This document shows positions 1 to 64,000 of a stretch of 64,000 nt of DNA, piece after piece; the first letter of the stretch is position 1, and each line of letters begins with the position of its first letter. Where the stretch lies: positions 1 through 64,000 of the forward strand of contig JAHEEG010000002.1 of the NCBI GenBank assembly GCA_024640825.1, written 5' to 3'. Origin of the DNA: Gammaproteobacteria bacterium (GTDB lineage: Bacteria; Pseudomonadota; Gammaproteobacteria; Pseudomonadales; Azotimanducaceae). A model generated the notes under the pieces. That model was given only the letters and a program-made list of their open reading frames with translations. It searched no databases and was not told the DNA's origin. The position numbers and the translations under genes were made by a program.

Positions 1-33
1 GATCGCAGCAACCCGCCGTAAAGGAGAAATGCC

Positions 34-1452
34 ATGTTGAGCTGGGAAGATTACGAAGACGACTCGCAACAGCAAGCGCCTGCGGTTACGCCCGCGGTTG
101 CACCCGCGGTTGCACCCGCGATAAGCAAAGCACCAGCAACCGCTTCAGACACCGACAACCAGACCCGGACCCCGGAACCCGAAACTTCGATCGTGGTACC
201 AGAACCGACCCGTGAACCGGTCGTCGGCGCACCTGAGAAAGCGTTCGAGACGGCAGCCCCATCCGAGGGTCCGGCACAGGCCGAGACCGCTGCATCAGAG
301 CAAGCGATAGCTTCGATCGAAGGCGGAACGTCGGTCGAAGCCGGCACATTGAAAGACGAAGTATTACTGCAGGCGGAAGCGGCGCTGGCGGATCTGGATG
401 CGCCGATGGTAGGCGACGGTGCAGCCGAGGAGAACCAGCGGGTTACCGTTGACCAGAAGCGCATGATCAACTGCCGAGCCGATCTGAATCAGCTGGTGCC
501 TTTCAAATACGACTGGGCCTGGCAGAAGTATCTGGACGGCTGCGCGAACCACTGGATGCCACAGGAAGTGAACATGACTGCGGACATCGCCCTGTGGAAG
601 TCCGAGAACGGGCTTACCCAGGACGAGCGGCTGATCGTCAAACGCAGCCTCGGCTTCTTTTCGACCGCAGACTCGCTGGTGGCGAACAACCTGGTGCTGG
701 CCATCTATCGCCTCATAACGAATCCGGAATGCAGACAGTATCTGCTGCGTCAGGCCTTCGAAGAAGCCATTCACACCCACGCCTATCAGTATGTGATCGA
801 ATCGCTGGGCATGGACGAAGGCGAAATTTTCAATATGTACCATGAGGTGCCAGCTGTAGCCCGTAAGGCATCGTGGGGGCTGAAGTACACGAAAGACATT
901 TCCGATCCCACGTTCACAACCGGCACGCTGGAAACGGACAAGGTGCTGCTGAAGAACTTAATCGCCTACTATTGCGTGCTGGAAGGCGTTTTCTTCTATT
1001 GCGGATTCACGCAGATCCTGTCCATGGGGCGGCGCAACAAGATGACAGGGACGTCGGAGCAGTTTCAGTACATTCTGCGCGACGAGTCCATGCACGTGAA
1101 TTTCGGCATCGACGTCATCAACCAGATCAAGATGGAGAATCCCGGTCTGTGGGACGAAGAGATGCAGAATCAGGCCCGACAGATGATTCTCGAAGGCACA
1201 CAGCTGGAAATTGAATACGCGCGCGATACCATGCCACGAGGCGTTCTGGGTATGAACGCCAACATGATGGCCGAGTACCTGATGTTCATCGCCAACCGGC
1301 GGCTGGCTCAGATCGGGCTTACCGAACAGTTTCCCGGCGTGAAGAATCCTTTCCCGTGGATGTCCGAGATCATGGATCTGAAGAAGGAAAAGAACTTCTT
1401 CGAAACGCGGGTAACCGAGTACCAGACCGGCGGCGCTCTGTCCTGGGATTAG
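34..1452 (+). CDS. nrdB: Class Ia ribonucleoside-diphosphate reductase beta subunit with a long low-complexity N-terminal extension
   Basis: ORF 472 aa; [10 protein letters not shown] start, ferritin-like radical subunit core ([45 protein letters not shown]...[18 protein letters not shown]...[17 protein letters not shown]); RBS-like AAGGAGA upstream. Confidence 0.96.
82..120 (+). repeat. 12-bp in-frame tandem repeat (GCGGTTRCRCCC x3 plus GCG) encoding [13 protein letters not shown] in the NrdB N-terminal extension
   Basis: gcggttacgccc gcggttgcaccc gcggttgcaccc gcg read directly. Confidence 0.85.
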
Positions 1453-1456
1453 TGGG

Positions 1457-1498
1457 GCCGGGCGTCGCAGGCCGAGCCTCGCAGGCCGGGCCTCGCAG
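1457..1498. repeat. Three 14-bp tandem repeats just after the nrdB stop codon
   Basis: GCCGGGCGTCGCAG / GCCGAGCCTCGCAG / GCCGGGCCTCGCAG, followed by GCC. Confidence 0.85.
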
Positions 1499-1530
1499 GC
1501 CACAACCTTGCCCGGCCGTTTCTGACAGCA

Positions 1531-1558
1531 AGCCCCGCCTATCGGCGGGGCTTTTTTT
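1531..1558 (+). terminator. Rho-independent terminator of nrdB
   Basis: AGCCCCGCC-TATC-GGCGGGGCT stem followed by a T-run. Confidence 0.93.
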
Positions 1559-1634
1559 GTCCGCACATTCCTGACCCTGGCGCTGCCCCATTAATTGAGG
1601 TATTCAGTAAGCGGGAAGGAGAAGAGGGATCGGC

Positions 1635-2636
1635 ATGCAGCTACGAGCGACCGTTCTAGGCGGCGGGTCATGGGGAACGACGGTTGCGTCCATGGTATCA
1701 AGGAACACGCCAACTCAAATCTGGGCAAGGAATCCGGATACAGTCGACGAGATCAACCGCAATCACAGCAATGAAGCTTATCTCCCCGGCGCCCGTCTCT
1801 CCCCTCGGCTGAACGCTACTGCAGATTTCGAAGAGGCGGTCTCTTCGGCCGACGTCCTAATCATGGGTGTCCCGGCCCAGACTTTCCGCGTCACCCTGAC
1901 CGAGGTAAAAAGATACCTGCGTCCCTGGGTGCCGGTTATCAGCCTCTCGAAAGGCTTGGAGCAGGGCACCAAGCTGCGCATGACGCAGATCATCGACGAG
2001 ATACTGCCCGGTCATCCACCCGGAGTCCTCAGCGGCCCCAACCTTGCGCGGGAGATCCTAGCCGGCAACGCGGCCGCCAGCGTCATCGCCATGGAGGACG
2101 ACACTATCGTCCGGCACCTGAAGGAAGTCTTTGGCTCCGGGCTGTTCCGCGTTTACACCAATACGGACGTGATCGGCTGCGAGCTGGGCGGCGCGCTGAA
2201 AAACGTCGTGGCAATTGCGGTGGGCATGGGCGACGGCCTCAACGCCGGTGACAACACCCGGGCCGCTGTTATTACTCGCGGCCTCGCGGAGCTGACACGT
2301 ATGGGTATCGCTCTGGGCGGGCGCGCGTCTACCTTTGCAGGCCTCGCGGGCATGGGGGACCTGGTGGCAACCTGCACCAGCCCTCAGAGCCGAAACCGCC
2401 ACGTGGGAGAGAAGTTGGGTCAGGGTCAGGCGTTGGATGACATCATCGCGGAAATGAACATGGTGGCCGAGGGGGTGAAATCCGTACCCGCCGTCATGGA
2501 GCTAGCGGCCGAGCATGACATAGATATGCCCATCACTTACGAGGTGCACCGGGTGCTCTACGAGGCAGGAACGCCGGGCCAAGCCTTCCGCGGCCTGCTG
2601 CGCCGGGAATCCGGTTCGGAGGCCGATCCGGCGTAG
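1635..2636 (+). CDS. gpsA: NAD(P)H-dependent glycerol-3-phosphate dehydrogenase
   Basis: N-terminal LGGGSWGTTVASM Rossmann motif; LSGPNLAREI, ALKNVVAIAVGMGDGLNAGDNTRAAVITRGLAEL, AGMGDLVATCTSPQSRN motifs. Confidence 0.96.
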   Translation: MQLRATVLGGGSWGTTVASMVSRNTPTQIWARNPDTVDEINRNHSNEAYLPGARLSPRLNATADFEEAVSSADVLIMGVPAQTFRVTLTEVKRYLRPWVPVISLSKGLEQGTKLRMTQIIDEILPGHPPGVLSGPNLAREILAGNAAASVIAMEDDTIVRHLKEVFGSGLFRVYTNTDVIGCELGGALKNVVAIAVGMGDGLNAGDNTRAAVITRGLAELTRMGIALGGRASTFAGLAGMGDLVATCTSPQSRNRHVGEKLGQGQALDDIIAEMNMVAEGVKSVPAVMELAAEHDIDMPITYEVHRVLYEAGTPGQAFRGLLRRESGSEADPA

Positions 2637-2663
2637 CACTACCGCCGCCAAATCGAGACGAGA

Positions 2664-3188
2664 TCAGTCTTCAGTAGCCGACACCTTCCGGGTGGTCAAA
2701 TTTGTTACGTCCGCGTAGGAGGCCACCGCGCGGTCCAGCTTCTGGGTTTCAAGAAAAAGCGCGAACGGCTCGCTGAAGACTTCGCGACGCACGCTCCACC
2801 AGGTCTGAAAGCCTTCCCTGGAAAAGTACGTCAGCATGAGCCGCTCCCAGCCTTTCCAGACCTCGTCTTCCATATAGCCTTTCCGGTGCTGATAGAACAT
2901 GTTTTCAAAGTCTCTGAAGGTCATGTAGAAAAGCTGGGAAACCCGCGCTTTCTCGTCAGGTTCCAGGTCAGCGAAGTTTTCCATGGCCTGTACATACAGG
3001 TAGCTGAGGTCCGGCGTGCTGGCCAGCATCCGGTTCATGGCGCCAAAATCCGAAACGATGGCCGAGTAGGTGGAGGCTCGGTCCGTTTCAGTGCTTTTTT
3101 TGATCTGCAAAGACAGATAGACCAAAGAGACGAGCACCGCGATGGAGCTGACGAACTCACCTATGTTGCCCAGCTCTTCCAGCGACAT
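2664..3188 (-). CDS. Conserved hypothetical protein with one N-terminal transmembrane helix
   Basis: 174-aa ORF; FVSSIAVLVSLVYLSLQI hydrophobic segment then a charged/aromatic domain; 3-nt gap from the upstream gene in the same operon. Confidence 0.75.
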   Translation of the reverse strand: MSLEELGNIGEFVSSIAVLVSLVYLSLQIKKSTETDRASTYSAIVSDFGAMNRMLASTPDLSYLYVQAMENFADLEPDEKARVSQLFYMTFRDFENMFYQHRKGYMEDEVWKGWERLMLTYFSREGFQTWWSVRREVFSEPFALFLETQKLDRAVASYADVTNLTTRKVSATED

Positions 3189-3191
3189 GGC

Positions 3192-4097
3192 TCAGCCGGA
3201 CAGATCCAGCAACATCTGCTTCAAGGCTTCGACGAACGCCAGGGGCTGATCGAGAAACACATGATGCTGGGCGTTTTCAATGGCAATCGCCGGGAAACTC
3301 TGCGGTATCAGCTCGCGCATGTAGTCGAGCGTCCGGTGCGAGAAGAGCTCGCTATCGGCGCCATAAATGACGCCGAGCTTGAGCTTGAGATTCTGGTAGT
3401 CAGCGGGCGCACGCACGACGTCCTTCAGAGTGTCGGGCAGATCGTCGTCAAACTTCCAAGACCAGCCACCGCCGTCAACGGCCATGAGGCTGTGGCGGGC
3501 GATGTACTCCAGCACATACTGATTCTCACAAGGCTGAGGGGGCTGCAGACGAAATCGTGCCAAGGCCGTCTCGCGATCCGGATAAACCTTGGCCCGGCCT
3601 CCCATAGAAGGCCGGGCCGGTTCGGGTTCGTCGGGGTGGCGGATGCCAGAGTCGACGAGGATGAGCGCTCCGAAACGCTCAGGAAACAGGGTTGCCGCCT
3701 TGACCGACATATAACCGCCGAAGCTGTGGGCCACCAGCGTGACGTCGCTGCCAAAGCCGGCGGCGTCGCAAACCGCGCGAATTTCTTCAGCGAAAGTGGC
3801 GCCGCGATACTCGTAACGGTAATCCGAATCACCCATACCGGTAAGGTTCATCGCCGCGCAGCGGTGGGTGTCGAGAAATTGAGGGGCAATGAAATCCCAC
3901 CAGTGAGCATGGGCGTTCATGCCGTGGATGAAAAGCAGCCCCGGTTTCGCGGGTTTGGTGCCCTCCGCTTCACCCCATAGCTGATAGGCGACGTCACACT
4001 CGTCAACCTCGACGGTTCTTTCCTCGAAAGGCGTTTCTACCGCTTCGAAAAACCATTCCGGGATGGTGGGAGCGCTGCCCCTGTCCCAGCGCGCCAT
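3192..4097 (-). CDS. Alpha/beta hydrolase
   Basis: LLFIHGMNAHAHWWDFIAPQF, nucleophile elbow VAHSFGGYMS, C-terminal NAQHHVFLDQP. Confidence 0.92.
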   Translation of the reverse strand: MARWDRGSAPTIPEWFFEAVETPFEERTVEVDECDVAYQLWGEAEGTKPAKPGLLFIHGMNAHAHWWDFIAPQFLDTHRCAAMNLTGMGDSDYRYEYRGATFAEEIRAVCDAAGFGSDVTLVAHSFGGYMSVKAATLFPERFGALILVDSGIRHPDEPEPARPSMGGRAKVYPDRETALARFRLQPPQPCENQYVLEYIARHSLMAVDGGGWSWKFDDDLPDTLKDVVRAPADYQNLKLKLGVIYGADSELFSHRTLDYMRELIPQSFPAIAIENAQHHVFLDQPLAFVEALKQMLLDLSG

Positions 4098-4099
4098 GA

Positions 4100-5230
4100 T
4101 CAGAGCGCGCCAAACCGCTTGAGATGAAAGTCCACGTTTCCAAAGAGCGTGTCGATCGTGGTAAGCCGCTTGAAATAGTGGCCGATGCGAAGCTCTTCGG
4201 TCATACCCATGCCACCATGCAGCTGAACCGCGCTCTGACCGACAAAGCGACCGGATTTGCCCACCTGAACCTTGAACGCGGAGACGGCCTTCTGAGCCTC
4301 GGCTGTATAGCCTTCGTCCAGCCGCATAGCCGCCATATACATGAGCGATTTAGACTGCTCGTGCTCCATGAACATGTCAACCATACGGTGCTGCAGCACC
4401 TGAAACTTGCCGATAGGCTGGCCGAACTGCTCCCGCGTCTTGCAGTATTCGACCGTGTCCTTGTAAAGCACTTCCATGCAACCAACGGCTTCGGAACCGA
4501 TGGCGAGGATTCCTTCGTCCACTACCTGCTCGACGATGGGCAGACCCTTTCCTTCCTCGCCGATCAGCGCGTCAGCGGCTACTTTGACGTTTTCCAGCGT
4601 GAACTCCGAAGCCCGCAATGCATCGACAGTCGGGTAGTCGCGCCGGGCGAGGCCCTGGGCGTTCGCTGGCACCAGAAACAGAGACACGCCCTGGGTATCA
4701 CGCTGGTCTCCAGATGTTCGGGCGGAGACCACCAGAACGTCCGCTGCCGGACCGTTGAGCACGACAGCCTTGTAGCCGTTAAGCACGTAGCCATCGTCCT
4801 GTTTCTTCGCCGTGGTCGTAAGATCGGCCAGATTGAAACGGCCCTGAGGCTCCGCATAGGCCAGCGCGCCCTGCAATGAGCCGTCGATGATGCCTGCCAG
4901 ATACTTTTCCTTCTGCGCCGCTGAGCCGCCAATCTTCAACGCGCCCCCGGCCAGAACCACCGTAGGCAGAAACGGCTCTACCACCAGCCCTTTACCAAAC
5001 TGCTCCATCATGATCATGGATTCTATGGCGCTGCCGCCAAACCCGCCGTCCGCCTCAGAAAACGGCACGCCCAGCCAGCCAAGCTCGGCGAACGTTTTCC
5101 AATTTCCGCCGCTGAAGCCCTGCTCGTCTTTGACGTTGTTCTGCCGTGCTTCAAAGGCGTAATCGTTCTGAATGAACCGCTCGACACTGTCCTGCAGCAG
5201 CGTCTGTTCTTCGGAAAATGAAAAATCCAT
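4100..5230 (-). CDS. Acyl-CoA dehydrogenase family protein (resembles pimeloyl-CoA dehydrogenase small-subunit type)
   Basis: MDFSFSEEQTLLQDSVERF start; ACAD fold motifs; C-terminus GHYFKRLTTIDTLFGNVDFHLKRF in place of the GGTxE loop. Confidence 0.92.
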   Translation of the reverse strand: MDFSFSEEQTLLQDSVERFIQNDYAFEARQNNVKDEQGFSGGNWKTFAELGWLGVPFSEADGGFGGSAIESMIMMEQFGKGLVVEPFLPTVVLAGGALKIGGSAAQKEKYLAGIIDGSLQGALAYAEPQGRFNLADLTTTAKKQDDGYVLNGYKAVVLNGPAADVLVVSARTSGDQRDTQGVSLFLVPANAQGLARRDYPTVDALRASEFTLENVKVAADALIGEEGKGLPIVEQVVDEGILAIGSEAVGCMEVLYKDTVEYCKTREQFGQPIGKFQVLQHRMVDMFMEHEQSKSLMYMAAMRLDEGYTAEAQKAVSAFKVQVGKSGRFVGQSAVQLHGGMGMTEELRIGHYFKRLTTIDTLFGNVDFHLKRFGAL

Positions 5231-5245
5231 AGCTTCCCCCTGGAC

Positions 5246-6457
5246 CTAAACCTGCCCTGGCTCAAATAGCGCCTTGGCAATACTATTTTTGTGAATTTCG
5301 CTGGTACCGCCGGAGACAGTCCATGACCGGCTGGACAGCATACCCTGCAGCGCGGGCAACGCGTAATCATGCCCGATTGCGCCTTCGTTATCGATGAGCA
5401 GCGCTTCCGGATACGGCAGGCCATAGTAGCCCAAAGCCTCGACGAACAGCTCGTTGATGCGTTGGCCGATCTCGGCGCCACGCAGCCTCAGCACGGAGCC
5501 TTGGGGTCCCGCCAGTTCGCCTGACCCAGACTGGCTGAGCACCCGCAGCTCCAGCGCTTCCAGCCCAGCCAGGTCGATTTCCACCTCGGCGACTTTGCGG
5601 CGGAAATCCGGGCTCTCCTGCAGCGTCCCACCATCCTGCGTAAAGGTACCGGCAAAGGCCTTCAATCGCCCCAGCTGAACCTGCGATTGAGCTACCCGCG
5701 CGACACCAACGCGCTCGAGATCAAGCAGCGCCTTGGCGCAGGCCCAACCTTCATTTTCCTGGCCCAGCAGGTTGGCAACCGGTACCTCGACGTCGGTAAG
5801 GGTCACCCTGTTCACAGTGTGTTGATCCCCGAGGGTGCGAATCGGGGCGACCTCGACCCCCACGGATTTCATGTCGACAAGCAGAAAACTGATGCCGTCC
5901 TGAGGTCGCGCGGTTTCCGCATGAGTGCGCACCAGACAAAACATCCAGTCGGCCGAGTGGGCGCCGCTGACCCAGGTTTTCGACCCGTTCACGACAAATT
6001 TATCGTCCCGACGCAGTGCCCGGGTGCTGAGACTGGCGAGATCCGAACCCGCCCCCGGTTCCGAAAACCCCTGGCACCAACGTACCCGCGCCTCGCGGAT
6101 GGGCGGCAGAAAACGATCCCGCTGCTCGGCAGTACCCCAGGCGCAAAGCAGGGGTCCAAGCAGGTTAGCGCCATACGCGTCCATCCGGGGCGTCTCCGCG
6201 TAGGCCGTCTCCCGATCCCACAAATATCGCTGGACCGGCGTCCAGCCTGTTCCCCCCTGAGCTACCGGCCAGTGGGGCACCGACCACCCCCGGGCGACGA
6301 GCGCGTCAAACCACCCGGCCTCCTCCGGCTGGCGCTGCTCGGGGTAAACGGCGGCAGCTTCTAGCGGTCTGCGAGTCGATGGCGGCCAGTGGCGGACGAT
6401 GAACGCCAGAACTTCGTCGAGAAAGGCTTGGTCTTCGTCGCTCAAAGCAAGCTTCAT
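5246..6457 (-). CDS. Acyl-CoA dehydrogenase family protein (probable partner of the adjacent ACAD)
   Basis: WCQGFSEPGAGSDLASLSTRA...GSKTWVSGAHSADWMFCLVRT, C-terminal SGGTSEIHKNSIAKALF; start placed at MKLALSDEDQ inside the ORF. Confidence 0.93.
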   Translation of the reverse strand: MKLALSDEDQAFLDEVLAFIVRHWPPSTRRPLEAAAVYPEQRQPEEAGWFDALVARGWSVPHWPVAQGGTGWTPVQRYLWDRETAYAETPRMDAYGANLLGPLLCAWGTAEQRDRFLPPIREARVRWCQGFSEPGAGSDLASLSTRALRRDDKFVVNGSKTWVSGAHSADWMFCLVRTHAETARPQDGISFLLVDMKSVGVEVAPIRTLGDQHTVNRVTLTDVEVPVANLLGQENEGWACAKALLDLERVGVARVAQSQVQLGRLKAFAGTFTQDGGTLQESPDFRRKVAEVEIDLAGLEALELRVLSQSGSGELAGPQGSVLRLRGAEIGQRINELFVEALGYYGLPYPEALLIDNEGAIGHDYALPALQGMLSSRSWTVSGGTSEIHKNSIAKALFEPGQV

Positions 6458-6538
6458 AGACTTTGACCGAGGTTGAAAGCGCGAAATCTTAGGCGTCACG
6501 CTACAGCATGACAAGAAATCGGCTGGAGCCTGCGCGGG

Positions 6539-7201
6539 TCAGTCACGCGCCTCGAGCCCGGCCTGCTGAAGCCGCCAGAGCAGAACATCAAGGCGGTCCT
6601 GACCGAAAAAGGGCTCACCTCGAAAGACGCAAGTGGGCACCCCCCAATGGCCAGCCGCCTGATGATCGGCTTGATTCTGCTCGATGACTGCCTCCAGCCG
6701 ATCCGCTTCGCGGTCGATTCGGGCGTCCATATCTGCAATATCCAGTCCGGCCCGGGCCGCCGCCGCCGCCAGATGTTTCCCTTCGTGCCAGTTCTGCGTG
6801 CCGCCCCAGATGAGATGGGAAACCTCGTCGGCAAACTCGATGCCCTGACCCAGCTCCTCCGCCAGCGCGCCCAAGCGCGTCAGACGATGAATATACGGCT
6901 GCTCGGCGAGATATCGAGGACCCTCAGGCGTCATTTCGGCAGCCACCGGATCGGGGACAGGCCAGACGCAGGGAAGCGCCAGATACTCCGCGACCCGGAA
7001 CATATCCTTCATGAAATATGAGACCCATAGCGGGTTTACCTGCTTGAAGAACTCCGGCGTGCGAATGGCAATGGGATAAACCGGGCGAAAATTCACCGCC
7101 AGCCGGTACTGTTCCGACCATGCCCGCAGTCGCGGTGTGGCCAGATAGGACCAGGGGCTGCGAAAGGACCAGAACACATCGATGGCAAGCGGTTCGGACA
7201 C
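6539..7201 (-). CDS. 2-hydroxychromene-2-carboxylate isomerase / DsbA-family thioredoxin-fold protein
   Basis: IDVFWSFRSPWSYLATPRLRAW (Ser in place of CxxC), WGVPTCVFRGEPFFGQDRLD C-terminal motif; probable GTG start at 7201 preceded by GAGGAG. Confidence 0.83.
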   Translation of the reverse strand: MSEPLAIDVFWSFRSPWSYLATPRLRAWSEQYRLAVNFRPVYPIAIRTPEFFKQVNPLWVSYFMKDMFRVAEYLALPCVWPVPDPVAAEMTPEGPRYLAEQPYIHRLTRLGALAEELGQGIEFADEVSHLIWGGTQNWHEGKHLAAAAARAGLDIADMDARIDREADRLEAVIEQNQADHQAAGHWGVPTCVFRGEPFFGQDRLDVLLWRLQQAGLEARD

Positions 7202-7328
7202 CGGATACTCCTCGTACGAATTGCCACGGCATGTTCGCCTGAATCCGGAACAAACTGAAGCACCCGAATCCGGCACCGACCCTGTGCAGAGGCGGTGATA
7301 GGCCACTGCGGCTCCGCTTGACCCGAGG

Positions 7329-8225
7329 CTACGCGGAGGAAACGATCCGCGTGCCGGCTCGACCATCGAGCGCGTCTGCCAGTGACCCCAGCAGGGCGAT
7401 GCTGGCAGAACAGCCGGTGGCCGTGACGAAATCGGCAGCACTTTCGACCTTCGGCGCCATGGAGCCGTCACCAAAGACCCCGGCACGCAGCATGTCCCGT
7501 GCCTGTTGCGTCGTGAGCGCCCGAAGCAGCTCCGCGTCGGAAGATCCGAAGTTCCGAAACGCGCCCTCCACGTCCGTACCGAAAATCAGCCCCCGAGCGT
7601 CCAGCGCGCGGGCCAGCAGCGCTGCCACTCGATCCTTATCCACCACGGCCAGGCAGGGCCTTCCCCGGTCATCAACGGGCACCCCGCCGCCACCGCCAGC
7701 GATGACGTGAGCGTCCGCCAGCAGCTGTCCAATGACCGGCAACTCCGGCACGCCGCGGGGCCCTGGCGATGGCACCAGCCGGCGCCAACCTCCCGGTCCG
7801 GAGAGCCATACCGCATCGCCATTCGGACGATCTCGCACCACCGGGCCTACCGGCTTGTCCGGTTTCCGGAAAGCGGGATCGTCCCGTTGCACCTCCGTCC
7901 TGGTGAGCAGCGCGATGGTTCTTTCGCCGCCGGCATTTTCGACAGCCGCTGCAAGCAGATATCCCAGCTCACCTTGAGTCTGGGCCACGTGAATATCCAG
8001 ATCCGTCAGTTTGAAATCGGCCGGTAGAAGACGACCTACCTGGGGCCCGTTGCCGTGCACCACGAGCAGTCGGTAACCGAGTGCGGCAAGCTGCACCAAC
8101 TCCCGGGCGGTCTGCTCTACGGCTCGCCGCTCGCCAGCGTAGGACAGGTCTCCAGTGGGCGGGCTGATGGCGTTGCCGCCGAGCGCGACGACCAGCAACG
8201 GCCGAGCCTTCGGCCGATCCGTCAC
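7329..8225 (-). CDS. arcC: Carbamate kinase
   Basis: VALGGNAI, LLVVHGNGPQVG, VIAGGGGGVPV, DKDRVAALLARALDARGLIFGTDVEGAFRNFG, GSMAPKVESAADFV motifs of the amino-acid-kinase family. Confidence 0.9.
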   Translation of the reverse strand: MTDRPKARPLLVVALGGNAISPPTGDLSYAGERRAVEQTARELVQLAALGYRLLVVHGNGPQVGRLLPADFKLTDLDIHVAQTQGELGYLLAAAVENAGGERTIALLTRTEVQRDDPAFRKPDKPVGPVVRDRPNGDAVWLSGPGGWRRLVPSPGPRGVPELPVIGQLLADAHVIAGGGGGVPVDDRGRPCLAVVDKDRVAALLARALDARGLIFGTDVEGAFRNFGSSDAELLRALTTQQARDMLRAGVFGDGSMAPKVESAADFVTATGCSASIALLGSLADALDGRAGTRIVSSA

Positions 8226-9553
8226 ACCAGCCCCTGCTCGCGCAGAAATGGCTTGAGATGGTCCAACAGGGTAGGTGCGCCCGCATCGGCATAGGTATAG
8301 CGCGCGCGCACCACGGGCATGCGAACCGAGACAACCCTCGCGAAATCAACAGGGGTGCCCGCCACCACGACCTCTGCGCCTGAGTCGTCGATGGTGCGCT
8401 GCAGCGCCTGGCGCTGGGACGGGTTGTAGCCCACCGCAGGCAGCACCGGCCCGATGTGCCGATAACGCCGGTAAACTGCCTGGATTTCAGGCGCCGCGGA
8501 TGCTCTGGGATCCACCAGAGTTATCCCTGGCAAACCCTGCACCGCCTGGTAGCCTGCGCCGAAAGGCATACCGCCGTGGGTCAGCGTGGGGCCGTCATCC
8601 ACCACCAGTACCCGCTTCCCGCGAACCTGATCCGGGTGGTCCAGAGCCACCGGGGACGCCGCAAGAACCTGAGGCACATGGGGAAGCAGGTCGCGCAGCG
8701 TATCTGCCAGACTGCCTGTCTGTTCCGGCGTGGCAACGTCCACCTTATTGATCAACAGCAGGTCGGCCATGCGCAGCACCGCCTCACCGGGATGGTGAGT
8801 CATGAGCTGATCGGGGCGCAGCGCATCCACCAAGACGATGTGAAGATCCGGCTGCAGAAAGGGCAGATCATTGTTACCGCCGTCCCAAACCAGCAGATCC
8901 GCCTCCCGCTGCGCCGCCGCCAGTACCGCCGAGTAATCCACCCCGGCGAACAGCAGGCTTCCGGCAGCAACGTGAGGCTCGTATTCCTCACGTTCCTCGA
9001 TGGTACAGTCTGCGGCATCGACATCCGACAGGCTGGCAAAGCGCTGCACCCGCTGCGCCGACAGGTTCCCGTAAGGCATGGGATGACGCAGAACGGCGAC
9101 CCGCAGACCTAGCTTGGCCAGAGCCCGGGAGACATGCCGAGCCGTCTGGGACTTACCGCACCCGGTGCGCACTGCCGAAATGGCAATCACCGGCACCGAT
9201 GCGCGCAGCATGGTGGCACCAGGCCCGGCAACATGAAAATCCGCACCGCAGGCAAGCGCGCGCGACCCCAGGTGCATGACCTCAGCGTGGGTTACGTCGC
9301 TGTAGGCAAAATCGACCTGAGAGATCAGGTGTTCTGCACACAGGGACTCGAGCGCGCTTTCCGCTACGATGGGGATACCTTCCGGGTACAAGGCGCCGGC
9401 AAGTTCCGGGGGATAACGCCGATCATCGATACCGGGAATCTGCGTAGCCGTAAAAGCTACGACCCGAACTTCGGGGTCGTCGCGGTACAGGCAGTTGAAA
9501 TTATGGAAATCCCGGCCCCCAGCACCACATATGACCAGATGCCGCTGTTTCAA
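8222..9553 (-). CDS. Cyclic 2,3-diphosphoglycerate synthetase-like P-loop protein
   Basis: N-terminal VICGAGGRDFHNFNCLYRDDPEVRVVAFTATQIPGIDDRRYPPELAG and P-loop AVRTGCGKSQTARHVSRAL characteristic of the cDPGS-like family; LLINKVD; TTG start proposed at 9553 overlapping the upstream ACAD stop codon. Confidence 0.82.
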   Translation of the reverse strand: MKQRHLVICGAGGRDFHNFNCLYRDDPEVRVVAFTATQIPGIDDRRYPPELAGALYPEGIPIVAESALESLCAEHLISQVDFAYSDVTHAEVMHLGSRALACGADFHVAGPGATMLRASVPVIAISAVRTGCGKSQTARHVSRALAKLGLRVAVLRHPMPYGNLSAQRVQRFASLSDVDAADCTIEEREEYEPHVAAGSLLFAGVDYSAVLAAAQREADLLVWDGGNNDLPFLQPDLHIVLVDALRPDQLMTHHPGEAVLRMADLLLINKVDVATPEQTGSLADTLRDLLPHVPQVLAASPVALDHPDQVRGKRVLVVDDGPTLTHGGMPFGAGYQAVQGLPGITLVDPRASAAPEIQAVYRRYRHIGPVLPAVGYNPSQRQALQRTIDDSGAEVVVAGTPVDFARVVSVRMPVVRARYTYADAGAPTLLDHLKPFLREQGLV

Positions 9554-10749
9554 TCGGGAAGCCCCAGCACTCGCTTGGCAATGATATTGGCCTGCACCTC
9601 GTTGGTACCGCCGTAAATGGTCACAGCGCGGCTGGCCAACCAAGACCGGGCAACGCCCAGCTCGTCATCGGTGAACGCGTTGCCTTGCCAACCCAAACCC
9701 TGAGTGCCCATCAGGCGCATCAACAGATCCTGACGGTCCTGAGCGAGGGTGGAGCCAAAAAGCTTGAATATCGAGGTGGCCTCGCCGGGCGTGTCCCGTA
9801 TGCGACTCTCCTCGCCGACCCGCCGCTGGGTGAGCTTGAAGGCGGCGTCGTCCATTTTCCAGCGCAAGACTTCGTCTCGAAGACCGGGTTCTGCAATGCG
9901 GCCGTCGTCCAGACCCAGGTAGCGCCGGGCAACCTCGGCAACATCCAGATCTACCGTGACACCCACCGGCCTGGGACGTGCGGAGCTAACACTCAGGCCG
10001 CCTTGTCCGGAGCGCTCGTGCTGTAGAAGCCGCTTTCCCACCGTCCACCCATCGTTGAGCGGTCCAATAAGGTCTTCCTTGCTGGCGATAGCGTCGTCGA
10101 AGAAGGTTTCACAGAACGGAGAGCTGCCCGAAATCAGCGCGATGGGGCGCACCGTGACGCCAGGCTGATCCATCGGCAGCAGAACGAAGCTTATGCCCCG
10201 GTGCTTGGGCACGTCGAAATCCGTGCGCACCAAGCAGAACATCCAGTCCGCCGTCTGCGCCCCCGAAGTCCAGATTTTCTGACCGTTGATAAGGAAGTGA
10301 TCGCCCTTGTCTTCGGCGCGGGCACGCAGGCTGGCCAGGTCTGAGCCAGCGCCAGGCTCGCTGTAACCCTGACACCAGGAAGCCAGGCCCAGGGCAATGC
10401 GGGTGAGATGCCGTTTCTTCTGCGCTTGTGTTCCGTACTCGAGCAGGGTGGGCCCCAACATGCGGGTCCCCATATTGATCAGCGGAGGCCTGGCATCGAT
10501 GGCGGCCATTTCCTGATAAAGCACTTGGGCCTGATCCTCGGAGAGCCCGCCTCCACCATAGGCCTCAGGCCACGTCGGCACCGTCCAGCCCCGCTCCGCC
10601 ATGCGCTCCAGCCACAGACGCGTGTCCGGGTCCTGGATCTCCTCTTTAGTGCTGCCGCTGGGGATATCGCCGGGGCCTCGAGCGCCCGGAGGGCAGTGCT
10701 CCGCCAGCCAGGCTCTGGTCTCCTCACGGAAACTCTCTAGATCACTCAT
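9550..10749 (-). CDS. Acyl-CoA dehydrogenase family protein
   Basis: WCQGYSEPGAGSDLASLRARAEDKGDHFLINGQKIWTSGAQTADWMFCLVRTD, IYGGTNEVQANIIAKRVLGLPD; start at MSDLESFREETRAWL with upstream GGGGG. Confidence 0.94.
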   Translation of the reverse strand: MSDLESFREETRAWLAEHCPPGARGPGDIPSGSTKEEIQDPDTRLWLERMAERGWTVPTWPEAYGGGGLSEDQAQVLYQEMAAIDARPPLINMGTRMLGPTLLEYGTQAQKKRHLTRIALGLASWCQGYSEPGAGSDLASLRARAEDKGDHFLINGQKIWTSGAQTADWMFCLVRTDFDVPKHRGISFVLLPMDQPGVTVRPIALISGSSPFCETFFDDAIASKEDLIGPLNDGWTVGKRLLQHERSGQGGLSVSSARPRPVGVTVDLDVAEVARRYLGLDDGRIAEPGLRDEVLRWKMDDAAFKLTQRRVGEESRIRDTPGEATSIFKLFGSTLAQDRQDLLMRLMGTQGLGWQGNAFTDDELGVARSWLASRAVTIYGGTNEVQANIIAKRVLGLPD

Positions 10750-10897
10750 GAATTCACCCCCATATGTCTGACCGAGCCGCTGTGTTCCAAATATTCGCTT
10801 TTCTCGGCGGCTGCCCAAGCATATATCGACGCAACGGCCATTGGAAAAACCAACCCGACCCGGACATCCATATCAGTATCAGCCGCAGTGATAGCGG

Positions 10898-11040
10898 GGC
10901 CTGGTCCGGGGAAACGCATTTGCTGACAATGTCGCGGCGCCGAGGCGGCCGATTTGGCTCGAATAGAGGCAACATCGACCGCCAAGGGCAGGCCGGAGGC
11001 CCGACGCGAAGTCTGCAAATGCGTTTCCCCGGACCAGGCC
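10898..11040. mobile_element. MITE-like non-coding element (143 bp with 30-bp terminal inverted repeats); identity as a mobile element unproven
   Basis: Left arm 10898-10927 GGCCTGGTCCGGGGAAACGCATTTGCTGAC; right arm 11011-11040 GTCTGCAAATGCGTTTCCCCGGACCAGGCC; 29/30 complementary; 83-bp interior; no TSD or transposase seen. Confidence 0.6.
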
Positions 11041-11173
11041 ACTCAAACAACCTACTGCCGTGCCGGACACCGATGTCTGAGTCGACAAAGTCGACGCAGC
11101 ATGGAAAAAGCCCGCCGATCTGTGCACCATAGCTGGCCTGAAAAGCCAGAAACCCTCCACGGGAAATCACACC

Positions 11174-12031
11174 ATGAGTTACAACACCATCCTCTACGAC
11201 GTCGAAGACGGCATTCTCACCCTGACGTTGAATCGACCAGAGATACTCAACGCCTACAACCGGGAAATGCAATCCGAGATGGTGGACGCGCTCGACCGGG
11301 CGGACGCCGACGACGAGGTTCGCGCCATCATCGTGACCGGCGCCGGCCGGGGGTTCTGTGCGGGCGCTGATCTATCTTCAGGCGGTAGCACTTTCAACGC
11401 TGACGGTCGGGAAGATCGCGAAAGCGGCCTGCAACGGGATGGCGGCGGCGTCCTGACGCTGCGTATCTTCGAGCTGAACAAACCCATCATCGCCGCCATC
11501 AACGGCCCCGCGGTAGGGGTGGGCGTGACCATGACGCTGCCCATGGACATCCGGATCGCCGCGGACACGGCCAAGTTCGGCTTCGTTTTCTCCAGACGCG
11601 GAATCGTCCCCGAGGCCTGCTCGAGCTACTTCCTTCCTCGGATCGTCGGGATCAATCAAGCCCTGGAATGGTGCTACAGCGGGCGGGTGTTTCCTGCCCA
11701 GGAAGCGCTGGACGGCCGGCTGGTGCGCAGCATCCACCAGAAAGAGGACCTGCTGCCTGAAGCGCGTCGCATTGCTCGGGAAATTGCCGAAAACACCTCT
11801 GCCATTTCGGTATCACTGATCCGCCACATGATGTGGCGCATGCTTGGCGCCGACCACCCCATGGAGGCCCACAAGCTGGATTCCCGAGGCGTCTACTACA
11901 CCGGCAAGTCAGCTGACTCGAAGGAAGGCGTGGAGGCCTTCCTGGAGAAACGCGACGCCAGATTCCCGGGCAAAGTCTCGGCAGACATGCCCGAATTCTT
12001 CCCCTGGTGGGAAGAGCGAAAATTTTCCTGA
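11174..12031 (+). CDS. Enoyl-CoA hydratase/isomerase family protein
   Basis: Crotonase fold: AIIVTGAGRGFCAGADLSS, KPIIAAINGPAVGVGVTMTLPMDIRIAADTAKFGFVFSRRGIVPEACSSYFLPRIVG. Confidence 0.95.
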   Translation: MSYNTILYDVEDGILTLTLNRPEILNAYNREMQSEMVDALDRADADDEVRAIIVTGAGRGFCAGADLSSGGSTFNADGREDRESGLQRDGGGVLTLRIFELNKPIIAAINGPAVGVGVTMTLPMDIRIAADTAKFGFVFSRRGIVPEACSSYFLPRIVGINQALEWCYSGRVFPAQEALDGRLVRSIHQKEDLLPEARRIAREIAENTSAISVSLIRHMMWRMLGADHPMEAHKLDSRGVYYTGKSADSKEGVEAFLEKRDARFPGKVSADMPEFFPWWEERKFS

Positions 12032-12087
12032 GCGACCTTCGCTTTTTCGAATGCCCCAAGGAACGGGGAAAAGATGGAGACAAACCG

Positions 12088-12327
12088 ATGAGCCAACCAG
12101 ACATTCCCCAGAAAACGCCCTATCCGGTGGAAGTGAAGGCGGGCCAGAAGCTTTTCTGGTGCGCCTGCGGCAAGAGCGCGAAGCAGCCCTTCTGCGATGG
12201 ATCCCACCAGGGAACGGACTTCACACCAATGCCCTACACGGCGGAAGAAGATCGCACTCTGTACTTCTGCGGATGCAAGCACACCAAGGCCATGCCCCTG
12301 TGCGACGGATCCCACAGCACGATCTGA
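12088..12327 (+). CDS. Tandem CDGSH iron-sulfur domain protein
   Basis: Two CDGSH motifs: CACGKSAKQPFCDGSH and CGCKHTKAMPLCDGSH; start at MSQPDIPQ. Confidence 0.93.
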   Translation: MSQPDIPQKTPYPVEVKAGQKLFWCACGKSAKQPFCDGSHQGTDFTPMPYTAEEDRTLYFCGCKHTKAMPLCDGSHSTI

Positions 12328-12339
12328 GGCTGCGCTAAA

Positions 12340-15096
12340 GTGCTTCGTAGGCTGTTCAGAGGCGCGGGCCCTCTCGAGGACGATGACCCGCAGACGCGGC
12401 GGAAGGCCGTTATCGCGCTTTCCGAGGCGGAGGCGGTCGAAAAATCCGCCTGGCTGGAAAACCGGCTTACCTCTGACCCTGACCCCGGGGTGCGCCGCGC
12501 CTGTCTCGAACGCGTCAGCCGTGTGGGGTGTCTGGAATCGCTGCTGGAAGACCCGGATCTGGGCGAAGCTGCGGCACAGCGCATCGTCCGCCTGAGCCCC
12601 CAAGGTAGACCCGACGAACATCCCCGGGTAACCGAAACCCGCCTCCTGCTGCTGCCTCCGGAAGCCGCCGGGGAAAAGGCCGCCGAATTGCAGGATGTCA
12701 ATCAGTTGATCTCCCTCGCCCTGCAGGCTCGAGACCCGCTCAGACAGAAGCTTCTGGAGCATCCGCTGCTGCGCTCCGCGAATGGCCTTGTCAGCCTTGA
12801 AAAAAGCTCCCGGGGTCACGACAAGAAGCTGAACCGACACGCACGGGGGGCGCTGGAGTCTCTAAAGCAACAGCGCCTGGAAGCAGAAACCGCCCGACGC
12901 CGTGTCGAGGAACTCTCTGCCGCCCTGGGCCGAAGCGCCCTGGTCACCTCGGCGAGCACCGAGCACAGCCGCCGGTTAGCCCTCTACGAGGCGTTCACCG
13001 AAAACGCGAATCGTTACGACCAGCTGAGCAACTCGTTGTCTTCGTGGGGGGAGCGGATTCCGACTATCGATCACCTGCGCGCTGCGACCGCGGCTCCGGC
13101 TGAGAAAGCGGAAGACCGGGAAGCGGCATCGGGGGACGCCTCAGAGACCACGGCCGCAGCGGCGCCCACGGAGGCGCATAAGGCGGCAGCCGATGAGACG
13201 GCCGACCCGTTCGCGGAACTTACGATCGCCTTTGCAGCGCTAAAAAAGGATCTGGCGAACGCCGGGGCTGTTGCCGCCCTAAACACAAGATGCAGCCAGC
13301 TGACACAGGACTGGCTGGCGACAGCGGAGACAGAAGCTCCCGCACCTGAGCAGCTTGCGCTGTTTACATCCGTCTCCCGGCGCTTGCAACAGTTGAACCG
13401 CGCTTCGGAACGGCTGAGCGCAGCGCTTCTACCTGATCCGGGCGATCTGCGCTTGCCGGAAAATCTGCCAGAGGGTGGAGAGAAGCAGCGCGCGCTGTGG
13501 GCACGGGCGGCGGAAAATCGCAAGCTGACAAAAGATCTGGCTCGGTTGCGCAAAGAGATCGATTGGCCGGAATGGGCAGACCCTACGGCTTCCTACAGTC
13601 GCCTGCTGGAAATTCAGCGCGTGCTGAAGCAGATGGACGTCCAGGCAGAGGACCTTCTTAACACACAGGTCGCGGAGATCAGGCTGAAAGTAGATCAGCT
13701 CGAGAGCGCCGTCGAAGACGGCAGCCTCAGCGACGCCCGGAAGCTGATGAGCGAAGCAAGATCGCTGTGTGATCTGCTGCCGGCTTCCGGCGTTGCCGGG
13801 TTGCAGAAGCGCCTGGGCCGATCCGCGTCCCGCCTGTCAGAACTCAAGGACTGGCAAACCTTCGCGACGACGCCGAAACGGCAGGCCCTTTGCGAAGCCA
13901 TGGGGGGGCTGGCGGCAAGTCCTCTGCCCCCGCGGCGCCAGGCCGACCGGATCAAGAAACTGCGAGGCGAATGGCAGGCTCTGGGCCCGATCACCCAGGC
14001 AGCAGATCGACGGCTGGCGGAAGTCTTCAACGAGCAGGCTGAAAAAGCATTCGAAACCTGCCGCGTATTTTTTGCTGATCAGGCCGAGCAGCGACAACGC
14101 AATCTGTCGGATCGGCAACGTATTTGCGACCAGCTTGAAACCTACCTCGAAGCAACCGACTGGCGACAGGCTGACATGAAAGCGGCCGAGCGCATCATGC
14201 GAGCCGCGCGGGACGAATGGCGGCGCTTTCACCCCGTCGACCGCAACCCGGGTGCCGTGCTCGAGGCGCGTTTCGAGGCACTGCAGGAGCGGCTGTACCA
14301 GAAGATCAAGTCTGAATGGGAACGCAACCTGGCAGCCAAAGGCGACATCGTGGTCGAGGCCGAGGCCCTAGCGGGCAACGACGCTTCGCCTAAAGAACGC
14401 ATCGCAGCGGTAAAGGCCCTCCAGCAGCGCTGGAAGGCCATCGGTATCACGCCCCGCAAACCGGATCAGGAACACTGGCAGCGCTTCCGCGCCGCCTGCG
14501 ATCTGGTGTTCGCCGAACTGGATGCCAGCAGACAGGCGCTGCAGACAGAGACCGAAGCGAGGAGAACCCGCAACGAGCAGGCGCTGGACCAGTTTGCATC
14601 TGCACTCGCGGGCACAACGGCTGACTCGGCTGAAGAATCAGTGTTGGGCGGCTTCATGAAGCTTAAAACGGAGCTGGAAGAGCTGCCTGCCGGGGTGAAA
14701 AATTCGCTGCTCCGCCGTCATGATGAGCTTAGCGGGCGCTATCGCGCGCTGCTGGCACAGCGCGCAGTGGTCGAGCGCGGCCGAACTCTGAATGAACTGC
14801 GGCAGGCCGACGCAGCCACCGTGGCAGCCGATAGCGGAACGGCTGCGGACGTCGAAGAGCTGCGCCGAATGACCGTGCGCGCGGAACTGGCAGCGAGCCT
14901 GGATTCGCCCGCTGAGGACGAGCCGCTACGACTGCAGCTGCAGGTAGAGCGGTTGAACGCCGGTTTCTCCGGATCTGCGGACACCGCCGACCCTTTGACG
15001 CTCGCCCGGCGCTGGCGCGATCTGGGGGCAAAATCTGAAGCCGCCGAGACCCTTCGCGATCGATTCTTTACCGCGCTGCTGAAAGGCTGGGAGTGA
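12340..15096 (+). CDS. DUF349 domain-containing protein
   Basis: 918-aa ORF; repeated LxxxWqalG...F..a.d.f motifs (LRGEWQALGPITQAADRRLAEVFNEQAEKAFETC; LQQRWKAIGITPRKPDQEHWQRFRAACDLVF). Confidence 0.88.
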   Translation: MLRRLFRGAGPLEDDDPQTRRKAVIALSEAEAVEKSAWLENRLTSDPDPGVRRACLERVSRVGCLESLLEDPDLGEAAAQRIVRLSPQGRPDEHPRVTETRLLLLPPEAAGEKAAELQDVNQLISLALQARDPLRQKLLEHPLLRSANGLVSLEKSSRGHDKKLNRHARGALESLKQQRLEAETARRRVEELSAALGRSALVTSASTEHSRRLALYEAFTENANRYDQLSNSLSSWGERIPTIDHLRAATAAPAEKAEDREAASGDASETTAAAAPTEAHKAAADETADPFAELTIAFAALKKDLANAGAVAALNTRCSQLTQDWLATAETEAPAPEQLALFTSVSRRLQQLNRASERLSAALLPDPGDLRLPENLPEGGEKQRALWARAAENRKLTKDLARLRKEIDWPEWADPTASYSRLLEIQRVLKQMDVQAEDLLNTQVAEIRLKVDQLESAVEDGSLSDARKLMSEARSLCDLLPASGVAGLQKRLGRSASRLSELKDWQTFATTPKRQALCEAMGGLAASPLPPRRQADRIKKLRGEWQALGPITQAADRRLAEVFNEQAEKAFETCRVFFADQAEQRQRNLSDRQRICDQLETYLEATDWRQADMKAAERIMRAARDEWRRFHPVDRNPGAVLEARFEALQERLYQKIKSEWERNLAAKGDIVVEAEALAGNDASPKERIAAVKALQQRWKAIGITPRKPDQEHWQRFRAACDLVFAELDASRQALQTETEARRTRNEQALDQFASALAGTTADSAEESVLGGFMKLKTELEELPAGVKNSLLRRHDELSGRYRALLAQRAVVERGRTLNELRQADAATVAADSGTAADVEELRRMTVRAELAASLDSPAEDEPLRLQLQVERLNAGFSGSADTADPLTLARRWRDLGAKSEAAETLRDRFFTALLKGWE

Positions 15097-15125
15097 ACGG
15101 CGGCCGGTAAATCCGAGGCGGGTTC

Positions 15126-16454
15126 TCAGGGCAGCTCGAGACTGAGGCTGGCCCCACCGAGCACGCTGTCACCGATGCGCAGACGCCCTTTGTAAAGGTC
15201 CACCAGCTCCGCGACCACGGCCAGACCGATGCCTTGACCGGACTCCACCTCGTCGGCCCGCGTGCCGCGGTTAAGAACGGCTTCACGCACGTCCGGCGCG
15301 ATTCCAGGGCCGTCGTCCTCCACGACTATCTGCAGGTTTTCTCCGCGGCTTCCGCTTACACGGATTCTTGACCGGGAGTACTTGAATGCGTTTTCCAGCA
15401 GATTACCCAGAATCTCCATGAGATCCCTCTCGTCTGCTCGGACGCCGAGAGAAGCGGGAACGTCCAACTCCACGCGAATTCCGCGGTCTCGATAAGCGGT
15501 TTCCAGCGCCCGCAACAGTCGCTCGATCAGCGCCCGCAGCTCGATCTGGCGGCTTACGATAAGAGGCCCCGCGACAGACGCCCGAGACAGTTGATGGGCG
15601 ACCGTGGTCTGCATCCGATCCAGCTGTTCGGCAAGCAGGTCGCGAGGTTCCGGGGGCACCTGCTCGAGAGCATTGCGAATAACGGCCAGCGGCGTTTTCA
15701 GGCTGTGCGCCAGGTCATCCATAGCCTTGCGATAGCGACTGCGACTGCGCTGTTCATGGGCGACGAACCTGTCGAGATTTTCCGCCAATCCCGTTAGCTC
15801 CAGAGGATAGGCTTCGCTCATACGCTCCCGATGGCCTTCTTCCATCTCACGCACCTCCTGCGCCATGGTGCGCAGCGGCCGAAGGCCCCAGCGCACTGCC
15901 AGATACTGGGCAAGAACGAACAACAATGTTACCGCCGACAGACCGATGGAAAGGTTACGTCTGAAGCTCTGGATCGCCGCATGAAAAGGCGCCCGGTCCG
16001 CGCCGACGCGGAACGTGAGCAGGGATTCCTCAGGGTCTTCCCAGATCACCGCATAGCTGAGGAAGATCAATCCTGTGCCGTCGGCGGGTTCGGCGCGAAA
16101 GCGAAACTCGCCAGGATGGAGACGGGGACCCTCATCAGGGAAGCTTACCCCGCCGGTCACCACAGATGGCGAACGCCACCTGATGTTACCTTCAGCGTCG
16201 TTGACCCAGGCATAAAGACCGCTTTCCGGCTGGCCCAGCCTGGGCTCCGGCATCTGATCCGGGAGCGTGAACCCCGCATCGTCGCTCTGCACGGCGCCCA
16301 TGAGAGAGTAAATCACCAGCCGCAGCTGTTCCTCCGCCCCGGACAGCACGCTGAGCCTGAAGGATCGATCGAGAACAAGCCCGGTGAGCGTCAGAAAAGA
16401 CCCGAGAGCCAGCGTAGTAATGAGCAGCAGCCGGGTCTGGATGCCTGATTTCAA
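15126..16454 (-). CDS. Sensor histidine kinase (PhoQ-like)
   Basis: Two TM segments, HAMP, DLAHSLKTPLAVIRNALEQ H-box, LLENAFKYSRS N-box, EDDGPGIAPDVREAVLNRGTRADEVESGQGIGLAVV G-box. Confidence 0.94.
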   Translation of the reverse strand: MKSGIQTRLLLITTLALGSFLTLTGLVLDRSFRLSVLSGAEEQLRLVIYSLMGAVQSDDAGFTLPDQMPEPRLGQPESGLYAWVNDAEGNIRWRSPSVVTGGVSFPDEGPRLHPGEFRFRAEPADGTGLIFLSYAVIWEDPEESLLTFRVGADRAPFHAAIQSFRRNLSIGLSAVTLLFVLAQYLAVRWGLRPLRTMAQEVREMEEGHRERMSEAYPLELTGLAENLDRFVAHEQRSRSRYRKAMDDLAHSLKTPLAVIRNALEQVPPEPRDLLAEQLDRMQTTVAHQLSRASVAGPLIVSRQIELRALIERLLRALETAYRDRGIRVELDVPASLGVRADERDLMEILGNLLENAFKYSRSRIRVSGSRGENLQIVVEDDGPGIAPDVREAVLNRGTRADEVESGQGIGLAVVAELVDLYKGRLRIGDSVLGGASLSLELP

Positions 16455-17122
16455 GCAGCGGTGTCCGAGTTGAAACGATATCCCTGTCCACGCACCGTGC
16501 GGATAGGATTCAGCGGCACCAGCTTTTTGCGCAGCCGGCCGACGAAAACCTCGATGACATTGCTGTCCCGTTCGAAATCCTGTTCATAGAGGTGATCCGT
16601 GAGCTCAGTTTTCGACACCACACGGCTGGGATTGAGCATCAGATACTCGAGCACCCTGTACTCGTAGGCGGTCAGCTCCACCAGCGCCTCGTGCACTCGC
16701 ACCTCTTTCTTCGCAGTGTCGAGGCTCAGAGGACCTTCGGATATCAACGGCGACGCGTACCCGGCTGCTCTTCGCAGCAGGGCGTTGAGCCGCGCCAGCA
16801 GCTCCTCCATCTGGAAAGGTTTGGTGAGGTAGTCATCCGCCCCCGCCTCCAGGCCCTCGACCTTATCCTGCCAGTTGCCCCTAGCTGTCAGAACCAGAAT
16901 CGGAAAACGCCGATCCTCCAGCCGCAGCTGGTTGATCAGGTCGATCCCGCCAAGCTTGGGCAGGCCGAGATCTACGACGGCCGCGTCGTACTCGTACTCG
17001 CGGCCGTAGTACAGACCTTCCTCGCCGTCCTGCGCGGTATCCACCACGTAGCCCGAATTCTTTAACTTGTGTCGCAGCTGCTCCTGCAGCTGAACTTCAT
17101 CTTCTACGACGAGTATGCGCAT
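16451..17122 (-). CDS. OmpR-family response regulator (PhoP-like)
   Basis: MRILVVEDEVQLQEQL receiver, AVVDLGLPKLGGIDL phospho-acceptor region, winged-helix C-terminus; 4-nt overlap with the kinase gene. Confidence 0.95.
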   Translation of the reverse strand: MRILVVEDEVQLQEQLRHKLKNSGYVVDTAQDGEEGLYYGREYEYDAAVVDLGLPKLGGIDLINQLRLEDRRFPILVLTARGNWQDKVEGLEAGADDYLTKPFQMEELLARLNALLRRAAGYASPLISEGPLSLDTAKKEVRVHEALVELTAYEYRVLEYLMLNPSRVVSKTELTDHLYEQDFERDSNVIEVFVGRLRKKLVPLNPIRTVRGQGYRFNSDTAA

Positions 17123-17123
17123 G

Positions 17124-17453
17124 TCATTTCGCTCCCGAGCGCATGTTGCCCTGGTCATCGACGAACACTTTGGTGACCCGCTTCCCATCCACAAGCACAC
17201 GGACCTCGTAACCCCGCTGGCCGCCCCGACCTGCCGGCGCCGCGGAAAGCACACGCCCTCCCGTCTGTCGACGGACGATGTTGGTTGCCTGCTCAAGAGA
17301 AACGCCCGGCGGTTTCACAAGATTATTCGGGCGCAGTTTCGGTTCAGCGGCGGCCCAGTACGGGCCAGCACCGTAGGCGGGCGTCAGGGGAAGCACCAGC
17401 ATCAGCGCCAGGAGACATCCTGCAAACGCGCTGATACACGCACGGGCCTTCAT
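17124..17453 (-). CDS. PepSY-like small secreted protein
   Basis: Signal peptide MKARACISAFAGCLLALMLVLPLTPAYG; VSLEQATNIVRRQTGGRVLSA...GYEVRVLVDGKRVTKVFVDDQGNM; adjacent to the PhoPQ-like pair. Confidence 0.82.
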   Translation of the reverse strand: MKARACISAFAGCLLALMLVLPLTPAYGAGPYWAAAEPKLRPNNLVKPPGVSLEQATNIVRRQTGGRVLSAAPAGRGGQRGYEVRVLVDGKRVTKVFVDDQGNMRSGAK

Positions 17454-17715
17454 ATTGCTGTTCTCTGCGCAAAAACCGTGAGCATTGTACTCCCAATGAT
17501 GGCGTTTACATTCGACCGGCGTCACAGGCGCACCGACAATGCCGGCCATTCTGGCGCTCTCAGTCTGAATGATCTCTGAATGGGGGCGCTGGGTCCGAGC
17601 GCGGGCCACGCCGGGAAAACCGTTGATGGGTGATTATCGATCCGTAAAATCCGCCGCCGATTCCCGCGACAGCGCGCCTTGCCAAGACTTCGACCGCAAC
17701 CGACGCCTCTCGCGT

Positions 17716-19821
17716 TCAGTTCTGCCAGTGATAGGTTATGGTCGCTCGAACGGTTCTCGGCTCCAGCGGATGAAAATGGATATCTTCCACACCCTCAGCA
17801 GGTTCGCCGGGTAGCCGGGAAGCATAGTAATAGGCGATGTCGTCATCGTCTGAGTCCAGGAGATTGAATACGTCGAGCCGGAACTCCAAAGCACCCCGGC
17901 GGTAGCTGGAGCCCGCGTTCACCAGCCAGGAATTATCCGACCTGACGGAGTTGTCCTCGATCAGAGGTGCCTCGCCCAGATAGCGCACTCTCGCGCTGAG
18001 ACTCCAGCCGTTCGTCCAGTTGGCGTTCGCACCCACCACAAAGGAGCGTTCGACAGCACCCGGGATCTTGCGGCCGCCTTCCTGCGCGGCCTTGAACTCC
18101 GCATCCGTGTAGGTGTACGAGACGTTGATCGCCAGCCAGTCGGCCGGCCTCCAGAAAGAGGCGGCCTCGATCCCGAGGCGCCTGCTGCCGTCGTTGGGCT
18201 CGGTGGTCCCAGCGTCGCCAACGAAGACCAGTTCGGAATCGAGTTCCAGCCAGAAACCCACGAGGGTGGCATTGAAGCGGCGCCCCTGTTCAAAGCGCAG
18301 ACCAAACTCAGCCCCGTTTGACCGAACCAGAACGTCCACAGGGCTCACGGGGTCGCCGCTGCCGGGGTTCAGGGCAATAGTGGCACCGCGGACATCGTTG
18401 GAATGAAATCCGCGCCCCCAGCTGGCATAGCCCTCCAGCTGCGGTCCGAACCGGTAGGCGAAATTAAGCTTGGGGCTGATCAGGCTGTCGTCGCCAGAAT
18501 CGCCGTTGAGCTCGCGGAGCGCCGAGACGTCCCAATGGTAGTAATCAACCCGCGCGCCGAGGGTGGACCTCAACCGTTGCGTGAGGAAGACCTCGGCCTC
18601 GCCGTAGCCACTGACCGATATCTCCTCGACGCTGTCCCGACGGGTCGTCCCAATGCGTGCTCGCGCCACCGTGTCGTAAAGACCAACCTGGTCGATGTCA
18701 TCGTAGTGCAGATCGCTGCCCCAGTTGACGCGTACCGGCCTGTCCCAGAGCTTCGAGTCCACACCTCCGCTCGCCCACAAGCCCCACTGCGAACGATCGT
18801 CACGCTGCTCGAACTCGTCGCCGTTGACCGGGTCATCGAGAAGGTAGGTGAAGTTGGAATACAAGGTGAAGTCGTACTCGACGAAGTAGCCGCCGAACTT
18901 CCACCGCGCAAAATCCAGCTCGCCAGTCACCGCATAACGCTGCGTACGGCCGCCGAGATCCGGGTCGATGAAACCGAGCTCGTCGATAAGGCCGGACCGC
19001 ACCGCCCGCCGCGGGATCTGATCGGTCGCGTTCCATTCACCGTCGTAGCCCTGCAGCGACAGGCGTGCCCTGCCGCCAGCAACATCAAACCCGTAGCTCA
19101 AGAGCAGCTTGTACTGCTCAAGATCCTCATCAATATCCCAGGGACCGTCGTAAAAAGCGGCGTCGAGCGCGCCGGTCAGCACGCCATTGCCCGATCCGCC
19201 AACATCCAAGCTTCCTGCGACAAAGCTGCGGGCGAAATTATCCTTGCCAATGGTTACCTGCAGCAGCGACTCCTCCAGACGTTCGTAGAACGAAAAATCC
19301 ACGCTGCCGGCGGAAGAAAAGTCACCAACGCTGGCATGATAGGGACCCTTACGGTAGGCGGTTGTCTCCACCATCTCGGGAATGATGAAGTTCAGATCCA
19401 GGTAACCCTGGCCGTGGCCGTGGGTGCGCATGTTTACTGGTACGCCACCGGCGCGTGCGAAAAAATCGGTCCCGTGGTCCAGGTTGAAACCCCGGAGGAA
19501 GTACTGGTTCGCTTTCCCCGTCCCAGAGTGCTGCGTTGCCACCATCCCGGGCACCGCTTCCACCAGCTCGCCCACCCGCAGCAGGGGCGGCAAACGGATA
19601 TCGTCGTAACCGACAATGCCTTCGGACGCGGTGTCGGCAATACCGATCAGCTGCAGGGCCCGACCGTAGACGACTACTTCCTCGATCGAGCCTTCGACCG
19701 AGTCTTCGACCAGGTAGTCGCTGGCACCTACTTTTGCTGATTCGGCGACTGCTGCGCCAGCTGCGAACAGCAGGCTCAAACCCACCAGGGCGCGCCACCG
19801 TTTCGAGCAGGGCGCGGTCAC
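17716..19821 (-). CDS. TonB-dependent receptor
   Basis: Signal peptide, plug region GELVEAVPGMVATQHSGTGKANQYFLRGFNLDHGTDF, beta-barrel, C-terminal aromatic TITYHWQN. Confidence 0.94.
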   Translation of the reverse strand: MTAPCSKRWRALVGLSLLFAAGAAVAESAKVGASDYLVEDSVEGSIEEVVVYGRALQLIGIADTASEGIVGYDDIRLPPLLRVGELVEAVPGMVATQHSGTGKANQYFLRGFNLDHGTDFFARAGGVPVNMRTHGHGQGYLDLNFIIPEMVETTAYRKGPYHASVGDFSSAGSVDFSFYERLEESLLQVTIGKDNFARSFVAGSLDVGGSGNGVLTGALDAAFYDGPWDIDEDLEQYKLLLSYGFDVAGGRARLSLQGYDGEWNATDQIPRRAVRSGLIDELGFIDPDLGGRTQRYAVTGELDFARWKFGGYFVEYDFTLYSNFTYLLDDPVNGDEFEQRDDRSQWGLWASGGVDSKLWDRPVRVNWGSDLHYDDIDQVGLYDTVARARIGTTRRDSVEEISVSGYGEAEVFLTQRLRSTLGARVDYYHWDVSALRELNGDSGDDSLISPKLNFAYRFGPQLEGYASWGRGFHSNDVRGATIALNPGSGDPVSPVDVLVRSNGAEFGLRFEQGRRFNATLVGFWLELDSELVFVGDAGTTEPNDGSRRLGIEAASFWRPADWLAINVSYTYTDAEFKAAQEGGRKIPGAVERSFVVGANANWTNGWSLSARVRYLGEAPLIEDNSVRSDNSWLVNAGSSYRRGALEFRLDVFNLLDSDDDDIAYYYASRLPGEPAEGVEDIHFHPLEPRTVRATITYHWQN

Positions 19822-20044
19822 TCAACACCTCTCATCGTCGTTGTCTTCACCGCATGGCAAACAAAAAAATCTATCAGGCCCCGATACAGGTGTTACACAG
19901 CGGCAATGAACCCGGCGTGACGTTCTCAGCCCGCAACACGCAGGCTCTGCCGATGTGCGCCATGAATAGTTCTGCCCCCTTACTGCCGTTCACGGGGCGA
20001 ATCTTCTGGCAACACACGTCCGAGTTTTTAGCCGAGGGCCTCAC

Positions 20045-20068
20045 TTATAGCAAGTATGCTTACTATAA
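20045..20068. promoter_or_regulatory. 24-bp near-palindrome, candidate operator or hairpin upstream of the TonB receptor
   Basis: TTATAGCAAGTATGCTTACTATAA; all non-Watson-Crick positions are G:T. Confidence 0.5.
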
Positions 20069-20151
20069 AGAGTTTTCCATACAGCTGCCAGTAACGCGCC
20101 ACGGCCACATGAGAGTCTACTCGCTCGGCTTAAGCACGGGTTTTCTGGCAA

Positions 20152-21090
20152 TCAGCTGGTATTCCTGACCCTCGTGCTGACCAGCCTGTGGTCCACACCG
20201 AGCACCGCCACGATGTCGGAACGCTCGGGCATGGTCTCGAACATCCAGCGCGTGATCCGCTCGTAATGGGCAACAAATCGATCCAGCTGATCCGCCGTCA
20301 TGCGCCGGTCTGCAGGCAGATCCTGTTCCTGTTGCGTGCGCCAGCGGGTTACCGCCGCCATGTCCGGGACCCGGAGGTAAAGCCAGAATTCGACCTGCGC
20401 CCACAGGCGCGCGTAGTCCCGCAGCAGCGCCTCATTGACGAATCTGCGCCAGTGGCCTTCAGGGTCTTCAACGGACTCCAAAGCGTTCAACGGGCTCGCC
20501 AGAAGGCTCTCCGGTTGCGGAGGAGCACCCAGGCACCAGCCCTCCAGCACAAAGCAGTCCAGGGGCGCCCGCACCCTGGGCCACGCGTCCGGCGGGCAAC
20601 GATCGTCCCGCCCCTTATCAAATCGGGGCAGAGCCACCCACCCGCTGCCCTTCAACGCGCGCAGGGTACGCCGGCAAAGGCCGACATCGTGGGTGCCGGG
20701 CACCCCCCGGGTGACCAGCAGGGGGTGTACCGTTGCTGCCAGCTCGCGACGCTCGTCGAGGGTAAGGTAAAAGTCGTCAATGGAACCGGTGGCGGCTCGA
20801 ACTTCCAGCCGTTGCAGGGCATCTACCAGGAGCGCCGCCAACGTGCTTTTGCCAGCGCCCTGACCACCGCTGATGCCGATCACGCGGGGCAGCAGATGCA
20901 CGCTTTCGGGGTTACTACTCGTGTTCTTGCTTGTCTCCGACCCCGAACCACCTGCGAAACGGAATGCCAGGCCGGCAGCCAGCACCCGCCAGTCCTCCGG
21001 CGCCTGAGCGTCCAGCTGGCCAAGCAGCCTCTGCAGCTCCGGATCCCCGCTGTCGATCCCCAGCCGCGTGAATACCTCGGCGCGATTCAC
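20152..21090 (-). CDS. D-glycerate 3-kinase-like P-loop kinase
   Basis: VIGISGGQGAGKSTLAALLVDALQ Walker A; ATGSIDDFYLTLDER; GVPGTHDVGLCRRTL; PLDCFVLEGWCLGAPPQP; GLYK/YggC-type motifs. Confidence 0.85.
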   Translation of the reverse strand: MNRAEVFTRLGIDSGDPELQRLLGQLDAQAPEDWRVLAAGLAFRFAGGSGSETSKNTSSNPESVHLLPRVIGISGGQGAGKSTLAALLVDALQRLEVRAATGSIDDFYLTLDERRELAATVHPLLVTRGVPGTHDVGLCRRTLRALKGSGWVALPRFDKGRDDRCPPDAWPRVRAPLDCFVLEGWCLGAPPQPESLLASPLNALESVEDPEGHWRRFVNEALLRDYARLWAQVEFWLYLRVPDMAAVTRWRTQQEQDLPADRRMTADQLDRFVAHYERITRWMFETMPERSDIVAVLGVDHRLVSTRVRNTS

Positions 21091-21200
21091 GCACCCAAGC
21101 TCTGGCGACGGGCAGCGTCCAGATCGATGCTCGATCCTGGAGTACGGGAACCATCATCTGTCACCGGGTCTAACCTCTAGGCCGTGGAAAAGCACCCATC

Positions 21201-21848
21201 ATGACATTCATCAGATCTGCGAGCATCTGGTACGACCGTGGCCTGCAGTTTGTACGACACTTCGACGGCGCGGCATCATTGCTTCTGCGCCTGATCCTGG
21301 CGCCGGTACTCATCGCCGCAGGCTGGGAAAAGCTCGCTGGGGACAACTGGTTCCATAACCAGATGGATGCCTTTCCGTTCCCTTTCAACGTGCTGCCGGC
21401 GGACATTTCCTGGTTTCTTGCGGCCTGGACAGAATTCCTCGGTGGTATCGCGCTGCTGTTGGGCCTGGCCGTGCGGCTGATGGCCATTCCCCTAGCGGTC
21501 ACGATGTTCGTTGCCGCGTATGCGGTTCACTTAGACAACGGGTGGCCCGCGATCGCACCGTCCGATCCACCGGCCTTCTGCATCCCGGGGTCCGAGGCCT
21601 ATAAGGCATCGACTGTCTTTGAACGCTACGTCAGCTGCTACAATGTCAACGAGCGCACAATCGAAGCCTCCAAGCGCCTGAGCATCGCCAAAGACATCCT
21701 CCGCGATCACGGCAACTACGGCTACCTGGACAGCAGCGGCAGCCTGGTCAAGCTGAACGGCGGTATCGAGTTTGCCGCCATCTACTTTTCCATGCTGATC
21801 GCGCTGGTGATCATCGGCGGCGGGCGTTATCTCAGTCTGGACTACTAA
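21201..21848 (+). CDS. DoxX family membrane protein
   Basis: LRLILAPVLIAAGWEKLAG...FPFNVLPADISWFLAAWTEFLGGIALLLGLAVRLMAIPLAVTMFVA; four hydrophobic segments. Confidence 0.88.
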   Translation: MTFIRSASIWYDRGLQFVRHFDGAASLLLRLILAPVLIAAGWEKLAGDNWFHNQMDAFPFPFNVLPADISWFLAAWTEFLGGIALLLGLAVRLMAIPLAVTMFVAAYAVHLDNGWPAIAPSDPPAFCIPGSEAYKASTVFERYVSCYNVNERTIEASKRLSIAKDILRDHGNYGYLDSSGSLVKLNGGIEFAAIYFSMLIALVIIGGGRYLSLDY

Positions 21849-21913
21849 CTGGGTTGGTGGTTGCGCGACGCCCACACCGCGGCTGGCAGCTGATGAAGCC
21901 CCCTGATTCGCCG

Positions 21914-21919
21914 TATAAT
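21914..21919 (+). promoter_or_regulatory. Candidate -10 box upstream of the M16 peptidase gene
   Basis: Perfect TATAAT 33 bp before the ATG; no clear -35 element seen. Confidence 0.35.
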
Positions 21920-21951
21920 TTGCGACCGCATCTGAAGCAGTACCTGTCGGC

Positions 21952-24810
21952 ATGAGGAAATACCCCTTGAGAATCTTCGCTTCCGTCCTGATGGGCGTCA
22001 TTTTTACGTCGCTCCTGGCAGCGTGCTCCAGTAACCCCGCCTCGGACCTAAATCGTCCTGTCACCGACAGCGGCGGGCCGATTGTTCTGGAGCAAAGCCC
22101 CAACGACGATCGCGAGTACCGCTATCTGACCCTGGATAACGACCTGCGGGTGCTGCTCGTATCGGACCCCGGAACCGACAAAGCGGCGGCCTCTCTGGCG
22201 GTATTCCGGGGCAGCTACGACGAGCCGGACGCTTATCCCGGGCTGGCACACTTCCTCGAGCACATGCTGTTCATCGGTACCGAAAAATATCCCGAGGTGG
22301 ACGCCTATCAGCATTTCATCTCGCAACACGGTGGCGCCTCGAATGCGTATACCGCTGGCGATCATACCAACTACTTTTTCGACATCCAGCCGGATCAGTT
22401 TCCCGCTGCCATGGATCGCTTTTCCCAGTTTTTCATCAGCCCGCTGCTGGATGCCGACTACGTTGATCGCGAGAAGAACGCGGTAAATTCCGAGTACCAG
22501 ATGCAACTGCGCAACGATGACTGGCGCAGCATGGCCGTCAACACCGTCGCCGTTAACCCCGAGCATCCGGATTCACGGTTCAGCATCGGCAGCCTAGAAA
22601 CGCTGGATGCTGGTGTTCAGGAGGCGCTGCAGACGTTTTTCGAGCAGGAGTACTCCGCTGACCAGATGGCGCTGGTAGCGCTCAGCAACCAGCCGCTGGA
22701 CGAGATGGAAGCCTGGATAGTGCCCATGTTCAGCCCGATCGAAAATCGCAACCTGGGCCCCGCATCCCGAGAAGAGTCGTTGTACGTAGAGGGTTCCCTA
22801 CCGACGCAACTCTACTTTCAGACCATCAAGGAAGGCTACAAGGTTAGCTACAGCTTCCCGATTCCAGCCACATACCCCTACTACCGGCAGAAACCCGATC
22901 AGTACATCAGCAATCTACTCGGCCACGAAGGCGAGGGCAGCCTCTACCAGCGCCTCAAGCGAGAGGGCTGGACGGAATCTCTGGCCACCGGCGTGGCCAA
23001 CGTCGACGAGAACAACAGCCTGATCGTGCTGGAGATCAACCTCACCGAAACAGGCTACGCCAATCTGGAGCGCGTCAACGAGCTGACGTTCCGCTACATC
23101 AACCTGCTCAAGCAATCGCCACCCGAACCCTGGCGATACGCCGAACAGGCTCGGGTCGCCGAGCTGGGCTTTCGTTTCCAGGAAAAGTCTTCGGCCACCG
23201 GCTTCGTCTACCGGACAGCGCCCGCCTTCATGCACTACCCACCGTCGGAAGTGCTGGTGGCTCCCTACCTGATGAGCGGTTTCGACGCGTCGCTCATCAA
23301 CGCATTTCTGAAACGACTCGACGTCGACAACGTCATCGTCGAGATCAGTGGCCCCGACGTTCCCGTGGACAGCCTGGAGCCCTGGTTCAAGGTTCCCTAT
23401 CAGCTGGTCTCAGGGCCACCGGCGGGCGCACTGAATGTCACAACCGACACCATGACTGGCAACGGGCTCAGCCTGCCCGCGCCAAACCCCTACCTGCCCG
23501 TAGATCTCCAGGTGCTGGCCGAGGACGGCAAGCTTCCCGAATTGCGCTACGAGAGCGCCGGTCTCGCGCTCTGGGAAGACCGCGACACCAGTTTCGGCAC
23601 GCCCAGAGCCAACCTTTTCCTTTCGCTGGGTATCGACGGGGGCATTCTATCTGCGGAGGATCTGGCCATGGCTTCGATTTACCGAAGCCTTGTGACTGAC
23701 TCGTTGTCCGCGGAGGTCTATCCCGCCTACCTCGCCGGCCTCGGCTACGCTATCGGCGTCGACGGCATGGGGTTCGAACTCTCGATTTCCGGGTACAGCG
23801 ACAAACAGCTGGTGCTGCTGCGTACGGTGCTTGACGGGTTAACCCGGCTGGAAATCGACCCTGAGCGCTTTTCGGCGTTCAAAGAAGAACTCCTCCGGGA
23901 GTGGGGCAACTATCGGGACGAACGACCCTATACCCAGACCTACGGCGCCCTGAGCTACCTGCTGCTGTCCAGCCGCTGGCCGCCGGAAGCCCTCATCGCG
24001 GAGCTGGAAAAACGCAGCGTGGAAGACCTGCAGCGCTGGCGCGCCGCGCGGATGTCCGGTTTCAACGTTGTTGGGCTCCAGGCCGGCAACGTGGCCGATC
24101 TCGAGGGCCGCGATCTTGTCGGATTGCTGAAGTCGGAACTACCGCTGAGAGATTTCCCCAGGGTCGAGCCGAGCGTGAAATCCATCGATACGGCATGGCG
24201 GCATCAGATTCCTATTGATCACCAGGATGCCTCAATCGTGCTGTACCTGCAGGACCCGGACAGCGCCATCAGGTCCCGCGCCCTCAGCTCCCTGGCTGGC
24301 CAGATGATCAAGCAGTCGTATTTCACCAGCCTGCGCACTGAGCAACAGTTGGGCTACGTGGTCTCGGTCAGTGCACAGACCATAAGAGATCGCGGCGGCC
24401 TCGCGTTCATCGTTCAGTCTCCCGTGGCTTCGCCCGCAAAGCTCGAGGCGCTGACCCGCGAGTTTCTCAACAAGGAACTGAACGCGGTAGCGCAGATGGG
24501 GCACGATGAGTTCCAGCGCTTTCAGAACGGGCTGGTGGGTCAGCTGACAGAGAAAGATCGAAATCTGGGGGAGCGTAGCCGACGGTACTGGACCAATCTG
24601 CAGCTGGGTATAACTACTTTTGATACCCGGCAACGTATAGCGGCGGCAGCGGCAAATCTGAGCAAAGAAGACGTGCTGACCTATCTGCGTCAGCTGGTGG
24701 CTCGCTTCGACCAGGAGCGGCTGATCGTTTTCAGTAGCGGTAGATTCGAGGATGCGCCCCAGGGCGGACCAGAACTCATTGATGTAGCGGGCTTCAAGAG
24801 CGCAGGTTGA
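21952..24810 (+). CDS. Insulinase-family (M16) zinc metalloprotease, probable lipoprotein
   Basis: Lipobox SLLAACSS; HFLEHMLFIGTEKYPE (HxxEH); multi-domain pitrilysin-like length of 952 aa. Confidence 0.95.
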   Translation: MRKYPLRIFASVLMGVIFTSLLAACSSNPASDLNRPVTDSGGPIVLEQSPNDDREYRYLTLDNDLRVLLVSDPGTDKAAASLAVFRGSYDEPDAYPGLAHFLEHMLFIGTEKYPEVDAYQHFISQHGGASNAYTAGDHTNYFFDIQPDQFPAAMDRFSQFFISPLLDADYVDREKNAVNSEYQMQLRNDDWRSMAVNTVAVNPEHPDSRFSIGSLETLDAGVQEALQTFFEQEYSADQMALVALSNQPLDEMEAWIVPMFSPIENRNLGPASREESLYVEGSLPTQLYFQTIKEGYKVSYSFPIPATYPYYRQKPDQYISNLLGHEGEGSLYQRLKREGWTESLATGVANVDENNSLIVLEINLTETGYANLERVNELTFRYINLLKQSPPEPWRYAEQARVAELGFRFQEKSSATGFVYRTAPAFMHYPPSEVLVAPYLMSGFDASLINAFLKRLDVDNVIVEISGPDVPVDSLEPWFKVPYQLVSGPPAGALNVTTDTMTGNGLSLPAPNPYLPVDLQVLAEDGKLPELRYESAGLALWEDRDTSFGTPRANLFLSLGIDGGILSAEDLAMASIYRSLVTDSLSAEVYPAYLAGLGYAIGVDGMGFELSISGYSDKQLVLLRTVLDGLTRLEIDPERFSAFKEELLREWGNYRDERPYTQTYGALSYLLLSSRWPPEALIAELEKRSVEDLQRWRAARMSGFNVVGLQAGNVADLEGRDLVGLLKSELPLRDFPRVEPSVKSIDTAWRHQIPIDHQDASIVLYLQDPDSAIRSRALSSLAGQMIKQSYFTSLRTEQQLGYVVSVSAQTIRDRGGLAFIVQSPVASPAKLEALTREFLNKELNAVAQMGHDEFQRFQNGLVGQLTEKDRNLGERSRRYWTNLQLGITTFDTRQRIAAAAANLSKEDVLTYLRQLVARFDQERLIVFSSGRFEDAPQGGPELIDVAGFKSAG

Positions 24811-24842
24811 GGACGGCCCGTGCAGGGCGATCTCTGGCGACG

Positions 24843-26960
24843 TCAGCCTGTCGCTGAGCCGATACGGGTCGCGTCTGGCGCTGCCGGAATCAGATCGGAT
24901 TTGGAAATCCCCAGCCGCATCCGATAGGGCGGAAGCGAGTCGAGCAGCGCGCGGCCATAGCGCTTCGTCAGGATGCGCTTGTCCAGCAGCGTTATGCGGC
25001 CATGGTCTGCTTCGTGACGAATGAGTCGGCCGCATGCCTGAACCAGACGCAGAGCAGCATCGGGCACCGAGATCTCATAGAACGGGTTCCGGCCCTGGGA
25101 CTCCGCCCACTCGGCCATCGCCTGATCCACCGGGTCGTCGGGCACGGCAAACGGCAGCTTCGCGATGACCACATGCCGACAATAGTCGTCAGGCAGGTCA
25201 ACGCCCTCGGCGAAGCTGGCGAGCCCGACCAGATAGCTGACTTGCCCCGCGTCCACGGCGGCACGATGAGCCTCCAGCAGGGCCTGCTTGGAACCCTCCC
25301 CCTGCACCCGCAGCTTATCGGCAAACTTATCCGGCAGCTGCCTGAGCACCTCGTGTAGCTGCCGCCAGGACGTGAAGAGGACAAGGCCGCTGGGCTCGGG
25401 GGTCAGCAGCATCGGCAACAGCGAAGCGACTTCCTCACTGTGGGCGGCAAAATTGCTGGGATCCGATTCCATATCAGGCACTCGGAAGGTTGCTATGTTG
25501 GGGTAATCGAACGGGCTGGGAATACGCAGCCCGTTGACCCCCTGCAGACCGGTTCGTTCAAAAAAGCGATCGAAACGTCCCAGGGCTGTCAGGGTGGCGG
25601 ACGTGCAGATGGCGGCAAAACAACGATCCCAGAGATGTTCCTGTAGCAGATGACCGGGCTCTATGGGCGCGCTCACCAGCTCCACGTCCTGCTCCGACCG
25701 GTTCGCCCATCGGGCATGCACGCCCGTACGCCCGTCCAGCCCGGCAAATTGCCGCAGCATCGCCAGAACCCCTGCGGCCCGTGTCTGCTGTTGCCCCAGC
25801 ACCGGCAGCCAGTCTTCGGCTTCGAAACCGTTCTGCCACTGAATTTCGCCGGCCAGCACGTCCTGCAGCATCTCATGGGTCTTGATTAGATCGGCGTGCA
25901 CTTCCCCGATCGGGCCAGCGGCGGAGTCGGCCAGCGCCTGAAGATCCGCAGGCACTTCGCCGAGACGAAACCGATAAATTTGCAGCGTCTCGTCTCGCTC
26001 GGCAAACGGCAGAAGGTCCACGGCGCCGTGCAGCAGGCGCAGACCTTCCTGCGCCTGCGCGCCTTTATCGGCAACCCGCGTCGCGAGATGCACCAGGTCA
26101 TCGGGCCTGGCAAAGCGCTGGGTCATGCTGCCTAGAACAGCCGCAACGTTGTCCAGCCAGGTACAGGTAGCGAGAAGCCGGGCACGGGCTGCAAAGTGCT
26201 GCTGAGTTTTATCCGGAAGATGATGCGCCTCGTCCAGCACGTAAATTGACTCTTCCGGGTCGGGCAGCACCGCCCCGCCTCCCAGAGACAGATCCGCGAG
26301 CACCAGGTCATGATTTGCAACGATGACGTCGACACCGTCCAGGCCGCTGCGCGCCTTGAAAAAGGGACACTGCTTGAAAAAACCACATTTACTGTTAGCG
26401 CAGCCGCGATGATCCGTGGTGACCTGGCGCCACATCTGCTCGTCCACGCCTCCGGACCAGCTGTCCAGCTCGCCGTCCCAGCTTCGATCCGCAAAGGCTT
26501 TCAGCATGGACTGATACAGGGCAGTTCCATCCTCGCTCAAGGCGTCGAACAGGGGAATCTCCTGCTGGTCGTCATAGCGCAGCCGGTCATCCAGACGCTT
26601 GAGACAGACATAGCGACCGCGCCCCTTGGCCAGCGCGTAGGTGAAGCGAATGCCCGCGTTGCGCTGCAGGTCGGGCAGGTCCCTCAACACCACCTGCTCC
26701 TGCAGGGCAACGGTAGCCGAACTGACAATGACCGACTTTCCGAGCGCCCGGGCGATTGGTATGGCTGGAAGGGTGTAACCGGCGGTTTTACCCGTACCGG
26801 TTCCCGCTTCAACGGCGAGAATTCTGGGGGCCTCTCCGGTCAGGGTTCTGGCCACCTGCGCAACCATCTCCCGTTGGCCCCGCCGCGCGCGGAAACCCCG
26901 CGCCTGTAACCAGGCCCGATAGGCTTCCTGAATCTCGGTTTTCAGCGCGTCAGTGAGCAC
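24843..26960 (-). CDS. dinG: ATP-dependent DNA helicase, DinG family
   Basis: VEAGTGTGKTAGYTLPAI Walker A, VLDEAHHLPD DEAH box, four-Cys FeS region (CLKRLDD..CANSKCGFFKQCPF), HVVIAKLPFAVPDDP..QACGRLIRHEADHG. Confidence 0.93.
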   Translation of the reverse strand: MLTDALKTEIQEAYRAWLQARGFRARRGQREMVAQVARTLTGEAPRILAVEAGTGTGKTAGYTLPAIPIARALGKSVIVSSATVALQEQVVLRDLPDLQRNAGIRFTYALAKGRGRYVCLKRLDDRLRYDDQQEIPLFDALSEDGTALYQSMLKAFADRSWDGELDSWSGGVDEQMWRQVTTDHRGCANSKCGFFKQCPFFKARSGLDGVDVIVANHDLVLADLSLGGGAVLPDPEESIYVLDEAHHLPDKTQQHFAARARLLATCTWLDNVAAVLGSMTQRFARPDDLVHLATRVADKGAQAQEGLRLLHGAVDLLPFAERDETLQIYRFRLGEVPADLQALADSAAGPIGEVHADLIKTHEMLQDVLAGEIQWQNGFEAEDWLPVLGQQQTRAAGVLAMLRQFAGLDGRTGVHARWANRSEQDVELVSAPIEPGHLLQEHLWDRCFAAICTSATLTALGRFDRFFERTGLQGVNGLRIPSPFDYPNIATFRVPDMESDPSNFAAHSEEVASLLPMLLTPEPSGLVLFTSWRQLHEVLRQLPDKFADKLRVQGEGSKQALLEAHRAAVDAGQVSYLVGLASFAEGVDLPDDYCRHVVIAKLPFAVPDDPVDQAMAEWAESQGRNPFYEISVPDAALRLVQACGRLIRHEADHGRITLLDKRILTKRYGRALLDSLPPYRMRLGISKSDLIPAAPDATRIGSATG

Positions 26961-27133
26961 GGCCAGACCAGCGGGGTGTCACACACCGGCCCTGGCAGCG
27001 GTGAAGGCAGACATGAGATGTGGGGGAAATCACCGCCGCAGCTTAGCCCGCCCGGATGAGACGCACCAGCGCAGATGTCTGATCCAGGCCGCCGAGTAAG
27101 CCCGGATAGAAGTGGTTCGACCATATCGGGAAT

Positions 27134-27159
27134 ATTATTAAATCATTTGTTTTAATAAT
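27134..27159. promoter_or_regulatory. Palindromic candidate TetR operator 1
   Basis: ATTATTAAA-TCATTTGT-TTTAATAAT; perfect 9-bp arms. Confidence 0.65.
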
Positions 27160-27164
27160 CATGG

Positions 27165-27178
27165 ATTAATGTTTTAAT
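27165..27178. promoter_or_regulatory. Palindromic candidate TetR operator 2
   Basis: ATTAA-TGTT-TTAAT immediately before the tetR start codon. Confidence 0.5.
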
Positions 27179-27185
27179 TCTGCCC

Positions 27186-27854
27186 ATGCCAGAACGAGAA
27201 GACACGCGCGCCCTCCTGCTCGCCACAGCGGTCCGCCTCTTCGGAACCCACGGTTACGACGGTGTAACCACGCGCATGCTGGCCGAAGCAGCAGGGGCCA
27301 ACATCGCCGCGATCAAGTACCACTTCGGCAGCAAAGATGAACTCTATCTCGGGGTTATCGACCACATCGTCCAGCTGGTCACACCGCGTCTGGACCTGGT
27401 CCTGAGCATGGCGGGTCAAGCGAGATCGATTGCCAGTAACGACCCGACGCGCCAGGCGGTGCTGGTGACCCAGCTGGTGGAAGCGGTGCTGTCGATACTG
27501 CTACGCACGCCCGCGCTGAAGCCCATGGTTCCCTTCGTCCTGAGGGAACTGTTTGTGCCGGGGCCGCATTTCAATCGTCTCTACGATGCTGTACCCCGTC
27601 GGCTGCACGAAGCGCTGACCGATCTGGTCGCCTGGGTGCTGGGCATGGCAGCCGACGCGCCGGAAACCATCGTCCGCACCCACGCGCTGGTCGGCCAGCT
27701 GGTGGTGTTTCAGATCGGTCGCGGCATTCTGCAGCGCCGGTTGGGTATCGACGACTACGGTGATGCCGAGATCGATCTCATACAGCGGCAGGCCGGCCGG
27801 TCGATACTCATGAGCCTTGGGCTGCCCACCCCTGATTCGGATCCGGCGCCGTGA
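27186..27854 (+). CDS. TetR/AcrR-family regulator (CerR/YbiH-like C-terminal domain)
   Basis: N-terminal HTH ATAVRLFGTHGYDGVTTRMLAEAAGANIAAIKYHFGSKDELYLGVI. Confidence 0.92.
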   Translation: MPEREDTRALLLATAVRLFGTHGYDGVTTRMLAEAAGANIAAIKYHFGSKDELYLGVIDHIVQLVTPRLDLVLSMAGQARSIASNDPTRQAVLVTQLVEAVLSILLRTPALKPMVPFVLRELFVPGPHFNRLYDAVPRRLHEALTDLVAWVLGMAADAPETIVRTHALVGQLVVFQIGRGILQRRLGIDDYGDAEIDLIQRQAGRSILMSLGLPTPDSDPAP

Positions 27855-28843
27855 CCGGTCACGGCACAGGCAACCGACCGATGGGGATAAAGTGCATTTG
27901 CCTGTGCGGGCTGATGGCGCTGGCCGGGTGTGACACACCCACCACGGATATCCCCGCGTTTGGAACCCTGGAGCGCGACCGGATCGACCTGAGCGCCGAT
28001 AGCAACGAGCCTATCCGCGTTATTCTGGTCCGCGAAGGCCAGCGGGTTGCGGTCGGGGAATCCCTTTTGATCCAGAGTAGCGAACGGGCGGAAGTTGCGC
28101 TGGCCCGAGCCCGCGCTGAGGAAGCGGTTGCGCGCTCGAGCCTCGCGGAGGCGGAATCCGGACCGCGGGCCCAGGAAATCGTCCAGGGGCGAGCCCGCCT
28201 GGAGGCAGCCAGGAGCGCGCGGCAGACCGCCAAATACGAGTTGGATCGCCAGGTTGCGCTGGTGGAACGCAAGTACGCGTCGGCCAGCCTGGTAGATACG
28301 CTACGAGGACGCTACGAGGAAGCTCAGGCCCGTGAGGCGGAGGCGGAAGCCGCGCTGGACGAGCTGCTGGCCGGAACTCGCAGCGAGGCGATCGACCAGG
28401 CGCGGAATCATCATGCTGCCACCAGCGCAATGGTCAGAGATCTCGAACTGACAGTATCGCGAACCATCATCCGCAGTCCTATCGCCGGCATCGTCGAGAC
28501 CCTGCCCTATGAGGTGGGCGAGCGGCCGCCTGCCGGAGCTACCGTGATCAGAGTGCTGGCAGCGATCCCCCTGTATGCCAGCGTGCACATAGCGGAGCCT
28601 GTCCGAACCCGTGTAATCAGCGGAACTCGGGCCCTCATCCGCGTGGACGGATACCCGGACCCGTTCGCCGGAACCGTGCGCTGGGTATCGGCAGAAGCCT
28701 CCTTTACCCCCTATTTCGCCCTCAACCGGCACGACAGGACCCTGTTGAGCTACGCCGCCGAAATTGATCTGACAGCTGAGGGCACTCAGGCGCTGCCCGT
28801 CGGAGTACCCGTCCAGGTCACGTTCCCCGACTTGTCACCCTGA
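27851..28843 (+). CDS. HlyD-family membrane fusion/periplasmic adaptor protein (YbhG-like), probable lipoprotein
   Basis: LMALAGCDTP lipobox; coiled coil; RTIIRSPIAGIVETLPYEVGERPPAGATVIRVLA; 4-nt overlap with tetR. Confidence 0.9.
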   Translation: MTGHGTGNRPMGIKCICLCGLMALAGCDTPTTDIPAFGTLERDRIDLSADSNEPIRVILVREGQRVAVGESLLIQSSERAEVALARARAEEAVARSSLAEAESGPRAQEIVQGRARLEAARSARQTAKYELDRQVALVERKYASASLVDTLRGRYEEAQAREAEAEAALDELLAGTRSEAIDQARNHHAATSAMVRDLELTVSRTIIRSPIAGIVETLPYEVGERPPAGATVIRVLAAIPLYASVHIAEPVRTRVISGTRALIRVDGYPDPFAGTVRWVSAEASFTPYFALNRHDRTLLSYAAEIDLTAEGTQALPVGVPVQVTFPDLSP

Positions 28844-28848
28844 CTTTT

Positions 28849-29802
28849 GTGATTGAGAGCTTCGCCATGGAGACTTTCGCCATAGAAACCCGTGAGCTGA
28901 CCCGCTGCTTCGGAGATCTCGTTGCTGTCGATCACGTCAATCTCAAGATACCCGCGGGCAGCATATATGGGTTTATCGGGCCCAATGGCTGTGGCAAGTC
29001 GACGACCATCCGCATGCTGTGCGGTTTGCTCCTTCCTTCCGACGGTGGGGCAACCGTCCTTGGCATCGACGTGCTTCGCGACCCGGAGGCCATCAAGAGC
29101 AAGATCGGTTACATGACGCAGAGATTTTCTCTCTACCAAGATCTCACGGTACGAGAGAACCTGCAGTTCCTGAGCGAGATCCACCGGCTGCCGAGGGTAA
29201 ATCGCCGGGCGCGGATACAGGCTCAACTTGAACGCTTCGGCCTGCAGGACCGGGAAAGACAGCTCGCCGGGACGCTGAGCGGCGGACAGCGCCAGCGTCT
29301 GGCGCTGGCGGCAGTGACGCTGCACGAACCGAAGCTGCTGTTTCTGGACGAGCCCACCAGCGCCGTGGATCCGGAGAGCCGTCGCGAGTTCTGGGAGTTC
29401 CTGTTCGACATGGTGGATCAGGGCACCACCGTGCTCGTCACAACCCACTTCATGGACGAAGCCGAACGCTGTCACCTCATTGCCATACTCGATCGTGGCG
29501 CTCTGGTGGCCGAAGGGTCCCCAAAAACGTTGATGGCCGAGCTCCCGGCAACCGTGGTCGAGGTGGAAAGCGAGGTAGTGCGCCCGGTGCGCCAGGCATT
29601 GATCGCCCTGGATCCGGTCATCGACGTCGCGCAGCTGGGCTCACGTCTGCACGTCCTGGTCAGGCCGGAGGTAAGCCAACCGGAAATGTTTCTAGGCAAC
29701 GTCCTGGCCCGCAAAGAACTGCAAGCGGAGCTCAGAACCGTCACGCCCAACCTGGAAGACGTATTCGTCATGGCCACCACAGGTCGGGCGCGGCCCTCGT
29801 GA
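28849..29802 (+). CDS. ABC transporter ATP-binding protein
   Basis: [14 protein letters not shown] Walker A, LSGGQRQRLALAAV signature, LLFLDEPTSAVDPESR Walker B. Confidence 0.96.
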   Translation: MIESFAMETFAIETRELTRCFGDLVAVDHVNLKIPAGSIYGFIGPNGCGKSTTIRMLCGLLLPSDGGATVLGIDVLRDPEAIKSKIGYMTQRFSLYQDLTVRENLQFLSEIHRLPRVNRRARIQAQLERFGLQDRERQLAGTLSGGQRQRLALAAVTLHEPKLLFLDEPTSAVDPESRREFWEFLFDMVDQGTTVLVTTHFMDEAERCHLIAILDRGALVAEGSPKTLMAELPATVVEVESEVVRPVRQALIALDPVIDVAQLGSRLHVLVRPEVSQPEMFLGNVLARKELQAELRTVTPNLEDVFVMATTGRARPS

Positions 29803-30899
29803 AAAGGCCGAGCGCAGCACGGATTCTGGCTATCGCCCGGAAAGAGTTTTTCCATCTGCGGCGTGATCGCCTTACCGGCGGCATGGTGGCCGGAATCCCC
29901 ATCGTGATGACCCTGCTGTTCGGCTACGCCATCAACAATGACGTCCGCCACCTCAACACCGCCGTGGTGGACGAAGCCAACACCAGCACAACGCGCGCGC
30001 TGATCCGGGACGCAGCAGCGTCGCAGGTGGTGCGCTACACAAAGCAAGCCACGAACGTTCACGAACTCGAGCAGATGATTGCTGCGGCAAAGATATCCAC
30101 CGGGCTCTATATCCCGGCAGATTTCGAGGAACGGCTTGCGCAAGGACGCAAGCCCTATGCCCAGCTGCTCGTCGATGATAGCGATCCAACAATTCTGAGC
30201 GCGGCGAGAGGCCTGACAGCGCTTCCCGTGCCAACGGCAAGCGCCGGCAAGCGGCAGCAGACTTCGCTGGAGGTCCGGCCCCTCTACAATCCCGAACGCC
30301 GCTCGGCAGTGTTCATCGTGCCGGGACTGTGCGGGGTCATACTGACCCTGACCATGGTCCTGTTCACCTCAATCGCCATCGTCCGCGAGCGGGAACGAGG
30401 CAACCTGGAACTTCTGATTACCACGCCCGTTCAGTCCCTCGAGCTGATGATCGGCAAGATAATCCCGTACATACTCATTGGTTACGTGCAGATTTCGTTG
30501 ATTGTGCTGTTGGGGCTGATCCTCTTCGACGTGCCGCTGAGGGGAAGCTGGTCAGACTTTTACGCCAGTGCCGGCGTATTCGTGCTCAGCATTCTGACAC
30601 TGGGCCTGCTGATATCCACCGCAGCGGCAACGCAGTTTCAGGCGTTTCAGATGACTTTCATGACTTTTCTGCCGCAGCTGCTGCTGTCGGGGTTCATGTT
30701 TCCTTTCGAAGGCATGCCACAAGCGGCCCAGTACCTGGCCGAGATATTTCCTCTGACGCATTTTCTGCGGATCGTTCGGGGCGTGGTGCTGCGCGACGCG
30801 TCTCTGTCCATGATGGCCGCGGATATCTGGCCCCTGTTCGCCTTCTTCGCTGTCGGTATGGCGGTGGCGACGCTGCGCTTCCGCAAGCGGTTGGATTGA
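29799..30899 (+). CDS. ABC-2 type transporter permease
   Basis: ARILAIARKEFFHLRRDRLT; C-terminal membrane domain; RERERGNLELLITTPVQSLELMIGKIIPYI. Confidence 0.94.
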   Translation: MKRPSAARILAIARKEFFHLRRDRLTGGMVAGIPIVMTLLFGYAINNDVRHLNTAVVDEANTSTTRALIRDAAASQVVRYTKQATNVHELEQMIAAAKISTGLYIPADFEERLAQGRKPYAQLLVDDSDPTILSAARGLTALPVPTASAGKRQQTSLEVRPLYNPERRSAVFIVPGLCGVILTLTMVLFTSIAIVRERERGNLELLITTPVQSLELMIGKIIPYILIGYVQISLIVLLGLILFDVPLRGSWSDFYASAGVFVLSILTLGLLISTAAATQFQAFQMTFMTFLPQLLLSGFMFPFEGMPQAAQYLAEIFPLTHFLRIVRGVVLRDASLSMMAADIWPLFAFFAVGMAVATLRFRKRLD

Positions 30900-30909
30900 C
30901 CGGGTGGCC

Positions 30910-34785
<3,876 letters not shown>

Positions 34786-34865
34786 TTTCGGCTCCTCAGC
34801 CGCCCGAGCGGCCACACTTCTTCTGGAACGGGGTTTTCCCGACAGCTAGTTCAGTAAAACCGCGT

Positions 34866-37800
34866 CTAGACCGCAGCCATGGCCGCAGCTTCTTCCACGT
34901 CAACCGATACCAGCCGGGACACCCCCGGTTCGTTCATGGTCACCCCCATGAGATGGTCAGCCATCTCCATGGTTATTTTGTTGTGGGTAATGATCACGAA
35001 CTGCACATCGGCAGACATTTCCTTAATCAACTCCGCGAAACGAGAAACGTTACTGTCGTCAAGAGGCGCATCAACCTCGTCCAGCAGACACACCGGACTC
35101 GGGTTGAGATGGAAGATGGCGAAAATCAGCGCGACGGCCGTCATCGCTTTCTCGCCGCCAGACAGCAGATGAATGCTGGCGTTTCGTTTCCCCGGCGGTC
35201 GCGCCATGAGCGTAACCCCGGTATCGAGCAGATCCTCCCCTGTCAGTTCCAGATAAGCGTGTCCTCCGCCGAAAATTTTTGGAAAGAGCTCGCCCAGACG
35301 AGCATTGACTTTCTCGAACGTGTCTTTGAAACGCGAACGCGTTTCACGATCGATCTTCTTTATGGCATGCAGCAGGGTTTCCAGCGCCTTTTCCAGGTCT
35401 TCGTTCTGCTGATCCAGGTAGGTTTTTCTTTCTGATTGCGTTTCGAACTCATCGATTGCCGCAAGGTTGATGGGACCCAGCCGCGAAATGCGCCGGTCTA
35501 TCGAAGCCAGAGACTCCACCCAGGCATCTTCCGTTGCCTCGTCCGACAGGGCCGCCTTGACGTCTTCCAGCTCGAATCCCGTCGCTGCGATCTGCTGCAG
35601 GAGGTTGCGTTCCTCCACTGCAAGCCCCTGTCGGTCTACCCTGGCCGTCTCGAGACGACTGCGAACATTTCCCAGGGCGTCCTCGGCTGCCAATCGCTCT
35701 TCTTCCAGGCCACGAATCTGAGCATCTATCGCCTCGAGATCTTTACGGACCTCCGCGAGTTGCTGCTCAACCGCCAGCCGATTCTGCAACGCGGATTCCA
35801 GTTCCTGCTTGAGTTCCGGCAGCGGTCGCGCGCTGCTCTGAATGCCGGCTTTCAGGGTGTCCAACTGCTCATCGAGTTCCCCGCGCTGTCGCAACAGGCG
35901 ATCCCGAGCCGTTTGACCTGCAGTCAGCTTGGACTCGAGACTTCTAAGCTCGCCGTTCAGCGCATGGTACCGGTCGCGATGGGCGCGGGACGTTTCCCGA
36001 GCAAGATCCAGCTGACGCTCGTTGTCTTCGCGGGTGGCTGCAAAGCGCTGACGCTCTGCCGACTTTATCTCACGGGCCTGCTCGGCCGCCACGAGACGCT
36101 GTCGCGTTGCGGCCAGGGCCTGTGATTCCTGACCTGCCTGTTCCTCGAGCTCAGCGCGCTCGCGCTGGACACGGTCGCGTCGCGCATCTGCTTCTTCCTT
36201 CTGCACACGGCGCACACCGTGATCCGCTTTCAGCTCGCCGAGGCGCTGATTAACGGTATTTATCCGGCTCTGCAGCGATTCGCGCTCTGTCTCCAGCTGT
36301 TCAACCCGCTGCCGACACTGGCTCATAAGACCCTGCTGCGCGCCGAGATTGCTTTCCGCTTCCTCTACCCGCATGGACAGCGCTTCGATCTGCTGAGCTC
36401 TCTCGATGATACCCGCCTGCTGCTGACCCTCGGCCAGAACCCTTACCCAGTCCGGACCAACCCAGACGCCCTGTCTGGTAATGATGCTTTCGCCCGCCGC
36501 CAAGCTCTGACGGCTCATAAAAGCAACCTCGACCGACTCCGCTGCGTAAACGCCATGGAGCAGAGACCCCAACTTCAGGCCATGACTGCGTACCATCGAG
36601 GCGAGACCGGGCAGGTCACCGTCCGCAGCTGGTTCGATACGCCCTTCCAACAGGGTGACACCAGCGCCCGCGAGGTCTGCCAGCGCAGCCTGAAAATCGT
36701 CTATTCGGGGAACGTGAAGACTCTGCAGATAATCGCCGAGCACGGTTTCCACCGCCCGCTCCCAACCGGGGACAACGGCCAGGGCTTCGCCCAGCCGCTC
36801 TGCGGACGTGAGGCCCTGGCTTTCGAGCCAGCCGCCTGCATCAGGCTCTTCCCGACCCAGGGCCGCCTGCTGCAGCGCCTCCAGGCTGGCAAGCTCGTGT
36901 CGCAGGTTCTGTAACTGCTGGCGCGCCTCGTCTAGCTGCTGCTCTCGCGTCAGCACCTCTTCCCGGGCCGCCGCGATATCCGCCAGGCAACGGTCGATGT
37001 CGGCATTCAGACCGTGACGCTCCGCTTCCTGACTGCCAATCTCGCGAGCCAGGCTGTCGACATCGTCGCTGCCCACCAGTGGCAAGCTGCCGGCATCTTC
37101 ATCCAACTGCTCGCGGCGAGCCCGAAGACGCAGCAGCAACTGCTCCAGATGCTCGACCCGGGATGCCTGCACTTCGGCCTCCCGCTCGTGCTGAGCAAGA
37201 TCTGCGCTCAGCGACTCCCAGGCAGTCTGCCACTCGCGATACCGGTTTTCGAACTCAGTCAGCCTTTCTGCCGCCTCGCGATCGTCGTTTTCCGAGGCTT
37301 CAACCTGAGGCTTCAATTGCTCGATTTGCGTGAGCAACTCAGCTATCTGGGATTCATCCATCTCCAGCTGACGACCAGCCTCCGCCGAGCGTTGCGTTAC
37401 CGTCTCAAAGTCGAGCTCCAGCTGCTTAACCCGCTGCTGGTTGAACTGTATGGCTTCCTCGACCCGGGCGATATCCGCACCGAGCTGATAATAGCGGCCC
37501 TGCACGCCGTTGAACTGCTCCGAGGTCTCTGCATGCGACTGTCGCTGGGTTTCAATCTCGGTATCGATTCGCTGCTGCTGCGCGGCCGCGCGCTCCAGCT
37601 CGACCTCCAGCTCGCTGATTTCCCGCTGCCGTGCTTCCAGTACCTTGTGCAGATTGAGAAAGCGCAGCGTATGCAGCTCTGCAGTAAGTTTCCGCTCTTC
37701 CGTCTTGAGCTCCCGGTAACGCTCCGCCGCCCTTGCCTGCCGCTTCAGGCGATCGAGCTGCCGCCCCAACTCCTCTCGCAGATCCGTCAGACGCTCCAGG

Positions 37801-38369
37801 TTTTCACGCGTATGCCGAATGCGGTTTTCCGTCTCTCTGCGTCGCTCCTTATATCTGGAAATACCCGCCGCTTCCTCCAGATAGACACGCAGGTCTTCGG
37901 GCTTCGCCTCCACCAGCTGGCTGATCATGCCCTGCTCGATGATGGAATAGCTGCGCGGCCCGAACCCGGTGCCGAGGAAGATATCGACAATGTCCCGGCG
38001 CCGACACCGATTACCATTGAGAAAGTAATTTGACTGAGAATCGCGGGTTACTTGACGGCGCACGGATATTTCAGCGTAAGCGGCATACTCTCCGCCTACG
38101 CGGCCGTCGCTGTTGTCGAAGATAAGCTCGATGCTGGCCATCGCCGTCGGTTTGCGGGCGTTGGACCCGCTGAAAATCACATCGGTGAGGTTCTCGCCCC
38201 GCAGCTGTTTAGCAGAGCTTTCGCCCATGACCCAGCGCACGGCATCGATGATATTGGATTTTCCGCAGCCGTTGGGACCCACCACGGCACAACGATTTCC
38301 GGGGAGGGTTACCGTCGTCGGATCGACGAAGGACTTAAACCCTGCAAGTTTAATATGCTTGAGGCGCAT
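34866..38369 (-). CDS. smc: Chromosome segregation protein SMC
   Basis: [50 protein letters not shown]; hinge, coiled coils, C-terminal [38 protein letters not shown]. Confidence 0.98.
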
Positions 38370-38521
38370 TTAGCGGGGGGAAGATCACCCGGAACCAAGT
38401 GCCCCTAGTCTAAAGCAATTGGCAGCCGAGGGTAAAACCAAAAACCCGGGGAAAAACAGCATTTCCCAAAGCTTTTTCGACTTTCAGGGATGCAAACTGC
38501 CGACAGGGCGCAGCGCACCTA

Positions 38522-40156
38522 TCAACGGGGCGGAGGCTCCAGCCGCGCCGAAAGCGTGAGCGGCGCCCGCTGCTCGGCAAGGGCGAGCGTTTCCGACCGC
38601 CATTCCCAGTCGCCCGGACCGGCCGCCGTAGCGCCGGTTCGGCTCAGTCGCACTACCACCTCCACAGGTCCGGCCTGTGAGAGCCGAACAGCGGGATTCA
38701 TGCTGACGCTGTCGTCGAGCATCACCGTGAGCGGCAACTGCTCCCCCTGCCGTCGCACCACGGCGTATGGCATCCCGCCACCCGGCGGCCGAGCTATCAC
38801 GAACAACGTTGAACCCGACGGCACGGGTTCGGCTGCAGAAATGTCCACTTTCACGCTGGGGAGAAAACTTTCCTGTTTGCCCTGGGCCTGTTTATCCTGG
38901 GGCTGTCTGATCTGAGCCTGGGCAGGTTCAGACACCGGAGGCTCAAGCCGAGCCGAGAGCTTGAGCGGCGCCTGCTGCTCAGCAAGATCAAGGGTCTCAG
39001 AGCGCCACTCCCAATCGTCCGCTCCCACCGCCGCAGCGCCGCTTCTGCTCAGACGCACCACTACCTCGACGGGGCCCGCCTGGGACAGCTGGACCGCAGG
39101 ATTCATGCTGACGGTATCGTCGAGCGTGACGGAAACCGGCAGCAGCGCAGCAGGTCGGCGCACCACGGCATAGGGGATGCCGCCACCCGGCGGCCGCGCG
39201 ATGACAAAGAGCGTGGATCCCGGAGGCACGGAATCGGCCGCCGTTATGTCCACTTCGACGCTGGGAACAAGATCTCCCAGCTGACCTCGCGCCTGAGCCA
39301 GGCCCGACAGCAGCGCCAGTGAGCGAGCGTCTCCGAGATCGTTCATCAATGCGCGATTGAGATAGGTCACCGCCGTGCGAAAGTCTTCCTTGCGGTAAGC
39401 GTCTATGGCTAGAATTTCGAGCACAACGGGATGGTTAGGCTGGCCACTCAGCAAACGCTGCGCGATTGCACCGCTCTGACCGTCCAGCTCCCCCCCGGCC
39501 GCCAGGTAGCGAGCCTGCAGCCAGTACAGGTCGATGTTGGGATCGGGGTCGCCCCGAACGGGGCCGTCGAGCGCCTGAGCCCTCGACAGAGCTTCAGCTG
39601 CCGCAGGATATTCGGCAAGTTGAAGCCGGGCGATGCCCAGCAGGTACCAGCTACGGGTGTCTTCCGGCTCTCGGGCTACCCGCCGCGCGAGCCGGTCGCG
39701 CCAGTCCTCCAGCTGCGGTCGTTCCGCCACAGGGTCGAGCTGCAGCACGACAGACGCACCAGCGATATCGCTGGCTGTTGGCTCACCAACGGAAAAATAG
39801 ACAGCGAGACCCGCCAGCGGCAGCAGCGCGGCGACCAGCCATCCCGTCAGGAGAGCAGGACGCCCGTTCAGGCTTTCCGACGCCGCCGTCGCCGACCCGT
39901 CCTCCCGCTGGTAGTCAGCCAGGAGGTTAGCCCCAAGTTCCGCTTCGACCTCCACGCGGGTTGCGTCATCCAGATGCCCCGCCTGCGCCTCCGACCCCAG
40001 CTCCGAAAGCCGATCCTCATAGAGCGCCCGAACCATGGCATCTGCATCCGCCAGCGGGTCCGTCGCTACACCGCTGATTTTCTGGCGCAGCAGCGGCCAG
40101 GCCGCGAATATTGCAGCGCCAAGCGCAAGCGCGCACACCAGCAGCCAGAAGGTCAC
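38522..40156 (-). CDS. ccmI: Cytochrome c biogenesis protein CcmI with duplicated C-terminal domain
   Basis: N-terminal [23 protein letters not shown]...ALYEDRLSEL; TPR region; position after ccmH; duplicated GSTLFVIARPPGGG domain. Confidence 0.92.
   Translation of the reverse strand: MTFWLLVCALALGAAIFAAWPLLRQKISGVATDPLADADAMVRALYEDRLSELGSEAQAGHLDDATRVEVEAELGANLLADYQREDGSATAASESLNGRPALLTGWLVAALLPLAGLAVYFSVGEPTASDIAGASVVLQLDPVAERPQLEDWRDRLARRVAREPEDTRSWYLLGIARLQLAEYPAAAEALSRAQALDGPVRGDPDPNIDLYWLQARYLAAGGELDGQSGAIAQRLLSGQPNHPVVLEILAIDAYRKEDFRTAVTYLNRALMNDLGDARSLALLSGLAQARGQLGDLVPSVEVDITAADSVPPGSTLFVIARPPGGGIPYAVVRRPAALLPVSVTLDDTVSMNPAVQLSQAGPVEVVVRLSRSGAAAVGADDWEWRSETLDLAEQQAPLKLSARLEPPVSEPAQAQIRQPQDKQAQGKQESFLPSVKVDISAAEPVPSGSTLFVIARPPGGGMPYAVVRRQGEQLPLTVMLDDSVSMNPAVRLSQAGPVEVVVRLSRTGATAAGPGDWEWRSETLALAEQRAPLTLSARLEPPPR
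38525..38863 (-). repeat. CcmI C-terminal domain, copy 2
   Basis: LPSVKVDISAAEPVPSGSTLFVIARPPGGGMPYAVVRR...SARLEPPPR. Confidence 0.9.
38930..39265 (-). repeat. CcmI C-terminal domain, copy 1
   Basis: VPSVEVDITAADSVPPGSTLFVIARPPGGGIPYAVVRR...SARLEPPVS. Confidence 0.9.
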
Positions 40157-40722
40157 TGATCTTCCAGAATGGACTGCAGGCGAGCAATTTCCTGCTCGCT
40201 CAGCGGCTCAGCGGCTGGCTGGCGCAGCAGCCGCCAGACAACCAGGGCGCCGATGATCACGAACACAGGCGGCGCCAGCCAGAGCAGCCAGGTGCCCGGT
40301 CGGAACGGCGGGTCATAGAGTACGAAGTCTCCGTAGCGATCCCGCAGGTAATCGCGTATCTGCTGATCGGTGAGTCCCTCCTGGGTCAGCAGCCGATGCA
40401 CAGTGCGCCGCAGGTCCTTGGCAATGGGGGCATCAGAGCCCGAAAGGTTGGTATTCAGGCATTTCGGACAGCGGAACTCATCGATGAGCGCACGATAGCG
40501 CGCCTCCTCTTCCGGCGTCGCGAATCTGTAAACATCTACAGGCCCGGCCGCCCACGCAACGGTTGTGAACGTGGCGCCCGCTACGCATAAAAAGGACGTC
40601 AGGAGGGTCATCGGAAGGATCGCGCGAAGGGTCACCAGCAACCACGCGGCCGTTCGCGGCCGACTCGCGTGCGCGCCAGTTGCACACATGCGCGCTCCGC
40701 CGCCGCTACTCATTCTTGCCAC
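40153..40722 (-). CDS. ccmH: Cytochrome c-type biogenesis protein CcmH
   Basis: [37 protein letters not shown]...[16 protein letters not shown]; exact start uncertain. Confidence 0.94.
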
Positions 40723-41263
40723 CGGCCGCCACTCCGTTCAGGCGCGCCAGCGCCGGCGCAAGCTCATCCCGCCAGATGCGGGGATTAATGTCGCCCACCC
40801 GCTTGTAGACGATGGTCCCCCGAGCGTCCAGGAGAAAACTCTCCGGCGCTCCGTAAACACCGAGTTCCACACCCAGGCTACCGTCTGCGTCCTGGACGAC
40901 GAACTCATAAGGGTCGCCCAGCTGGCGGAGCCAGCTTCTTGCCTTAGCCGGATCGTCCTTGTAATTCACGCCAACCATACGCAGACCCGCGGACTCCCGA
41001 ATGCGCAACAGCTGTTCGTGTTCAGCCTTGCAGGTCGGACACCAGGTGGCCCACACGTTCACGAGCACTGGCTCACCAAGCAGGGCGGTGCGATCTACCA
41101 CCGTCCCGCTGTCGGCAAGGAGCGGCGCCGCGAACTCTGGAAAAGGTTTACCCAGCAGCGCGCTGGGTAGCTCGTGGGGATCATTGAGCTTGAAACCCGC
41201 ATAGCCGACACCGACGATGAGCAGGAAAACGCCCAGCGGAACGAAAAGACTGGTGCGACTCAT
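40706..41263 (-). CDS. ccmG: Thiol:disulfide interchange protein DsbE/CcmG
   Basis: [44 protein letters not shown]. Confidence 0.96.
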
Positions 41264-41296
41264 GCGAAGTCTCGTGCAAAGCTCATGGGAAGCCCG

Positions 41297-43252
41297 TCAG
41301 GCCGCGTCCGCGACGGTGGTGCCGACTGGCACGCTACGCCTCAGGCGCCGATAGCGCGCATCTGATACCGCCAGGACACCACCGAACGCCATAAGCAGAC
41401 CACCAAGCCAGATCCAGCGCACGAAGGGTTTCAGCTGGAGGCGCACGGCCCAGGCACCGTTTTCCAGTGGTTCCCCCAGAGAAATATAGATATCGCGGAA
41501 TAAACCGGCATCGATGGCCGCTTCGGTCATCACGCTTTCGCGGGCCAGATAGCGGCGTTTCTCCGGGTACAGGAATACAACTTCATTTCCGTCTTCGATA
41601 CGAAAGGTACCTCGCTGCGCCACGAAGTTAGGTCCGCTTCGATTGCCCACACCTTCAAACAGCACGCCCATCTCGCCAAGAGTGTCACGATCTCCGGGCG
41701 ACATGCGCTGATCCTTCTCGACCGAAAGCACGCTGGTCAGGGAGATGCCGAACAGGGCGACAGCGAACCCCAGGTGAGCCGCCAGCATTCCCCAATAACC
41801 CAGCGTCACCCGGCCGAGACCGCGCCGCGCCCGGAACAGGAGATCCCACAGATGGGAGACCAGCACCCAGACGCCGAACGTCAGCGCGGCGACGACCTGC
41901 CAGGCTAACGCGCCGGAGATCAGCAGCGGCAGCACCAGGCCCGCGGCGACGCTGATGGCCAGGGGCCATCGGAGGTCCCGCCAAAGGCGTGTTGGAGAAG
42001 TGCGCTTCCACTGCAGAACCGGCGCGATGCCCAGGGCTAACGCGAGTGCCAGCATCAATGGCACGAAGCCGGCGTTGAAGTAGGGCACCCCAACAGAAAT
42101 CTTATCGCCGCCAGTGAATGCTTCATAAGCCAGCGGATAGAGGGTGCCCAGCAGCACAAGTGCCATGGAGATGACGAGCAGGATGTTGTTGACCAGCAGC
42201 GCGGTTTCGCGGCTCCACAGCGTGTACCGAGCAGGCGACCTGATGACCGTTGCGCGGGCGGCATACAAGGCTAAAGAGCCTCCCACGGTCAGCACCAGGA
42301 AGCCCAGAATAAACAGCCCTCTCGTGGGGTCGACGGCAAACGCGTGCACAGAGGTCAGAACGCCCGAGCGAACGATAAAGGCACCAAGCAGGCTGAGCGA
42401 AAAAGTCGTTATCGCCAACAGCAGCGTCCAGCTTTTGAAGGTACCCCGTTTCTCGGTCACGGCCAGTGAGTGCACCAGGGCAGTACCCGCCAGCCAGGGC
42501 ATGAACGACGCGTTCTCTACTGGATCCCAGAACCACCAGCCACCCCAGCCCAGCTCGTAGTAGGCCCACCAGCTGCCAAGGGCGATGCCGAGCGTCAGGA
42601 AGGCCCAGGCAACGTTGCTCCAAGGCCGCGACCAGCGCGCCCAGGCGGTGTCCAGACGACCGGTCAGCAGGGCCGCGATAGCAAACGCGAACGCAACGGA
42701 AAATCCGACGTAGCCCATATAAAGCATGGGCGGGTGTACGATCAGTCCGAAATCCTGAAGCAGCGGGTTGAGGTCAGCACCTTCTCCAGGTGTCATGGGA
42801 ACCAGACGCTCGAAAGGATTGCTGGTCCACAGTAGAAACGCCAGAAAGCCCATGTTCAGCAGCCCCATGACGCCGAGAACCCGACCTGCGAAGGCAGCAG
42901 GCAGATGCTCGCCGCGCAGCGCCACCGCCAGGGTCCACCCCGCCATGATCAGCGTCCAGAGCAGAAAAGATCCTTCATGAGCCCCCCAGACCGCGCTCAT
43001 CTTGTAGTACCAGGGGAGGAGGCTGTTGCTGTTGTTCGCAACGTAGGCGACCGAGAAATCGTCAGCAAGAAACGCCTGACTGAGCGCCGCATAGGCCAGC
43101 AGGATGAAAACGAACTGACCGGTAACCATGCTGCCCAGCGCGTCCAGCCAGCGTTGACGCCGCCAGGCTGCCCCAGCAAGCCCGAAGAAAGCAACGAACC
43201 CGCACAGGCAGAAAGCCAGAGCGAGGCTCAGCTGACCAAGCTCTGGAATCAA
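41297..43252 (-). CDS. ccmF: Heme lyase CcmF
   Basis: [17 protein letters not shown]; multi-[40 protein letters not shown] tryptophan-rich motif. Confidence 0.97.
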
Positions 43253-43680
43253 GGACCACCTCCACGGGCAATGTCCACAAGTTCCGGAGGCATGTAGGTC
43301 TCATCGTGTTTTGCCAGCACTTCTCGAGCCTGAAACACGCCGTCGGCGCCCAGCTTACCCTGCACGAGAATACCTTGTCCCTCGCGGAACAGGTCCGGCA
43401 GGATGCCGCTGTAGGCAACAGTGAACGCCGAGCCCTGATAGTCCGTCAGGATGAAGGTAACGCCAAGGCCGTCATCGGCCCGCGCGACGCTACCATCCAG
43501 CACCATGCCGCCAGCGCGCATGGGCGTGTTTACAGGCGCTTCACCACCCACCACCTGATCAGGCGGGTAAAAGAGGTTGAGATTGTCGTTCAACGCGACC
43601 AGCACAAGCGCCAGCGTGGCAGCGCTGCCGGCAACCAGAAACAACACGATGAGCAGTCGATTTCGGCGTTTGGGATTCAT
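43249..43680 (-). CDS. ccmE: Cytochrome c maturation heme chaperone CcmE
   Basis: [48 protein letters not shown] heme-binding His region. Confidence 0.95.
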
Positions 43681-43889
43681 AGCCTGCCTGATTCCGTTTC
43701 CTGGGCCGCCCGCATTGCAGGGGGGTAACGCTGCATACGATCGGCAGCTTCTCGAAGGTAGCGCCGCCGCGCAAAGCGTACCCACGCGGCATTAAAAAAT
43801 ACCACGAGCAGGGCAGCGCCATAACTCAGCCAGACATAAAGCCCATGCCCGCCCATCGCGAAGAATTCCGGCAGCGAGCCAAAACTCAT
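43677..43889 (-). CDS. ccmD: Heme exporter protein CcmD
   Basis: [30 protein letters not shown] small single-TM protein between ccmC and ccmE. Confidence 0.9.
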
Positions 43890-44635
43890 GTCCGGCCTCC
43901 GGCCATCAACTCCTGCACCCATGCGGTGCCGTGCTCCCGGCGCAATATCTCCAGGCGCAACCGGCCAACCAAATTCGCACCAAAGAAACAGTAAAAGCCA
44001 AGCACGTTAACCAGCAGGGGCAACCACATCTCAGGCGGCATGCTGGGCGATTCCGTGAGCTTGAACGTGGCTCCCTGGTGGAGGGTCAACCACCAGTCGA
44101 CCGAATACTTGATGATGGGAATGTTCACAACGCCAACCACGGCCAGCACCGCGCAGGCTCGTCCCGCCGTTTCCTGTCTGGGTACAGCCTGGCGCAGCGC
44201 GTAAAGACCAATATACAGGAACAGCAGCACCAGCATGGACGTGGTGCGCGCATCCCACACCCACCACGCACCCCATGTAGGCTTACCCCAGACAGCGCCG
44301 GTAAACAGAGCAAGGGCCGTCATCGACATACCGAAGGGCACCGTGGTTGCAAGCACCATATCCGCCAGCTTCATCCGCCAGACGAGCAGAACCAGTCCGG
44401 CCGCACCCATGAGCATGTACGCGGACTGGGCGAGAATCGCGCTGGGAACGTGAACATAAATGATTCGAAAGCTGTTGCCCTGCTGGTAGTCGGGCGGCGC
44501 TACTGCCAGGCCCCAGAAAGTGCCAATCACAAGCAGCCCCAGAGCCAGCGCGCCAAAGGCCCAGCCAAAGTGGCCGCTGATCTGATAAAACCAGCGGGGC
44601 GATCCCAGTCGATGCCAGAATTCTTTCAGTGTCAC
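43886..44635 (-). CDS. ccmC: Heme exporter permease CcmC
   Basis: [52 protein letters not shown]. Confidence 0.96.
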
Positions 44636-45333
44636 TACTGCTCCAGGCTGATCCGCAAGGCCGCCTGCACGGCAAAAGGCCCAATGGTCAGCGACAACAT
44701 GCTGATGGCCATCAGCCAGTAAATCTGCGCACTGGTGCCCATACCCGCGACGGCCTGCATAATGGCGCCGGCGCCAAATATTAAGGTAGGCACGAACAAA
44801 GGCAAAACCAGCAGCGCCAGCAGTACGCCACCGCGGCGAAGGCCAACCGTCAGAGCCGCACCCACCGCGCCGATCAGGGTAATGGCAGGGCTACCGGTCA
44901 GCAGCGTCAACATGGTAACCCCCAGCGCGTCCAGCGGCAGGTATAACATCATCGCCGCAATCGGAGACAGCAACGTCATTGCCAGCCCTGTCACACACCA
45001 CTGGGCGCATACCTTGGCCAGAATAGGTATGAACAGCGGCCGTGCCAGCAACAGCAGCTGCTCCAGTGTGCCGTCCTCAAAATCACGGCGAAACATAGCC
45101 TCGAGCGAGAGCTGATTCGCCAGCAGCACCAGAACCCAGATAATCGCTGGCGCGTAGGCACCCAGGGTTTCCGGATCTCCGCCTGCGCCTAAAGCAAAGA
45201 GAGTTATGGCCAGAAAGAGAAACACCAGCGGGTTCAGCGCCTCCGCAAGCGAACGCAGGATACTGGTCAATTCCCGACGCAATTGCGCGATGAACAGCGT
45301 ACCGGGCTTGGCGGTAGCGAGCCCCCCGTTCAC
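44635..45333 (-). CDS. ccmB: Heme exporter permease CcmB
   Basis: [46 protein letters not shown]; operon position. Confidence 0.95.
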
Positions 45334-46001
45334 GGCTCATGGGCCCCATGATTTTCTGCCTCTTTCTTCGCCGCTTCCTTTTCCAAAGCTATATTAGCCT
45401 CCGGCGATGCCGGACCAGCGCTCTGGCCTGCCGCCAGATCCATCACCTTTGCACCCTCCAGCGCCAATGGCTGATGGGTTGCGCAAACCACCGCGCCATC
45501 CCGCTGGACGTGCTCGACAATGAGCTGACGCACCATTTCCTGGCCCTGGCTGTCCAGGGCTGTGAAAGGCTCGTCCAGAAGCCACAGCGTCGAGTCGCAC
45601 AGCAGCAACCGCGCCAGGGCGATACGCCGTTGTTGACCGGCCGACATCTGATGGCAGGGCACGCGCTCATAGCCACGCATTCCCACACGCTCCAGTGCCG
45701 CAGCCAAGTCCACAGTGCCCGGTTGCAGCGCCTGGTACCAGCGTAGGTTTTCCTCGGCAGTCAGCAAGCCATTGAGCCCCAACCGGTGGCCCCAATAAAG
45801 ACAATCAGACGTAGAGATCGTTCCTTGAATATCAGGGTAGAGACCTACAATGGCGCGTAGCAGAGTGGATTTGCCGCTGCCGTTAGGACCGCGGAGTTCC
45901 AGGCACTCGCCCTGCGAGAGCGTCAGATCGAGATCACCAAACAGCGATCTGCCATCGCGAGTGCAGGAAAGATGTTCAAGCTTGAGCAGGAATTGCGGCA
46001 A
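45330..46001 (-). CDS. ccmA: Heme exporter ATP-binding protein CcmA
   Basis: LRGPNGSGKSTLLRAIVGLYPDIQG Walker A; MSAGQQRRIALARLLL; LWLLDEPFTALD. Confidence 0.96.
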   Translation of the reverse strand: MPQFLLKLEHLSCTRDGRSLFGDLDLTLSQGECLELRGPNGSGKSTLLRAIVGLYPDIQGTISTSDCLYWGHRLGLNGLLTAEENLRWYQALQPGTVDLAAALERVGMRGYERVPCHQMSAGQQRRIALARLLLCDSTLWLLDEPFTALDSQGQEMVRQLIVEHVQRDGAVVCATHQPLALEGAKVMDLAAGQSAGPASPEANIALEKEAAKKEAENHGAHEP

Positions 46002-46053
46002 CGGGCTAGATCAATGAGGTGGAGAGGGCGCGCATTATACGGGGTGTCAGCGG

Positions 46054-47433
46054 CTAAATTCGACGAACCTGGTAGCAGGGCTCATACGCACTGCTTTCAA
46101 GCTTCATGCGACCCTGAGCCACAAACTGTCGAAGCAGATGCTCCAGGGCTTCCATGAGGCCGGCCTCGCTGTGAAGCTCGAAGGGTCCTTTCTCCCTGAT
46201 CATGCGGATGCCGTAATCCTTGACATTTCCGGTCACGATTGCCGAAAAAGCCCGGCGCAGATTGACAGCCAGCTCGTGAGGGGGAAGGTCCCGGCTCAGC
46301 CGGAGATCTGCGACCGCCTCGTGACTGACCTCAAACGGCAGCTGATGGTCCAGCGGCACTTTCAGCAACCAGTTGAAATAATAAGCGTCACCGTCCCGAC
46401 GCCTCTGTCGGCGAACGCGACGGATTTCCGAACCCATCAGCGCGCCCACCGCGGCGGCATCGCCGACGACGATCTGATAGCGCCGCGCGATATCATCTCC
46501 CAGGACCAACCGCAGAAAGGCGTCCAACTCGTGAAAATAGTCGGCGCTTTCCGGCGGACCTGTGAAGATGATGGGTAACGCCTGTCGATCGTTGCCCGGG
46601 TCCAGCATCACGCCCATCAGATACAGGATTTCTTCAGCCGTGCCGACACCACCGGGAAACACGACGATGCCATGAGAGATGCGCAGAAAGGCTTCCAGGC
46701 GCTTCTCGATGTCCGGCAGCACCACCAGGTGGCTGACCATAGGGTTGGGTGGCTCCGCCGCGATGATACCCGGCTCCGAAAGTCCCAGGTAGCGGCTGTC
46801 CTTCAGTCGCTGTTTGGCGTGTCCAACGGCCGCCCCCTTCATGGGCCCCTTCATGGCTCCTGGGCCACATCCGGTGCATATGTCCAGACCTCGCAGACCC
46901 AGCTGGTAGCCCACTTCCTTGCTGTAATCGTACTCCCTGCGGGATATGGCGTGGCCGCCCCAGCAAACCACCAGGTTCGGCGCCAGATCAGGATTGAGGA
47001 GCCTCGCGTGCTTGAGAATGTGGAATACGGCATCGGTAATGCCCTCTGAGCACCGCAGGTTGAAAAGCGGAGAATCGAGAATTTCGGTACCGATGTAGAC
47101 AATGTCCCGCAGCACCGCGAACAGGTGCTGGCGAATGCCCTCGAGCATGCGGCCGTCCACGAAGGCGCTCGCCGGGGCATTGTGGATAATCAGCTTCAGA
47201 CCTCGGGTGCGTCTGGCCACCTCAATCGAAAAGTCCGCATACTCCGCGAACACCTCCGCCGCATCGTCCGAAACGCTGCCGGTGTTCATCACCGCCAGGG
47301 CACAACGCCGGTACAGCTCCATGAGGTGTCCCTGCCGGGCGGAGCTGGTGAGCGCGGCCACTTCCCGCTGGGACAAAAGCTCCAGGGTCCCACGGGGGCC
47401 AATGTGAACTTCCGAGCGGATTTTCTCTGTCAT
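46054..47433 (-). CDS. ppnN: LOG-family nucleotide 5'-monophosphate nucleosidase (PpnN/YgdH)
   Basis: [76 protein letters not shown] (PGGxGTxxE). Confidence 0.94.
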
Positions 47434-47471
47434 TTGTGTAGTCTAGCGCAGCGGTAGGTCCCCGCCGCCTC

Positions 47472-49559
47472 TCAGAAAGCCAGGGTCGCCCCGAGATAAA
47501 GCTGGCGGGGCATGGCGGGGAAATAGCGGTAGTTGAGGGGGTTGAACACGGTGAAGTCCGCGCGGTCAGCGTAGCTTTTGTCAAGCACGTTTATAACCCG
47601 AGCAAAGAGAGACGCCCGCTCCGACAGCGCATAGCTGCCACGCCAGTTGAAGACGACGTGGCCATCGTACTCGGCGGTATTGGCGGCGTTGATCTCGTGT
47701 TCCCCCACAAAGACGACCTCGACCTCGCTCTCCACCTGCGCCGTCGGAAACCAGTGCCAACGCGCGTTCCCCAACCAGCGCGGCGCCGTGTCTATGTAGT
47801 TTCCGTCCACGATCACTTCCCCACCCGAAGCGCCACCGTCGAAGTCATAACGATGCTTGGCGTAGCTGACGGCCAGCGCCAGAGCGTGGCTGTTCCAGCC
47901 CTGATTGACAGACAGCTCCACACCCTTGGATCTCGTTTTGCCGTTGCTGACGTTGAGCCCGGCAGCATCCCGGAAGATGAAATGTTTCTGGCGCTCGATG
48001 AACGCGGCTGCTGACCAGCGGCCGGATTTGTAGCCCAACTCTGCGCTCAGCAACTTCTCACTCTTTAGATCAGCCACGTCCTGCCCCCGCTGAAGCCGAT
48101 AGAGCTCGGTGGCCTGGGGGGCACGAAAGCCCGTGGCCAGAATCAGATAAGCGGATCCGATGTCCTGGAAGCGACGCTGGACGCCAAGACGGCCGCTGAC
48201 GTTAAAAAACTCGTCGTCCCGATCTCCGGGCCGATTGTAGAGGCACCCGCCGAAGCCGCAGGTGGTGCCGTCATCGCGGGTGTTGCCATCCAGCGTTTTG
48301 TTGTTGTAGTCGTAGCCAAGCCACTCCGCACGCAGGCTGTGCAACAGGCTCCACTCGTCTCGGAATTTCCAGTCGAGGTCGTAGCTGCCGGCCACCAGCA
48401 GGCTATCCACATCGTAGTGGTAGTGCAGTCCCTGCGGGCGAACCGCATTGTTGAACGCCGACGAATCTGTAAGCGGTTCGGGTTGATACTCCTTCAACCC
48501 ACCTTGCATATACTCCACCTGGGAACCAACCGTCATGGTCAGATCCCCTTGCGAGATGTCGTAGCTCAAAATGACCCCGGTGCTGCTCTGATCGTTGTCC
48601 TCGACGGGTTCACCGGGAATGAAGTGCTGCAGGAACTCCATCGCGGAACGCCGGAAGTAAGGGGTAACCGACAACGCCCCCCGCCGCCAATGGCTGGCCA
48701 GCCGGAGCGACCAGGCGTCACGATAGGCCTCCGGATTCGGGTTGGTTCTGCGCAGGCTGCCGCTTTTGTAAGCGTCCAAGCCGTAGACGTAACCGCCGGT
48801 TTCCTGATTGAGCAGCGTCGCATTGAGCGTGTTCTTGACCTGCCACTCTCCCACCTCTACCAAATCCACAACAGAAAGTTTCTGCTGGCCATAGCCGGTG
48901 TCATCGCGATAGCCGTTGGTACTGGCGCTCTGGACGCTGATGCCCAGACGGTGCTGGTTCAGATCAATGTCCATCTGGCCGCGCACCCGATAGTAATCAT
49001 AAGGACCGCCCTCGATCGTCAGCTGCTTTCCTTCCGGGACTGCGGTCAGCACGTTGACGGCACCGTGCAGGGCGTTTCCGCCAAGAACCGCGCTGGCCGG
49101 TCCGCGCCAGACTTCGATGCGTTCAGCCATTTCGCTGTTCACTTCGAACAGATTGTTGATATTGCAGAATCCCGCCGGGCGGATGGGTATGCCGTCTTCC
49201 AGGTAGAGAAACTCGCCACAGGCGCCAGCACCGGTAAAGACGGCCGATCGAATGGCCGTGAGATTCTCCTGCCCTGACCCGCGGGCAACCCAGACCCCGG
49301 GAACACGAGCCAGCGCCTCATTGATGTGGGTAGCGCCGATAGCGGTGATCTCATCAGCGCCGAGGACGCTTATGCTGCCTGCAGAACCCAGTCGCTCCTG
49401 CAGCGTCGAGTCACCGCTTACCACCAACTCTTCGACAATCGCTTCAGAATTCAGCGGTTGTATCCCCTCAGCCGCGGCGCCGGTCGCGGGGAATAAAAAC
49501 CACAGCAGCGGCAGAAATAGGAGAGGCAAGGCTACCCGCAAAGCACAGGGGTGACCCAA
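47472..49559 (-). CDS. TonB-dependent receptor
   Basis: Signal peptide; plug domain ALARVPGVWVARGSGQENLTAIRSAVFTGAGACGEFLYLEDGIPIRPAGFCNINNLFEVNSEMAERIEVWRGPASAVLGGNALHGAVNV; C-terminal YLGATLAF. Confidence 0.95.
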   Translation of the reverse strand: MGHPCALRVALPLLFLPLLWFLFPATGAAAEGIQPLNSEAIVEELVVSGDSTLQERLGSAGSISVLGADEITAIGATHINEALARVPGVWVARGSGQENLTAIRSAVFTGAGACGEFLYLEDGIPIRPAGFCNINNLFEVNSEMAERIEVWRGPASAVLGGNALHGAVNVLTAVPEGKQLTIEGGPYDYYRVRGQMDIDLNQHRLGISVQSASTNGYRDDTGYGQQKLSVVDLVEVGEWQVKNTLNATLLNQETGGYVYGLDAYKSGSLRRTNPNPEAYRDAWSLRLASHWRRGALSVTPYFRRSAMEFLQHFIPGEPVEDNDQSSTGVILSYDISQGDLTMTVGSQVEYMQGGLKEYQPEPLTDSSAFNNAVRPQGLHYHYDVDSLLVAGSYDLDWKFRDEWSLLHSLRAEWLGYDYNNKTLDGNTRDDGTTCGFGGCLYNRPGDRDDEFFNVSGRLGVQRRFQDIGSAYLILATGFRAPQATELYRLQRGQDVADLKSEKLLSAELGYKSGRWSAAAFIERQKHFIFRDAAGLNVSNGKTRSKGVELSVNQGWNSHALALAVSYAKHRYDFDGGASGGEVIVDGNYIDTAPRWLGNARWHWFPTAQVESEVEVVFVGEHEINAANTAEYDGHVVFNWRGSYALSERASLFARVINVLDKSYADRADFTVFNPLNYRYFPAMPRQLYLGATLAF

Positions 49560-49576
49560 CCGGAGACCGACTGACT

Positions 49577-50227
49577 TCAGTTTCCACCTCCTGCTTCCAT
49601 GCGCACGTGAAAGAACAGATCGTGGCTGGCGCCGGGCTCAAGATCCCGCTGGAGCGTCCAGCGGATGTCACGCACGGTAAGCACATCTCCCGGCGCCCCA
49701 ACTGGGGTTCGTTCATCAGCCTCGGCCGGCAGAGAGCCCTCAGCGGAGGAAGAGCCCTCAGCGGAGGAAGAGCCCTCAGCGGAGGTAGAGCCTTCAGCGG
49801 AGGTAGAGCCCTCCGCGGTGCCTGAACCCGCAGCCACCCCCTGCGCCGAAAAAACCTCGCCGTCGCTCGAGAACTCAATCAGGCAATCGGCGCCGCCGGC
49901 AGTGCCGGGCAGGTAGACAGTTCCCTCTGGAACTGAGTTCGTCACAACGACCCGTCCGTCAGAAACAGGCAGCGCGCTGTCATTGCTAACCGTAATCGTA
50001 TACCGCAGCTCTTCGCCCGGCTGAACCCCGTCGGCTGGGATCAACCGACGTTGGACGTTGCCGGACCCGTCCAGGATCGATTCGACCTTCTCAACACGGG
50101 TGTTCAGCGTCACGTCGGCTCCCGCCGCTGGGGCAAACAGGGCGCCAACCAGGAGCAACAGGACGCCACCGCCAAAGCTTGAGGGAACCAGGGGGTATCG
50201 ACGTTCTGTGAATGCGTTCAACATCAT
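49577..50227 (-). CDS. Secreted DUF11-like (conserved repeat domain) protein with tandem SAEGS linker
   Basis: Signal peptide ending APAAGA; PGEELRYTITVSNDSALPVSDGRVVVTNSVPEGTVYLPGTAGG; 17 nt upstream of the TonB receptor on the same strand. Confidence 0.78.
   Translation of the reverse strand: MMLNAFTERRYPLVPSSFGGGVLLLLVGALFAPAAGADVTLNTRVEKVESILDGSGNVQRRLIPADGVQPGEELRYTITVSNDSALPVSDGRVVVTNSVPEGTVYLPGTAGGADCLIEFSSDGEVFSAQGVAAGSGTAEGSTSAEGSTSAEGSSSAEGSSSAEGSLPAEADERTPVGAPGDVLTVRDIRWTLQRDLEPGASHDLFFHVRMEAGGGN
49734..49823 (-). repeat. 18-bp in-frame tandem repeat (about 5 units, last one degenerate) encoding S(S/T)SAEG
   Basis: gagccctcagcggaggaa x2, gagccctcagcggaggta, gagccttcagcggaggta, then degenerate gagccctccgcggtgcct. 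Confidence 0.92.
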
Positions 50228-50332
50228 GGGATCTGTCTCCTATCGGTCTCGATGGTTGCCGCGTGGTCATCGCAAGCCAGCCCGCATTCAGCGGCATGTG
50301 CGCAGAAGCCGGCGGCACGCTCGAATGGACGC

Positions 50333-50554
50333 CTACTCCTGCAGCCTGAGCGTCGTTGACCCGGTTTCCGGATCAAACCATATCTGCGCCGCGCCCCGCT
50401 GCAACTGGCGGCGCACAGTCGCACATTTCTCCTCCAGGCTGTAGTCCCGATGACCATAATCTGTCCCTTCCCGCAGCACGAAGGCCTCAATCAGGCCCTG
50501 CAGCGCAGCATCGGAGAGCGCGTCAGGCGGAACTTTGATCAAGACAGCACCCAC
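50333..50554 (-). CDS. YheU family protein
   Basis: LIKVPPDALSDAALQGLIEAFVLREGTDYGHRDYSLEEKCATVRRQLQRGAAQIWFDPETGSTTLR; exact start codon uncertain. Confidence 0.88.
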   Translation of the reverse strand: MGAVLIKVPPDALSDAALQGLIEAFVLREGTDYGHRDYSLEEKCATVRRQLQRGAAQIWFDPETGSTTLRLQE

Positions 50555-50683
50555 ATTGTGAACCCCTGCTCAAGCTGAGGCATTGGCCTTGAATTTGGCC
50601 TACAGAGGTGCGTTACTTCAACCTGCATTTCGAAGTCAGAGCACTTCAGACATTTAACTAGCGTTCCAACAGGATGGGGAACT

Positions 50684-51391
50684 ATGACCGAGCAGGATCA
50701 CATACTCGTCGTCGAGGACGAGCCCATAACGCGGGAGCAACTTGTCTCCTACTTCGAAGAAGAAGGGTTCAAGGTTAGCTCAACTGGAAGCGGCGATGAA
50801 GTCTTGCCCATGGTTCAGAATGGGGATGTCACGCTACTGCTGCTGGACATCAAGCTGCCAGGGAAAGACGGACTGACCCTGACACGGGAAATCCGCACCC
50901 AGTCTGACCTGGGCATTATCCTCGTTACCAGCAAGCAGGAGCAGATAGACAAGATCCTTGGGTTGGAAAGCGGCGCAGACGACTACGTCACCAAACCCTT
51001 CGACCCTAGAGAGCTTCTCAGCCGGGCGCGTAATCTGATTCGCCGAGTACACATTCAGCGCCAGCAGCGGCGCAAGAATCATATCCGGAATTTCGATGGC
51101 TGGACTCTGGACCTGAACAAACGTGAACTGACCTCTCCGGATGGTGAACAGTCGACGCTGTCTGCTGGCGAGTACCAGCTGCTGTTGGCTTTCATGGAGC
51201 GCGCCGGAGAAGTCATGAATCGGGATCAGCTGATGAACCGTATCCGCAACCGAGAGTGGTTCCCCGACGACCGCTACATCGATGTTCTCGTGGGTCAGTT
51301 GCGAAAAAAGCTGGGCGAACGGGCGGCCAATGCCAAATTCATTACCACCATCCATGGCACAGGCTATCTGTTCACACCGGAAATCACCTGA
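50684..51391 (+). CDS. OmpR-family response regulator (ArcA/TorR-like)
   Basis: ILVVEDEPITREQLVSYFEEEGFKV; LLLLDIKLPGKDGLTL; VTSKQEQIDKILGLESGADDYVTKPFDPRELLSRARNL; winged helix. Confidence 0.95.
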   Translation: MTEQDHILVVEDEPITREQLVSYFEEEGFKVSSTGSGDEVLPMVQNGDVTLLLLDIKLPGKDGLTLTREIRTQSDLGIILVTSKQEQIDKILGLESGADDYVTKPFDPRELLSRARNLIRRVHIQRQQRRKNHIRNFDGWTLDLNKRELTSPDGEQSTLSAGEYQLLLAFMERAGEVMNRDQLMNRIRNREWFPDDRYIDVLVGQLRKKLGERAANAKFITTIHGTGYLFTPEIT

Positions 51392-51446
51392 GTTCGCAAA
51401 GTCCGCGGGGGGTAGGTCGAACAGATGAGACCGTGAGCACCTCACG

Positions 51447-54400
51447 ATGAAGGGCGTCGACAAGGTCATTTACGAAAGCGCGTCTACTCAGGTAAAGCGT
51501 ACGTTCTGGGAAGGCCAGCCAGTCGTCATCAAGTCGCTGAGATCCGACGCCGTAACACCTGGTGCGATCGCCCGCTACCAGCACGAGTTCAGAATCAATC
51601 AGTCTCTCACCAGCACCTGCGTATGTCGGGCGCTGGCGCTGGACGAAACGCAGCATCGCATCATATTTGAAGACCTCGGTGGCTTCGCGCTGCGGGATCT
51701 GGCCCAGAGTGACAAGCTGTCGCTGGATGAACGGCTGGACCTGGCGATAGCGCTGACGACGGCACTGCAGTCCATCCATGACGAGGGGATCATTCATCGC
51801 GACCTGAATCCCGGTAACGTCATCGTCGGCGAAGATCCGTCGGACGTTCACCTGATCGATTTCGGCCTCGCAAGCCTCTCGCCGCGGGAATACCCTCAGC
51901 AGGAGCAGATGGGCCACCTCGCGGGGACCCTTGCATATATTTCCCCGGAGCAAACGGGCCGTGTCAACCGCGTGGTCGACTACCGCACAGATCTGTATTC
52001 TCTTGGCGCAACCCTCTATGCCCTGTTCTGTCGTCGCCCGCCCTTTGTCAGCCAGGATCCGCTGGAGCTGATACACGCCCAGATAGCCAGCACCCCCAAA
52101 CCACCCCACGTCATAGACCCTGCCATCCCTCAATGGCTGTCCGACGTCATTCAGAAACTTTTGGCCAAGCAGCCGGAGAACCGTTATCAGAGTGCGGCCG
52201 CGGTGCGGGACGATCTTCTGGAAGGGCAGCGCCACGGCAACGTGATACCGTTCCGGCTGGGTCAGACCGACGCGCCGGGCCAGCTGGTTCTGCCAAAGCG
52301 TCTCTACGGACGACAGCTGCCGCTGGCCTGCATTCAGGACGCTTTGACACGGACGGCTCGAGGCGAAACGCTGCTACTGGAGATCACCGGCGCCAGTGGC
52401 ATCGGAAAAACCGCGCTCAGCGAGGTGCTGGTACGTAACGCCGCCGAGCAGGGCATGCTCATCGCCCGCGTGGATGCACCGGCGCTGGTGCTGCAGAACG
52501 CGGAGAGTCTCTGGCTGGCGCTGCTCCGTCCCGTCATACGGCAGGCCATGTCCCAAGGCTCCAGCTCTGGCGACGCACTTCTGTCCCGACTGGAACGTCT
52601 GCCCGCGGTGACCCTCGCAACGCTGGCGGGGCATCTGCCGGATCTTCAACACGGGCTGCAAGGCGTGGGGGAACGTACGCAGAACGCCGAGCCCCTGCCT
52701 GCCGCCATCGATCGTCTGCTGAAAGCCATACATCCCCAAGCTCTATGCCTGGTAATGGAGGACGTGGATCGGATACCGGAAGAATTTCTTCAGCGACTGC
52801 TGCAAACGGCTGCACAGCGTCGTCATCTGCTGCTGGCCATCACCCGGGAGCAGGCCGACCCGACGCTGTTCAGCGGCCCGCGCCTGGCAACCAAGCGGCT
52901 GGCTCTGGAACTGGAGTTTCTGGACAAAGCGGCCATCAGGTCGCTGCTGGCCGACATGATGTCGCACGGCGAAGCCCGGGTTCGTGAACTCGCCAGCGAA
53001 CTTTACGACAAATCAGACGGCTTGCCCGGCGACCTGCTGGACCTGATTTTCGAACTGCACAGGGACCAGGTGCTCGCTTATGACCTGAAGGCCGGCGAGT
53101 GGATCTGGGATCTGGAGCGCGTGAGAGGTTACTTTTTCAGCAATAACTCGGGGCAGAGAGTACGCGCTCAAATCGCCGCGCTTCCTGCCGAAAGCAGCGA
53201 AGCTCTGGAAGTTGCCGCGGCCCTGGGAGAGTCTTTCTCCACAGCCACCCTGGGCGAGATACTCGGCTGCGACGCCACCAGCGTTGCCGGTGCGCTGCGG
53301 CCAGCGGTCTCTCAGGGACTGATCCGGCTGACCGATGCCCTGCCGGGCATCGCTGGTGACGTCGGTTACCAGTTCGCTCACCCGAGAATTCGCGCGCAGG
53401 CCTACGGCGCAATCGATCAGCAGCGCAAGCCCATCCTGCACGAAATCATCGCAGACCGTTTGAGCGGACATAGTCGGCCAGACAGCGATACCATCATAAG
53501 GATCGCCGACCATCTCAACGCCGCAACTGATCCCACGTGTATCGAAAACGAGCGTCGGATAAAGGTCGCGTACCACAACCTTCTGGCTGCCCGCGAAGCC
53601 CTCGACCAGGGGAGCTTTGCGGCCGCCTACCGATACTGTCGTACCGGTCTTTCTCTCGCAACCGAATCCGAACGTGCGGAGCAGGCCGTCTATCAGGAGT
53701 TGGCGCAGTGCGCGGCAGAGGCGGCGTTTTTCTGCGGCGATTTCGAACAGCTCTATCGTGTCATCCGCGAAGCGCCCTTCCGGAGTAGCACGATAGACGA
53801 GGTTCGCGTGCGCGCGGCAGTCGTGCAGAACCGCTTGCGTGAGGCGGAAAGGCTGGCTGCCGACGCTTTGCTCAACCTCGGCGGACCGCACGTGAAGCCG
53901 ACACCTAATGATCCGGGACGATCAGTTCTGCCGCGGGGTCTGCGTCGAATGACTCGCAGCTTGCAACGCAGAGCGCACCGCAGCCTGCCGACGCCCCTGC
54001 GAACGATGGAGGATGTGCGGCAGAATCAGATACTGCGCTTCTATGGCTACATGCTGCACACGGGCTATCACCTGGGCTCTGTCAACTTGACCCGTCACGC
54101 TAACGCCGTCATGCGCCAGGCGCGCAGATCCGGCTACTGTGCGGAAGTTGCCTTTGCGTGTGCGGCTCTGGCTGCCGGTGCAGCAGCGGATGGAGATATG
54201 GCCAACGCCAGGCGTCTCGCCCAGCAGACCCGGCTGCTGGCATCACGCTTTCCCGAAGCGAGCTTCTCAATTCGCAGCACCACAGTGCTGAACGGTCTGG
54301 TAGAGCCATGGTGCGGCAGTCTGGACCAGACGCTGAACGCGCTAACCGAAAACATTGACACAAGCATGGCGCAACAGGACTACGAGTTTGCCGCGGCTGC

Positions 54401-57400
54401 CAGCGCCTTCTACGCGACCAACGCGTTGCTGCGAGGTGCCGAGCTGAGCGCCTTGAAGCAGGAACTGCATGCACAGATCTCCCGGATTGCCCAGTATCAG
54501 CACATCACCGGGGTCAACATCACGCGCTTTGTTCTGCAGATCGTCAACAGCCTGCTGGGCCAGGCGGATGTGGAACCCAATCCGGATCGGGGTTACTCGC
54601 TGGGCGTCAGCAACGAGGAGGACCGGGTCGCTCACGGGGTGGTCTATGTGCTTCGTCTCTACTACGCCGTTCTGTTCAACGACCACTCCGGAGCCATCAA
54701 CATTCTCGAGCTGGCCAATCGCTACGGCGAATCGCTGGCCGGGTCTCCCCTTCTGGCCCTGTTGAAATTCTCCGAAACCATGGTCCACATCCGGGCGCGA
54801 GAAGCACTTGAGAGCAACGAGGCGGGGCCTGCCGGTCCGCGCAGCGCCGCCGTCATCCGGCGCAACATCCGCTGGTTCGAACGCTGGCAGAAGCGCGGCG
54901 CTTCGAATCTACAGCCCAAGCTGCTGCTGTTGCAGGCAGAAATGGCCTGGCGGCGAGGCGCTACGACTCGTGCGCTGGAGCTGTACGAACGGGCCGCAGA
55001 GCGTGCCCGTCGACAGGGTCTGGCAAATGATGAAGCGTTGGCCTACGAGCTGGCCGCGAGATCTTGCGACCGAGCCGGGCGAACAGACTTCGCGCGTCTG
55101 TTCGCACGCAGCGCCCATCAGACATATCTGCGCTGGGGCGCGACCGCAAAGACCAATCAGCTGGAACGGGAATTTCACGCCCTGCTCCAGGACGGTCGGG
55201 CAACCAGCCGGCCCAGCTCGCTGTCCATGGGAGATCTCGCGGAGCTGACGGTTCGCGATCTCCACGCGCAGTCGGTATCGATGGAAAGCACGGAGTTCAA
55301 CGAGCGCATTCTGGATACCACCACGGTACTGCGGGCAGCGCAGACAATCTCCGGGGAGATTCTGCTTGACCGCGTTCTCACCAAACTGATGCATCTGGCG
55401 TTGGAGCATGCGGGCGCTCAGAAGGCCTGCATGATGCTGGCCCACGAAGGACGACTGTTCGTGGAAGCCATCGCTTCGGTTGACGGAGGCCGCACGGAGC
55501 GTGTTGTCCCACCGCAGCCGCTGGAAGCCTCAGATGAAGTGCCGGAAAGCATCGTGCAGTTCGTGGCACGCACCAAACAGGCGCTGGTCATTGGTGATGC
55601 AACGGCAGAAGACGTGTTTACGCAGGATCCCTACGTCAAGCGGCTGCAGCCGCTGTCGGTCATGTGCCTTCCCATCATCCATAGAGGTGAGATCACGGGA
55701 ATACTCTATATCGAGCATCGCTGGCTGACCGACGTTTTCACACAGCAGCGGGTTGAAGTGCTGGCGCTGTTGTCATCGCAGGCCGCCATATCCATTGAGA
55801 ATGCCCGCCTGTACGCGGATCTGCAATCAACCCAGGACGAGTACCGCACGCTCTACGACAACGCGATCGAAGGGCTGTTCCGAATCAGCCCCCAGGGAGT
55901 GCTGCTGTCGGCCAACCCGACTCTGGCAAGAATTCTCGGTTTCGAAAACGTGCTCGCGCTGCTGGACGAGTATCGCGAGTTGCTCGATCGAATTTTCCTG
56001 TCCCAGGAGCAGGTCGGTCAGTTCCTCTCTCAGCTGGAGGAGCACCGCCTGGTGAACGGCTTCGAAGCCCAGGGGGTCGCCCGGGACGGCCGCACTTTCT
56101 GGATGGCGCTGACCGCGCGGCTCAACCGGGATGCAGATCAGGGCGACTACATCGACGGTTCGCTGATGGATATTTCCGAACGCATCGAGAGGGAGCAGGC
56201 GGACAAGCAAAGACAGATTGCCGAAGCAGCAACCCTGGCCAAGAGCGATTTTCTCGCCAACATGAGCCACGAGATACGGACCCCAATGAACGCCATCCTG
56301 GGCTTCTCCAAGCTTGTCATGGAGACCTCCCTGGATCGCAAGCAGCACGAATACGTTACCTCGATCAACAACGCCGCCGGCAACCTGCTTACCCTGATCA
56401 ACGACATCCTGGACTTCTCGAAAATCGAAGCCGGCAAGCTTAATTTGGAGCACCGGCCCTTCAAGCTGACTGACACCCTCGCCGAGGTGGAAAGGCTGTT
56501 TCGGACAGATCTGCGCAAGCGTAATCTGCATCTGGTGGTTGAAGACACGACCGCCGAACATCCCGACTTCCCGGAAACCGGGATACTGATAGGAGATTCT
56601 TTACGTCTCCAGCAGGTGCTGGTGAATCTGGTGGGCAACGCCCTGAAGTTCACCAAAGTCGGTGAGATCCGATTGAGCATCGAAGTCCTGGAAGTCTGGC
56701 CTGAGACGGTAACGCTGCAGGTCACCGTAGCGGATACCGGAATCGGCATCGGCGAGGAACAGCAGGCCCGCCTGTTCGAATCTTTCGAGCAGGCAGAATC
56801 GTCGACCACCCGACGCTTCGGTGGCACCGGGCTTGGCCTAACCATATGCCGTCGACTGGTCGAGGTCATGGGCGGGGAAATAGGTGTGGAATCCGAACCC
56901 GGCAGAGGCAGCACCTTCCGCTTCACGGCCAGGTTCGGACTGCCCGACGCCGGGACAGCGTTGCCGAAGCCAACCGGCACTCGAGATCGCGACGCTTCTA
57001 TTCTGCAGGGCCGCCGGATACTGGTCGCAGAGGACAACCCCATCAACCAGCAGCTCGCTCTGGAATTCCTGCAACGCTCGGGCGCGCTGGTGCAGATCGC
57101 GGAGAATGGCAGAGCGGCTGTCGATGAAGCCACCGCCGACGACTACGACGCGATCCTGATGGACATTCATATGCCTGAACTCGACGGTCTCGAAGCAACG
57201 CGCACTCTGCGTGAGCAGGACCTGAAGGTGCCCATTATCGCCGTTTCAGCGGATGCTCTGTCGACGCGGCGCAGCGCCGCCCTGGAGGCGGGTTGCGACG
57301 CTTATGTAACCAAACCCATCGACTTCGAAGAGCTGTTGGGCGAACTGGCCAGGCTGCTGCCCGATGTCGATGCCACAACCCTGCGGCGCCGCGCCAGCGA

Positions 57401-57899
57401 TCGCCTGGCCGCGACCAATGCCAGCGCAGCAACGCAGCCAGAGGATGAACCAGTTGCGACGGATAACGACGCGCCAGCGGACAAGGCGCTGGAACAGACG
57501 CTGGCAAATCTGACCCTGAGGCGGCTACCGGGGATCGACATCGCTGAGGCCATCAAAGGCCACAATGGCAACGTGCGTCTCATGGTCAAGCTGATGGGCG
57601 ATTTCGGTCGCTACTACGGCGATGCCGGCGCCCGCATGCGGCTTCTGGTCACCGAAGATCAGCGTGAAGAAGCCGAACGCCTGGCCCACAATCTGCACGG
57701 GGTTGCCGGAAGCTTCGGCGCTCAGCGCCTCAGAGAAGCGTCAAAAACTCTCGAGCTGGCGCTGGCCGACGCGGCAGATCAGAACGTGCTGGGCCTGGTG
57801 CAGAGCTTCGAGGTCGCGCTCACCGAGGTGCTGGAATCTGCGGATGCGCTGGCCAGCGACGAGGTCCAACTCAGATCGAGCGACTTCAGCGAGGGCTGA
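51447..57899 (+). CDS. Giant hybrid sensor kinase: Ser/Thr kinase - AAA ATPase - helical region - GAF - PAS - HisKA/HATPase - REC - HPt
   Basis: [22 protein letters not shown] (kinase loop and DFG); P-loop GASGIGKT at about 52389; GAF near [22 protein letters not shown]-box [21 protein letters not shown] boxes; [22 protein letters not shown]; HPt [16 protein letters not shown]. Confidence 0.96.
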
Positions 57900-58764
57900 C
57901 ATCGAGCAGCGGAAGCAGCTCTTCGTCCCTGTGGAGCCCGACAAAATCGAACAGCTTCGCATCGGAAAGATGAGACGGCACCACGCGTGAGAGGCTGCGT
58001 GCAATATTGCGAACGCGGCCCGGGGTTTCCCGATCCCAGCGCAGGAGCATTTCCTTGACCACCTGACGCTGCAAATTTTCCTGCCTGCCACAGAGGTTAC
58101 ACGGGATGACGGGAAAACCACGATGCGACGCCCAGCGTGCCAGATCCCGCTCCCGACAGTAGAACAACGGCCGTATCACAACGTTGTGACCGTCGTCACT
58201 CTTGAGCTTGGGAGGCATCGCCTTCAGCCTCCCGCCGAAGAACATGTTGAGAAACAGCGTTTCAACGACGTCATCGAGGTGGTGACCCAACGCCACTTTG
58301 GTCGCCCCGATTCGGCGGGCACAGGCATAGAGAATGCCCCGCCTGAGTCGGGAACAGACTGGGCAGGTAGTTTTGCCCTCCGGCGTCAGCGTCTGCACCA
58401 GGCTGAAGGTGTCCTGCTGCAAAATGTGATAGGGGAGCCCCAGTCCTTCCAGGTAGTCGGGCAGCACCTGAGGGGGATACCCGGGCTGCTTCTGGTCCAG
58501 ATGTACCGGAATGAGATCGAAACTTACCGGCGCTGCCCTCTGCAGGTTCTGCAGTATATCCAACAGCGCGTAAGAGTCTTTGCCGCCGGACAGGCAGACC
58601 ATGACCCGGTCGCCATCTTCGATGAGATTAAAATCCGCGATCGCCTTTCCCACCTGGCTCCGCAGGCGCTTATGCAGCTTGTTGATCGCATATTGGTGCT
58701 TACGGTCGTCGACGTGCTCGGGGCCGCCAGCTGGCGCTTGAGAGTCATGAAACTGAGCGGACAA
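57886..58764 (-). CDS. ttcA: tRNA 2-thiocytidine(32) biosynthesis protein TtcA
   Basis: [74 protein letters not shown]. Confidence 0.97.
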
Positions 58765-58805
58765 GTGTACCTCCCGCGGAGTCAGCGAGGTGCTTTTCTA
58801 CCGCG

Positions 58806-60809
58806 CTAGCCCACTTCGCGCAACTCGCCAGCGGTAACGAAGCGGAGGAACTCGCCGGCGGGCAACGGCTGGGAGAAGTAGAAACCCTGGACGTAATCGC
58901 AGCCGATTTGCTTGAGCCGGTCTACCTGATCCGCCGTCTCAACGCCTTCGGCCACGACCCGCATACCGAAAATCCGACCCATGCTGACAATCGAGGCCAC
59001 CAGGCCGTAATCCCGCGTATTGGACAGCTCGTCGATGAAAGTTTTGTCGATCTTGAGCACGTCGAATTCGAACCTCCGCAGATATCCCAGAGATGAGAAC
59101 CCGGTGCCAAAATCGTCCAGGGCAACGGAGCTGCCTAGAGAACGTGCTCGTGCCAGAAATCTCGAAACGCCTTCACTGTTTTCCATCAGAGCGCTTTCCG
59201 TGAGTTCCAGCGTGATGCCGTTGTCCTCAGCCGTTTCCAGCAAATCCAGAAGTTCCTCAGCGTCCTCATCATGCCGCAGCTGCACGGCGCTCACATTCAG
59301 GGATACTCGCAGCTGATCCAGGCCTATGTCCTGCCACTCTCGCAGCTGGCGCTGACTTTCCGACACCACCCAGCGGCCGATGTCGACGATGAGACCCGTA
59401 TCCTCCGCCACCGGGATAAACTCATCCGGAGAGACCATGCCTAATTCCGGATGCTGCCAGCGCAGGGACGCTTCAGCCCCGCACACAACGCCGCGTTTGA
59501 TATCCACCAAGGGCTGATAGAACAGAACCAGCTGGTTGCTGGTTATCGCCCGACGCAGCGCCGATTCAAGCTCGAGCCGGCGCTCGGCGCGGGCATTCAT
59601 ACCTGGCTCGAAGAAGGCCAGGCTGTTACCCCCTTGCCCCTTAATCTGGGTGCGTGCAGCATCCGCCTTCTGCAGCAGCTCGCCGGTTTCGACGCCATCC
59701 TGCGGGACGATGGCTGTGCCGATGCTGGACGTGATAAAGAGTTCTTTCTCGCCGAGATGGAAAGGTTTATTAATCTCTGCAAGTATGTGTCGAGCCAGCC
59801 TCTCGATGTCACCATGATCAGACACCTCCGTCGTAAGCACCACAAAGTGGTCGCTGCCCAGCCTGGCTACGGTATCGGACTCGTCCACGCACATGGCTAT
59901 GCGTGAAGCAGCCTCCATGAGGATCTGATCGCCCCGTGCGGGCCCGACAGAGTCGTTGACGATCTTGAAGCGGTCGAGGTCGATGCTGATGAGCGCGCCC
60001 ATGAAGTCCTTGTCGTGCGCCCGCAACAGGACACGGGTCAGCCGCTCCTGAAACAGATTCCGGTTCGGAAGTCTGGTGAGCGTGTCGTGATGCGCCTGCC
60101 AGAGCAGAAGGCGTCTGGATGCGTCGGTACCTACCAGATCCATGGACAGCGTCAGAAATCCAGCCACCTCGCCACTCGGGCCAGCAAGGGTCATCCGGGT
60201 TACCTTGTCGGCAAAGGCCTCGCCATGTTTGTTGCGCAGCCGGAATTCACCCACCCAGCGTCCGTTACTGTCGAGCGCGGTGCGCATAGCATCGTAGAAC
60301 TTGAAACCCGGCTGGCCCGAGTGGTTGAAGGAGATCTCCTCGCCCGCCACCTCGTCCTGTGTATAGCCGGTCATCCGGCAATACGCATCGTTGACGGCGA
60401 GGATCCGGTCCTGAACATCTGATACGACGATGGGACTGGGGGCGTGGTCAAACAGCTTCTGATCGAACCCGTTGAAGTCAAATCCGTCCAGTGCGTGCCC
60501 GGGCTCGTCACGCTCTCGAGGCCGACGATTTACAGAAACTCCGGCAAGGATCAGGCCGAACAGAGTCATTAACGCCAACAGGGTCTGCTGACCGCTGCTT
60601 GCGAGCAGCGTCGGACCCTGGGACCAGTAATAGCCGGCGACGAACGGTGGCAGCCAGCAGAGAATGGCCAGCCAGTTCGTGCCGCGTGCGCGCATCCCCG
60701 ACCCACCGAACACCTGGATCGACGCCTTAAGCTGCGCTCCTCGCCTCTCCAAGCCATTCGTGCCGATCATCAAGCCCATGAATCCAGCCGCGTTTCCCAG
60801 AACCGTCAC
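58806..60809 (-). CDS. PAS-GGDEF-EAL protein with degenerate GGDEF (GSDHF) and EAL (EAS) signatures
   Basis: Two N-terminal TM segments; PAS; GGDEF fold HDTLTRLPNRNLFQERL...RLGSDHFVVL; EAL fold GAEASLRWQHPELG...LNVSAVQL...LELTESALM...ALDDFGTGFSSL...DVLKIDKTFI...VVAEGVET...YVQGFYFSQPLP. Confidence 0.95.
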   Translation of the reverse strand: MTVLGNAAGFMGLMIGTNGLERRGAQLKASIQVFGGSGMRARGTNWLAILCWLPPFVAGYYWSQGPTLLASSGQQTLLALMTLFGLILAGVSVNRRPRERDEPGHALDGFDFNGFDQKLFDHAPSPIVVSDVQDRILAVNDAYCRMTGYTQDEVAGEEISFNHSGQPGFKFYDAMRTALDSNGRWVGEFRLRNKHGEAFADKVTRMTLAGPSGEVAGFLTLSMDLVGTDASRRLLLWQAHHDTLTRLPNRNLFQERLTRVLLRAHDKDFMGALISIDLDRFKIVNDSVGPARGDQILMEAASRIAMCVDESDTVARLGSDHFVVLTTEVSDHGDIERLARHILAEINKPFHLGEKELFITSSIGTAIVPQDGVETGELLQKADAARTQIKGQGGNSLAFFEPGMNARAERRLELESALRRAITSNQLVLFYQPLVDIKRGVVCGAEASLRWQHPELGMVSPDEFIPVAEDTGLIVDIGRWVVSESQRQLREWQDIGLDQLRVSLNVSAVQLRHDEDAEELLDLLETAEDNGITLELTESALMENSEGVSRFLARARSLGSSVALDDFGTGFSSLGYLRRFEFDVLKIDKTFIDELSNTRDYGLVASIVSMGRIFGMRVVAEGVETADQVDRLKQIGCDYVQGFYFSQPLPAGEFLRFVTAGELREVG

Positions 60810-60860
60810 CTAAAATTAGTTGACCGCGGAGAAACCGCAAACCGAACTCGCCAGCAGGAT

Positions 60861-63350
60861 TCAGCTCAGCCCGCGCAGTACAAGAATGGGAGGAGACGCC
60901 ACTAGGGTGCGGGTTCCAAGGATGCCTACGACGGAGATCAGCAGAGCGCCTGCCAAGGGTCCCACCACCCAGAGCACCGGATGTATTTGCGCGCCCAGCT
61001 CGAACACCTGATGCTGCAGAACGGCCACGGTAATTTCGGAACCCACTACCGCCACGATTCCGGCAAACAGCCCCAGAATGGCAAACTCGGCCGCGAGCGA
61101 GCTGGCAATGAGCCGTCGCGAACCTCCCAAAGTCCGGATCAGAGCATGTTCATGCATGCGCGTGTCCCGGCTGGCCTGAATGCTTGCCACCAAAACCAGA
61201 CAACCTGCTGCCACAACCAGGCCCAGCACCAGTTCGACGGCCTGCGTGACCCGACGGATGATGCTCTGAACCTGGGTAATGATGGCGTCGACCTCGATCA
61301 CCGTCACCGTGGGAAAACGGGCGAGCAGCTCGTTGAGAAATGTTTTCTGCTCCGGCTTGAGATAGAAGCTGGTCAACCAGGTGGACGGATAGTCCTCAAG
61401 GACCCCCGGTGAAAATATGATGAAGAAATTGGGCCGCATGCTCTCCCAGTCCAGACGGCGCAGGTTGGCGACTTCGACTTCTACGAATTCGCCGGCGATA
61501 TCAAAGACCAAAGTGTCGCCCACGCTGAGGCCAAGATTCTCAGCATAGTCCTGTTCCAGCGACACCAGTGCCCGGGGGTCTCCCTCGGACCACCAGCTGC
61601 CGCTGACCAGACGGTTATCCTGCGGCAGCTCAACTGCCCAGGTAAGATTGCGTTCGGACTCCATGCGCGGCCCTTCCACTGCCTGGGGAGCCCGGGCACT
61701 TTCCCAGGCCTGCGAATCCAACCCATTCGCCCGCACAATGCGTCCCCGGATCATAGGGAAAAAACCGCCGTGACCCTCGGCCACGCTATCCAGCATGGCA
61801 GACAGCTCGTCCACCTGATCCGGGATGATGTTCATCACAAAGTGATTGGGTGCGTCTTCCGGCACCTGGTCCTGCCACTCGTCGAGCAGCGCTGTTCGCA
61901 GCAGCGTCAGGATCAGCAGCAGCATGATCGCCAGACCGAAGATCAGAATCTGGCCGACGTTTTCCCGTCGCCTGCGTTGCAGCCCCGCCAACGCCAGGCG
62001 CCATCCACTACCCGCCTGCATGCCGATGACCCGGCCACCGCGCAGGAGCAACAGGGCAAGCCCCCCGAAAAGCAGCAGCACCGCCGCGCTGCCGACCAGG
62101 GTCCAGAACGTGAGGGCAAGGCTGCCGCTATACCAGATCAGCAATCCGAGACTGCCCAGCGCGGCGCCGGCATAGCTGGCAATCTGCGACGGGGGCGCGT
62201 TGCCCAGATCTCGGCGGATGACACGCATCGGCGATATCTTGTAAAGATGCAGAAGCGGCGGTAACGCGAACGCGAGGGCGCAGATCAAACCTGTTGCGGC
62301 ACCGAGCAGAAATGGTCGGGCAGTGGGTAGCGGCAACGCCATAGGCACGACAGAACCCAGAACAGCCACCATCGCCAGGTGCAACCCTGAGCCGGCCAAC
62401 ATACCGAGGACAGCGGCCACGACACCAACCACACCGAGCAGGAGCACGAAAGCTCGAAGAATCTCTCCGGGCGTGGCGCCCAGGGTTTTGAGAATGGCGA
62501 CGTGATCGTAGTGGCGGCGGGCATAGCGATGGGCCGACAGAGCTACGGCAACCCCCGCCAGAAGCACTCCGAGAAGCCCCCCCAGCAGCAGGAAGGATTC
62601 TGCGCGATCCAGAGCCGCGCCGATGGACGGACTACTGTCCCGGATACCTCGCCAGCGATAGTTGGGGGCCAGCGGCAGGGCCTCTTTCAGCGCCTCCAGA
62701 TCGCTTTCTTCGCCTCGCAGCAGAAGTCGGTAGGAGATGCGGCTGCCAGGTTGTACCACTTCCGTGGCCGGCACATCTTCCATGTTCATCAGAACCCTAG
62801 GGCCGAGATCGTACACGCTGCCGCCGCGATCCGGCTCCCGGACCAGAACCCGGGTCACCTTCAGGCGGGCCAGACCGACCTCGACGTCGTCGCCAACGCT
62901 GAGTCCCAGGGCCGGGAACAGACGGGCATCCATCCACAGCTCCCCCGGAGCCGGCAGCGCCTTTGTCGGCTGCCCGGGGGTAAAAGGCACGTCAGCCACA
63001 ATCAGGGTACCCCTGAGGGGGTAGCCGGGGGACACGGCCTTCACGCTCACCAGTTGGTTCCCGTCTCCAGCGTATATCATGGAGGCGAACAGCATGGTAT
63101 CGGTGGTTTCCAGGCCTCGCTCCCGGGCCGCGTCGCGGAAAGTGTCGGGAACCGGCCGACTGCCGCCGATGTAGCGATCGGCAGCCAGGAAATCGGAAGA
63201 CTCGGACAGCAACGCCTGCTGCAGTCGGTCTACCAGCAGCGCCACTGACGTTACCGTACCCACGGCGACCAGCAGAGCCACGAGCAGCAACCCGAGTTCG
63301 CCGCTACGCCAGTCACGCCAGGCCAGGCGTAAAATCAGTCGGAACTTCAT
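60861..63350 (-). CDS. FtsX-like ABC transporter permease (YbbP-like)
   Basis: MKFRLILRLAWRDWRSGELGLLLVALLVAVGTVTSVALLVDRLQ; AILKTLGATPGEILRAFVL; C-terminal LIRTLGGSRRLIASSLAAEF. Confidence 0.94.
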   Translation of the reverse strand: MKFRLILRLAWRDWRSGELGLLLVALLVAVGTVTSVALLVDRLQQALLSESSDFLAADRYIGGSRPVPDTFRDAARERGLETTDTMLFASMIYAGDGNQLVSVKAVSPGYPLRGTLIVADVPFTPGQPTKALPAPGELWMDARLFPALGLSVGDDVEVGLARLKVTRVLVREPDRGGSVYDLGPRVLMNMEDVPATEVVQPGSRISYRLLLRGEESDLEALKEALPLAPNYRWRGIRDSSPSIGAALDRAESFLLLGGLLGVLLAGVAVALSAHRYARRHYDHVAILKTLGATPGEILRAFVLLLGVVGVVAAVLGMLAGSGLHLAMVAVLGSVVPMALPLPTARPFLLGAATGLICALAFALPPLLHLYKISPMRVIRRDLGNAPPSQIASYAGAALGSLGLLIWYSGSLALTFWTLVGSAAVLLLFGGLALLLLRGGRVIGMQAGSGWRLALAGLQRRRRENVGQILIFGLAIMLLLILTLLRTALLDEWQDQVPEDAPNHFVMNIIPDQVDELSAMLDSVAEGHGGFFPMIRGRIVRANGLDSQAWESARAPQAVEGPRMESERNLTWAVELPQDNRLVSGSWWSEGDPRALVSLEQDYAENLGLSVGDTLVFDIAGEFVEVEVANLRRLDWESMRPNFFIIFSPGVLEDYPSTWLTSFYLKPEQKTFLNELLARFPTVTVIEVDAIITQVQSIIRRVTQAVELVLGLVVAAGCLVLVASIQASRDTRMHEHALIRTLGGSRRLIASSLAAEFAILGLFAGIVAVVGSEITVAVLQHQVFELGAQIHPVLWVVGPLAGALLISVVGILGTRTLVASPPILVLRGLS

Positions 63351-64000
63351 GTCCGCACGCTCCCTGCCACCAGCTCTACCACCCGCTGGCAGCGCTGCGC
63401 CAGCCGGTCGTCGTGGGTAACCAGCACCAGCGTGGTTGCAAACTCGGCGTTGAGCTCGAAGATCAGGTCGATGATTTTCTGTCCGGTTACGGTATCCAGA
63501 TTGCCCGTAGGCTCATCGGCGAACAGCACGTTAGGCCGGGACGCGAACGCGCGAGCGATGGCAACCCGCTGCTGTTCTCCTCCCGACAGCTGCCGCGGAT
63601 AGTGGCCCATGCGCGCGCCGAGCCCAACCTTATCCAGCAGCCTCCGCGCTTCATCCTGAGCGTCATTCTCACCGTGAAGCTCGCCGGGGAGCATGACGTT
63701 CTCCAGGGCTGTCAGGCTGCCGAGCAGTTGAAATGTCTGGAAAACGAAGCCTACCTGCTCGCCGCGAATACGCGCTCTGGCTTCTTCATCAAGGCCGGTG
63801 ATTTCGTTGCCTACCAGAGTCACGGATCCGCCGGTGGGTAGGTCCAACCCCGCCAGAATTCCGAGCAGAGTGGTCTTGCCGGAACCGGAAGCTCCAACAA
63901 TCGCCACGCTCTCTCCTGCATTGATTTCCAGATCTACGCCGTCCAGTATGACAAGCTCACCTTCAGACGTAGCGACAATTTTCTCAACAGATTTGGCTTC
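63347..64000 (-). CDS. ABC transporter ATP-binding protein (YbbA/LolD-like), 5' end outside the window
   Basis: SVAIVGASGSGKTTLLGILAGLD Walker A; QLSGGEQQRVAIARAFASRPNVLFADEPTGNLD; the frame stays open from the listed GTG (63907) to the window end (EAKSVEKIVATSEGELVILDGVDLEINAGES). Confidence 0.95.
   Translation of the reverse strand, partial: EAKSVEKIVATSEGELVILDGVDLEINAGESVAIVGASGSGKTTLLGILAGLDLPTGGSVTLVGNEITGLDEEARARIRGEQVGFVFQTFQLLGSLTALENVMLPGELHGENDAQDEARRLLDKVGLGARMGHYPRQLSGGEQQRVAIARAFASRPNVLFADEPTGNLDTVTGQKIIDLIFELNAEFATTLVLVTHDDRLAQRCQRVVELVAGSVRT

Follow-up and report, generated by a model that had tools for sequence, protein, structure and literature searches.

A long and nearly perfect inverted repeat lies between two divergent genes of a gammaproteobacterium of the Azotimanducaceae, and the question is whether it is a small transposable element, a regulator of its neighbours or a structure of another kind. 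It is found in the first 64,000 nt of contig JAHEEG010000002.1, the stretch of DNA analyzed here and called the window. The original prediction had described a MITE-like element whose arms were terminal inverted repeats, whose interior was featureless and whose position could affect either neighbouring promoter. The repeat itself was confirmed. Its 5' arm (10898-10927, plus strand), which has a sequence specific to this locus, is complementary at 29 of 30 positions to the 3' arm (11011-11040, plus strand) across 83 nt, and the long closing stem that they form is by far the best of the 16 inverted repeats reported in the window. Folding of 10890-11048 as RNA gave -101.7 kcal/mol (z -9.2) for the plus strand and -102.1 kcal/mol (z -10.7) for the minus strand, and none of 200 shuffles folded as well. 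The gap of 424 bp between the two gene starts was also as predicted. It separates an acyl-CoA dehydrogenase (ACAD) gene (9550-10749, minus strand) from an enoyl-CoA hydratase/isomerase gene (11174-12031, plus strand); both are supported by Pfam and read away from the element, which stands 111-163 bp from their start codons. No target-site duplication is present at the element, again in agreement with the prediction.

A search for further copies of the element and of its arm, as the prediction had proposed, gave different answers for the two. When at most 3 mismatches were allowed, the 26-nt arm matched nothing in the 4.1-Mb genome but the two arms of the window. A DNA search with the complete element, in contrast, located its core elsewhere in the same genome and in a congener. 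Each of these other sites has the same core inside a different long inverted repeat. The interior that had been taken as featureless is in fact the conserved and repeated part. The core (10929-11011, plus strand) has about 80 nt and folds as a three-way junction, and it is recognized with 87.8 bits (E 9e-18) by R1, a covariance model built from ten cores. Just inside the long arms is the inner closing helix P1 (10933-11008, plus strand; 10933-10936 paired with 11005-11008), which in other copies often has G.A mismatches. The junction is completed by P2 and P3. The P2 arm (10939-10989, plus strand) has a variable apical loop and a conserved TTG-A-C...G-G-CAA element, which reads TTGGC in the window copy. 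The P3 hairpin (10991-11001, plus strand) is GGCC-GGA-GGCC; its GGA triloop is found in about 80 of 108 aligned copies and is retained even where the closing pair differs. In this alignment of 108 copies, which was fitted to the covariance model and so leans towards structure, 89.6% of the cells pair, doubly changed cells number 377 against 112 expected on shuffling, and the covariation score is 0.444 against 0.127 for shuffled data, with all slid-partner controls below 0.08. A genuine covariation signal is indicated by these controls and by the number of pair types. Among the core pairs, G.U (76) outnumber A.C (15), which identifies the plus strand as the folding strand.

The R1 model found 23 copies in the genome of the window (G000), 37 in a second species of the genus (G004) and 21 in G092. 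Copies occur in 23 of the 81 genomes examined from the family, while in a draw of 246 genomes from the order the only match was the window's own genome; all genomes in the set are metagenome-assembled. A pattern scan of one genome per named species (85,462 genomes) returned mostly MAGs of uncultured marine Gammaproteobacteria, plus a few probable chance matches. One good core match (60.6 bits; L143:3045-3127) comes from a MAG that bears the alphaproteobacterial name Rhodobiaceae UBA7804 and may reflect a mislabelled MAG or a transfer. Good arms, with a median of 28 bp, are present in 79 of the 85 copies with enough flanking sequence. The closing stem differs in sequence at nearly every locus, yet it is near-perfectly self-complementary, a pattern that suggests a structure under maintenance and not the ends of a transposon. 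No family in Rfam (release 15) matches the element, and no earlier description was found in the open-access literature searched. Apparently, this is an undescribed hairpin family, with 20-40 copies per genome in some marine bacteria.

Arms and core evolve in different ways. We compared G000 with G004, taking orthology from the synteny of the two genomes. At orthologous arm positions, 255 were the same, 57 compensated and 19 one-sided, so that 57 of the 76 changed positions were altered on both arms and 19 on one; the arms were located by complementarity, and one-sided changes at their outer ends are undercounted in these figures. One locus had changes at 10 of its 25 arm positions, all of them paired, and its core was identical at 78 of 81. 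Compensated changes comprised 30 transitions and 27 transversions and therefore did not arise mainly through G.U intermediates. Orthologous cores are 87-88% identical and the flanks 55%, and at four-fold sites of neighbouring genes 96/140 and 127/213 were identical (60-69%). The arms thus diverge at nearly the rate of the flanks while keeping their complementarity. Paralogous cores within a genome share only 65% identity, against 87% for orthologous cores; therefore each locus is conserved individually, without conversion between copies. Polymerase template switching between inverted repeats is known to homogenize arms and to invert spacers (PMC8604942). At one orthologous site (C91/C45) the orientation of the core is reversed, which is what template switching with inversion of the spacer would produce. 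We infer that template switching acted on the arms and spacer in this family. The idea that arms are made by copying the flank at insertion was also considered, since two sites without the element in G000 keep an outer portion of the 3'-side arm, but deletion explains these equally well and the idea was set aside.

The genomic context of the copies is not random. Among 90 copies with both neighbours called, according to our own hexamer-based gene calls, the flanking genes are convergent for 49, tandem for 34 and divergent for 7, including the window copy. On 441 kb of G000 contigs already known to contain the element, copies occupied 7 of 71 convergent gaps compared with 7 of the 316 other gaps (Fisher p 0.006; p 6e-4 when only gaps of at least 100 bp are counted). 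Copies in tandem gaps show no preferred orientation with respect to transcription (18 vs 16), contrary to what a simple strand-specific motif in the 3' UTR of the upstream gene would show. Copies that lie close together are nearly always arranged as (-)(+), divergently oriented with their 5' sides facing. An apparent tandem duplication of a whole (-)(+) pair was seen in G004 (C15, L101:1545-2293). Short tandem repeat arrays of GTAGCCAG occur between paired elements in both species (L071 on C144 of G000; L015 and L089 on C57 of G004). A widely spaced pair in G090 (C124, 1.2 kb apart) was inspected as a possible autonomous element and rejected, because the sole gene between its members is of host type and, judged by eye, thioesterase-like.

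Two explanations treat the element as mobile. If the 30-bp arms were the terminal inverted repeats of a MITE moved by a transposase in trans, as originally predicted, the dispersed copies would be accounted for, and in the sister genus g9 the hairpin does lie inside non-autonomous IS4-type elements of 234-290 bp. Duplications of 10-11 bp were found in 16 of 19 cases measured across this MITE class, and the same ends bound a 1.5-kb element that codes for an IS4-family transposase. However, those 18-bp ends, GAATGGCACTTACTTAAG, lie outside the arms. In the genus of the window the arms differ between loci, those of the window being single-copy, and change in pairs. None of 89 copies had a shared repeat of at least 8 nt within 30 nt around the arms, no clear excess was seen at 60 or 100 nt, and IS4-type ends were not above the reversed-pattern control. 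The dispersal and the hairpin potential foreseen in the original prediction are thus upheld, but the arms are quite improbable as transposon ends. Versions of the g9 MITE without the hairpin, of 85 and 95 bp, were also found. They lie in G012 (L188 and L190, on C34 and C127), and in one of them the outer end of the 3' arm persists, as it does at two G000 sites that lack an element present in G004. The hairpin can therefore travel as MITE cargo in g9, and we infer that other genera acquired it in the same way. A REP/BIME-like element spread on a folded single strand by a RAYT (Y1 HUH transposase) would likewise be extragenic and dispersed, with inverted pairs and an intergenic preference, and PF01797 genes are present in G000, G004 and G069. 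Yet the Y1 genes examined had no copy within about 1.5 kb; G003, G015, G016 and G090 carry the element without a Y1 gene, as does G092 (77% complete); and units of about 140 nt with long locus-specific arms are far from REPs of 20-40 bp (PMC3733652), so that spread by a RAYT appears improbable. In G001 of the same genus, a different repeat family was seen as two near-perfect palindromes of 43-45 bp with tiny loops and GGGGTC(A/G)GAGTAAAA ends (L238:2425-2517 and 3500-3586).

Two further explanations place the function of the element in regulation. If the element were an operator acting in both directions, or a regulatory leader, dedicated to the two CoA-metabolism operons, this would agree with the position of the window copy in a divergent gap and with the presence of that copy at the same place in G004. 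Against this, the same core recurs at numerous further loci, most of them at gene ends, and in G003, a third species of the genus, this divergent gene pair is separated by a shorter gap that lacks the element, which makes the window copy lineage-specific. Nothing was found showing that the window element controls the ACAD or the enoyl-CoA hydratase gene, and the proposed effect on either promoter was not borne out. The window copy, being between divergent genes, is atypical of the family and is probably not a regulator of its neighbours; an operator dedicated to them is very improbable. The copies might instead be stand-alone small RNAs transcribed from the plus strand, for example decoys that bind CsrA/RsmA. 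That the plus strand is the one that folds (G.U 76 vs A.C 15), that P3 exposes a GGA loop, and that the architecture resembles TwoAYGGAY, an RNA proposed to bind CsrA (PMC4333381), all speak for such RNAs, as does an enrichment of CTGGAA/TCGAA found in a promoter-motif search upstream of the 5' arm. This enrichment is weak and variably placed, however, the single GGA is held in a triloop, and no U-run terminator follows the 3' arm, so that small RNAs of this type seem rather unlikely. An intrinsic terminator was rejected on similar grounds, as the composition outside the arms shows no U-run after either arm.

We therefore favour, with a probability of roughly 70%, the reading that the window holds one member of a dispersed set of structured, non-coding elements, which spread, have kept their arms and act at gene 3' ends as follows. 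The family would have dispersed as cargo of MITEs and, in other genera, would have remained at its sites once the transposon ends had disappeared. Complementarity of the arms would be kept by replication template switching between them, by selection for the stem, or by both. At gene 3' ends the folded element may act as a barrier to transcription or to 3' exonucleases from converging genes; alternatively, its GGA loop is a candidate binding site of the CsrA/RsmA kind. More tentatively, and with considerable doubt on our part, the family could represent a new class of host-maintained nested hairpins, with a fixed core and both arms rewritten in concert by template switching, used at converging gene ends and perhaps widespread together with TwoAYGGAY. 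The element adds to the known repertoire a covariation-supported structure with no match in Rfam release 15 and with tens of copies per genome. It also offers a natural system for watching the arms of inverted repeats evolve in concert around a conserved core. Furthermore, it ties TwoAYGGAY, an RNA motif class of unknown function, to mobile-element cargo and inverted-repeat dynamics, which makes its function testable.

Three known systems resemble this family in part. REP, BIME and REPIN sequences are likewise dispersed extragenic palindromes, often in inverted pairs and enriched between convergent genes, but the present hairpin is much larger, its arms are locus-specific, and none of the RAYT genes examined is linked to or flanked by copies. 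IS4-family MITEs are matched in g9, where the hairpin lies inside 18-bp ends with 10-11 bp duplications and a corresponding IS4 element encodes the transposase; in contrast, the genus of the window, the window copy included, lacks both ends and duplications. What the family has in common with TwoAYGGAY (RF01731) is a three-way junction with two hairpins, enclosed by a long closing stem of variable sequence (about 25-30 bp). It differs in that TwoAYGGAY has AYGGAY in both loops, whereas here P3 is a C(GGA)G triloop without AY and P2 combines a variable loop with the conserved TTGAC..GGCAA element. RF01731 did not match the window copy or member L092 even at E up to 10, nor other members at E up to 1. 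Sub-threshold TwoAYGGAY matches in the carrier genomes also have long arms, which differ at most loci, and two such matches in genus g17 are preceded by CTCGAAT-N-CTGGAAG, a motif similar to sequences that precede several copies of the hairpin described here. An IS4-type MITE in G012 (C14, L187:602-846) carries as cargo a TwoAYGGAY-like hairpin with CAGGGATG loops and 25-bp arms, and is a sibling of the MITEs that carry the present hairpin; it shares their IS4 ends, and its match to TwoAYGGAY is sub-threshold (32.7 bits, E 0.0016 in a short search). Because it fails both the cut-off score and the AYGGAY loops, the present family is a variant related to TwoAYGGAY by architecture and not a member of it. 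It is best read as a new variant of long-armed structured repeats that spread, at least partly, as MITE cargo.
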